Positions 1 to 37,454 of a DNA stretch of 37,454 nucleotides are shown here, one piece after another. The position numbers and the translations under genes were made by a program. Origin of the DNA: a virus. The stretch's first letter is position 1; every line of letters begins with the position of its first letter. The notes under the pieces are model-generated. The model saw only the letters and a program-made list of their open reading frames with translations, did not search any database and had not been told where the DNA came from. The stretch is from IMG/VR virus record IMGVR_UViG_3300030339_002072, positions 1 through 37,454 of that record, one strand, 5' to 3'.

Positions 1-297
1 TCAGCCGGCTGCATCAGTATCGCTGCCGGTGTTTTGTTGGAACAGATGGTACTTGCTTGCAAAGAACTTCTCCGAAACCGAATTGCCGGAATAGAGCGCC
101 TGCACAAACGCCAGCGCTTCCAATGCGCCCTGCAGCGCCTTCAGCTGGCATTCGGCATCATTGCCGATGGCGCCTCTGGCCAGAAGGTACAGCCCGACGA
201 TCAGCATGTCGCTTACTGCGTTGGCGATCTTGGACCATTGCACATGATGGCGTCTAGTACGCTGCTGTTTCGGCTTCTGCCTTACGGATACTGGCAT
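1..297 (-). CDS. Small protein of unknown function, last gene of the late operon
   Basis: 98 residues, complete: the stop lies at the first bases of the window. The ATG at 297 follows AAAGGATG at good spacing. The N-terminus is basic (several Lys and Arg in the first 25 residues), followed by a moderately hydrophobic stretch around residues 28-45 and a helical, Ala/Leu-rich middle. One membrane segment is possible but not convincing. It lies downstream of the coiled-coil membrane protein and the endolysin, so a lysis or membrane accessory role is possible from position only. I do not recognise a family. Confidence 0.55.
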   Translation of the reverse strand: MPVSVRQKPKQQRTRRHHVQWSKIANAVSDMLIVGLYLLARGAIGNDAECQLKALQGALEALAFVQALYSGNSVSEKFFASKYHLFQQNTGSDTDAAG

Positions 298-437
298 AAT
301 CCATCATCCTTTCTATGGGGAATATGGCGCGTTAGGCGCGCTTTGCGCCAAGCAGCTGGTCAGGCTGCCGTGCGAGCGCGCCGCCCTTGCGAGGATGGGC
401 GCAAGCGGCTGCCCTTCTAGGGCGCGCCGGAACAGGC

Positions 438-821
438 TTACTCTGGCCGCGCGTGAGGGTCGATTCGGTCGATCCGCTTATGGGCCTGTTTGGCGCTCTC
501 CTCCACCCGGGTCACCCGCTCCGCTAGGCTTTGGATGGTAGCCCCCTGGCTGCGGAAGTCCGCGCGGATGTCGATCACGCCGCTGCTCACATTGGCGATC
601 ACCACGCTCTGCTTTTGCATCTCGGTATTGAGCTGCGCCAGCTGCTTGGAAACCTCCTCGGCTTCCTTGGCTTCGACTCGGGCGTCCACCAACTCAGTGC
701 GACTCTCGTCCCGCTGATCCTTGGTATCATTGCGCCGGGCGTTGCGAATGTTGTAGAAAATGGATACCGCTAACGACAATAATGTCAGCCCCAGCACAAC
801 GTTTTCAACGGTTAGTTGCAT
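438..821 (-). CDS. Single-pass membrane protein with a coiled-coil tail; possible lysis accessory
   Basis: 127 residues starting at the ATG at 821, which follows AGAGAGGG; a longer reading frame upstream has no ribosome binding site. Residues about 7-23 form one hydrophobic segment (VVLGLTLLSLAVSIFY). The rest is charged and heptad-like, rich in Glu, Lys, Gln and Arg, typical of a long coiled coil. The layout of one N-terminal anchor plus a coiled coil, near the endolysin, resembles phage lysis-associated membrane proteins such as XhlA-type partners, but I see no diagnostic motif. A holin role is therefore only a guess. Confidence 0.6.
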   Translation of the reverse strand: MQLTVENVVLGLTLLSLAVSIFYNIRNARRNDTKDQRDESRTELVDARVEAKEAEEVSKQLAQLNTEMQKQSVVIANVSSGVIDIRADFRSQGATIQSLAERVTRVEESAKQAHKRIDRIDPHARPE

Positions 822-939
822 CGGATTGCCCTCTCTTTTGGTAAGCATTCGGCGCCACCACAAGGCGCTCTGATGGATTTTCCCATGGTCGATAGCCCTT
901 TCGGTCGTTGCTTGTCTGCAAAACGCCGCAGAAAGGCGC

Positions 940-1691
940 CTAGAATAGCCGCATCTGCGCCATTTCAGCGTCCAACCGTTCCTTGGCCAACGCATAGTAG
1001 GTTGCGTCCAGCTCGAAGCCTACGAAGGGCAATCCGGCACGGTGGCAGGCGATCAGGCTGCTGGCACTGCCCACGTGCGTATCCAGGATGCGATATCCTG
1101 GCTTTGAATAATGCTGCAGGATCCATGTATACAGCGCAATCGGTTTTTGCGTCGGGTGGAAGCGCGGATCTCCGGGTTTGCCTTGCGAGGGCATCTCAAT
1201 CCACTTGGCGTTGGCGTTGAAACTGGTCCAGGCGTATTCGCACATGGCCATGGTGAAGTTTTCGCTGATGGGCTTTCGCCATACCAGAAAACAGCGCGTC
1301 GGCGGCAGATCGAAGTAATTGCCACCCCAGATGATCTGGTTCTGGCTCACGCGCGCCAGCTCGTCAAAGTATTCCGGAGGCGGCGCCACATCCCAGTTGC
1401 GCATATCGGGTCTAGGGCAGTCCCTCGTCTGGCAGTACTTGCTCGCCCACGTCCCGCCGGTCCGTGTCGCCCGGATCCCCTGCGCACAGATGGTATCGGT
1501 CAAACAGCCCGCCGAATCGTCCCCGTTTTCGCTGCTCCCACTGGCTACCCGCCGCCCCGGATCTTGGTTGTATCGTGATCGACGGATCCGCCACCGTAAG
1601 GTGGATCCACGATCGCCAGGTCAAAATATTGATCAGGAAATTCCTTCATGCCCGTCATGCAGTTCATGTGGTAGAAACCGAAGTCCAGCAT
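940..1691 (-). pseudogene. DNA methyltransferase (DPPY type), broken by two +1 frameshifts
   Basis: A phage N4/N6-type DNA methyltransferase read in three successive frames. The first part (start ATG at 1691, after GAGGTG) has MNCMTGMKEFPDQYFDLAI and the catalytic motif DPPYGGG. The second carries WEQRKRGRFGGLFDRYH. The third carries GGTWASKY, WDVAPPPEYFDEL, IIWGGNYFDLPPTRCFLVW, FHPTQKP and the SAM-binding motif DTHVGSAS. DPPY before the SAM motif is beta-class order. Each break coincides with a G4 run on the coding strand (+ strand C4 at 1555-1558 and 1477-1480). Removing one G from each gives 750 nt, exactly 249 residues plus stop. Either mutation or homopolymer sequencing error could explain it. 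The 5' end overlaps the end of the Cys-rich gene upstream. Confidence 0.8.
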
Positions 1692-1848
1692 TGCTCTGAA
1701 ACACCTCGCATTTTCCGTTCCCCAGGAACTCACACCCCCGGCAACAGTCGGGTGCTGCAACGGGAGTTATGCAGGGCGCGCGGATCATACAGCTTCTACA
1801 GGCAGGGTGTTCGGCCTTACAAATACACTCCTCGCACCTCTTTAGCAT
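1633..1848 (-). CDS. Small Cys-rich protein, putative metal binder
   Basis: 71 residues from the ATG at 1848, preceded by AGAAAGG. There are ten cysteines, all in the first 46 residues (CEECICK, CRSC, APC, DCCRGC, then GKCEVF), arranged in CxxC-like pairs that suggest zinc or Fe-S binding; the last 25 residues have none. The last 59 bases overlap the start of the methyltransferase in another frame, so the two may be translationally linked. It follows the endolysin with a 13-base gap. I do not recognise a named family; the Cys pattern is seen, the metal binding is inferred. Confidence 0.55.
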   Translation of the reverse strand: MLKRCEECICKAEHPACRSCMIRAPCITPVAAPDCCRGCEFLGNGKCEVFQSNAGLRFLPHELHDGHEGIS

Positions 1849-1861
1849 AGTAGCGCCTTTC

Positions 1862-2680
1862 TTATTCCTGATTTGTCTCCATGGCCGCCCTGCGTGCTTC
1901 AGCAAGCGCCGCCCAAGTCTTTTGGCCAACAACGCCGTCAATGGTCAACCCATGATCGCGCTGGAACACCTTCACCATCGCCTCGGTGGTCGGGCCGAAA
2001 TCATGGTCGACCGATAGCATGAAGCCCAGATCCACCAGCCACGTCTGCAGGCGTTCCACAGCACCACCCTTGCAACCCCGCTTGATCAGGTAGAATCTGG
2101 ACGTATCCACCGCTGTATCTGCCGTCGAACCTTGTACCGTTGCTGAAGCAGCCTCGCTGGCCACCGTCGCCGCGGTGGACAGCAGTGCGTTTTTGGTGTC
2201 CGTCAGCCCGTAGCCCACCCAGGGCAGCAGCCCGATCATGTTCCAGCCGCCATTGATCGCTTTCCCGGCAAAGTTGCTTTCAACAACCTTCTCACGGCTG
2301 GCACTGGCTGCGATGCTGGTATATTTGCCCCATACCAGCCCCATATGGCTCGCGTCGCCGTTTTCGTCATTGTATTTGTCGTTGTGCCCTGCCGTCCAAA
2401 TGAACAGCGCCGCGCCCCCGGGAATGCAGCCAAACGCTTTGATACACTCAGCAGGCATTCCGCGCCACACACATGCGCGCCAGTGCGCATTGCTCCCAGC
2501 AAGCCCGCATTCTTTTTTGGGGACGCCTGCCTGAATCAGGCAATATTCTATCATCCCCTGGCAGTCCATCCCCTGAAGGGTCATCCCGTTTTTCACGTAA
2601 GGGATCTCGGCCGTCTTGATGTACTCCAGCAGCTTTTCCCCTTGCGCGATCAGCGCGGCATTGGTAATCTTGGATGACAT
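1862..2680 (-). CDS. Endolysin: NlpC/P60-like cysteine peptidase with a C-terminal peptidoglycan-binding domain
   Basis: 272 residues, ATG at 2680 after GGAGG. The N-terminal domain (about 1-155) has the Cys-centred motif MDCQGMIEYCL with likely nucleophile Cys40, and a later SHMGLVWG with likely catalytic His112, matching the NlpC/P60 Cys-His layout. An Ala/Thr-rich linker (about 165-195) leads to a PG_binding_1 domain (about 203-262: KGGAVERLQTWL, DFGPTTEAMVKVFQ, LTIDGVVGQKTWAAL). The expected role is peptide cleavage in host peptidoglycan at lysis. It has no signal peptide, so it would need a holin for release. It lies at the late end of the operon after the tail genes, separated from them by two hairpins. 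Confidence 0.85.
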   Translation of the reverse strand: MSSKITNAALIAQGEKLLEYIKTAEIPYVKNGMTLQGMDCQGMIEYCLIQAGVPKKECGLAGSNAHWRACVWRGMPAECIKAFGCIPGGAALFIWTAGHNDKYNDENGDASHMGLVWGKYTSIAASASREKVVESNFAGKAINGGWNMIGLLPWVGYGLTDTKNALLSTAATVASEAASATVQGSTADTAVDTSRFYLIKRGCKGGAVERLQTWLVDLGFMLSVDHDFGPTTEAMVKVFQRDHGLTIDGVVGQKTWAALAEARRAAMETNQE

Positions 2681-2697
2681 ATCGTTTCCTCCAATCT

Positions 2698-2721
2698 AAA
2701 AGGCGAGCCATGCAGCTCGCC
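2698..2721 (-). terminator. Hairpin with T-tract before the endolysin gene
   Basis: Perfect 7-bp inverted repeat GGCGAGC / GCTCGCC (2702-2708 and 2715-2721) with a 6-base loop. On the minus strand it is followed by TTTT. It resembles a rho-independent terminator and would reduce read-through from the tail genes into the lysis genes. Confidence 0.6.
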
Positions 2722-2736
2722 CGGTAACGTTGAATA

Positions 2737-2759
2737 AGGGCGGGTGAATACCCCGCCCT
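2737..2759 (-). other. Hairpin upstream of the lysis terminator
   Basis: Perfect 8-bp inverted repeat AGGGCGGG / CCCGCCCT (2737-2744 and 2752-2759), 7-base loop, just after the stop of the small gene at 2764. No strong T-tract follows on the minus strand, so it may stabilise the 3' end of the tail message or assist the neighbouring terminator. Confidence 0.45.
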
Positions 2760-2763
2760 ATGT

Positions 2764-2892
2764 TTACACCGCCAGTTCCGGCAGGCCGCTGTCGATCAGG
2801 ATTTCCCGTACCTGTTCTTTAAGCGCTGCGGGTACCGCCGAAAACGCCGTTTTGCCTAGGATCACGCGCTGGGCAAAGAACATCGCCATCAT
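2764..2892 (-). CDS. Small conserved-looking phage protein (42 residues)
   Basis: Short gene from ATG at 2892, preceded by AAAGGGG at ideal spacing; an in-frame upstream extension reads across this ribosome binding site and is unlikely. The product has a hydrophobic N-terminus (MAMFFAQRVILGK) followed by VPAALKEQVREILIDSGL, a helical segment typical of tiny proteins encoded next to tail-fibre accessory genes in Firmicutes phages. Size and position recall XkdX-type proteins, but I cannot assign it to that family. Function unknown. Confidence 0.6.
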   Translation of the reverse strand: MMAMFFAQRVILGKTAFSAVPAALKEQVREILIDSGLPELAV

Positions 2893-2966
2893 AATCACAT
2901 CCCCTTTCAAAAGGAATTGCAATAAAAAGAGCCGCACCCAGTCGAGCGCTGCTCCGATTGCCCGGA

Positions 2967-3347
2967 TCACTGGTACACCTGCGTTGCCATTTCCGCGATG
3001 CAGTCCTCCATAAACTCTCCACGATCCGACAATGCCTGCACCTGAGCTTTCAGAAGGACGTTTTCAGCATTGATCTGCTCGATGTCACTGGGTGTAGGGT
3101 GCGGCGGCACATCACTTTCCAGCTCTTCCGTTGTGCGTTCGGCAACCACCCCTTCCACCAGCTTATAGCGATAGCGGCCTTGCTCGTCCATCAATGGTTT
3201 AGGAAGATAGTTGCCTTGCGCGTGCATGTAGCGGTCGCCATCTCCCTCGTCAACCTGCACCCAACCGTCTGGTGGTGCGAAGAACGCATCGCTCATGATC
3301 CCATCAACGCGCCCTATGCTGTTTGTATGTAAAAATACTTTTGACAT
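2967..3347 (-). CDS. Tail-fibre-adjacent accessory protein
   Basis: 126 residues, ATG at 3347 after AAGGGGGAAGGG, starting 12 bases after the fibre gene stop. The N-terminal half includes PDGWVQVDEGDGDRYMHAQ and YLPKPLMDEQGRYRYKLV, a pattern common in small proteins encoded just after BppU-type fibres (YorD-like). The C-terminus has a short coiled coil (INAENVLLKAQVQALSDRGEF) followed by FMEDCIAEMA. A role in fibre folding, or as a structural accessory, is inferred from position only. Confidence 0.6.
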   Translation of the reverse strand: MSKVFLHTNSIGRVDGIMSDAFFAPPDGWVQVDEGDGDRYMHAQGNYLPKPLMDEQGRYRYKLVEGVVAERTTEELESDVPPHPTPSDIEQINAENVLLKAQVQALSDRGEFMEDCIAEMATQVYQ

Positions 3348-3359
3348 AACCCTTCCCCC

Positions 3360-5852
3360 TTACAGTTCCGAGGATAACAGCACGCTTGTGTGCGGTTCAG
3401 CAGTGGATACCACGCTGTACCCACTCGGGAGCGCAGCAGTAAATCTCAAACGGCATAGATTTCCGATTAGCGATATCACACTTGTTACTGCTACACTCTG
3501 GTATACAGACCCATTGGAACACACAAATGCAGCATTTGCCCCCGCTTCGGCTATACTTGGGGTGATTCTCATAGCACATGGTAGGGGTAGATTAATAGCA
3601 AAATACCCTGCCGTGTCATGGTACCCACTCGACGCCCCTAATGATGTTCTAACCAAGTGTCGCTGACATACTGCCAGTGCAAGTGCTGAACTCATCGGAG
3701 CATCCATTGCAATTGTGCTGACAGTTCCAATTTCCAGCTTTACGGTTCTGACTATACATGCCGAACTCGCAAATACTGTCAGATAGGGCGCATAATATTG
3801 TGTGGTTTCGTTTATGACAATGCCGCCCGATACATAGGAAAGACCGAACGTAACATTTCCAAAGCCTGTGACGGGAACCACTGTTGATACAGCAACCCCT
3901 GAAACACTGGCAGGAAACGCTCCCGTCGCAGTGTAGATTGTGCCATCGCTCATAAGCGCGGAGAATGTCACGACCCTACCAAGTAAAGCGGTGTAAAGAT
4001 ACTCCATAAACTGGTATACAATACCACCAGCCGCCATGGATAGACCTGTTCCGGCCACCCACGTAACACTGCTACCACCGAGCACCCACCCATCCAAGTA
4101 GTAACTTCCGGCTGTTGAAAATGCAGTTCCACTCACGCGGTTACGCTGATTGATCGGCGTGCGGAAATCCCAGTTGCGCAACATATTTGGGTTGCTGACC
4201 TGCGTAACACTGGCAGCGCTGATATTGCTCAGCGCTTGCACCTTTTCCGCATCCGTCAAAGTTTGCGCGGTGTACTTGACAGGATATAGGCCGTCGATCA
4301 ATGCCTTTAGCGCCTTCCCTTGCCTGGCATCTAGCACAAAGCCTTCAACAGCCTTATCCAAACTGTTGTAGACGTTCGCCGATTTCAGGCAAGCATCGAT
4401 CGCCGCTTTAATGGTGGTGGTATCATCGCTGGCTATGGTCAGCGTGGTGGCAAATAGGATCGCCTTGACCGCTGCCACAATATCCACAGGGGAAGGGTTA
4501 GGCAGCGCTTTGTCATTCTCAAAGCTTACCACACCGGTTTCGCTTACCGCAGGCGTAAAGGTGGCGCCGCTTGCTCCGGGAGCGCCGGGCAGGCCGTCGG
4601 TTCCATCCAGAACATCAACCTCGGTTGTGCCTGTTTTGTCAGTAATGGTAATAGTTGCCGTGTTCCCAACCTTGCTAACATAGGCAACAGGGCTGTATCC
4701 CGTGGTTTGCCCTTCATCTTCCCATTGTGTACCCGTCCAACGATGTACATTGTAAGGTGCAGCGCTGCCAACGTTGTACCGATCGCCAATTGTCGGGTTT
4801 GGGATGCCCGCCTGCAGTTCCGCAAGCGTTGCGTAGGCATTTCCCTTGATAATGTAATCCGCGCCTTGCGGTCCCTGCTCTGTTTGGATGGTGATGTGTT
4901 TATGCCCGTTGACATCGGTAATTGTGGCCGTCGGTGCGGTGCCATTGGGGACGCTCGACGTGGCGATGGTCATGCCGTCGATCATGGTCGCCGCGGCGTC
5001 CGCTGCCTGTGCTGCCGTGCCGGCGCTACCTGCGGCGGATGTTGCCTGCCCTACCGCAGCAGTTGCCGCCGCTGCGGCCGTATTGGCCGCCGTAGCGGCC
5101 GTATTCGCTCCGGAGGCGGCAGTATTCGCCGCACCAGCTGCCGCATTGGCTGCATCTGCGGCATCGTCAGCATCCCCGGCGGCAAGCACGGCGTCGCTGG
5201 CTGCATCACTGGCCTCCTGTTTCGCCTCGTTTGCGGCAGTGGCGGCACTGTTGGCAGCGGCAGCGGCGGTAGTCGCCGCTCCGGATGCGGCTGTGGCAGA
5301 AGCGGCTGCGTCAGTCGCCGCATTAGTGGCAGTCTCGGCCGCAGATGTGGCGGCTGTTGCCTGGCCAGCCGCTGCCGTTGCCGTTGCAGCTGCTCCATTG
5401 GCAGCGGTTATTCCGGCTTCCATTACTGCAACCTGGGCTAGTAACTGACTGATATCTGGGATGATATGCTCCACATCCACAATGCCGCCGCTGGGTTCAC
5501 GCCCCACAGTTGTGATCAGCACACCCAGGGTAACGGTATTATTTCCGCTGGTATCGGTCAGACGCATCACGCATTGAAGCGAGCCAGGGATTGTGTAGCA
5601 GGTACTTTCCAGCTTCACGACCGCCGTATGCCCATCAATCGTGCCCGCGATGGGCACATAATTGCCATCGGCACGCTGAAAAAACCCGCGCACCGTGCCT
5701 GCCAAAGTAGCTGGCTGACCATCCTGTAAAACAGTAATGCGCCACTCATGCGCCAACTTGTCGCCCTGCATCATCAGCGCCGAAGGAAGGATGCGCGGCT
5801 CAACGGCTCCCTGCGCAAGGTCGATCCGCTGCCGGATTATCCAGTTGTTCAT
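3360..5852 (-). CDS. BppU-like baseplate/tail fibre, receptor-binding
   Basis: 830 residues. The N-terminal ~130 residues (GDKLAHEWRITVLQDGQPATLAGTV, LGVLITTVGREP) match the BppU N-terminal domain that docks upper baseplate proteins. Residues about 150-290 are an extreme Ala/Thr/Asp-rich heptad region, expected to be a trimeric coiled-coil shaft. A short collagen-like stretch follows (GTDGLPGAPGASGA). The C-terminal part begins with MLRNWDFRTPINQRN and later has a CQRHLVR motif, a layout I associate with host-recognition ends of Clostridia phage fibres. The first codon overlaps the stop of the preceding gene (TGATG) and AAAGGAGG lies upstream. The role is host recognition; the receptor is unknown. 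Confidence 0.82.
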   Translation of the reverse strand: MNNWIIRQRIDLAQGAVEPRILPSALMMQGDKLAHEWRITVLQDGQPATLAGTVRGFFQRADGNYVPIAGTIDGHTAVVKLESTCYTIPGSLQCVMRLTDTSGNNTVTLGVLITTVGREPSGGIVDVEHIIPDISQLLAQVAVMEAGITAANGAAATATAAAGQATAATSAAETATNAATDAAASATAASGAATTAAAAANSAATAANEAKQEASDAASDAVLAAGDADDAADAANAAAGAANTAASGANTAATAANTAAAAATAAVGQATSAAGSAGTAAQAADAAATMIDGMTIATSSVPNGTAPTATITDVNGHKHITIQTEQGPQGADYIIKGNAYATLAELQAGIPNPTIGDRYNVGSAAPYNVHRWTGTQWEDEGQTTGYSPVAYVSKVGNTATITITDKTGTTEVDVLDGTDGLPGAPGASGATFTPAVSETGVVSFENDKALPNPSPVDIVAAVKAILFATTLTIASDDTTTIKAAIDACLKSANVYNSLDKAVEGFVLDARQGKALKALIDGLYPVKYTAQTLTDAEKVQALSNISAASVTQVSNPNMLRNWDFRTPINQRNRVSGTAFSTAGSYYLDGWVLGGSSVTWVAGTGLSMAAGGIVYQFMEYLYTALLGRVVTFSALMSDGTIYTATGAFPASVSGVAVSTVVPVTGFGNVTFGLSYVSGGIVINETTQYYAPYLTVFASSACIVRTVKLEIGTVSTIAMDAPMSSALALAVCQRHLVRTSLGASSGYHDTAGYFAINLPLPCAMRITPSIAEAGANAAFVCSNGSVYQSVAVTSVISLIGNLCRLRFTAALPSGYSVVSTAEPHTSVLLSSEL

Positions 5853-7942
5853 CAGTAATCGCCGCCTCCTTTGCTTTGCACAAACACCTGTGCGTACACA
5901 TTTACAACAACCCGCGTTGCCTGGTCGGGTGTCAGCACTACCTCATGCCACTTTCCTCGCTCGATCTTGCCAGCGGCATCCTTGGAGAGTAGCGCGGTGA
6001 TGTCTACCTCTGCTTCGGCGTCCGTAATCGTGCCGCTTACCGCTACGCCGTCCACCATCATGGTGAAACTAGTAGCCGTTGGCCCCTCGTAGATGTCATA
6101 GATCAAATTGTGGGTATGGTCGTTCAGGGTCAGGCCGTGGCTGTGTGCGCCCACGCTCACGCTATGGGTGTGATCGGGTACATTGATGGTCAGCGGGGGA
6201 ATGGAGATCACCGTATTGACCATATGGTAATGGTTCATACCATGGTTATGCGTTGGGATCCCGTGAGTGTGGCTCATGCTATGTGTATGGGCACCGGTTG
6301 TGTGTGTATGTAAGTTCAACCCATGGCTGTGGTTGGTATCATCTGATTCGGAACACGAAGGGCGCGTAGCCCCTGTGTAGGTACCGGTTGTTTGCTGGTG
6401 CTGATGGCTGCCGATCGTGTGAGAGTGGCTCGCAATTGCGGCTTCAGTGCTACCGATTGCTGCGCCTGTATTGGTATACTCGCCCGCACTGCCTGTAGCA
6501 CTCAAACTCGACGCCCCTGTATTTCGCGCGGTTTCCACATCGGTGTTGGCCATCGTGTAGCCGCTTTCCATCGCCTTGGGGTTGCCGGTCGTGTTGTTGC
6601 TGGTAGTCACGCTCACAGGCTCCGTAATGCTCTGCGCCCCTCCGGCCGCACTGGTGGTCGTACCCCCGCCCCCGCTGGTGGTGGTCGAAACGCTCCCGCC
6701 ACCGCTGGCTGCGCCTTGAGCGTCCGCCCGGTAGGCTTCGCGCTTCAGCAGGAATTTCACCACGTTGATGCGCACGGCGCTTTCGGGAATGGGGATGGAG
6801 AACGTGGCCGGATGCCCGGGCGTGCAGTTCTCGGCGTACTGGAAAACGTACAATGACGTGGCACCCTGGCTATATAGCTCGCTGACGCCTACTCGGTCGG
6901 CCAGCTGGTTGATGCTGTCGGCGGTGTCCTTCTGGGCATTGGCGATCGTGATTTCAATGTCCTGCGGCTTCCCGTTCACGTCAGCTTTGCTGATTCCGAT
7001 GATCCGCGCCTGAAAGGTGATGTCGTGTTCGCCGTCCATCACCTGCACAAGCTTGCCGGGCATGTAGTTGTCCCAGCTGTGTCCGGTAAGGGCGTACAGG
7101 TCGGCGGCCGTGGCCGTATAGGTGATATAGGGGTTCTTGTAACCCTCCAGCACAGCTTGCGTTCGTTGTTTCAGTGTCGCGACGTCCTGAATGGTTGTGT
7201 CCACAAACACGCTGCACTTCACGCCCCAGGTGCCGATGGTATCCGAATCCAGATAGGGCAGGCCGCCGTTCACACTCTTGATACCCAACTGGTTCACGCC
7301 CTCGCCATAGCCAAGGCAGTACAGGCGCGTCACCAGCGCGGTGGCGTCCATGGTTTTTTCGATCTGCTTCAGGCTGCGCATGTAGTGGATCCCACAGCCA
7401 GGAGTCGCGTCCGCTCGGAGCAGGTTCACCGTCCAGGGCGTGGTGCTGGTGTTAAAATCCCATGTGTATTCATCCACTAACAGGTTGCTGATGGAAAACA
7501 GCGCGGAAAGCAGCGTGCAATTCTCGAAGTTGTAGGCGAACTGGTCATAAAACTCGCACACGCCCAGCTGCCAGCGGATCACCGTCTGCCGCGCCAGGAT
7601 GTAGGCGATCACGTCTGCAGTATATACGCTCGTTCCGCCTACCTCATGCTGCCCGAACAACACATCGTCCACCAGCGTGGCCATCACATGCTCCAACTCA
7701 TAGCCCGTCCAGTCGTCGGTATCGCTCTGCGGCATGCCGATGATGCGAAAAAGACCGAGGTCACGCTTGCCGTCCTCGATCTTCACGTAGTTATGCGCAG
7801 CGCAGTACTCGTTTTTGGGGTCGCAGGTTGGCAGCTGAAAGCTTACTGTGGAAAGATCGTTTCGCTTCAGCTGATACCCTACGTCGTTGGCCGCGTCCAG
7901 TACCGCCCGCAGCTTCTGGTTTTGGTCGTATACCCGCACCAT
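5852..7942 (-). CDS. Tail-associated protein (Tal / prophage tail endopeptidase family) with a His-rich segment
   Basis: 696 residues from ATG at 7942, chosen because AAAGGAGGTG lies 10 bases upstream; the in-frame extension to 7990 is not supported. The N-terminal ~360 residues (VRVYDQNQKLRAVLDAANDVGYQLKRNDLSTVSFQLP, written here only as the family hallmark region at residues 2-36) resemble the baseplate hub protein of siphoviruses, which forms the tail tip under the distal tail protein. A Gly/Ser/Thr-rich linker follows. Residues about 505-611 hold many HxH, HSH and HTH motifs, then a compact C-terminal domain. Expected location is the tail tip, near the fibre encoded next. Confidence 0.8.
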   Translation of the reverse strand: MVRVYDQNQKLRAVLDAANDVGYQLKRNDLSTVSFQLPTCDPKNEYCAAHNYVKIEDGKRDLGLFRIIGMPQSDTDDWTGYELEHVMATLVDDVLFGQHEVGGTSVYTADVIAYILARQTVIRWQLGVCEFYDQFAYNFENCTLLSALFSISNLLVDEYTWDFNTSTTPWTVNLLRADATPGCGIHYMRSLKQIEKTMDATALVTRLYCLGYGEGVNQLGIKSVNGGLPYLDSDTIGTWGVKCSVFVDTTIQDVATLKQRTQAVLEGYKNPYITYTATAADLYALTGHSWDNYMPGKLVQVMDGEHDITFQARIIGISKADVNGKPQDIEITIANAQKDTADSINQLADRVGVSELYSQGATSLYVFQYAENCTPGHPATFSIPIPESAVRINVVKFLLKREAYRADAQGAASGGGSVSTTTSGGGGTTTSAAGGAQSITEPVSVTTSNNTTGNPKAMESGYTMANTDVETARNTGASSLSATGSAGEYTNTGAAIGSTEAAIASHSHTIGSHQHQQTTGTYTGATRPSCSESDDTNHSHGLNLHTHTTGAHTHSMSHTHGIPTHNHGMNHYHMVNTVISIPPLTINVPDHTHSVSVGAHSHGLTLNDHTHNLIYDIYEGPTATSFTMMVDGVAVSGTITDAEAEVDITALLSKDAAGKIERGKWHEVVLTPDQATRVVVNVYAQVFVQSKGGGDY

Positions 7943-8005
7943 ACGTCGGTTGCACCTCCTTTGGGAATGGGTTTGTGAACCCCCTCCCAACCTCCCCCGT
8001 TGGGA

Positions 8006-8359
8006 TTATTCACGTGCGGGCGAGGCGGGGGCTTGTGGCAGCACCACGGCTCCGGAAGGCAAGCTTTCGTCCGCGACCGCAGGTGCGGCTGGTGAGCGGT
8101 TGGGGGAGGGATCGCCCGCCCCCAAAGGGAGCGTCTGCGACCGTGCCAAAACCTCCACTAGTGTGAAAACTTCGCGCGCCAGGTACGTGGCGGCGCATTC
8201 ACCCTCCACCATCCAGGCACAGTTGTCGCGGCAGGCGATCTGCGTCAGCGGACAACGGTGCGGCGGAAACGGTTCTGTCTGTACCTCCGGCGCTGCGGGT
8301 CGGCTCTTGGGCAGTGGTGCGTGGGGGCGAATAAACTCCTGCTTTTTCCGGCCAAACAT
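8006..8359 (-). CDS. Small tail-operon protein with a CPLTQ..C Cys motif
   Basis: 117 residues from ATG at 8359, which overlaps the stop of the distal tail gene as TAATG; GGGAG lies 9 bases upstream, so the ATG at 8368 is less likely. The middle carries CPLTQIACRDNCAWMVEGEC, four cysteines that could bind metal; the C-terminus is Pro/Ala-rich and probably disordered. It sits between the distal tail protein and tail-associated protein genes, which suggests a structural or regulatory role in tail tip formation. I do not recognise a named family. Confidence 0.6.
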   Translation of the reverse strand: MFGRKKQEFIRPHAPLPKSRPAAPEVQTEPFPPHRCPLTQIACRDNCAWMVEGECAATYLAREVFTLVEVLARSQTLPLGAGDPSPNRSPAAPAVADESLPSGAVVLPQAPASPARE

Positions 8360-9156
8360 TAAATCCATCTCCCTCTTGCATGTGCCTTGGCGGTTGCCTG
8401 TCCGGATCCGCTGCCGAAGGTCAGTGCCACGGTTACGGTCGCAGGCCCGCTTGCGGTCAGGTAGTCAAAGCGCGTTGTCTTGTCCAGCGCGCTGGCGTCG
8501 CCGATGGTGGCGTCAATGGGGGCTTCCATGTTGATCCGCAGCGTTTCGCCAGCAGCCAGCATAAACTCTTTGTTGAAAATAGCCTGCCTGTCGCCCACAG
8601 CCACGGTGGCTTCGGTGATGGCTGCTGTTCCGGTGTTGGTAATGTCGCAACATACCGGCGCAGGCTCTCCCGTATACAGGGGTAGGGCAAGCGCGTGGGC
8701 GGCGGCATCCGTGATGGTTGCGCTTACGACTGCCTCCTGCAGGTCGTAGGCTTTTGGCTGGCAACGGATTTCAATGTCCAGCCCGCCGTCCGGCCATCCG
8801 CTTTCCGTGTAATCCGTGCCCGCGGAGATCTCCGCAAGCAGATACTTGTCCGGTTCAAAGTCCCACGTCAGCCGCCTGCGTCCCGCCTTCAGCCACGCGC
8901 CGATCTGCCGGTAGATGCGCATGGCCGCCGCATCACTTCCCGGCGTGTGCATGAGGTAGAGCGTCCCCTTGTGCTTCACCACTTCATGCGTGCGGTCGTC
9001 GCCATAGATCAGGTCGCCGTCCGCCCCGCTGATTTCAAAGGTGCGGAAGATGCTGTCTGGGCTTACCGGGCGGCTTTTGTTGAAAATGTAGAAGCAGTCA
9101 AAGTCCCGCAGGCAGTGCCGCCCGTCAAAGGTGAAGTTGCATTCAACAACGGACAA
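8359..9156 (-). CDS. Distal tail protein (Dit)
   Basis: 265 residues. The start is TTG at 9156, preceded by AAGGGAGGG at 8-base spacing, a strong signal that supports the unusual codon. The N-terminal part (FDGRHCLRDFDCFYI, YGDDRTHEVVKHKGTLYL) matches siphovirus Dit proteins, which form the hexameric ring joining tail tube to baseplate hub. The second half looks like a beta-rich domain of the sort that decorates Dit proteins. Position before the tail-associated gene is the expected order. A strong terminator lies between this gene and the cassette upstream. Confidence 0.82.
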   Translation of the reverse strand: MSVVECNFTFDGRHCLRDFDCFYIFNKSRPVSPDSIFRTFEISGADGDLIYGDDRTHEVVKHKGTLYLMHTPGSDAAAMRIYRQIGAWLKAGRRRLTWDFEPDKYLLAEISAGTDYTESGWPDGGLDIEIRCQPKAYDLQEAVVSATITDAAAHALALPLYTGEPAPVCCDITNTGTAAITEATVAVGDRQAIFNKEFMLAAGETLRINMEAPIDATIGDASALDKTTRFDYLTASGPATVTVALTFGSGSGQATAKAHARGRWI

Positions 9157-9191
9157 ATTCTATTCCCTCCCTTCCATACGTTTTTGCGTAT

Positions 9192-9220
9192 ATAAAAACC
9201 GCCCCCGGTAAAGGGCGGTT
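9192..9220 (-). terminator. Strong rho-independent terminator closing the moron cassette
   Basis: Perfect 8-bp inverted repeat AACCGCCC / GGGCGGTT (9197-9204 and 9213-9220), 8-base loop, followed on the minus strand by TTTTTATA. It ends the transcript running through the regulator and the small helical gene. It also lies in the path of the late transcript into the distal tail gene. Confidence 0.8.
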
Positions 9221-9240
9221 ATGGGCTTACCATACGTTGG

Positions 9241-9498
9241 TCAACTGGCTTCAATAACGCTGCAGGTAACGCACTGTGCAACATCGTCCAGTTTGGCGCG
9301 AATGTCGTTCAGGTAATCATCCAGCAGCCACAGAAAATCGGTAACCTGTTGGGTATCGATACCGATTTGGGTTCCATCGTAGGCGCTTCGCATCATGCCA
9401 ATGGTGCTTTGCATCTTGCGAACCATCGTATCTGCGGTTTCCATCTCATCCAGAAAACCCCGGTTCTTTGGGTTGGTGAACTGGCTCAGCTTTCCCAT
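9241..9498 (-). CDS. Small helical protein of the moron cassette, unknown function
   Basis: 85 residues from ATG at 9498; AAAGGAG is 5 bases upstream, so the extension to 9549 is unlikely. The sequence is mostly predicted helix (EMETADTMVRKMQSTIGMM, TDFLWLLDDYLNDIRAKL) with two Cys near the C-terminus. It is cotranscribed with the ribbon-helix-helix regulator on the minus strand and followed by a strong terminator, so it may belong to the accessory cassette and not to the tail. A partner or toxin role for the regulator is possible but not shown by any motif. A tail accessory role cannot be excluded. Confidence 0.6.
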   Translation of the reverse strand: MGKLSQFTNPKNRGFLDEMETADTMVRKMQSTIGMMRSAYDGTQIGIDTQQVTDFLWLLDDYLNDIRAKLDDVAQCVTCSVIEAS

Positions 9499-9572
9499 GG
9501 TTTCTCCTTTCAGTTGACCCGAAAGAAGCGCATGTGGTATAATATTCATGCTTCCCTTCGGGGTTGTACGAG

Positions 9573-9612
9573 ATAGGATGTTGCGAACTGTGGTAGGGGA
9601 GCAGCATCCTAT
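9573..9612 (-). other. Inverted repeat downstream of the ribbon-helix-helix gene
   Basis: ATAGGATG / CATCCTAT (9573-9580 and 9605-9612), extended by two more pairs after one mismatch. It begins at the regulator's stop codon. No T-tract follows, so it may be a transcript-stability hairpin or a weak terminator. Confidence 0.4.
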
Positions 9613-9782
9613 TTTTCTTTGGCCAAAAGCAAATGAATCCCTTGACGTATCGCTTCGGTCTTGGTTATGCCATACATCAGACAGTATGCCGTTAACTTGG
9701 CATCCGTTTCCTTATCAATTCGAACCTTGATGTCTACATTTTTGGGATTCTCGATCTTTGGCCTTCCCATAGGTGGGGGCAT
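9609..9782 (-). CDS. Ribbon-helix-helix (CopG/Arc-type) transcriptional regulator
   Basis: 57 residues from ATG at 9782, with AGAAAGGAGG upstream. The sequence GRPKIENPKNVDIKVRI followed by DKETDAKLTAYCLMYGITK and TEAIRQGIHLLL is the classic beta-strand/helix/helix layout of CopG-family dimers; alternating residues in the strand would contact DNA. Its promoter and ribosome binding site are overlapped by a nearly perfect 38-bp palindrome, so self-repression is likely. The same protein may control the divergent secreted-protein gene. Small RHH proteins are also antitoxins, but no clear toxin is adjacent. Confidence 0.82.
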   Translation of the reverse strand: MPPPMGRPKIENPKNVDIKVRIDKETDAKLTAYCLMYGITKTEAIRQGIHLLLAKEK

Positions 9783-9794
9783 TCCATTCGCCTC

Positions 9795-9832
9795 CTTTCT
9801 GTGTTCCATTATATATAACGGAACACAGAAAG
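9795..9832. promoter_or_regulatory. 38-bp near-perfect palindrome, likely operator of the RHH regulator
   Basis: Arms CTTTCTGTGTTCC (9795-9807) and GGAACACAGAAAG (9820-9832) are exact reverse complements. The core TTATATATAA (9809-9818) is itself palindromic, leaving only one unpaired a/c pair. The element covers the -10 box, the spacer and the Shine-Dalgarno of the minus-strand regulator gene. It also lies upstream of the rightward promoter at 9864. Confidence 0.75.
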
Positions 9833-9836
9833 TCAA
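9808..9836 (-). promoter_or_regulatory. Consensus-like sigma-A promoter for the RHH gene
   Basis: On the minus strand TTGACT (9831-9836) is followed by a 17-bp spacer and TATAAT (9808-9813). This is close to consensus and unlike the rest of the late operon, which has no such internal promoter that I could see. It allows the cassette to be transcribed in the lysogen. Confidence 0.75.
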
Positions 9837-9863
9837 GCATAATTTCCAATTTCTATTCTTTGT

Positions 9864-9872
9864 GCTATAATG
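9864..9872 (+). promoter_or_regulatory. Extended -10 promoter for the secreted moron protein
   Basis: TGCTATAAT at 9864-9872 is an exact extended -10 element (TGnTATAAT). No good -35 box is visible, as often with extended -10 promoters. The start codon follows 24 bases downstream of the element. Confidence 0.6.
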
Positions 9873-9895
9873 AGCAAAAACAAGGGGGCACTATC

Positions 9896-10645
9896 GTGAA
9901 AAAAATCATCGCTGCTCTGCTTTTGCTCTTCCTTTTGTTTGCCGATGTGTGTAATGCGGAAGAGTTGATTTTTAAAGAGAATAGTCGCGTTGTCGCAGGC
10001 ACCGATATTGACGCTGGAACATATACTATAAGCGATGTTAAAGATGATGATTATAGCACTTTCGCAATTTTAGATACAGACAAATCAGTGTTGGACTCCT
10101 TTACCCTAGGGTTGTTTGAGGATTCGACAATTGTTACTCTTGAAGAGGGACAAATGATTATGTTGATGATAGGCAGCATATCACTTGCTCCACTCTCGGA
10201 GGAACAATCCAAGGCTGTTATGGCATCTGATCCCTATCTCAATGCGATTGATGGGGTTGACCTCCATCAAGCATTCGCAAAAGCGGAAGATATAGCTGAA
10301 GCATCCGGAGACTATCCCTTGCTCAAAAGCGTGGGCTTCAATTATGACGAGAAACTTAACACCATATCAATCACTATTTGGCTCCTAGATGATGCCACGG
10401 TCGATATTGCAAATACGTATGCTTACGATATGGTTCGCATGGTGAACACTTGTTGCATCTACCAGAACACCAGCATCGCTCCTTCGGCGCCGAAATACCT
10501 CGGGGGCATTTACGATGTGGTGAACTGCACCCTTCTCGCCTGTCGCTGGAACGACATGCCTGACATCACCAAGGCGTTGGTAAACCATATTATACCCGTT
10601 GGCACCCAAGGCTTCGGAACCGTGGATGCCAACGAGCTCAAGTAA
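9896..10645 (+). CDS. Secreted protein of unknown function, candidate lysogenic conversion (moron) gene
   Basis: 249 residues from GTG at 9896, preceded by AAGGGGG; a long upstream extension crosses the palindrome and is rejected. It has a clean signal peptide: KK, a hydrophobic core (IIAALLLLFLLFADV) and a likely signal peptidase I site after CNA. Residues about 24-100 include VVAGTDIDAGTYTISD and ILDTDKSVLDSFTLG with LEEGQMIML, resembling the DIPAGEY-type repeat found in secreted Firmicutes proteins. The second half (about 115-249) is unrecognised and has three cysteines. The gene runs against the surrounding late operon and ends 3 bases from the tape-measure stop. The first two thirds look AT-richer than the neighbours, which suggests transfer. 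Confidence 0.75.
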   Translation: MKKIIAALLLLFLLFADVCNAEELIFKENSRVVAGTDIDAGTYTISDVKDDDYSTFAILDTDKSVLDSFTLGLFEDSTIVTLEEGQMIMLMIGSISLAPLSEEQSKAVMASDPYLNAIDGVDLHQAFAKAEDIAEASGDYPLLKSVGFNYDEKLNTISITIWLLDDATVDIANTYAYDMVRMVNTCCIYQNTSIAPSAPKYLGGIYDVVNCTLLACRWNDMPDITKALVNHIIPVGTQGFGTVDANELK

Positions 10646-10648
10646 TAG

Positions 10649-13600
10649 TTATACCAGCGTCATTCGGCTGTTTCGGCCGCTCACGCTCTTGGTGCTCCGC
10701 CTGCGGGTGGCACGACTCACGTCCGGCTCCAGTGTGGTGGCCATTAGCTTACCATCGATGGTCATGATGGCCGTCCCGATTCCGGCGCTCTTGTTGGCAG
10801 CCGCAACCTCTGCGCCCAACCGTGCATAGTCCAGCGTGAAGGGCGTGCTGGCTGCGCTGCGTGTGCCCACGGCAGTGCTTCCGGCCGCCGTGCGGCTAAG
10901 CCCGGCGGCGGCCTCCACCACGCCCTGCATGTTGCGCTCAATGCCGCGGCCGAAGCCTGCGTCGTACTGTTCGCCAATTCCCTCCATCACGTGGCTGGGG
11001 CTTCGGATATCCAGCTCGTTTTTGGCGGCCTGGTAGGCAGCCCGCGCCGCCGCCCTGGCCGCGCTGGTAATCACAGAAGTGTTGTTGCGAATGCCGCGCG
11101 CCATGCCCTGGTCGATGGCTTCGCCGATGCTTTCAAAGTTGATGCCGCTGCGGCCTACAACGCTCCACAGGGCGCTGCTGGCCGCCGTGGCCAGTGCGCC
11201 GGCAGAAGTCGCCACGTCCGTACGCTGCCCGTCCAACCCGCGTTTTACGCCCTTTCCGATGGCCCCTCCCAGTAGCATCCCCTGCGCTTCGGTCAGGATA
11301 GCCGCTATGGCCTTGGTTACGGTGGTGGCCATGGTGCTTCCGGCTGCGGCGTTGGTTACGGTGCTATCCTCAATGGCGGTTTCAATGGCGGCCATCATGC
11401 CCTGGGCGGTCAGCGTAATGCTGGCCGCGATCGTTTCCATGGTGGTCAGCGCCGTAGCCGCGTCAGTGGTAATGGTGGTCAACAGCTCGGCGATCTTGGT
11501 TTGCGCCGCTTCGGCGGCAGCCTGCGCGCCCTTGATATCTTCGGCAGTGGCGAGGATTTTTTCAGCTTCCGTGGCAATTTCATCGCCCGCTACCTTTGCC
11601 CCGTCGGCAGCCTCTCCGGCGGCATCCTTGCCGTCGGCCAGCTTGCCGGTAGCAATCTCCATCTTTCCCGCGCCTTCCAGCGCGGAATCGCCCCCGGCGT
11701 TGATGGCGTCACCTGCCGCCTGCCCGGCGGTTCCGGCGGCAGTGGCGGCGGGAGTCATGGCGTTATAGGCAGCAGTTTCTTTAGTAATCGTTTCAACAAT
11801 GCCATCCAACTTCTGCTTCGTTGCTTCGGCACCGTCCTGATACTCTTTCATCTTGCCCTGCGCGGTATCCACAACGCCTTTTTGATCGGATAACGCGCTA
11901 TTTGTTCCACTTACCGCATCGCCAAGCTGTGACATGGCGGAATCATAGGCGGCAATTACATCGGTTCCGTCCTTCAACTTTACGGTGCCGTCGGCAAGCA
12001 CATCCACGAACCCGGCCATGGGGTTTTCTATGCCGCTGAACTGCTTTATGGTATTGTAGATCTGCGTAAGGTTTTCCTCGAAGGCTGTCAGGCCGCCCCC
12101 TCCGGTGCCGAAGATGTTATCAAACATTCCCTGCGCGTTGTCTGCCGCTGTTTGCAGCTCCGTCAACTTGGTTTGCGCTTCCTGGTACTTGGCGGTCTGA
12201 TCATCCAGCTTAATGTTGAACTCGGCAAGCGCCTGCCCTACGGTCTTCAGGTAGTCCTGATATCCTTCTACTAAGGCCAACTGTGCAAGCGCGTTAATAT
12301 TGTTCTGGATGGCCTGCGTGTTGGTGTTGAACAGCCCTGTGGCAGGGTCGATGTACTGGGCTAGTTGCGGATACAGCTCCGCAATCTGTTCAGCGTATCC
12401 GGCCATCAGGGTCAGGTCGGCATCAGTTTTAATATCCTTCTTTTCCAGCTGGTCATACAGGGCCAGTAGCTCGGTCGCCAGCGTTTTCTTCGCTTCGGCG
12501 TCCGTCTGCGAGCTTTCAAGGTTTGAGTCGGCTTTGTCCAGCACCGTCTTAAAGGCGGCCCATGCCTTTTCGGTGGCCCCAAACTGTTGCTCATAGGCGG
12601 CGGCTATCTCATCGGCATTCGTGAAGGCGGCGGTAATCGCGTCCCCAAGGCTGCCCACCAGTTCCATGGCCATCCCGCCCCAGTCGGCGTCCAGCAGCCC
12701 TTTCACCAGTTCCCCGATGATCATCGGCCCCTTGGCGATCAACATGCTGGCGTTCTTCACCAGCGCGACCGCGAACTTGCCCAGCAGCTCCACAGCACCG
12801 CTCACGATGTCCCTGAGCCCGTTACCGCTCACCAGCCCGTCGATGAAGCTTTCGACGATCTCTCCGGAGGCGTCCACCAATTCCGGCGCGGCATCAATCA
12901 GAAAATCCACCAGGCTTTTAATCAGGTCAGCGGCCATGGTGCCGATTTCATCGCTGTTGTCCGACATGGAGTCCAGGAAGCCGCGCAGCAGCTCCAGCGC
13001 CGCAGGGGCCAGGTCGCCCACCAGTTTGGGCAGTTCCTTGGCCAGCACCGCGATAATGGCTTTCGCGGCCTTCGTGGCCACGGGGATCGCCTTGCGGATG
13101 AGCGGGGTGATGTCGGCAAGCGCATCTTCCAAACTGCCCATCAGGTCGTCCATGATGGTTTCCAGCTCGCCCGGCTGCAGCCCGTCCTTCAGCGCGGCGC
13201 TGAGCTTGCCCATGCCGTCCGAGGCGGCGTCCACCAGCGGCTGGAAGGCGGGCACCAACAGCAGCCCAATGGTGTTGGCCAGCCCGTCGGCAGTGGCGTT
13301 CATGCGCTGCATGGAATCATCAAAACCGCCCAGCGTGGCCAGCTGGCTGTCGCTGAACACCGTGCCCATCTTTTCGGCTTCATTGCCAAGTTTCGTAATG
13401 GCGTCTCCGCCTGCCTCAATCAATGGGTTTAATTCCTGAGCGGATTTCCCGAACAGATCCATCGCGGCCGCGTCGCGCTCGGTTTCATTGGTCATTTTAC
13501 CCAACGCATCGATGGAGTCGGCAAAGATATCCTCGCTGTCGCGCAATTCGCCCGTGACCTTGTCGCGAATATCAACGCCCAGCGCCTTGAATTTCTCCTG

Positions 13601-14347
13601 CGCAGTCTTGCTGCCGTCGGCCGCATCGCCCACCGTCTTGGTCATCTTGGCCATGCTCTTGGTGATGGTGTCCACCGGCGTGTCCATAAAGTTGGCGGCA
13701 TACGTCCACTTTTGCAGCTGGTCGGCGGCAATGCCGGTCTGCTGGCTGGTGGTCAGCACATCGTCGGCCATGCTGCCGGCGCTCTTGCTAAGTTCAAACC
13801 CCTTCTTTGCGGCCTGCAGAGCAAATTCGCCCATGTCTTTAAGCGCAGTACCGGCCGCCTTTACTGCGGTGATAAAAGCGCCGTTGATAGCGCCAGCCAC
13901 GTTTCGGATCCCGGCAAGGAAGGCCACGCCGATGGCTGCAACCACCAGCGCGGTTTCGGCCTCAAAGTCGGCCATCGCTTGGGTGTTTTTCTTTAACTCT
14001 GCATCCGCGTTGGCCATTTCGGCGTTTGCTTCGTTCAGCACCAGTTGAAGATTGCGGGTTTCATCGGCATTTTCGCCGTACTTTGCCCGGCATTTTTCCA
14101 GCATGTCCCGCAGGGTAACCACCTTTTGCAGCTGCAGGTCGTATTTCTCGTTCAGCTCACCCTGCCGCCGCTTCAGGTTCTCCATGGTCGCGCCTTGCGC
14201 CTTGAACTCGGCGGTGGTCACGCTCATTTCGCTCTTGAGCATCTTCATCCGCTGGCCGATGCCTTCGAGCGCTTCCCGGTACTCCTTTTCCCCGCCAATC
14301 CCTATGCTTGCGCGGAGCTTCGGATCACTTCCGCCTTTCTTGCCCAT
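10649..14347 (-). CDS. Tail tape measure protein
   Basis: 1232 residues from ATG at 14347 (AAAGGGGG upstream), the longest gene of the window. It sets tail length by extending through the tail lumen and is ejected ahead of DNA. The N-terminus is a long coiled coil (EYREALEGIGQRMKMLKSEM, LKKNTQAMADFEAETALV). Hydrophobic segments are seen near residues 140-175 (VVAAIGVAFLAGI, AGAINGAFITAVKA). Long Ala/Asp/Lys-rich helices follow, then a Gly/Ala-rich region and a basic C-terminus (ATRRRSTKSVSGRNSRM). It follows the tail chaperones as expected. It is followed by the oppositely oriented moron gene and not directly by Dit, which is unusual. Confidence 0.9.
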   Translation of the reverse strand: MGKKGGSDPKLRASIGIGGEKEYREALEGIGQRMKMLKSEMSVTTAEFKAQGATMENLKRRQGELNEKYDLQLQKVVTLRDMLEKCRAKYGENADETRNLQLVLNEANAEMANADAELKKNTQAMADFEAETALVVAAIGVAFLAGIRNVAGAINGAFITAVKAAGTALKDMGEFALQAAKKGFELSKSAGSMADDVLTTSQQTGIAADQLQKWTYAANFMDTPVDTITKSMAKMTKTVGDAADGSKTAQEKFKALGVDIRDKVTGELRDSEDIFADSIDALGKMTNETERDAAAMDLFGKSAQELNPLIEAGGDAITKLGNEAEKMGTVFSDSQLATLGGFDDSMQRMNATADGLANTIGLLLVPAFQPLVDAASDGMGKLSAALKDGLQPGELETIMDDLMGSLEDALADITPLIRKAIPVATKAAKAIIAVLAKELPKLVGDLAPAALELLRGFLDSMSDNSDEIGTMAADLIKSLVDFLIDAAPELVDASGEIVESFIDGLVSGNGLRDIVSGAVELLGKFAVALVKNASMLIAKGPMIIGELVKGLLDADWGGMAMELVGSLGDAITAAFTNADEIAAAYEQQFGATEKAWAAFKTVLDKADSNLESSQTDAEAKKTLATELLALYDQLEKKDIKTDADLTLMAGYAEQIAELYPQLAQYIDPATGLFNTNTQAIQNNINALAQLALVEGYQDYLKTVGQALAEFNIKLDDQTAKYQEAQTKLTELQTAADNAQGMFDNIFGTGGGGLTAFEENLTQIYNTIKQFSGIENPMAGFVDVLADGTVKLKDGTDVIAAYDSAMSQLGDAVSGTNSALSDQKGVVDTAQGKMKEYQDGAEATKQKLDGIVETITKETAAYNAMTPAATAAGTAGQAAGDAINAGGDSALEGAGKMEIATGKLADGKDAAGEAADGAKVAGDEIATEAEKILATAEDIKGAQAAAEAAQTKIAELLTTITTDAATALTTMETIAASITLTAQGMMAAIETAIEDSTVTNAAAGSTMATTVTKAIAAILTEAQGMLLGGAIGKGVKRGLDGQRTDVATSAGALATAASSALWSVVGRSGINFESIGEAIDQGMARGIRNNTSVITSAARAAARAAYQAAKNELDIRSPSHVMEGIGEQYDAGFGRGIERNMQGVVEAAAGLSRTAAGSTAVGTRSAASTPFTLDYARLGAEVAAANKSAGIGTAIMTIDGKLMATTLEPDVSRATRRRSTKSVSGRNSRMTLV

Positions 14348-14442
14348 GTAGCCGCCCCCTTTGCCGATTGTTCGGGTATCCGTCCATTCCGAGGCCGCCA
14401 TGGTCGCCGATCATGCGGCAGCTGCCTTCAGGCGTCGTAAGA

Positions 14443-14469
14443 AGGCCGAACGTAATCCACGCTCGGCCT
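14443..14469 (-). terminator. Hairpin between tail chaperone and tape measure genes
   Basis: 11-bp stem with one G-U pair (AGGCCGAGCGT / ACGTTCGGCCT on the minus strand), 5-base loop, followed by TTCTTA. The T-tract is weak, so it is more likely an attenuator or stability element than a full stop. Confidence 0.5.
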
Positions 14470-14485
14470 GTTATCGTTCAATCTG

Positions 14486-15123
14486 TTACGGCTTTGGGAT
14501 GTCGGCCAGCCGCATGCGCGTAGGTGCGATGGGCCGCTCAATTGCTTTGCCGCTATCCCCCTTGGTGGCTACCAGCTCAGCCTGTATCAGCAGCACCGCC
14601 CGCGGGCTCATCGCCCAGAAGTCATGGGCGCTGATGCCAAGATCCAGCGCGTGAAACATCATCCACGCCCACGGAAAATGCCCTTCTTCGTCCGCGGCGT
14701 GGGTGGCACGTTTTTTGCGTCATGCTCCGGAAGCGACCGCGCAATGGCCTTTTGCAGCACCTCGGCCATGCCGTCGATCGCGCTAACGCTAAAAAGTTCA
14801 TCAAACTTCTCCCAACTCATTTCTGCGCCACCGCCGATCAACGCGCCATAATAAAGCGCCATCAGCGCACGGTGCATAAACCGGGACGCTTCTTTCAGGA
14901 TTGCATAATAACCAACGTCGCGACCGTATTGCTCGGCGTAAATATCCTCACAAACGCGCGCAGCCTTATTGTTGAAAATAAGCACATACCGTGTCTCGCC
15001 AAGGGTTATGGCCATTTCAGGTGCTGCGATATCCCGGCCGCGCACATCCCCCACCACAGGGGCGGTCGCGGGGGCTTCCACTTTTGCCCCGGAAGGGTTA
15101 AACGGAAAAACGTTACTCGTCAT
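14486..15123 (-). CDS. Tail assembly chaperone GT-type fusion, made by -1 frameshift
   Basis: The upstream chaperone frame contains GCA AAA AAC, the classic A AAA AAC slippery heptamer, at 14710-14716. A -1 slip there opens a 74-residue extension with no stop until 14486, giving about 212 residues. The extension reads RATHAADEEGHFPWAWMMF then HALDLGISAHDFW, and later LLIQAELVATK, and has no start signal of its own. A potential stem (CCCACG at 14698-14703 with CGTGGG at 14668-14673, plus three outer pairs) lies just downstream of the heptamer. Lambda G/GT and many siphoviruses use this arrangement before the tape measure gene. Confidence 0.8.
14659..15123 (-). CDS. Tail assembly chaperone (gpG-type)
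   Basis: 154 residues from ATG at 15123 with AAAAGGAG upstream; the longer frame to 15225 runs through a hairpin and is rejected. Residues about 33-60 (AAPEMAITLGETRYVLIFN) and the helical remainder (YAILKEASRFMHRALMALYY) resemble the first tail chaperone of Firmicutes siphoviruses, which keeps the tape measure soluble during tail assembly. It lies between the major tail protein and tape measure genes, the expected place. The frame ends at GRG, 17 codons after the slippery site. Confidence 0.78.
   Translation of the reverse strand: MTSNVFPFNPSGAKVEAPATAPVVGDVRGRDIAAPEMAITLGETRYVLIFNNKAARVCEDIYAEQYGRDVGYYAILKEASRFMHRALMALYYGALIGGGAEMSWEKFDELFSVSAIDGMAEVLQKAIARSLPEHDAKNVPPTPRTKKGIFRGRG
14710..14716 (-). 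promoter_or_regulatory. -1 ribosomal frameshift slippery heptamer A AAA AAC
   Basis: Minus-strand AAAAAAC, in register as GCA AAA AAC in the chaperone frame. The potential stimulatory stem begins about 4 to 7 bases downstream. The heptamer is a well-known efficient -1 slip site in bacteria. Confidence 0.78.
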
Positions 15124-15146
15124 AGCAATTCTCCTTTTCAAATAGT

Positions 15147-15174
15147 CATCGGCCGGGAGTTTTCCCGGCCGATG
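15147..15174 (-). other. Perfect 12-bp hairpin after the major tail protein gene
   Basis: CATCGGCCGGGA / TCCCGGCCGATG with a 4-base loop. No T-tract follows on the minus strand. It probably protects the abundant major tail protein message or partly attenuates downstream genes. Confidence 0.6.
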
Positions 15175-15188
15175 ATGGGTAGGCCGCT

Positions 15189-15785
15189 TTACACTACGGC
15201 GGTTTCGTATACCGTGCCAAACCAACCGGCGGCGGTGGGCGCGTCGGCGGTGTCACTGTCCTCATCCAGGATGGCGCACAGCTTGTGGTCGTTCATGCGG
15301 CGGTCAAACGCACCCTCCACCTTGGGCGTCTGGTACTCGATCTTGTCCGAGTCGGTCTTGCCGCTCTTTTCCGGCTCATAGAACTCGCCTTTGTAAAGCC
15401 ACCAGAGCTCCTTGTGGCCGTTATCGCGCGTAAAGCACAGGCCCAGCGCGCACTTGGCGGGGTCGGTGTCGCCGCTGAGCGTCTGCACGCCCTTGGCGTC
15501 GGTTACGCGCGCGAACATGGTGCCCTGAAGCGCCGCGGGGATGTCATCCAGGTTCAGGGTTGCGTCATAGCCGTCGATCTTCTTCTTTCGCCGCACCACG
15601 ATGTTGCTGGCGTCCAGCCTGCCTTCACGGTAGCGGGGCTTCAGGCCAATCTCGATGGATTTGCCAAGCACCTGCGGGGTACCGTATACGGGCGCGGTAC
15701 CCACCGCATCAGGTGTGGTCATGAACGCGACGTACACGTCCGCCACACCGTAAAAGTAACCCGGGGTCGGGGTAGTCGTAGGCAT
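15189..15785 (-). CDS. Major tail protein (tail tube)
   Basis: 198 residues from ATG at 15785, preceded by GGAAAGGAGA; an extension to 15812 would read through this site. The sequence (FYGVADVYVAFMTTPDAVG, LGKSIEIGLKPRYREGRL, ALGLCFTRDNGHKELWWLYKGEFYEP) matches the phi13-like/Firmicutes major tail protein type, which polymerises into the tail tube. It lies between the tail completion and chaperone genes. A strong hairpin follows, as often found after highly expressed structural genes. Confidence 0.8.
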   Translation of the reverse strand: MPTTTPTPGYFYGVADVYVAFMTTPDAVGTAPVYGTPQVLGKSIEIGLKPRYREGRLDASNIVVRRKKKIDGYDATLNLDDIPAALQGTMFARVTDAKGVQTLSGDTDPAKCALGLCFTRDNGHKELWWLYKGEFYEPEKSGKTDSDKIEYQTPKVEGAFDRRMNDHKLCAILDEDSDTADAPTAAGWFGTVYETAVV

Positions 15786-15830
15786 AAGGGGTCTCCTTTC
15801 CGCGCGCGCCACCAGGCGTGCGCCGTGGGG

Positions 15831-16163
15831 TTATTCCTGCCATCGGCAGGTAATGGGGATGTGGTATAGCTTGGTATCGTCCTCGTAGTTGCGCGGACCG
15901 GCGTATTGCACGGTCACGCCTGCGGCGGTCAGCGCGTCCAGCACGCTGCGCAGTTGGGCGTCCTTTACGGGCGTGCGGCTGAACACGTTCACCTGCACCA
16001 TATAGCCGGTGCGCCGTGCCATATTGCTGGCGTAGTCGGTGGGGGATAGCGTAAGCTCCTGCCATGTCAGGTAGATCGGGTCGGTTGCGTTTGCCGCCGG
16101 GTGCTGCGACGCTGGCCACGGAAGCGGAGCGAGGGCATTTTTGATCGTAGCGTTAACGCTCAT
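15831..16163 (-). CDS. Tail terminator / tail completion protein
   Basis: 110 residues; the ATG overlaps the stop of the preceding gene as ATGA. Contains PIYLTWQELTLSPTDYASN, MVQVNVFSRTPVKDAQLRSVLDAL and DTKLYHIPITCRW, the pattern of small proteins that cap the tail tube and join it to the head in siphoviruses (gpU/gp17-like). Position directly before the major tail gene fits. The assignment rests on position and overall pattern more than on a catalytic or diagnostic motif. Confidence 0.65.
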   Translation of the reverse strand: MSVNATIKNALAPLPWPASQHPAANATDPIYLTWQELTLSPTDYASNMARRTGYMVQVNVFSRTPVKDAQLRSVLDALTAAGVTVQYAGPRNYEDDTKLYHIPITCRWQE

Positions 16164-16564
16164 TCATATCCCTCTTTCTTCAACGCTTCAGCCATAGCGG
16201 CCACAATTTCCGGTTCACCTTCCTCAACGGCAGTCCGCATCCACGGCATGGCAGGTGTGTTGCTTTTCCCGTACTCCAGCACAAAGCCGACTTCCTCGAT
16301 ACGCTGCTTCTTTCGGCCGTTCTTTTTAAAGCCGGATGGGAACACATCGAAGTAATGGCCTTTCTCGAATGTGAAATTCGGCCCCTTGTATTGCAGGCTC
16401 CCCTTCAGGATGCCGGTACGCACAGGCACCGTCCGCTCCATGCACTTGACGGCCGCCTTAGCCCCCGCCTCTGCGGCGATGATGGCAACGCGCTTGTAGT
16501 CCTCGCTGGCCGCTTCAAGCCCTTTGATTACATCGTCAAAGCCGACAACGTTAAAGGTAGCCAT
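16160..16564 (-). CDS. HK97 gp10-family head-tail / minor tail component
   Basis: 134 residues. The features of the HK97_gp10 family are visible: a helical N-terminus (GLEAASEDYKRVAIIAAEAG), the ERTVPVRTGILKGSL motif around residues 43-57, and YGKSNTPAMPWMRTA near residue 100. These proteins take part in joining head and tail. The start overlaps the end of the head-tail adaptor gene by 14 bases, consistent with translational coupling. Confidence 0.82.
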   Translation of the reverse strand: MATFNVVGFDDVIKGLEAASEDYKRVAIIAAEAGAKAAVKCMERTVPVRTGILKGSLQYKGPNFTFEKGHYFDVFPSGFKKNGRKKQRIEEVGFVLEYGKSNTPAMPWMRTAVEEGEPEIVAAMAEALKKEGYE

Positions 16565-16907
16565 GCGCGCTCACCTCACTTCCCTGCGGCTGCCGGATCC
16601 GCACCTTGATCTGTGTCCAGTCGCGCCGGTAGCCCAGATGGTTGATCTGCACAATGTCGTACACCGTTCCGCCATAAACAATTTGCATGTCGTTTCGCAG
16701 CCCGTTCCGCCATCGGATGGTGAAGGTTACTATGTTTTCCATCTGGTGGGCGGCGGCCTCGTAAAAGTCGCGTCCGCTCACGTCCTTGATGGCCGCCATG
16801 GTGTCGCACACCTTTTTGTACACGAGCACCGCGTTACCCTCGTCGTCCGTGGCAGTTCCGTCCGGCTCCTGAAAGGTAATCAGGTGCCGAAGATCTCCGG
16901 CGTTCAT
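16551..16907 (-). CDS. Head-tail adaptor / stopper protein (SPP1 gp16-like)
   Basis: 118 residues. The N-terminus MNAGDLRHLITFQEPDGTA, then FTIRWRNGLRNDMQIVYGG, VYDIVQINHLGYR and IKVRI are the usual signature of phage head-tail joining proteins that close the connector after DNA packaging. Overlaps both neighbours by a few bases (ATGA with the connector gene upstream). Confidence 0.82.
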   Translation of the reverse strand: MNAGDLRHLITFQEPDGTATDDEGNAVLVYKKVCDTMAAIKDVSGRDFYEAAAHQMENIVTFTIRWRNGLRNDMQIVYGGTVYDIVQINHLGYRRDWTQIKVRIRQPQGSEVSAHGYL

Positions 16908-17185
16908 TCACTCACCGCCTCCGGCTCACTGCGTAGTTGGTGCATCAGGCTCATCACCGTGGGGGGCACGTCGTCTTTGCCCGCCTCCTGATTGCCGCGG
17001 GTATCGTAGTAGTGGGTGGCCAGCCGGTATACCGCCAGGTCATAGGAAGCATCGCTATCCCGGGGCTTTACGCCTGCAGCATTTAACCAGCAGATGGCCG
17101 CATCCATGCACAGTTGTAGGGTTGTGTCCGCCACATTGGGGTCGGTGGCTGCAAAGCCTTTCAGGCCATCAATAGTTACCGCCAT
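16904..17185 (-). CDS. Head-tail connector protein (gp6/gp15-like)
   Basis: 93 residues, helical: MDAAICWLNAAGVKPRDSD, YDLAVYRLATHYYDTRGNQE and MSLMHQLRS. This is the typical connector adaptor layout (phage gp6-like family), which sits under the portal ring. Start overlaps the small upstream gene by 17 bases, and the end overlaps the stopper gene by 4. Confidence 0.78.
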   Translation of the reverse strand: MAVTIDGLKGFAATDPNVADTTLQLCMDAAICWLNAAGVKPRDSDASYDLAVYRLATHYYDTRGNQEAGKDDVPPTVMSLMHQLRSEPEAVSE

Positions 17186-17354
17186 CCGGCTTCACCTCCT
17201 GTTGCTCCGCGTTGGGTGGATGCGTGCGCTCGATCAGGTGTAAGTGCAACAGCTGCAAGGCGTCGTCCTCGCTTTCAGGCGCGTATACCACGCCTTTTTC
17301 ATACCTGTGCCCCCGCACGGTGATCGCCCTTGTCGTTCGGTAGGTTTGCGCCAT
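17169..17354 (-). CDS. Small head-module protein of unknown function
   Basis: 61 residues; start ATG at 17354 with TAAAGGAGG upstream. The first half looks like a small beta-rich fold (TRAITVRGHRYEKGVVYAP), then an acidic-to-hydrophobic helix (SEDDALQLLHLHLIERTH). Such small proteins are common between capsid and connector genes. I do not recognise a named function. Confidence 0.65.
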   Translation of the reverse strand: MAQTYRTTRAITVRGHRYEKGVVYAPESEDDALQLLHLHLIERTHPPNAEQQEVKPDGGNY

Positions 17355-17367
17355 GGGGCACCCTCCT

Positions 17368-17634
17368 TTATGCGTTCGTCGATCCGGCCACAGGCACGCC
17401 CATCTCGGCTGCCTGCGTGAACACGTTTTCTACAAAGCCCATCACTGCTCTGGTGACCGCGTCAAGGTTGGCAGCACACAGCTCTGGGTCGGACACATCC
17501 ACGTTGATGCTCACGCCCTTGGCGCCGCGTAGGCTAGCGTTCACGTTGGCGACGTTGCGCCGCTCGCCGGTATCTAGGGCGATGTATAGCGGCATGCTTG
17601 GGTTTTGATAGTTTTCCGTCACAAGGTTAGCCAT
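17368..17634 (-). CDS. Small structural-module protein of unknown function
   Basis: 88 residues; start ATG at 17634 with GGGAGG upstream. Contains MPLYIALDTGERRNVANVNAS and GVSINVDVSDPELCAANLDAV. No motif recognised; mixed alpha/beta pattern. Its place between head fibre and connector genes suggests a virion or assembly role. A 9-bp hairpin separates it from the head-fibre gene. Confidence 0.6.
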   Translation of the reverse strand: MANLVTENYQNPSMPLYIALDTGERRNVANVNASLRGAKGVSINVDVSDPELCAANLDAVTRAVMGFVENVFTQAAEMGVPVAGSTNA

Positions 17635-17658
17635 GGGAAATTCCTCCCGTCGTGTAGG

Positions 17659-17687
17659 CGGGCGCGTACCACTAAGGCACGCGCCCG
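17659..17687 (-). other. 9-bp hairpin after the head-fibre gene
   Basis: CGGGCGCGT / ACGCGCCCG (17659-17667 and 17679-17687), 11-base loop. No T-tract, so a transcript-stability or partial attenuation element is more likely than a terminator. Confidence 0.5.
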
Positions 17688-17700
17688 TTCCTGTTGTTTA

Positions 17701-18252
17701 CTAGGCGGTGACTACCACAGCGGCCGCTTCGCTGGCGGTGCTCACGCCCTCATAAGTCGCCACGCAGTAGTAGTAGGTCGTTCCGGCGGTTGCCCCCGTG
17801 GGGATGGCGTAACTCACGTCGGTCGCACCGTTCACGGCAGCGCCGCCCGTATTGCTGTCGGCAGCGTTGCTGTACCATTGATAGGTCGGCGTGCTCCCGT
17901 CGCTCACCTGGAAGGCGGCGGTCAGCACCGCGCCGGCGCCGATACTCCCTGCCACAAGGGCAAGGTCGGCGGGCTGGGTCAGCACCGCGATGGTAGGCGC
18001 AGCAGCCATTAGCCCGGCAGAGCGAAGCTTCGCCAGCAGCTCGTTGTGTTCGGCGCGAATCGCGGCCACGGTGCTGGCGTCGCTTCCCGCGTCCTGCATG
18101 TACTTAATCGGGGGCAACCCGGTCAAGGCGGGCAGCCCGGAAATGGTCGCGCCCGCTTCCAGCGTCAGCTTCGCGCCCGCTTTCACGCGCAGCTCACCGC
18201 CGATCACCGTCTGGCTGCCGTTGCGGCCGGTATAGTTTTTCGTTGCGTTCAT
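17701..18252 (-). CDS. Head fibre / capsid decoration protein with an Ig-like domain
   Basis: 183 residues; ATG at 18252 after AAAGGAGA. Residues about 10-80 (GSQTVIGGELRVKAGAKLTL, then EAGATISGL, and YMQDAGSDASTVAAIRAEHN) resemble the head fibre proteins of phi29-like and many Firmicutes phages, with a beta-helix-like start and a helix. Residues about 86-183 are an Ig-like beta-sandwich (LTQPADLALVAGS, TYQWYSNAADSNTGG, TTYYYCVATYEGV) with Trp126 and Cys163 in the usual core places. It is encoded just after the capsid gene, so display on the capsid surface is likely. Ig-like capsid domains have been proposed to bind glycans or mucus. Confidence 0.75.
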   Translation of the reverse strand: MNATKNYTGRNGSQTVIGGELRVKAGAKLTLEAGATISGLPALTGLPPIKYMQDAGSDASTVAAIRAEHNELLAKLRSAGLMAAAPTIAVLTQPADLALVAGSIGAGAVLTAAFQVSDGSTPTYQWYSNAADSNTGGAAVNGATDVSYAIPTGATAGTTYYYCVATYEGVSTASEAAAVVVTA

Positions 18253-18292
18253 GGGTTCAGGTTCTCCTTTCCGCTGGTTTCATTCCAGCCGC

Positions 18293-19549
18293 TTACACCG
18301 CCGGGATGAAGATCTCGCGGCGCACCACCGCTTCGGCGTCAAAGCGGGTCACGCCCAGGCGGCTGATGCCGCGCACGTCGATGCGGTTCTTCTTGAAGGC
18401 GTCGCCGCCCACGTCGGTGGAAACAAACTCCAGCGGCATCCGCTCAAAGAGCGTGGCGTACTGCTTGAAGTCGCCCACGTAGATGGGGTAGTAGTCGCCC
18501 TTGGTCGCGCCCGCGGTGGTCACCACGCGGTTGGGGAAGGTACGGTTGCTCATCACCTTCACCGAGTGGGTTTTAATAAACATCGGCGTGCCGGTCGCGG
18601 GGTCGGGCTGCAGCAACGGGCGGCCGGTGCTGTCGGTGATGCTGTCCAAAAAGTCAAAGCCGCTCTGGTTGGTCAGGATCGTGGCCGTCTGGCTGATCGC
18701 CGGATCCAGCGCCATGTTCAGGATGCTGCGCAGCTGCATGATGGCGTTCTGGTCGTCATCGTCGGTGATGATCTGGGCGGTCAGCAGATCCAGCGCCGCT
18801 TTGAGCAGCTTGTTTTCGGTGATCACCTGCTTCTTGGTGTACCACCGGGCGAGGTAGCCAAACAGGTTGGCCGTTTCATCGGCGGCTAGCTCGCGGCTCA
18901 CCGGAACGATCAAGCCGTAGGTGTTCAGCGAATAGCTCACCGGCACAAAGGCGGGCTGGTCATCCTCCGGCACCCCACCGGCAGGCGCTTCGCCATCCAG
19001 CTGGGTAAGGCCGGTGGTAGGATCGGTATCCACGATGCGGGTGCCCTTGCTTGCGCTGGTCGGCTCCACCGTAAACAGGTCGCGCAGGGGGTTCAGCTGG
19101 CGCAGGCGCTCGTTGATCTGCGTCTGCACATCCTCCGGCACCAGGAAGCCGCCGTCGCTGCCCGCAGGCGTGCCGCCGCTCTCGGTCAGCACATCGTAAA
19201 GCACGTTCAGGCTCGTGTCCGGGCAAGGGTTGGCAGGGTTCAGCCGGTTACGGATAGCGTAAGCGAAGGCCTGCGCGTATTCGTTGCTCTTGCGGATCAC
19301 CACTACGCGGCCGCCCTTGGTAGCAGCCTGGGCGGGCAGCGCGGTCTGCTGACCGGCTTCCTCCTGGGCGATGGTCGCGCGGGTCAGGTCAATGCGCGCC
19401 TGCAGGGCGTTGATCTTGCCGGTATGCTCGGTCAGCTGCGTAGGGGTCGCAGCCTGGTTAGCCAGCAGCGTCTGCCCACTGGCCACCAGCGTGCGCATGT
19501 CATTTTGCAGGTTTTTCAGGGTATCCTTCAGCTGAGTCAGGTTTTCCAT
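18293..19549 (-). CDS. HK97-fold major capsid protein
   Basis: 418 residues from ATG at 19549, which has AAGAAGGAGG upstream; the frame to 19582 crosses this site. The first ~95 residues are a coiled-coil scaffold-like delta domain (LTQLKDTLKNLQNDMRTLV), expected to be removed by the adjacent ClpP-type protease. The body has GGFLVPEDVQTQINERL, PVSRELAADETANLFGYLA, ILTNQSGFDFLDSITDSTG and RFDAEAVVRREIFIPAV, typical of HK97 capsid proteins. It follows portal and protease in the standard order. Confidence 0.9.
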   Translation of the reverse strand: MENLTQLKDTLKNLQNDMRTLVASGQTLLANQAATPTQLTEHTGKINALQARIDLTRATIAQEEAGQQTALPAQAATKGGRVVVIRKSNEYAQAFAYAIRNRLNPANPCPDTSLNVLYDVLTESGGTPAGSDGGFLVPEDVQTQINERLRQLNPLRDLFTVEPTSASKGTRIVDTDPTTGLTQLDGEAPAGGVPEDDQPAFVPVSYSLNTYGLIVPVSRELAADETANLFGYLARWYTKKQVITENKLLKAALDLLTAQIITDDDDQNAIMQLRSILNMALDPAISQTATILTNQSGFDFLDSITDSTGRPLLQPDPATGTPMFIKTHSVKVMSNRTFPNRVVTTAGATKGDYYPIYVGDFKQYATLFERMPLEFVSTDVGGDAFKKNRIDVRGISRLGVTRFDAEAVVRREIFIPAV

Positions 19550-19578
19550 AGGGGTTACCTCCTTCTTGTGCTTGTGGG

Positions 19579-20502
19579 TCACAGGCTGGCGTCGGCCTGC
19601 GCCAGTGCCAGCGCAAAGCTGGCCTTGTCGCGGTCGGTCGCCGCATCAGGGGATGTGGGCGCGGTGCCAAGCGGATGCCCGTTAAGGTAGCTTCTGTGGG
19701 AGTGTTCCAGAGTGTGGTGATGTGAAAGGAAACTGGGGTTGAAGTCCTTGGTGGTTGCAGCCGTGGTCGCCTGCCCGCCGCCCTCCGGAGCCGCGCCCTG
19801 TACCTTCGCCAGCGCCTTCATCACGGCGGCGTTGTCCACGCCGTGCATGGCATAAGCAAACCGCGGCGCCTGGTTTGCGCCAGCTTTTCCGATCAGGGCG
19901 TTGTCCTTGTCGGGGTCGTCCTCCTCGTCAGGCGCGGCGGCGCTTTTCTTCTTTGCGGGCTTGCTCACGTCGTCCGCAAAGCCCAGCTCCAGCGCGCGGC
20001 CGCTGCTCATCCACGTTTCGGCGTCCATAAGCGCGGAGAGCTTCGCCCGGGGCAGCGCGGTTTTGGTTTCGTAGGCGTTGATGATCGACTCTTTTACTTC
20101 GTCGAGCATCTGCATCCCCTGGCGCATATACTCGCTGTTACCAATCGCCACCGCCCACGGATTGTGGATCATCATCAGGCTAACAGGGCTCATGCTAACA
20201 TGGTCGCCCGCCATGGCCACCACGCTGGCGGCGCTGGCAGCGATACCGTCGATTCGAACGGTCACCTTGCCGGGGTACTCGCAAAGCATGTTGTAGATCT
20301 GTGCGGCCGCCACGCAGTCGCCGCCCGGGCTATTGATGCGTACTACAATGTCCCCGGTGCCCTGCATTAGCTCCGCACGGAAGGCCGCCGGGGTTACCTC
20401 ATCGTCAAACCAGCTTTCTTCCGCAATCACGCCGTCCAGCGCCAGTTCACGCTCACCGTCCGGATCGCCTTTCAGCTGGTTAAACACCCAGAAATGGTTC
20501 AA
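19579..20502 (-). CDS. ClpP-like prohead maturation protease
   Basis: 307 residues from a TTG at 20502, chosen because GAGGTG lies 6 bases upstream; a GTG at 20511 would overlap that site, and longer frames have no support. The serine protease triad is visible: GIAAS with Ser90, MIHNPW with His113, and LMDAETW with Asp160. INSPGGDCVAAAQIY is the substrate-strand region. The family cleaves the delta domain of HK97-type capsids and may also act on itself. After about residue 180 the protein has a charged, probably flexible extension of about 120 residues, longer than in minimal ClpP, possibly with a scaffold role. Confidence 0.85.
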   Translation of the reverse strand: MNHFWVFNQLKGDPDGERELALDGVIAEESWFDDEVTPAAFRAELMQGTGDIVVRINSPGGDCVAAAQIYNMLCEYPGKVTVRIDGIAASAASVVAMAGDHVSMSPVSLMMIHNPWAVAIGNSEYMRQGMQMLDEVKESIINAYETKTALPRAKLSALMDAETWMSSGRALELGFADDVSKPAKKKSAAAPDEEDDPDKDNALIGKAGANQAPRFAYAMHGVDNAAVMKALAKVQGAAPEGGGQATTAATTKDFNPSFLSHHHTLEHSHRSYLNGHPLGTAPTSPDAATDRDKASFALALAQADASL

Positions 20503-20534
20503 AATATTCACCTCACTGTTCTTGTCGCCCGAGT

Positions 20535-21719
20535 CTATCGCCCGCTGTCCTTTACCGTTGCGCCTGTCAGTACCATCTTGAGCGGCAGCAGGTCGCGGGC
20601 ACACAACAGCACGTCACCGTCAGGGTCGGGCGGAAGATTGTCCTTTTCGCGCACTTCATTCGGTCTCATCCACCCGCCGCGAATGGCCTTCTGGTGCTTG
20701 TCGGCCATGGTTTTCACGTCGCCGCGCAGCACCGCGTCCATGTCAAAGCTGAAGTGGTATCCTTCCATGATCCGCTCCCAGGTGAGCAGCTTGCGGTCAA
20801 GCTCAGCTTCCCATTGAGCCACAATCGGCAATATGGTCAGCTGCATCAGCTCGCGCATCTGCTGTTCATTGTCAGCAAAGCCTTTGTCGCTGGTGTCGCC
20901 CAGCAGGCTGGGGGGAATGTTGTACACCGTAGCCACACGGTTGCGGGTCATGTTTTCCACGCCCAGCACGTCGCTGTCCACCGGCGTGCGACTCAGGTTA
21001 GCCACCGTCATGCCGCCGTCCAGCACAATGGCACTGCGGCCGCTGTCGTTGTATGCCTCCAAAAACTGCTTGATAATCTCTTGACGGCGTTCTTTGTTCA
21101 GCCCTGTATTGGGTACCGTCAGCACAATGGAATTATTGATCGCCTTGATCTGCTCCATGGTGTAGGTTTTCACGTCGGCATCGTACTGGATGCTGCCGCG
21201 CAGAACGTCCATGGGTTTGATGCCACGCTCGCCGTTTGCGCTCATGTGCCGAATCACGATCATATCGCTGTTGTGAACCCAGAATTGTTTCGGGCTGTCC
21301 GGAGGGGTTACCCGGTACCAGATTTCCCCGGTATCCATCATGCGGATGGGGGTCACGCGCGTGGGGTCCAACACATCCAGCCGATCGATCGTACCGGCGA
21401 GGGTGGGCACGATCAGCGCGTAGGCGTTGCCTTCATTGCCCACGCACGCCTGCATCGTCAGCCGGAACATGAAGGCCGTCATGCGGGGGTTGGGCGCGTA
21501 AGCGATCAGCTTTTCCAGCGAGTCTTTCTTTTGCAGCTCCATCCCCTTATACAGGTGTAAGGGCATACAGGCCACGGTGTTGGCCACGCGGCTTACCGCC
21601 GCGTAGATGGCCTCGCTGGCGGTCATGTATCGATCGGCGCGCGTCTGGTACACGCCGGTCATGGGGCCTTTTGGCTCGTCGCGTGCCTTCGCAGCCCTTT
21701 TCCACGGGAAGATCGCCAT
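20535..21719 (-). CDS. HK97-family portal protein
   Basis: 394 residues from ATG at 21719 with AAAGGAG upstream (a GTG three codons earlier overlaps that site). Family hallmarks: ASEAIYAAVSRVANTVACMPL, GNAYALIVPTLAGTIDRL, DMIVIRHMSANGERGIKPMD, NRVATVYNIPPSLLGDTSD and FADNEQQMRELMQLTILPIV. It forms the dodecameric ring through which DNA is packaged and ejected. It lies between large terminase and protease, with a bidirectional hairpin separating it from terminase. Confidence 0.9.
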   Translation of the reverse strand: MAIFPWKRAAKARDEPKGPMTGVYQTRADRYMTASEAIYAAVSRVANTVACMPLHLYKGMELQKKDSLEKLIAYAPNPRMTAFMFRLTMQACVGNEGNAYALIVPTLAGTIDRLDVLDPTRVTPIRMMDTGEIWYRVTPPDSPKQFWVHNSDMIVIRHMSANGERGIKPMDVLRGSIQYDADVKTYTMEQIKAINNSIVLTVPNTGLNKERRQEIIKQFLEAYNDSGRSAIVLDGGMTVANLSRTPVDSDVLGVENMTRNRVATVYNIPPSLLGDTSDKGFADNEQQMRELMQLTILPIVAQWEAELDRKLLTWERIMEGYHFSFDMDAVLRGDVKTMADKHQKAIRGGWMRPNEVREKDNLPPDPDGDVLLCARDLLPLKMVLTGATVKDSGR

Positions 21720-21765
21720 GTGTTTCACTCCTTTCGGTCAGCCGACCGGCCGCCATGGCAAAATG

Positions 21766-21789
21766 AAAAGCGTCAACGTTGGCGCTTTT
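21766..21789 (-). terminator. Hairpin with T-rich ends between terminase and portal
   Basis: AAAAGCGTC / GGCGCTTTT on the + strand (21766-21774 and 21781-21789) with one G-U pair; loop AACGTT. On the minus strand it reads into CTTTTCATTTT. It could terminate or attenuate in either direction, lowering portal expression relative to terminase or the reverse. Confidence 0.55.
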
Positions 21790-21796
21790 GGGAAGG

Positions 21797-23515
21797 CTAA
21801 AATCGGAATACCGTTACGCTTGCCGGCACTGTATCCCCCAGGATGGGAGCTTTCTGCATGGCCACCGCATGCGCGTCCAAAAAGGCCATGAATCCATCGA
21901 TCTTGCGGTAGCGGTTGCGTTTCACAGGCATCCAGTTTTCACGGTCGCGGTCACGGTAATCATTGCGTAGCCGAACATTGTGCATGTACCAGCGCAGCAT
22001 CGGGTCGTTGTTGCTAATCAGTCGCCCGTCCAGCAGCATTTCCCGTACATCCTTCATCGGGTCGTTCATGGTCATGGGGCCTTGGCGCTTCACCTCGCAG
22101 CAGAAGCCCGCGCCTTCCAGCATCCGGGTCAACCACACCGCGTTAGCCGGGTCATACCCGATGCTGATAATCTCGTACTTTTTCGCCTGGTCAACAAACC
22201 ACTGGTACACCACATCCTGTGGAATATAGTCGCCGTCGCAAATCGTCAGCAGCCCCTGCAGCGCCCATTCGTAATAAGGAATTTTCTCGTTGTCCATCTC
22301 CACCTTACGCTTGGGCACCCAGCTGTGCTGCAGCACGAACGAATCCCCATTGTCCAGCGGAAACTCCAGCGCGGCAGCGGTGAAGTCCTCACGGCTGCTC
22401 AGGTCAAACCCACCGTAGCAGCTTCGCCCGGTCAGGCTTTCCATGTCCAGCGTTTTGCGGTTGCGGTTCAGCACGCTGATGTCCACAAACCCGGCGTCGC
22501 TCGCATCCGCCATCACGTTCAGCTGCTTGGTAATGAAGTCGCTGCGCTCTTGGGGAATGCTCTTGCACCGCTCCCAGTCATTGCTCAGCGTATCAAGGTC
22601 CAGCAGCAGGCCCATGCCTGGGTTGGCCTTCACCCAGCAGCTGCGGTCCTCAATGTTGTCCGCGCTGTCCAGTTCGCAGATGAAGCAGAAAAGCCGGTCG
22701 GCCACGCTGGCGGGCAGCATTCCCTCCTGCATCGCGTCCGTGAACAGCGCGTAGTAATCCATTAAGGGGCCTTCCAGCACCGTGCCCATAGTGGTGATGT
22801 AGATGGCAAGCGGCTGGCGGCGTTTGTTCATGCCGCGCTTGATCACGTTGATCAGCTTGTAGTCGCGGTATTCGTGGATTTCGTCGAACACCCCCATGTG
22901 CGGGTTCAGGCCATCCAGCTTGTGGCTGTCGCTGGCCCGGTGCTGGATGCGGCTGTTGGTCTTGTCGTAGTAAATGCCATCCCGCAGGGTTCGGAATCGG
23001 CTGGCTAGGAAGGGGCTGGCCTCAATTTGCCCTGTACACTCGGTATATACGATGCTGGCCTGCTCCTTACTGTTGGCCAGCAGGTACACATCCGCGCCGC
23101 GCTCCCCATCCTTGCTTGCCCCGAAGGTAGCGTTCCCCGCCATCAGCGTACTTTTCCCGTTGCCGCGGCCCACCACGATCAGCGCCTCGCGGAAGCGGCG
23201 CAGTCCGGTTTCCTTGCTCACCCAGCCGTAGATGTTCCCCTCGACGAAGCACTCCCAGGGCATCAGCTCCATGCGTTCGTAATTGCCTTTGGTGGGTGCT
23301 AAAAAGCGCTCCATGAACTCAATCGGCCGAAGGGCCAACCGTTCATCGAAGCGCCATGGGTATTCCGGGTCTTTTGATTTTTCCAGATCCAGCAGGAAAC
23401 GCGCGCAGGCCATTTTAACCTTCTCACAGGCAACCTGTTTTCCGGTCGTAACGTCCTGTGCATATCCATAAAGCTTCCCCAGTGGGTCAAGTGTCGGGGA
23501 AATCGTCAAACTCAT
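21797..23515 (-). CDS. Terminase large subunit
   Basis: 572 residues. ATPase domain: Walker A GRGNGKS at 116-122, Walker B GVFDEIHE with Asp211/Glu212, and a coupling motif ITTMGT near 240. Nuclease domain: GGFDLSSREDFTA with Asp371, IGYDPANA with Asp455, and KIDGFMAFLDA with Asp540 and Asp547, consistent with the two-metal RuvC-like fold. It powers DNA packaging and cuts the concatemer. The start overlaps the small subunit by 29 bases; its Shine-Dalgarno (CGGAAG) is weak, which suggests coupled translation. Confidence 0.92.
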   Translation of the reverse strand: MSLTISPTLDPLGKLYGYAQDVTTGKQVACEKVKMACARFLLDLEKSKDPEYPWRFDERLALRPIEFMERFLAPTKGNYERMELMPWECFVEGNIYGWVSKETGLRRFREALIVVGRGNGKSTLMAGNATFGASKDGERGADVYLLANSKEQASIVYTECTGQIEASPFLASRFRTLRDGIYYDKTNSRIQHRASDSHKLDGLNPHMGVFDEIHEYRDYKLINVIKRGMNKRRQPLAIYITTMGTVLEGPLMDYYALFTDAMQEGMLPASVADRLFCFICELDSADNIEDRSCWVKANPGMGLLLDLDTLSNDWERCKSIPQERSDFITKQLNVMADASDAGFVDISVLNRNRKTLDMESLTGRSCYGGFDLSSREDFTAAALEFPLDNGDSFVLQHSWVPKRKVEMDNEKIPYYEWALQGLLTICDGDYIPQDVVYQWFVDQAKKYEIISIGYDPANAVWLTRMLEGAGFCCEVKRQGPMTMNDPMKDVREMLLDGRLISNNDPMLRWYMHNVRLRNDYRDRDRENWMPVKRNRYRKIDGFMAFLDAHAVAMQKAPILGDTVPASVTVFRF

Positions 23516-23891
23516 CTTCCGGCTTGCGAGGCACTTCCGTTTCGCCCGGGCTTTCCGCCTGCCCTTTCAGATGGGCGGGGGTCAGGCGAAGTTCGTGCAA
23601 GTGCTTTCGCTGCTGCTCCCGCAGCATGCGCGCCTGCTGGATGCTTTTATTTTCGCGCATACCGGTTTGCCGCCCATTTTTCCAGGGTACCATCACACCC
23701 CGCTTGGCCACATCCTCATCGAAGCTCCGTTTTTGCTCTTCCATCATGGCAATATCACCAGCGATACTTTGGGCAATGTCGTCCATGCCGCCCGGCCGTT
23801 TTTCGCAAACGGCACAGATGTTTTCGTACAGTGCCCGCGCCTCTGGGTTTTTGATACGCGCCAACTGCTGTTGCTTCATGTCCTCGTTCAT
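23487..23891 (-). CDS. Terminase small subunit (P27-like)
   Basis: 134 residues; ATG at 23891 after AGGAGG. The helical sequence with RALYENICAVCEKRPG, IAMMEEQKRSFDED and LREQQRKHLHELRLTPAHLKG fits the P27 small terminase type, ending in an acidic, Pro-rich tail (PRKPEDEFDDFPDT). It recognises the packaging start site and recruits the large subunit. It lies between the HNH gene and TerL in the usual packaging order. Confidence 0.82.
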   Translation of the reverse strand: MNEDMKQQQLARIKNPEARALYENICAVCEKRPGGMDDIAQSIAGDIAMMEEQKRSFDEDVAKRGVMVPWKNGRQTGMRENKSIQQARMLREQQRKHLHELRLTPAHLKGQAESPGETEVPRKPEDEFDDFPDT

Positions 23892-23902
23892 GTCGGTGCC
23901 TC

Positions 23903-24220
23903 CTATATCTTGATGACCCGGGCGCGGTTCGGCTTCGTGGGCTTGGCCGCCTCCTTGGCCCGCCCCTTTTCGGGGTGCCGCTGATTATGGCACTGTTTAC
24001 ATAGGCTGCGCAAATTTTGGATATCCAGTTCAAGGTCTGGGCGCTCGCTGCGCGGTATCACGTGGTGCACCACCTCGGCGTCCCTCACCTTGCCGCGCCC
24101 CCCGCTGTGAAACCGCTCCATGCAGTCGCAGCATAGGTAATTGTCCATGCGCATCCGCTCGGCAGCGGTGCGCTTCCATACGCCCGTGTGGTAGAAGGGT
24201 TCGCTCTCTTTGTGATACAC
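23903..24220 (-). CDS. HNH endonuclease of the packaging module
   Basis: About 105 residues from a GTG at 24220 (GGGGTG upstream). An ATG at 24289 is also in frame, but it has no ribosome binding site, and the sequence between encodes a near-perfect terminator hairpin, so I prefer the shorter form. The HNH domain is clear: FYHTGVWKRTAAERMRMDNYLC and CDCMERF, then DAEVVHHVIP (the His pair), and DLELDIQNLRSLCKQCHNQRH with the zinc cysteines. In HK97-like phages the terminase-adjacent HNH protein stimulates cos cleavage and is needed for packaging. Confidence 0.8.
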   Translation of the reverse strand: MYHKESEPFYHTGVWKRTAAERMRMDNYLCCDCMERFHSGGRGKVRDAEVVHHVIPRSERPDLELDIQNLRSLCKQCHNQRHPEKGRAKEAAKPTKPNRARVIKI

Positions 24221-24236
24221 AGCTTTCACCCCACGC

Positions 24237-24261
24237 AAAAAGGCGGCCCCTTCGGGTCGCC
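24237..24261 (-). terminator. Strong rho-independent terminator at the start of the late operon
   Basis: On the minus strand GGCGACCC, loop GAAG, GGGCCGCC, then TTTTT: an 8-bp GC-rich stem (one G-U pair) and a T5 tract. It lies directly upstream of the likely HNH start and downstream of the palindromic array. It would block the late operon unless bypassed by antitermination or a promoter placed after it. Confidence 0.75.
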
Positions 24262-24319
24262 CTGCTCGCTTCTTTTGCAGTTTGATCATATCACTGTCAA
24301 GAGTGCATGTCTAGAGCAT

Positions 24320-24449
24320 GTGCTGTCACATGACAGTATAGTGCTGTCATATTACAGTATAGTGCTGTCACATACTGTCATATGCACTGATAGTGCTGTC
24401 ATATGACAGTATAGTGCTGTCATGTGACAGCACATGACAGCATGTGACA
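24320..24449. repeat. Array of CTGTCA-N2-TGACAG palindromes on a 21-bp period
   Basis: CTGTCA half-sites begin at 24323, 24344, 24365, 24375, 24396 and 24417: spacings of 21, 21, 10, 21 and 21 bp. The full dyad is complete at 24323, 24396 and 24417, has one mismatch at 24344 and is degenerate at 24365/24375. A third TGACAG lies at 24435. The unit is TATAGTGCTGTCA then YATGACAG. All spacings are close to whole helical turns, so bound proteins would sit on one face of DNA. The array lies between the early-operon terminator and the late-operon terminator, next to a sigma-region-4-like regulator gene. Possible roles: activator or antitermination site for late genes, packaging site, or replication iterons. 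Confidence 0.85.
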
Positions 24450-24471
24450 ATGTATCCAAAGCCTTGCAGCA

Positions 24472-24497
24472 CAAAGAAAACAGGCATTTCTGCCCGT
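24472..24497 (-). terminator. Terminator at the end of the early operon
   Basis: On the minus strand ACGGGCA, loop GAAA, TGCCTGT, then TTTTCTTTG. The + strand also reads into TTTT, so it may work both ways. It lies 24 bases after the stop of the late regulator gene. Confidence 0.75.
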
Positions 24498-24520
24498 TTT
24501 ACCGTGGAGGTTGGAAAGGT

Positions 24521-24967
24521 TCACCGGTACCAGCTCGGAAGCACCGTCTGCACCGTCGCATCCTCGATCTCGCCGATCATTTTCAACCCATCCGCCTTCA
24601 TGTTCCGAGTATACCCATAGCTGTAATTTTCATGTTTTGCCACCACGTTCAAGGCTTCGCGCATTACATAATACCGGTGCATAACACCACGTACGGTGGG
24701 CGGTAGCGCACTAACTAGCTGGGTACACGCAGTAACTTCCGCCTCCTTTTCTCGCAGGCGCAGCGCCAGTTCCTCCTCCAGTCGGGCAAGTTCCACGGCA
24801 TAGGTAGCGGTTTTGTCCTTTGCCCCGCCTCCGTGCCCGCCGCCAATATCGTCCATTTTGGGTGTCACGTTGGTGGCAATCTCCCGGTACCGGGCGATAT
24901 CCGCCCGTATGGTTTCGATGTCCTCATCCGCCCGCCGGCAACGGGCGAAAACCTCCACGGCGTTCAT
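24521..24967 (-). CDS. Sigma-region-4-like late transcription regulator (RinA/ArpU/DUF1492-like)
   Basis: 148 residues; ATG at 24967 with AGAAGGGGG upstream. The N-terminal two thirds is coiled coil (ETIRADIARYREIATNV, VELARLEEELALRLREKEAEV). The C-terminus (LPPTVRGVMHRYYVMREAL, then NVVAKHENYSYGYTRNMKADGLKMI) has the pattern of a sigma-70 region 4 helix-turn-helix seen in phage late activators of the RinA/ArpU type. Its position as last gene of the early operon, just before the terminator, the palindromic array and the packaging genes, is where such activators lie. It is the best candidate for a protein that acts at the array. Confidence 0.72.
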   Translation of the reverse strand: MNAVEVFARCRRADEDIETIRADIARYREIATNVTPKMDDIGGGHGGGAKDKTATYAVELARLEEELALRLREKEAEVTACTQLVSALPPTVRGVMHRYYVMREALNVVAKHENYSYGYTRNMKADGLKMIGEIEDATVQTVLPSWYR

Positions 24968-24982
24968 GCAATGCCCCCTTCT

Positions 24983-25393
24983 CTAGTCGTCAAGCCCCGG
25001 CGGCAGGTCGTCGCCCGAAACTTCTGTGTACCCGTCGCTGCTCTGCGTCGCCTGCTCGGCGGCAGGTTCGTCCTGTTTTTTGCTGCCAAGAAAATCCACT
25101 TTATCCGCCACCACCTCAAAGGCGGTTCGTTTCGTGCCCTCCTGGTCCTCGTAGGTATGCACTTCCAGCCGCCCCACCACACTGCACTTACGCCCCTTGG
25201 CCAGGTACTTCTGGCAAAGCTCTGCCAGGTTACGCCAGCACAGGATGGGGATGAAGTCCGCTTCCGGCTGGTTTTGCCCCTCGCGCTTCCGGCGGTTCAC
25301 CGCAAGGCTAAATCGGCAGTAAGGGATACCGTTCTTTGTCTGCCGGGTTTCAGGATCGCGTGTCAGATTCCCGATCAGGATCACTTCATTCAT
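24983..25393 (-). CDS. ssb: Single-stranded DNA-binding protein
   Basis: 136 residues with the complete OB-fold signature: MNEVILIGNLTRDPETRQT, IPYCRFSLAVNRR, DFIPILCWRNLAELCQKYL, GRKCSVVGRLEVHTYEDQ and KRTAFEVVADKVDFLGSKK. It coats single-stranded DNA during phage replication. The C-terminal tail is acidic but ends GDDLPPGLDD; it lacks the usual terminal DDLPF-like tip that recruits partner proteins. Start overlaps the stop of the upstream gene by 8 bases. Confidence 0.92.
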   Translation of the reverse strand: MNEVILIGNLTRDPETRQTKNGIPYCRFSLAVNRRKREGQNQPEADFIPILCWRNLAELCQKYLAKGRKCSVVGRLEVHTYEDQEGTKRTAFEVVADKVDFLGSKKQDEPAAEQATQSSDGYTEVSGDDLPPGLDD

Positions 25394-25862
25394 GAGAATG
25401 GTCCTCCGTCAGCTCTCTTGCCTCCTCTTCGGCGGTCGTTGCCCCGCCCTGCCCTGACGCGCATCGCGCCACAAATGCCGAAACATCTGCCTTGTGGGCC
25501 TCCACAGCCTCAACCTCCAAAGCTTTGAGCTCAACGAGCGAATCCACCAAAGCCTTGCTCCCCTTGGCAATTAGCTGCATCGCATCCCCACATTGCTGCA
25601 TGTGCAGCAATAGCAAGTCGGGCAGGCTTACATACTCAGCAGCGAGAAACCGACTCCAGTTGTCATCGCCCGTCTCCATGTCGATTTCCACTGGCCCGTA
25701 GCAGGTCGCAATCCACGCCCGCACGGAAGGCCAAAGAAACGCCATATTCTCAGAACTGAGGATGCCGATGACACCCATGCCCTGCTCAGCAGCCTTGGCA
25801 CGCAACATGTCTGCGGTAATCTCAAGTCCTGTGTGTTCTTGAATTTTTTCCTGGTTGGTCAT
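25386..25862 (-). CDS. Early-operon protein of unknown function
   Basis: 158 residues from ATG at 25862 with GAAGGTAAG upstream; a longer frame to 26054 overlaps the next gene and has no support. The N-terminal half (EHTGLEITADMLRAKAAEQ, IGILSSENMAFLWPSVRAW, EIDMETGDDNWSRFLAAEY) looks globular. The C-terminal half is helical and acidic (KALVDSLVELKALEVEAVEAH). No motif recognised. Tight coupling to SSB suggests a replication or recombination role, inferred from position. Confidence 0.6.
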   Translation of the reverse strand: MTNQEKIQEHTGLEITADMLRAKAAEQGMGVIGILSSENMAFLWPSVRAWIATCYGPVEIDMETGDDNWSRFLAAEYVSLPDLLLLHMQQCGDAMQLIAKGSKALVDSLVELKALEVEAVEAHKADVSAFVARCASGQGGATTAEEEARELTEDHSHE

Positions 25863-25869
25863 GTTACAC

Positions 25870-26271
25870 TTACCTTCTTTCATCGGCATATCCACGATAA
25901 CGGCATCCCTTCCAGTAGGGGTACCGCATTGGGTAAGGTGTATCGCAAACCTTAATATTATGCTTGCGACACTTCGCTGCCATTTCACAAAGAGTTCGAT
26001 ACGTGAAGTCCTCCACACCGCGCGATATATCAATATCTGGATCCGGGACTTCAACGGCCGGGCAACAGCCTTTCATGGACACACGCCTGTGCAGTAGAAT
26101 CCACATGCATGCAGTAAGCGTTTTTCCGCTTCGACGTTCCATACCATAAAGGTATGGGCGATCTGGGCACATCACGATATCGCGCAGGAACGGACCCAGC
26201 CTTACATGCACTGCGTGCTCAATTCGCATCAGGCGAACTCTCAGCAGTAGCTTTTTGAGGATTTTTTTCAC
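25870..26271 (-). CDS. Small basic protein with a P-loop-like motif
   Basis: 133 residues from GTG at 26271, supported by AAAAAGGAGG 9 bases upstream. The N-terminus is very basic (KKILKKLLLRVRLMR). The middle has RPYLYGMERRSGKTLTACMW, close to a Walker A motif but with five residues between the glycine and GKT. There is no Walker B and the protein is too short for a full ATPase. The second half has scattered Cys and Tyr (MKGCCPAVEVPDPDIDI, CRKHNIKVCDTPYPMRYPYW). It could be a remnant or a small binding protein. Function unknown. Confidence 0.55.
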   Translation of the reverse strand: MKKILKKLLLRVRLMRIEHAVHVRLGPFLRDIVMCPDRPYLYGMERRSGKTLTACMWILLHRRVSMKGCCPAVEVPDPDIDISRGVEDFTYRTLCEMAAKCRKHNIKVCDTPYPMRYPYWKGCRYRGYADERR

Positions 26272-26275
26272 CCTT

Positions 26276-26395
26276 TCAAGCCTCCTTTTTCCGCTTAAGC
26301 ATATACCGTCCAGCCTTCCAGTTCGCGCACCACCCACCCGATCGGTGTGTCCCGCACCATAGCCGGTGGAAACAATGTTCGCAGGTGTACATCAT
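26276..26395 (-). CDS. Very small Cys/His protein, zinc-knuckle-like
   Basis: 39 residues. The ATG at 26395 overlaps the stop of the upstream gene (ATGATG), indicating translational coupling; its own Shine-Dalgarno is weak. CEHCFHRLWCGTHRSGGWCANW carries four Cys and two His, enough for one zinc site, with a basic tail (LKRKKEA). No family name assigned. Confidence 0.5.
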   Translation of the reverse strand: MMYTCEHCFHRLWCGTHRSGGWCANWKAGRYMLKRKKEA

Positions 26396-26874
26396 TTTTG
26401 GAGATATTCCGCCATGCCGTCGCGCTCTTTTACGGCGGTGATCACCCGGTAATCTTCCCACAGTGCAATCTGTTCCAGCACCACGCTATACTCGCACTTG
26501 GGCAGCTCCCGCAGGCTGTTCACTCCGGCAGCCAACTTCACGGCCTTGCGTATGGCGCGGGCAATCGGTTCCCGGCACGCGTAAAAGTAAACAGAAGGAT
26601 GCTGCTTCATAATTTGGTCAAACCCTTGCACCGCGCAGATAACCTCCGCACGATGCTGGATCTCGTTTCCGATCTCCCGCGCCTGCGAGGCCGTCACACG
26701 TATAGCCAGCGCGTTTTGTTTTTCTAACTTCTCTACCCGGGCGTTGATCATCCGCTGGCTTTCGGCCACGCCGCGCATCAGTTCAACCATCTGTCCCATC
26801 ATGGCACCAAGCTCCCGTAGATCAACCAGTTCGCCGTCCGGTTTCGGCTGCGGTATCATCTCTTTACTAGTCAA
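26392..26874 (-). CDS. ORF6C-like phage regulatory protein
   Basis: About 160 residues. The only starts near the ribosome binding site AAGGAG are TTG codons at 26880 and 26874; I prefer 26874 (9-base spacing), and an ATG at 26859 is the alternative. After a coiled coil (LRELGAMMGQMVELMRGVAE, VEKLEKQN) comes LAIRVTASQAREIGNEIQHR then AEVICAV, similar to the ORF6C domain found at the end of phage antirepressors, here without an ORF6N or BRO domain. A role in controlling the lysogenic switch is possible but unproven. Confidence 0.55.
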   Translation of the reverse strand: MTSKEMIPQPKPDGELVDLRELGAMMGQMVELMRGVAESQRMINARVEKLEKQNALAIRVTASQAREIGNEIQHRAEVICAVQGFDQIMKQHPSVYFYACREPIARAIRKAVKLAAGVNSLRELPKCEYSVVLEQIALWEDYRVITAVKERDGMAEYLQK

Positions 26875-27871
26875 GGTCAACCACTCCTTCCACGGCCTTC
26901 ATGGCCTCGCGTGAGCCCTCCACCCAGGCGCCCACCATATCGATGTACTGTTCCCACCCATCCCGGCTCTCCCGCCGCAGGGAGGCCAATGTGCGCCCCA
27001 TGTGAGGCACCGTGCCCACCTTGCCCAGGAAGGAGCGTGTTGCCTCAGCCAACCCTTCCAGCGTAAGCCCTTCCGTGGGTTCCCCAGTCACGTCCCCGCG
27101 GGCGATCTGCCTGCGAAGCGAAATCAGCGCATTCTGGGCTTCCTGCCGCTTATCGGACTGCTCCATCAGTCGGGCTTCCTGTTCCTTCATAGCACGCTGT
27201 GCGGCATCAAGCTTTCCCTCCAGCAAAACTATGTTTGCCTGGGCTTCGGGGGCAATCCCCTCGTCAGGGGCCGCTTTCCGCGCCTCTTCCAGGTCATCGC
27301 GCAGATTTTTAATCGTCAAACGCCACCGGTCATTGGCACGCTGGTCAGCGTTGAGCCGATCTTCCGCTTCGGCATCCGCTCGCGTTTCCGCTGCTTTAAG
27401 CCTCTTTGCAAGCTCTTCCTGTGTTTTACTGTAGTGGGCATCACGGGCGTCAATGGCTTTTTGCAGGCTGTCCGCGCGCCGATCGGCCTCCTGCTTGGCT
27501 TCAATCGCTTCCTGCAGCTTCCGCACACTCAGCCCGTCATCCTTGGCCTGTTGCGCCATGGCCTCTCGTTCCGGCTCCGGAAGGGCGAGGATCGCCTGCA
27601 CCTGGCTGATGGGTAGCGTCGCCAGCACGCTACCCTCGGGCACCTCCCGCGCCGTGGCCATCAGCCGCTGGGCGGTGCGCTCGCTCATGCCGGTATGCTG
27701 CCGCACCCATTCTTCCCACTGCCCGTGGGGCACCAGCTCGCGCTCCTTGGCTTCAATCAGGCACAGCCCAACGCCTAGTAGTTCATCCGCCGCGTGTTGG
27801 AAGTGGGTGGAAATGCGCACTTCGATGCGTCGCAGCTCTGTTCCAAGACCCGACGCGCTCAACTCTTGCAT
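26867..27871 (-). CDS. DUF3102-like protein with a long coiled coil
   Basis: 334 residues; ATG at 27871 after GGGGGCGATGGAG. Residues about 19-75 (FQHAADELLGVGLCLIEAKE, GQWEEWVRQHTGMSERTAQRLM) match the DUF3102 pattern, found in phage and plasmid proteins and similar to a ParB-like helix-turn-helix region. Residues about 120-245 are a long charged coiled coil. The C-terminal 80 residues are globular. A DNA-binding or partition/replication accessory role is inferred; function is not established. Confidence 0.68.
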   Translation of the reverse strand: MQELSASGLGTELRRIEVRISTHFQHAADELLGVGLCLIEAKERELVPHGQWEEWVRQHTGMSERTAQRLMATAREVPEGSVLATLPISQVQAILALPEPEREAMAQQAKDDGLSVRKLQEAIEAKQEADRRADSLQKAIDARDAHYSKTQEELAKRLKAAETRADAEAEDRLNADQRANDRWRLTIKNLRDDLEEARKAAPDEGIAPEAQANIVLLEGKLDAAQRAMKEQEARLMEQSDKRQEAQNALISLRRQIARGDVTGEPTEGLTLEGLAEATRSFLGKVGTVPHMGRTLASLRRESRDGWEQYIDMVGAWVEGSREAMKAVEGVVDLD

Positions 27872-28239
27872 TCTCCATCGCCCCCTTTCAAGCTGGGAAC
27901 TTGGCTAAACCTGTCGGAAACCGGATCAGCAGTTTCGGCCTTTTCGGCCACAGATTCGCCGGATGGGAAAATACACATACACTCCGCAAGGTACCGGATC
28001 GTCGCCTGTCGCACCATGTCGGGGTAGTTTTTCCCAAACGTGCACAGCATGGCGTAGATCACATTTTCGTTGATGCTGCCGTGTAACATGACCTTGATCT
28101 TATCGCCGTCTACCGCCCACAGTAACAAAACGGTTGCCTCCTCGATAGTCAGCTGAGCTGTGCCGCTGTTCACAATCTCAAACCGGCGATCAGCGATGTC
28201 CCTTTTTTCGTAAACCCCCTTGCCCAACTTAAGCTCCAT
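27859..28239 (-). CDS. Early-operon protein of unknown function
   Basis: 126 residues; ATG at 28239, with TAGGAGG upstream made partly from the primase stop. Contains RDIADRRFEIVNSGTAQLTI, LLWAVDGDKIKVMLHGSINE and NYPDMVRQATIRYLAEC. Mixed alpha/beta pattern, disordered C-terminus. No motif recognised. Lies between primase and the DUF3102 gene with short overlaps, so it is probably expressed with replication genes. Confidence 0.55.
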   Translation of the reverse strand: MELKLGKGVYEKRDIADRRFEIVNSGTAQLTIEEATVLLLWAVDGDKIKVMLHGSINENVIYAMLCTFGKNYPDMVRQATIRYLAECMCIFPSGESVAEKAETADPVSDRFSQVPSLKGGDGECKS

Positions 28240-28251
28240 ACAAACATCCTC

Positions 28252-31113
28252 CTAAAATGGTATTTCTTCCCCATCGACCACTGTATGGCCGTTGGGGAGG
28301 CTTTCAATTTTGATCTGCTCCTCGGCAGGCTCCCCGCCGTCCAGCAGCTTGCGCGGGATCCACAGCACCCGTTCGGCAGGTTTGTCGCTTCGCACGCGCT
28401 TCAGGTAACTGTAGGTCTTGCTGGTGGCTGGCGGGGTAATGAACCCGTCGCTGCGCATCTGCCGGTACAGGCTACGCTGGGGCAGCTGCAACTCAATACC
28501 TTGCTTGCGCACCTGCTCGCTCACCAGCGTAAATGCCATTTCTGGCATGATGTAATAATATTGGCTGTCCATCCAGCCCACCATGCCGCGCGCCGGGTCA
28601 CTGGTTTGGGTACCGTCAGTCAAATCGCGCACCGCCGCGATCTTAGCCACCAGCATTTCACCCAGCGTCCGCAGGAAGGCGCGCCCCGGGCGCTCCTCGG
28701 CGCTTTCTTCCGCTTGCTGCGTGCTGTTGGCAAGCAGCGTGCTCCAGGCTGCCTTGCGCTCCTTTTCGGCCAGTTCTGGGGGTAACTCCCCTGCTTCGGT
28801 CATGTACGTAAGCATCATTTCATATCCCAACATCAGGCAGGCAATGGTGCCCGGAGCGCGGTTGTGGGCGCTCTTGCTAGCTTCCTTTTGCGCCTTGCTG
28901 CGCAGGGCTTGAAAACGTTCCAGCAGCTTGTCGGGCAGTGCGTCCATCTGGGGCAGCAACCATTCGATGTACCCACGCATGGCCTTGGCCAGGTAGCCCT
29001 TGCGGGCACATTCCTGCGCAGCGGTCAGTGCGTCGTCCATGGGCACGTCCCCCTTTTCCACATTGATCAGGAAGAAGCGTGCCACGCCGCTTTCGCCCAC
29101 GTTGGGCGTGCTCTCGCCGCTGATGATGCTGATGCACCGTGGCGGCGTGTCCTCGCGCAGGCTGGTATCGCTGTTCATGCGCTTGCGGGTGGCGTTGTCG
29201 CCGAAGGTCCGGCTCAGGCTCTGCGCGGTGGCTTCCATCCTCCGGCGCTCCTGAATGCTGCTGGTCGGGTGGTAGTCATCCACCACAATGGGCACATCCT
29301 TGAGCAGAAAGGCTTTTTTCTGTATGTAGTTGGCCGTATCATTAAAGCTGGCGGGCAGGCTGTTGGCGGTAAAGCTCCCGAAATGGGAAAGTGCCAGCGC
29401 CGAGGCGGTGCTCTTGCCGCATCCGCTTTCGCCCACCAGAAATAGGCTGAAGTTCGGGCTGCAACTCGCCGTGTCCATGGCTTCCTTGAGTGGGGCCAGG
29501 TAGGCGGTAGCCAGAAGGGGCACCATCAGGTGCCGTGCGCCCAGGTTCATCACCAGGCTAAAACTAGCCATGATGGCGCTGGATCGGTCGATAGCCGCAA
29601 ATCCCGGTTCGCCGTTTCCATCTAGCCGGTACGCCTGCAACCCGCTGCCCAGCTCCACGTTCACGTTGTCGTTGCCGATGGCGCCGCCCTGGTACAGGTA
29701 TGCCCAGCGCCCGCCAATCTTGCGCCATCCTGTATGGTTGTATTCCGTGTACCGCTTCACGCCCTTTTCACCGGCGGCGGCGATGGCGTAGCGAAGGTTG
29801 TCTTTTACCGTGCTCCCGGGCAGGATGTTCCCGCGAAGCCCCCAGTTGTCCATCACCCAGCCCATGCGGTCAAATACCTTGCTGTTCACGCGCACCTGCG
29901 GCATCCGCGCCCCGTCGCGGGTCCACCCGTCAATTAGGGTCACCGTTTCCACATTCAGACCGTCATCGCGGGTGATCTCCGCCACCGGCACCGCCAGAAA
30001 GGCGCACAGCCTGCGATGGTTCTCCTCGCTTTCCCATTTGCAGATGCAACCATCCTCCACGCAGTAGCCGGGTATGCTGTTCATGCGTTCGGTGGCTTTT
30101 TCGCGCTCCGGGTCGTTCTCGGCAGGCGCTTCGCCCTCCGGAGCCTGCGCCTTTTCCAGTTCATCAAGCATCGCAAGGGTCAGGGTCGGCGTATCCGCTT
30201 CCAATTTTTTGAGAATTTCCAGCCCCCGCGCTTTCTTGGCGATCTTGAACAGGTCGGTGATATCTCCCTTCTCGGGAAGCGGGATGCCGCTCTGCGTCAG
30301 GTTGAGCAGTTTCACGCTCTTGCAGCCCGGTAACAGTAGACGAGCAACCTTGCGCCGGTCGTAGGTACCCGTTTCGTCGATATCGGGCAGGATGATCACG
30401 TCCGCGCCACGCAGGCTTTCGGTATGCTCCGACTGCCACTTAATGGCCAGTCCCTTCTTGCTCGCACCGCCTGGGTTAGTTGTGGCGGCAAAGCCCAGCG
30501 CGGCCAGGTTATCCGCGTCCTTTTCCCCCTCCACCAGGTACACAGGCTTCCCTGCGCGAATGGCCTCCAGCACTTCCGGAAGGCGGTACAGCGGGTGGCG
30601 CACATGGTCGGCCTTGTACACGTATCCGTCATATTTGGCTTCGATGTTATGGGGGTCATGCACCCGCTGTAGGAAGGTCTTTTTGGTTTCGCCGTCCTCC
30701 TCATGCTCGTACCGGCAAACCTCAAAAAGCGGATTGCCCGCTTCGTCCGTGTAGTGGTACACGGTAGTCAGCTTCCCAAGATCCTTTTTTTTGCGCTGGG
30801 GCGGGGGAAGCTCCTTGCCCTTGCGTATGCGCTGGTCAAGGGAGGGCTGTTTCTTCGGGTCGGCATGGCTGGCCGGATAAAGGTCTTTGGGCTTAACGTT
30901 CAGCCTGCGCATGATCTCCGCATTATCACATCCGGCTTGGCAGCAAATTTTGATTGCCCACACCCCGGCGCTCTTCCCGCGCTCCATGGGGCCTTCGGTT
31001 ACACACAAACTGGCGGTGCTGTCGTCATGGGCGGGGCAGCGGCACATGTATTCCCCGGAAGCGTTCGGCCCGCTCTCTACGTGTAAGAGCGCCAGGAACT
31101 CCTGTAATTCCAT
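28252..31113 (-). CDS. Primase-helicase fusion (zinc finger, Toprim, DUF927 ATPase)
   Basis: 953 residues; ATG at 31113 after AAAGGGAGG. N-terminal zinc ribbon CHC2-like (CRCPAHDDSTAS with Cys26 and His29, then KICCQAGC with Cys57 and Cys62). Toprim region: VYLVEGEKDADNLAALGFAA with Glu195, and ILPDIDETG with Asp244/Asp246. Helicase region (about 350-720) of the DUF927 type: Walker A GESGCGKS at 561-568 and Walker B IVVDDYHP with Asp612/Asp613. The C-terminal ~150 residues may bind DNA or partners. It is the main replication protein of the phage: it primes and unwinds the replication fork. Confidence 0.88.
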   Translation of the reverse strand: MELQEFLALLHVESGPNASGEYMCRCPAHDDSTASLCVTEGPMERGKSAGVWAIKICCQAGCDNAEIMRRLNVKPKDLYPASHADPKKQPSLDQRIRKGKELPPPQRKKKDLGKLTTVYHYTDEAGNPLFEVCRYEHEEDGETKKTFLQRVHDPHNIEAKYDGYVYKADHVRHPLYRLPEVLEAIRAGKPVYLVEGEKDADNLAALGFAATTNPGGASKKGLAIKWQSEHTESLRGADVIILPDIDETGTYDRRKVARLLLPGCKSVKLLNLTQSGIPLPEKGDITDLFKIAKKARGLEILKKLEADTPTLTLAMLDELEKAQAPEGEAPAENDPEREKATERMNSIPGYCVEDGCICKWESEENHRRLCAFLAVPVAEITRDDGLNVETVTLIDGWTRDGARMPQVRVNSKVFDRMGWVMDNWGLRGNILPGSTVKDNLRYAIAAAGEKGVKRYTEYNHTGWRKIGGRWAYLYQGGAIGNDNVNVELGSGLQAYRLDGNGEPGFAAIDRSSAIMASFSLVMNLGARHLMVPLLATAYLAPLKEAMDTASCSPNFSLFLVGESGCGKSTASALALSHFGSFTANSLPASFNDTANYIQKKAFLLKDVPIVVDDYHPTSSIQERRRMEATAQSLSRTFGDNATRKRMNSDTSLREDTPPRCISIISGESTPNVGESGVARFFLINVEKGDVPMDDALTAAQECARKGYLAKAMRGYIEWLLPQMDALPDKLLERFQALRSKAQKEASKSAHNRAPGTIACLMLGYEMMLTYMTEAGELPPELAEKERKAAWSTLLANSTQQAEESAEERPGRAFLRTLGEMLVAKIAAVRDLTDGTQTSDPARGMVGWMDSQYYYIMPEMAFTLVSEQVRKQGIELQLPQRSLYRQMRSDGFITPPATSKTYSYLKRVRSDKPAERVLWIPRKLLDGGEPAEEQIKIESLPNGHTVVDGEEIPF

Positions 31114-31128
31114 GGCTCGCGCCTCCCT

Positions 31129-31470
31129 TTACCTTTTCGTTCCATTGCTCATGCGCTCTTTGATGGCGGAGAGCACTTCCTCCGGCTGAAACAAGTATTT
31201 TCCACCAAACATCTGCGCGGGGATCCATCCGGCGCGCACCCCGCGGCGCACGCTGGTAACCCGAAGCCCGGTCAACTCGCTGACCTCCTCAATGCTGATG
31301 CCCTGCGCCTCGTGCTCTTTGGCGACAATATCCCGCAGTTGATCCAAGTCAACCATCATGCGGCTGCCCAAGTGTAGGCAGGGAAAGCGTCCTGTTTTGA
31401 TTCCGCTGCGGATCAGCTGTGCGGATATCCCCAGCGCTACCGCAGCCTCGTTTGTGGTTGCCAATTTCAT
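31129..31470 (-). CDS. Protein with two tandem helix-turn-helix (excisionase-like) domains
   Basis: 113 residues. Two repeats of the same fold: TTNEAAVALGISAQLIRSGI with GRFPCLHLGSRMMVDLDQL (residues 5-45), and SIEEVSELTGLRVTSVRRGV with GWIPAQMFGGKYLFQPEEVL (residues 59-105). Each is a helix-turn-helix followed by a wing, as in MerR/Xis-type binding domains. It may be an excisionase or replication initiation helper; a second copy in tandem could bind direct repeats. Stop is followed after a short gap by the primase gene. Confidence 0.68.
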   Translation of the reverse strand: MKLATTNEAAVALGISAQLIRSGIKTGRFPCLHLGSRMMVDLDQLRDIVAKEHEAQGISIEEVSELTGLRVTSVRRGVRAGWIPAQMFGGKYLFQPEEVLSAIKERMSNGTKR

Positions 31471-31949
31471 GGCTTTCCTGCCCCCTTTCCCATGGCTCTG
31501 TCCAGCGCGTCGATGCTCTCCTGCATCATGGCGCGGATCTCTACCGCTTTAGCGCGAATCTTCGCACACAGTTTTTCTTCATCCGGCCCCACCTTCCCGT
31601 CTCGAGCGACAGCCGCAAACTGCAGGGCAATGTCGTGCACCCCGGGGAAGGTCAGCGCCCATCCCAGCGCAGAGCGTTCTAACGTACCTTCTCCATCGCT
31701 TTCGCGGTACTGCTCCGTCAGGATCGGGCAGTTGGCGCGGATGTGCGCCGCGCGCAGCCAGGGCGTACAGTATACTTCGATCATCTGCTGCACCACATGG
31801 CAGGGCGGCACGATGGATCCGTTTTCGTAGTCACCCAGCGTATAGGCGCAACAGTAAACCATCTCTGCCACGCGCTCCCGGCTGGAAAACAGAGGGTCGC
31901 GGGCCGCCGCTTCCCGACGCGCCCGCAGGTAAATGTTGTTCTTGTCCAT
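31467..31949 (-). CDS. XRE-like DNA-binding protein
   Basis: 160 residues from ATG at 31949 with GGAGG upstream; the ATG at 31982 lacks one and lies in the next gene. Residues about 20-60 (SSRERVAEMVYCCAYTLGDY then ENGSIVPPCHVVQQMIEVY) fit a helix-turn-helix of the XRE type. The rest is helical, with a Cys (RANCPI) and an acidic linker. Such proteins are common early regulators in Clostridia phages. The stop overlaps the next start as ATGA. Confidence 0.65.
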   Translation of the reverse strand: MDKNNIYLRARREAAARDPLFSSRERVAEMVYCCAYTLGDYENGSIVPPCHVVQQMIEVYCTPWLRAAHIRANCPILTEQYRESDGEGTLERSALGWALTFPGVHDIALQFAAVARDGKVGPDEEKLCAKIRAKAVEIRAMMQESIDALDRAMGKGAGKP

Positions 31950-31951
31950 CC

Positions 31952-32281
31952 TCACGGCCTCCGGTTTTCGATAAACTGGCATAGTTCATTGATGGCGGTT
32001 TCCAGCCATGGAAGCCGCTTGCCCGGGCGGCCGCTCAGGTGCAACCAGTAGGCCATTTGCAACTTGCCCACAAGAACCCGCGCCTGTTCCATCGCTTCGG
32101 AACTTGGGGCAAAGCACTTGCATCGCGTCCCGCCGTTTGGGTCGTCGCACTCTTCCATGTTACTTGTAAACCACACGCAGCTTATACAGGAGCGCAGCGG
32201 AATACCTTCCACCCCATCAATCAGGATCGGTATGCACACAGTCCGATCGGGCTCCCGTGCAAGGTCAATTCCTGTCTGCAT
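31952..32281 (-). CDS. Early protein with several Cys, unknown function
   Basis: 109 residues from ATG at 32281 with AAAGGAGGGG upstream. Contains RSCISCVWFTSNMEECDDPN and GTRCKCFAPS, five or six cysteines in pairs, consistent with a structural metal site; the C-terminal part is a helix (QARVLVGKLQMAYWLHLSG). Ends 3 bases before the start of the XRE-like gene. No named family recognised. Confidence 0.58.
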   Translation of the reverse strand: MQTGIDLAREPDRTVCIPILIDGVEGIPLRSCISCVWFTSNMEECDDPNGGTRCKCFAPSSEAMEQARVLVGKLQMAYWLHLSGRPGKRLPWLETAINELCQFIENRRP

Positions 32282-32498
32282 CGCTCTGCCCCTCCTTTGC
32301 GCTTTCCCCACCATCCGGCGCATTGCCGACCGCGCGTGCAGCCGGAAGCGATTTGTTGAAAAGGTCGGTCGTATTGTGCCGATTGACTTTCATGGTGTGT
32401 GGCTGCCTGTCTTTCGTAGCAAGCGTTTTCTCACAGTCGCACGCTTCGCCCGGATCCAAGTGTGCCCCGCAGTTGGGGCATTCACGGTAGTAACTCAC
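32265..32498 (-). CDS. Small zinc-ribbon protein
   Basis: 77 residues starting with GTG at 32498, which overlaps the PAPS-like gene stop as GTGA. CPNCGAHLDPGEACDCEK is a compact zinc ribbon at residues 7-24; the rest is polar and likely disordered. Probably coupled to the upstream gene. Function unknown. Confidence 0.6.
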   Translation of the reverse strand: MSYYRECPNCGAHLDPGEACDCEKTLATKDRQPHTMKVNRHNTTDLFNKSLPAARAVGNAPDGGESAKEGQSDADRN

Positions 32499-33487
32499 TG
32501 CAACTCACCCCCGTCCACGTATCGCCATCCAACACCGATGTAATCAAGCACAGCGCCCCAGCCAACGTCATACATGCAGTGCTCCCATAGTTTGGGGTTA
32601 TCCTGCCTCATCCTGTCAAATCGGTGAGGGCGCTTTTCCAAGTGAATGCCAAACCCGCACAAGTAACAGCCCGTGCGTTGTGCCCTGGTGGTGCGCAGCG
32701 TTCCGTCGGAATCCCGCACGATCTCACCGTAAATCGCAGGTATCGGCACGTTCAGATCGATGGCCAGCTGCAAAATATCCTGCCGTTGGAAAATCGCAAA
32801 TGGAGCGCTTCGCGTAACGGTTTTCCCGTAATAATTGCATCCATGCGCCATCAGCGCCTTTTCACGTTGTCCGTGTTCGCTCGCCATCAACCCCAAAAAT
32901 GGGCTACTCTTGTGGGCACGCGCCCAATCATCACAGGGTTTCTCCTTCATGTAATAGCAGCATTTTGCCGATACCTTGAAAGGGGCCGTTTCATAAGCCG
33001 TTCCATAATTCGCGTTTTCGGATCCCGCGAATTTATCCAGCCATTTTTGAGACATTCTCATGCGGGTTCCCGTGCGGAAGCCGCCCTGCTTCCCGGTGTC
33101 ACCGGTCATGATCGCATGGCGCACCGTTGCGTTTTTCCCTGTTGGGTTTTGGAGGAGCTCAATCTTTCCCGCAGTCTGCTTACTCAACACTGGGTAACCA
33201 AATTCACGGATCACAGCTTCCTGTGTCTTGTACGGCCTCAACGGTTCCACCCCAAGCTGTTTGTGTATCCGCTGGATGCTCACATCTTCTAAGCAGCTCA
33301 CCGATATGGCAGGGACATCAATACCGATCTTCCGAAGAAATAGCAACAACGTTATGCTATCCAGCCCACCGACAGAAACGTGGCAATTTTCAACCCGGCT
33401 GTAAAACTCGCGGGCCTTGACCTCCGCGTGAGCTACTTTGGCTTCATACGGCAACCCCTGCCGTTGAATAAACTCTTTCGGGGTCAT
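32495..33487 (-). CDS. Phage PAPS-reductase-like (adenine nucleotide alpha hydrolase) protein
   Basis: 330 residues from ATG at 33487, which overlaps the SH3b gene stop; GGAGG upstream. Belongs to the PAPS reductase/DndC-type fold: NCHVSVGGLDSITLLLFLR near residue 40 is the PP-loop position, then SKCCYYMKEKPCDDWARA, LMASEHGQREKALMAHGCNY, and RTGCYLCGFGIHLEKRPHR with paired cysteines. The loop reads SVGGLDS where true PAPS reductases have SGGKDS, so the reaction may differ. This family is common in Clostridia phages; its biochemical role is not established (nucleotide or DNA sulfur chemistry is a guess). Confidence 0.78.
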   Translation of the reverse strand: MTPKEFIQRQGLPYEAKVAHAEVKAREFYSRVENCHVSVGGLDSITLLLFLRKIGIDVPAISVSCLEDVSIQRIHKQLGVEPLRPYKTQEAVIREFGYPVLSKQTAGKIELLQNPTGKNATVRHAIMTGDTGKQGGFRTGTRMRMSQKWLDKFAGSENANYGTAYETAPFKVSAKCCYYMKEKPCDDWARAHKSSPFLGLMASEHGQREKALMAHGCNYYGKTVTRSAPFAIFQRQDILQLAIDLNVPIPAIYGEIVRDSDGTLRTTRAQRTGCYLCGFGIHLEKRPHRFDRMRQDNPKLWEHCMYDVGWGAVLDYIGVGWRYVDGGELQ

Positions 33488-34065
33488 TAGCTCGCCTCCT
33501 CCAAACAACTTCCCAGCACGTACCCGTCGCCGACATACCCCCACCGTTCTCCGCCGTCATTTGTCCACCGCGTTACCTCCACGGTATCCCCGTCCTCCAG
33601 CCACCGCACCCGGTCGCCGCCCGGCTCAGTGCGCACCCGCACCCGGCCGCCGCTGGCGTTTTGGTAGGTGCCCAGCGGCCTGTCCGTCGTGGCAAGAGTC
33701 AGGTAATCACTTTTCACGTACCCCTGCCCGGCTTCGATGCTGGCTGTCACCAGCGACCATCCGCCGTTCTCTGAGATCAGCGTCACCGTGTCCCCTGGCC
33801 AAAGCTTCCCGATTACATCTGCACCTACCCACGGGTGGTCGCGGATGTTCAAGGTGTCTCCTGCTGTGTTTACGGTATATTCATCACCCGATTCCGCCAA
33901 CGCAGGGGGGAAAGCAACCACCCAAAGCGCTACACTGGCCAGCAGCAGCGCCATTACTAGCGCCATTCTGCCCGTCCATGGGCGGCAATAACCGTGCATC
34001 ATGCGCCGTGTCGCCCGGCGTTCCCTAAAGCAGCGGCCAATGCTCCAAAGCAATAAATCAATCAT
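33487..34065 (-). CDS. Secreted or membrane-anchored protein with two bacterial SH3 domains
   Basis: 192 residues from ATG at 34065 with AGAGGAGG upstream. After a basic N-terminus there is one hydrophobic segment (residues 34-52) and a possible signal peptidase site after ALA (57). Two SH3b repeats follow: DTLNIRDHPWVGADVIGKLW with GDTVTLISENGGWSLV and GQGYVKSDYLTL (about 62-124), and RVRVRTEPGGDRVRWLEDGD with GERWGYVGDGYVL (about 140-184). SH3b domains bind peptidoglycan. The gene sits in the early operon, away from lysis genes, so a cell-envelope role during early infection, such as superinfection exclusion, is an inference. Confidence 0.75.
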   Translation of the reverse strand: MIDLLLWSIGRCFRERRATRRMMHGYCRPWTGRMALVMALLLASVALWVVAFPPALAESGDEYTVNTAGDTLNIRDHPWVGADVIGKLWPGDTVTLISENGGWSLVTASIEAGQGYVKSDYLTLATTDRPLGTYQNASGGRVRVRTEPGGDRVRWLEDGDTVEVTRWTNDGGERWGYVGDGYVLGSCLEEAS

Positions 34066-34309
34066 GGTGCGCCTCCTCTGCTGCGAGGGCAGCCAAGCAT
34101 CCAGGTTCTCCATCATAATCACGGTGCAGCGGGGCAACATACCCGATTGGCGTCACCGCACCCCCACACAGGGGGCAGCTGCGTCCATCGCAGAATTTCG
34201 CGTTCATCACCACCGTGCGCCCGCAGGCGTAGCATTTCAGTGCGACCTTTCGGGAATGTGCCACCTGCACATAGGGCGTGTTATCGAAGATGATTCTAGG
34301 CTCATACAT
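34058..34309 (-). CDS. Small zinc-ribbon protein
   Basis: 83 residues from ATG at 34309, with AGGAGAG 9 bases upstream; the ATG two codons earlier is too close to that site. Contains CYACGRTVVMNAKFCDGRSC followed by PLCGG, a likely zinc ribbon. It overlaps the genes on both sides by 8 bases. Early regulatory or accessory role unknown. Confidence 0.6.
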   Translation of the reverse strand: MYEPRIIFDNTPYVQVAHSRKVALKCYACGRTVVMNAKFCDGRSCPLCGGAVTPIGYVAPLHRDYDGEPGCLAALAAEEAHHD

Positions 34310-34925
34310 GAGCATCGGCTCTCCTCTCACGTTTTCTCTTCCATTGTTTTGCGCGGATCTCCATTAGCAGGCGGGCGATATGTACCCCGGTTTGTGTCAG
34401 TTCCACACTTCCACCGTATAGCTTAAACTTGTTGAGCACAGCCATTTCGGCGTTAGTCACTAACAGGATATTTTCTAGGGTTATGTTGCGCTTGTTGCCA
34501 TCGCCAAAAACCAGCTTATGGCCCTTGGGCACGGGACCGTGTACTGCCTCCCACATCAAAACGTGCTTGCCTTTCCATGTGTGTGGGTCGGCGATCTTGA
34601 TATCCGTGTATCCATAAGTGTTCACGCGCTCACTACCCACCGGCATATAGTTGTGGGGCTGCTGCCCGCGCTGGAACTGTGTTGCCTCCATGCCCGGGTA
34701 GGTAACGCCTTTCTTGCCTTTGTTCGGCGGAACGTTGCCAGGCTTAATTCGTCCATCAAGCCCATTATTGATCTTGCGGTTCTTCGCTGCTGCGGTAATC
34801 TGTGATACAGAAAGCGCCAACCCGAAACTGTTGTTGAAAAGATCTGTGAACGCGCGGTGGCTTCTCCCGGGCAACTCCCTTCGGATAAACGCGATTTCCT
34901 GCTCTGTGTACCGGTGAATTTCCAT
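34302..34925 (-). CDS. HNH endonuclease-like protein
   Basis: 207 residues from ATG at 34925 (GGAGG 7 bases upstream; ATG at 34931 is too close). The N-terminus (YTEQEIAFIRRELPGRSHRA with FTDLFNNSFGLALSVSQITA) is a helix-turn-helix region. The middle and end carry KGVTYPGMEATQFQRGQQPH, YTDIKIADPHTWKGKHVLMW, GPVPKGHKLVFGDGNKRNIT and LENILLVTNAEM, the pattern of HNH-type nucleases with an NUMOD-like region common in phages. It may be a homing enzyme or a phage nuclease; the catalytic His is not fully certain. Confidence 0.72.
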   Translation of the reverse strand: MEIHRYTEQEIAFIRRELPGRSHRAFTDLFNNSFGLALSVSQITAAAKNRKINNGLDGRIKPGNVPPNKGKKGVTYPGMEATQFQRGQQPHNYMPVGSERVNTYGYTDIKIADPHTWKGKHVLMWEAVHGPVPKGHKLVFGDGNKRNITLENILLVTNAEMAVLNKFKLYGGSVELTQTGVHIARLLMEIRAKQWKRKRERRADAHV

Positions 34926-34927
34926 AA

Positions 34928-35167
34928 TCATTCCTCCAACAAGGGCGGAAGCTTCTCCCCGCGGCTCAGGTACTCGTTTTTGGCAATGGTAGCCTTGAGC
35001 ACCAGCTGTCCGTTGGCCACGATTTGCGATGCCACTCCAGTGATCGCGCGTGCGCGGGCGATTTCCTCTTTTAGCTTATCGCCGGTGAGGTCTTCTTCGT
35101 TGAGCCGCTCTAGCTGTTCAAAAAGATGGTTGTTAAGGTCGCTAATTTTATTTCGTGTCCCGCTCAT
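34928..35167 (-). CDS. First gene of the early operon, small helical protein
   Basis: 79 residues from ATG at 35167, preceded by AAGGACGGGG. Helical and acidic: KISDLNNHLFEQLERLNEED, KLKEEIARARAITGVASQIV and LVLKATIAKNEYLSRG. This layout is widespread in early regions of Clostridia phages, with unknown function. Transcribed from the strong leftward promoter at 35327-35355, after a leader of roughly 150 bases. Confidence 0.65.
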   Translation of the reverse strand: MSGTRNKISDLNNHLFEQLERLNEEDLTGDKLKEEIARARAITGVASQIVANGQLVLKATIAKNEYLSRGEKLPPLLEE

Positions 35168-35299
35168 TGGTACCCCGTCCTTTCTTCTGCTGCGCATCAT
35201 ATGGGCGTTTGTATGGTTTCTATACAAATTAACATTAAAGCTACCTGGGTTATGTATGCCAAATTGCTGCAAGACCAGTGGTGTTTATTGGCTAGTTCG

Positions 35300-35320
35300 A
35301 ATATCATTATTCCCGATATT
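35300..35320. promoter_or_regulatory. Inverted repeat near the early transcription start, possible operator
   Basis: AATATC (35300-35305) and GATATT (35315-35320), exact reverse complements with a 9-base spacer. It lies just downstream of the early -10 box, where bound repressor would block initiation or early elongation. Confidence 0.5.
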
Positions 35321-35326
35321 GACGTT

Positions 35327-35355
35327 AGTATATATCAGCTAATCGGATTTGTAAA
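35327..35355 (-). promoter_or_regulatory. Leftward early promoter
   Basis: On the minus strand TTTACA (35350-35355), 17-bp spacer, TATACT (35327-35332): a near-consensus sigma-A promoter. It is the only strong minus-strand promoter seen between the repressor and the early operon, and is likely repressed in the lysogen. Confidence 0.78.
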
Positions 35356-35381
35356 TACTTCTTCGCAAATAAATATGATTT

Positions 35382-35410
35382 CTTGATAGATTCGTCGATG
35401 AAATATCAAG
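35382..35410. promoter_or_regulatory. Inverted repeat before the repressor gene, possible operator
   Basis: CTTGATA (35382-35388) and TATCAAG (35404-35410), exact reverse complements with a 15-base spacer. It shares the core TATC/GATA with the repeat at 35300 and lies just upstream of the repressor -10 box, which suggests autoregulation. Confidence 0.5.
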
Positions 35411-35416
35411 GGATTG

Positions 35417-35422
35417 TATAAT
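35417..35422 (+). promoter_or_regulatory. -10 box of the repressor gene
   Basis: TATAAT, perfect consensus, 28 bases before the repressor start codon. No clear -35 box is seen at 16-18 bp, so the promoter may be weak or need activation. Confidence 0.5.
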
Positions 35423-35450
35423 ATGATAAACAGATAAAGGAAGTGGTAAG

Positions 35451-35960
35451 ATGGATTCTATTAGTAAAAAGATCCGTGATCTTCGCACTGATCATGACCT
35501 TACCCAACACGATCTAGCAAAAGCGCTAAAGATTTCGCAAGCAAAGCTTTCATATCTGGAAAATGGGCAAGAAATACCTGTTCCCCTGTTGATTGATATA
35601 TGCAAGTATTTTGGTGTTTCAGCGGACTATATGCTTGGATTTTCAAATTCCCCTCAAGTATCTAACCCAGACTCTCACAAGGTTTTTAATTCCCTTTTTG
35701 CAGCCGACTCTGACAGCTTTTCCGCAAACGATGTAATCGCGCTTGCCCGTCAGTTTCTTGCTTACTATGCTGCTGGCGCACCTGCGGGCGCCGCGCCTAT
35801 GCAATGCTTCAAAAGTGTACTGGCCGCCATGAGCGGGGTGCTTTCAGCTGCTGCGGAAAAGGATATCATCGTACTGCTCAATCAGGCCAACGCCTTGGGG
35901 GCCTGCTGCCTGCAGGCTAATGAAATTGTCACCGCCTTCATGACCAATCAAAAAGGATAA
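35451..35960 (+). CDS. XRE-family lysogeny repressor (cI-like)
   Basis: 169 residues; ATG with AAAGGAAG upstream. A canonical XRE helix-turn-helix spans residues about 5-62 (KKIRDLRTDHDLTQHDLAKA then LKISQAKLSYLENGQEIPV, ending YFGVSADYMLGF). The C-terminal ~100 residues have no LexA-type peptidase motif, so induction by RecA self-cleavage is unlikely; an antirepressor or other signal would be needed. It stands opposite the early operon with likely operators in between, the classical genetic-switch layout. Confidence 0.82.
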   Translation: MDSISKKIRDLRTDHDLTQHDLAKALKISQAKLSYLENGQEIPVPLLIDICKYFGVSADYMLGFSNSPQVSNPDSHKVFNSLFAADSDSFSANDVIALARQFLAYYAAGAPAGAAPMQCFKSVLAAMSGVLSAAAEKDIIVLLNQANALGACCLQANEIVTAFMTNQKG

Positions 35961-36024
35961 TTTACGACTGTTACACATAGCCGACCCCACCAGTAACATT
36001 CAATTTCGAAAAGTCTGCTACAAA

Positions 36025-36051
36025 ACAAACCTTTATTTTTCAATGGTTTGT
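36025..36051 (+). other. Inverted repeat between repressor and integrase
   Basis: ACAAACC / GGTTTGT (36025-36031 and 36045-36051), spacer of 13 bases, T-rich. In the same gap GTAACATT occurs twice (35993-36000 and 36069-36076). It could be a weak terminator or integrase arm-type sites; an att core cannot be shown without host flanks. Confidence 0.35.
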
Positions 36052-36128
36052 ACTGCGTTTTTTCGCTTGTAACATTAAAACACATAGGTTTGCATAACCC
36101 CCCTCAACTATTTTGGAGGATGAAATAT

Positions 36129-37454
36129 ATGGCGACCATCGAAAAGCGCGGCGCGTTCAGCTGGCGTATCGGTGTAAAGGTCAAGCAGCCGGATGGCACG
36201 TTTGACTGGGTTCGTAGCCCCATCAAGTTTCCTGTCGGCACATCTGAAACCGCTATGCGAAAACGTGTGGAGATGGAAGCCGCGCGCATGGAACTGGATG
36301 CCGAAACCGGCGCGCTGCAAGCCCGGCAGGAGGAAACCCTCGCCACATTCACCGATGTCTACATCAAGGAGTACCTGCGCCCGAACTGTTCACCCAGCTA
36401 CATTCACACCATCACCCATCTGTTGGAGCGCCGCATCCTTCCGGAGCTGGGCGACGTCCCCTTGCACAAGCTCACCCCGCTCATGTTGGAACGCTTTATC
36501 AATAGCCTGCACAATGCCCCCAAGCGTGGCACCACGTTGCCGCCGGATCAGCGCAAACGCAAACCCACCAAGGAAGAGGTTGACCGCTACGCAATGCAGC
36601 AGCAGGCCGCCCCTGAAACCCTCAGTGACCGCACCGTTCTGCATTACTACAATTGCTTGAGCGGCTTATTCAAGCAGGCTGTACGCTGGGATAAGCTTGA
36701 GGCTAACCCAATGGATAAAGTCACTCGCCCTCACTTCAAACGCAAGAAGATGAACTTTCTGGATGATGATCAGGCCGTTCAATTGCTTCGTTCGCTTGCT
36801 AACGAGGAAGATATGTCCTTCCGTTCAGCCGTTCTGCTCGCCCTCACCTGCGGCCTTCGCCTGGGTGAAGTCGGAGGCTTGCGCTTCGAGGATGTCGACT
36901 TCACCAAAGGCACGATTGATATTTCCCGCGCCCGCAAGTACACCCCCGAGGAAGGCAGCTTTATCGGTGACACAAAAACCGAAGAAAGCAACCGCATGAT
37001 CTCGCTGCCCATCGCCCTGCTGGTGCTCCTGAACGAAACCCAAAAATACCATGAGGAAGTGGCCTCCCTACTGGGCGATCGATGGCGTGGTGATGGAACC
37101 ATCGTCTGCAGCTGGGACGGTTCCCCACTTCACCACGATACTCCCAGTAAGCAGTGGCGCAAGTTCGCGGATAATAATGGGTTCCCGGGCGTGCGCTTTC
37201 ATGATCTGCGCCATACGCACGCATCGCTCCTACTGGCCAGCAATGTGGATGCCGTCGCCGTCGCCTCCCGACTTGGACACAGCGATGCTGAAACTACCCT
37301 GCGCGAATACGCCCACGCCCTCCGCAAGCGCGATCTCGCCGCCGCCGAAGTCATGCAGCAACTGTTCAGCGCCCAGCAAACCACATCCGCAGATCTTGGT
37401 CGCCTGCAATCCCTGCACCCAACCATCACGTACAGCCCAGCCCGAAAACCATAG
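36129..37454 (+). CDS. int: Tyrosine recombinase (phage integrase)
   Basis: 441 residues from ATG at 36129, with GGAGG 9 bases upstream; the frame continues further upstream but lacks support. N-terminal arm-binding domain (ATIEKRGAFSWRIGVKVKQ), then a SAM-like core-binding domain (about 72-200), and the catalytic domain with the full set of residues: Arg244 (GLRLGE), Lys283, His358/Arg361 (FHDLRHTH), His384 (RLGHSD) and Tyr394 (REYAHAL). It integrates and excises the phage at att sites. It ends exactly at the window edge. Confidence 0.93.
   Translation: MATIEKRGAFSWRIGVKVKQPDGTFDWVRSPIKFPVGTSETAMRKRVEMEAARMELDAETGALQARQEETLATFTDVYIKEYLRPNCSPSYIHTITHLLERRILPELGDVPLHKLTPLMLERFINSLHNAPKRGTTLPPDQRKRKPTKEEVDRYAMQQQAAPETLSDRTVLHYYNCLSGLFKQAVRWDKLEANPMDKVTRPHFKRKKMNFLDDDQAVQLLRSLANEEDMSFRSAVLLALTCGLRLGEVGGLRFEDVDFTKGTIDISRARKYTPEEGSFIGDTKTEESNRMISLPIALLVLLNETQKYHEEVASLLGDRWRGDGTIVCSWDGSPLHHDTPSKQWRKFADNNGFPGVRFHDLRHTHASLLLASNVDAVAVASRLGHSDAETTLREYAHALRKRDLAAAEVMQQLFSAQQTTSADLGRLQSLHPTITYSPARKP

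Follow-up and report, generated by a model that had tools for sequence, protein, structure and literature searches.

What does an array of short repeats do at the head of a phage late operon, between the gene for a small regulator and the terminase genes? The usual account of how Gram-positive phages control their late genes is simple activation by small regulators, with a mechanism that is unclear. In the window analyzed here, which is the whole virus record of 37,454 nucleotides, CTGTCA half-sites occur at 24323, 24344, 24365, 24375, 24396, and 24417, with spacings of 21, 21, 10, 21, and 21 bp, exactly as a preliminary description of this DNA had listed them and far above chance. Four of the six units are dyads, in line with its statement that most are: CTGTCA-N2-TGACAG is perfect at 24323, 24396, and 24417 and carries one mismatch at 24344, while 24365 and 24375 are lone, unpaired half-sites. 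The idea that each spacing is a whole number of helical turns holds for the 21-bp steps; the 10-bp step, at 0.95 turn, falls slightly short of one. The three perfect dyads and the mismatched one have no counterpart elsewhere in the record, and additional sites are present at 24435 (TGACAG), 24445 (TGACA, both in the plus-strand reading), and 24294 (CTGTCA).

The hexamers CTGTCA and TGACAG were counted 11 times in 160 bp; when the whole window was shuffled 200 times with its dinucleotides kept, no shuffle gave more than 3. Between 24290 and 24460, 97 in-phase repeated 5-mers were obtained (mean of 2,000 shuffles 5.0, maximum 22), and the second-best location in the record scored 27. The DNA of the array is AT-richer (42% GC vs. 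58%). No Rfam match was obtained in the window or in nine relatives. Elsewhere in the window, a repeat with a 21-bp period (GCCGCAGCAGCGGCCGTATTC, 4.7 copies) is located at 5065–5162 inside an 830-aa open reading frame (3360–5852) and is probably a coding repeat.

Read along the minus strand, the array is followed closely by a predicted sigma70-type promoter, TAGACA-N17-TGATATGAT (24313–24285), which reads into HNH-terS-TerL. This promoter matches 10 of 12 consensus positions, with a 17-bp spacer and a TG before the −10, and an independent promoter scan also returned TAGACA-N17-TATGAT with the preceding TG at the same positions. A TTGACA at 24300–24295 was dropped as a −35, as TAGACA at 24313 gives the 17-bp spacing. 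Transcription is predicted to start at about 24278; the hairpin of the leader terminator begins approximately 16 nt further on, and the whole terminator falls within about 40 nt. The terminator proposed earlier at 24237–24261 is real on the minus strand, with one A/C mismatch that interrupts its stem and for which it is missing from the list of a simple consensus scan. As the regulator gene has its own terminator, the early transcript can end without the leader hairpin. The start of the HNH gene was revised to a GTG because the ATG at 24289 falls inside the −10. On the minus strand the order is regulator, array, HNH, terS, TerL, portal, ClpP-like protease, capsid, and tail genes (Table 1).

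Table 1. Coordinates of the regulator gene, the array, the predicted late promoter with its leader, and the first late genes in the window.
Feature	Coordinates	Strand	Basis
Late regulator, 148 aa; helical hairpin 3–33/48–85, sigma-region-4-like HTH 90–142; phrog_36	24521–24967	−	
Second terminator, directly after the regulator gene and upstream of the array	24477–24500	−	
Upstream edge of array: TGACAG 24435–24440 and TGACA 24445–24449 (plus-strand reading), 10 bp apart	24431–24449	−	
Core of phased array: four dyads and two lone half-sites	24323–24430	.	Half-site and dyad positions, shuffles
−35 hexamer TAGACA of predicted late promoter	24308–24313	−	Consensus match
TGACAG half-site in −35/−10 spacer (CTGTCA on plus strand)	24294–24299	−	Sequence
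−10 hexamer TATGAT of extended −10 TGATATGAT	24285–24290	−	Aligned with 26 relatives
Leader intrinsic terminator: hairpin 24262–24241, U-run to 24237	24237–24262	−	
HNH endonuclease, first late gene, GTG start at 24229	23903–24229	−	Start codon inferred
Terminase small subunit (terS)	23487–23891	−	
Terminase large subunit (TerL)	21797–23515	−	

Further along the late operon, a moron-like island at 9197–10645 separates the tape measure gene from the Dit gene. It contains a plus-strand open reading frame for an exported protein and small minus-strand frames, with promoter-like sites of its own, and the two frames scanned had no Pfam, PHROG, or PADLOC match. A strong minus-strand terminator at 9220–9197 has to be passed by late transcripts on the way to the tail and lysis genes.

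The preliminary description had placed a RinA/ArpU-type activator gene next to the late operon. A regulator gene is indeed present, matching the PHROG family "transcriptional regulator" (phrog_36, 2e-12, 48.1 bits); membership in ArpU is not borne out, as the NCBIfam model TIGR01637 gave 13.5 bits against a cut-off of 43.1. The regulator of a relative (L085) likewise stayed below the cut-off of the RinA model TIGR01636 (13.8 bits vs. 31.9). The AlphaFold model of the window's regulator (pLDDT 90) starts with a helical hairpin and continues into a domain like sigma region 4, and this domain matched region 4 of SigF (1.2 Å over 49 columns) and of SigR (Z 6.7, 2.2 Å, 64/65). Regulators of relatives match Pfam Sigma70_r4, that of L154 at 2e-6, and some reach 13.8–15.4 bits with PF06530 (21Q), under its cut-off of 26; the window's regulator had no PF06530 match. 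21Q was not among the reported fold-search matches of the model, an absence that does not exclude 21Q likeness. A tblastn search of cultured phages with the regulator gave no match, and the regulator alignment A2 was too diverse for scanning.

Relatives were collected by TerL (55–83% identical) from viral contigs and genomes, many of them metagenome fragments. The order SSB, regulator, intergenic region with array, HNH, terS, TerL is shared by the window and about 25 relatives. Most have a common promoter core, TTGAnn-N17-TGtGnTAtnnT, each with its own upstream repeat: the words include TGTCA/TGACGTCA, AGGAGCG, ACCTGCG, ACACGT/GTTCCC, GGTACC, CATACC, and TGATnTTACA, among others. In most relatives the repeats are direct and non-palindromic (e.g., AGGAGCG, ACCTGCG, TTACA), and the earlier picture of palindromes bound by a dimer is therefore too narrow, while that of an array of phased sites is upheld. 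When viral contigs were searched for TGTCA-N2-TGACA dyads occurring in pairs, 65 stretches were recovered, mostly unrelated arrays with spacings of 29, 15, or 16 bp; a 21-bp array was found only in the window's own phage. Among the unrelated viral contigs, L016, L025, L039, L042, L064, L066, and L067 carry long tandem arrays of this dyad with a period of 15–16 bp.

Across 27 late promoters (the window and 26 relatives, promoters picked by eye) the sequence of the repeat varied between phages, whereas its spacing stayed at about 10.5 bp or a multiple of it. Lags between repeated 5-mers were enriched at 10 and 11 bp (z = 48 and 25) and at 20, 21, and 22 bp (z = 18, 64, and 21), and further at 30–33, 41, 42, 44, 52, 53, 55, 62, and 63 bp, with z values of 47 at 42 and 29 at 63. 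Intermediate lags were close to background save for a weak excess at 24 bp (z = 3.6), and unit lengths of 10/11 were as frequent as 21. Phasing was individually significant (p < 0.05) at 23 of these loci and not significant at L154, L112, L099, and L089. The possibility raised beforehand, that phages with the same regulator might lack the array, applies in part to L154: its regulator is the closest found (53% identical), yet its TGACA sites are scattered and form no significant array.

In view of this choice by eye, 39 loci of 5–12 kb were scanned blind to the promoter, and in most of them the best phased window fell in the stretch that separates the regulator from the late genes. As a hold-out, seven prophages were taken by regulator profile from about 400 genomes of the order, both searches covering nearly the same genomes. 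All four hold-out prophages with HNH-terS-TerL had their best phased window between regulator and late genes, and these four carry new words, such as ATGATACA every 11 bp. Three distant regulator relatives from other phage types (L202–L204) showed no clear array. The register between upstream array and −10 showed no significant conservation from locus to locus (p = 0.60).

The repeats also enter the promoter itself. Among 31 loci, repeat coverage was 5 over the −35 and went back up to 16 just downstream, between −35 and −10, where the same number of loci have an in-phase copy of the motif. In this spacer, 91 5-mers matched the array in phase, compared to 6.5 in shuffles (maximum 26). The spacer TGACAG of the window may act as a Q-like binding element, although the 29–30 bp to the next TGACAG are not a whole number of turns. 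With a cut-off of −10 kcal/mol or stronger and a search length of 220 nt, 27 of 31 leaders had a terminator, compared to 46 of 290 control windows (16%). The suggestion that the array serves to overcome the leader terminator is plausible, as a promoter-proximal terminator is almost always present. A weakly conserved tAagCT directly follows the −10, some 6 bp ahead of where a lambda-like pause would lie, and no −10-like pause element was found at the position known for Q promoters.

In Mantel tests, which are approximate for related sequences, the similarity of array words correlated with that of the regulators (r = 0.68), also with TerS removed (partial r = 0.62, p = 0.00025), and the HTH part of the regulator gave r = 0.58 given TerS and 0.52 given HNH (p = 0.00025); with the regulator removed, the array did not follow TerS (partial r = −0.16, p = 0.996), and HNH was not clearly tracked (r = 0.09, p = 0.054). 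In a first set, HTH and N-terminus correlated with the motif about equally, and L095 has nearly the recognition helix of L082 with a mostly different repeat. The covariation, which is correlational, favors the regulator over the terminase as the binding protein.

This bears on two roles for the array outside transcription. Repeat arrays are typical of terminase sites, the array adjoins HNH, terS, and TerL, and the 11-bp gap between HNH and terS is too short to hold a cos site, all of which would suit a recognition site of the terminase (cosB-like or pac) beside HNH-terS. However, the array sequence does not track TerS once the regulator is accounted for, nor clearly HNH, and in some relatives it is at least 1 kb from the regulator gene yet still at the late promoter. 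The packaging mark put forward in the preliminary description is therefore very unlikely. Plasmid iterons are often about 20–22 bp apart, and together with the AT-richness this spacing could suggest a replication origin whose 21-bp phased repeats are bound by an initiator. The tie of the array to late promoter and leader, its covariation with the late regulator, and the equal frequency of 10/11-bp units speak against such an origin, which we regard as extremely improbable.

Published systems offer closer parallels. As in Ltr/RinA/ArpU phages (phi13 Ltr, phi11 RinA, TP901-1 Alt), a small regulator gene is placed directly upstream of the late promoter, and as with phi13 Ltr and TP901-1 Alt, repeats lie upstream of its −10. 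In phi13, deletion of the repeats at −107 to −42 abolishes the activity of P23; in TP901-1, Alt has its binding sites in four direct repeats at −76 to −32 (PMC13123087). The impression that no such array had been described hence applies to this unit and not to the kind, which is already known from the published Ltr/Alt arrays. The arrays of the window's group differ from Ltr/RinA/ArpU in being longer, in their strict 10.5-bp phasing, and in the copy inside the promoter spacer; the window phage further differs in its dyad units and in a regulator under the ArpU/RinA cut-offs. Conserved phasing with motif turnover alongside the regulator, the spacer copy, the near-universal leader terminator, the resulting Q-like layout, and the dyad version appear to be new.

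The records of the cultured phages phi11, phi13, TP901-1, and phi6228 show promoter, terminator, and late genes in the same succession as the window, the terminator coming after a −10-like sequence, with promoters read by eye and published activity data only for phi13 P23. In phi13 (L184), the Ltr repeats at about 3957–4028 read as 18-bp units (CAGTTCGGACACATCGTA) without helical phasing, and an intrinsic terminator at about 4092–4116 lies about 28 nt past the likely P23 start, where the published +50 reporter would cut it. The RinA–terS gap of phi11 (L185, 4341–4526) contains a TGGCAGT repeat with 11-bp spacing, a core TTATGATAGTGTAGG partly common to phi6228, and a terminator before terS.

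A sigma-region-4-like HTH, a site between −35 and −10, and a promoter-proximal terminator form a combination close to that of the antiterminators 21Q, AlpA, and GafZ. 21Q has an HTH of the sigma-region-4 kind and direct-repeat sites (QBE) between −35 and −10 (PMC6606751), and the AlpA sites (ABE) lie there as well (PMC9371919). The sites of both are 6 bp long, and in both systems an intrinsic terminator is located downstream of the start. In the Caulobacter gene transfer agent, GafZ/GafY place a sigma-like HTH protein between −10 and −35 and combine activation and antitermination of a phage-like late cluster (PMC11150451). Unlike 21Q and AlpA, the arrays of the window's group reach far upstream, and antitermination is here a prediction; unlike the window phage, GafZ/GafY is proteobacterial and comprises two proteins plus IHF with a single ZBE.

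From these computed features (array, phasing, promoter and terminator positions, covariation, and regulator fold) we infer binding, cooperativity, positive regulation, and antitermination in the following form. The array is probably a cooperative DNA-binding platform for late control, used by the phage's own regulator (24521–24967 product), since its words change together with the nearby regulator gene as expected of a docking strip. That the regulator binds the phased array at the late promoter, as proposed beforehand, is probable, given the phasing kept with unrelated words and the covariation. Several protomers, each with its sigma-region-4-like HTH, would occupy half-sites that share a face of the helix, upstream of the promoter, and recruit or engage RNA polymerase, which would then transcribe HNH-terS-TerL and the remaining late operon. 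The regulator might also load onto the polymerase and carry it past the leader terminator, in the manner of Q, AlpA, or GafZ. With a terminator within about 40 nt and an in-phase spacer copy in many relatives, we give this last step a chance close to even.

Two readings keep the regulator at the promoter without this step. As a pure activator of initiation, which is a narrower version of the platform, the array-bound regulator would help a weak promoter to recruit RNA polymerase, with the hairpin serving only as an insulator or a leaky attenuator. The Ltr/Alt regulators are described as activators, and a phi13 P23 reporter with just 50 bp after the start is still Ltr-dependent (PMC13123087), favoring activation of initiation in phi13. 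Poor −35 hexamers in several relatives and arrays that extend at least 100 bp upstream, as for activators, point the same way. Against it, many promoters are near-consensus (TTGAnn-N17-TGTGnTAtnnT), and a terminator follows the start in nearly all leaders though the window's regulator gene has its own; the odds of pure activation are, again, a little under even. Near-consensus promoters with sites overlapping −35/−10 are also a common repressor layout, in which the regulator would silence a strong late promoter by covering the spacer and upstream DNA. Such a repressor leaves the leader terminator unexplained, and late expression requires those regulators that have been studied in the same gene position (PMC13123087), so that repression is quite improbable.

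We tentatively propose, as a possibility short of an even bet, that late genes in these Clostridia phages, and perhaps in Ltr/RinA/Alt phages generally, are under Q-like antitermination through a phased array, with one protomer docked between −35 and −10 and the loaded polymerase passing the leader terminator. Array words and regulator would diversify fast and in step, so that every phage has a private address for its late genes. What stays constant across the phages is the geometry (10.5-bp phase, spacer copy, and leader terminator), while DNA word and regulator change together. Dozens of regulator–site pairs would thereby amount to a natural specificity code, and a simple reporter is enough to tell activation from antitermination directly. 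Cross-talk among co-resident prophages could also be limited by such private words.
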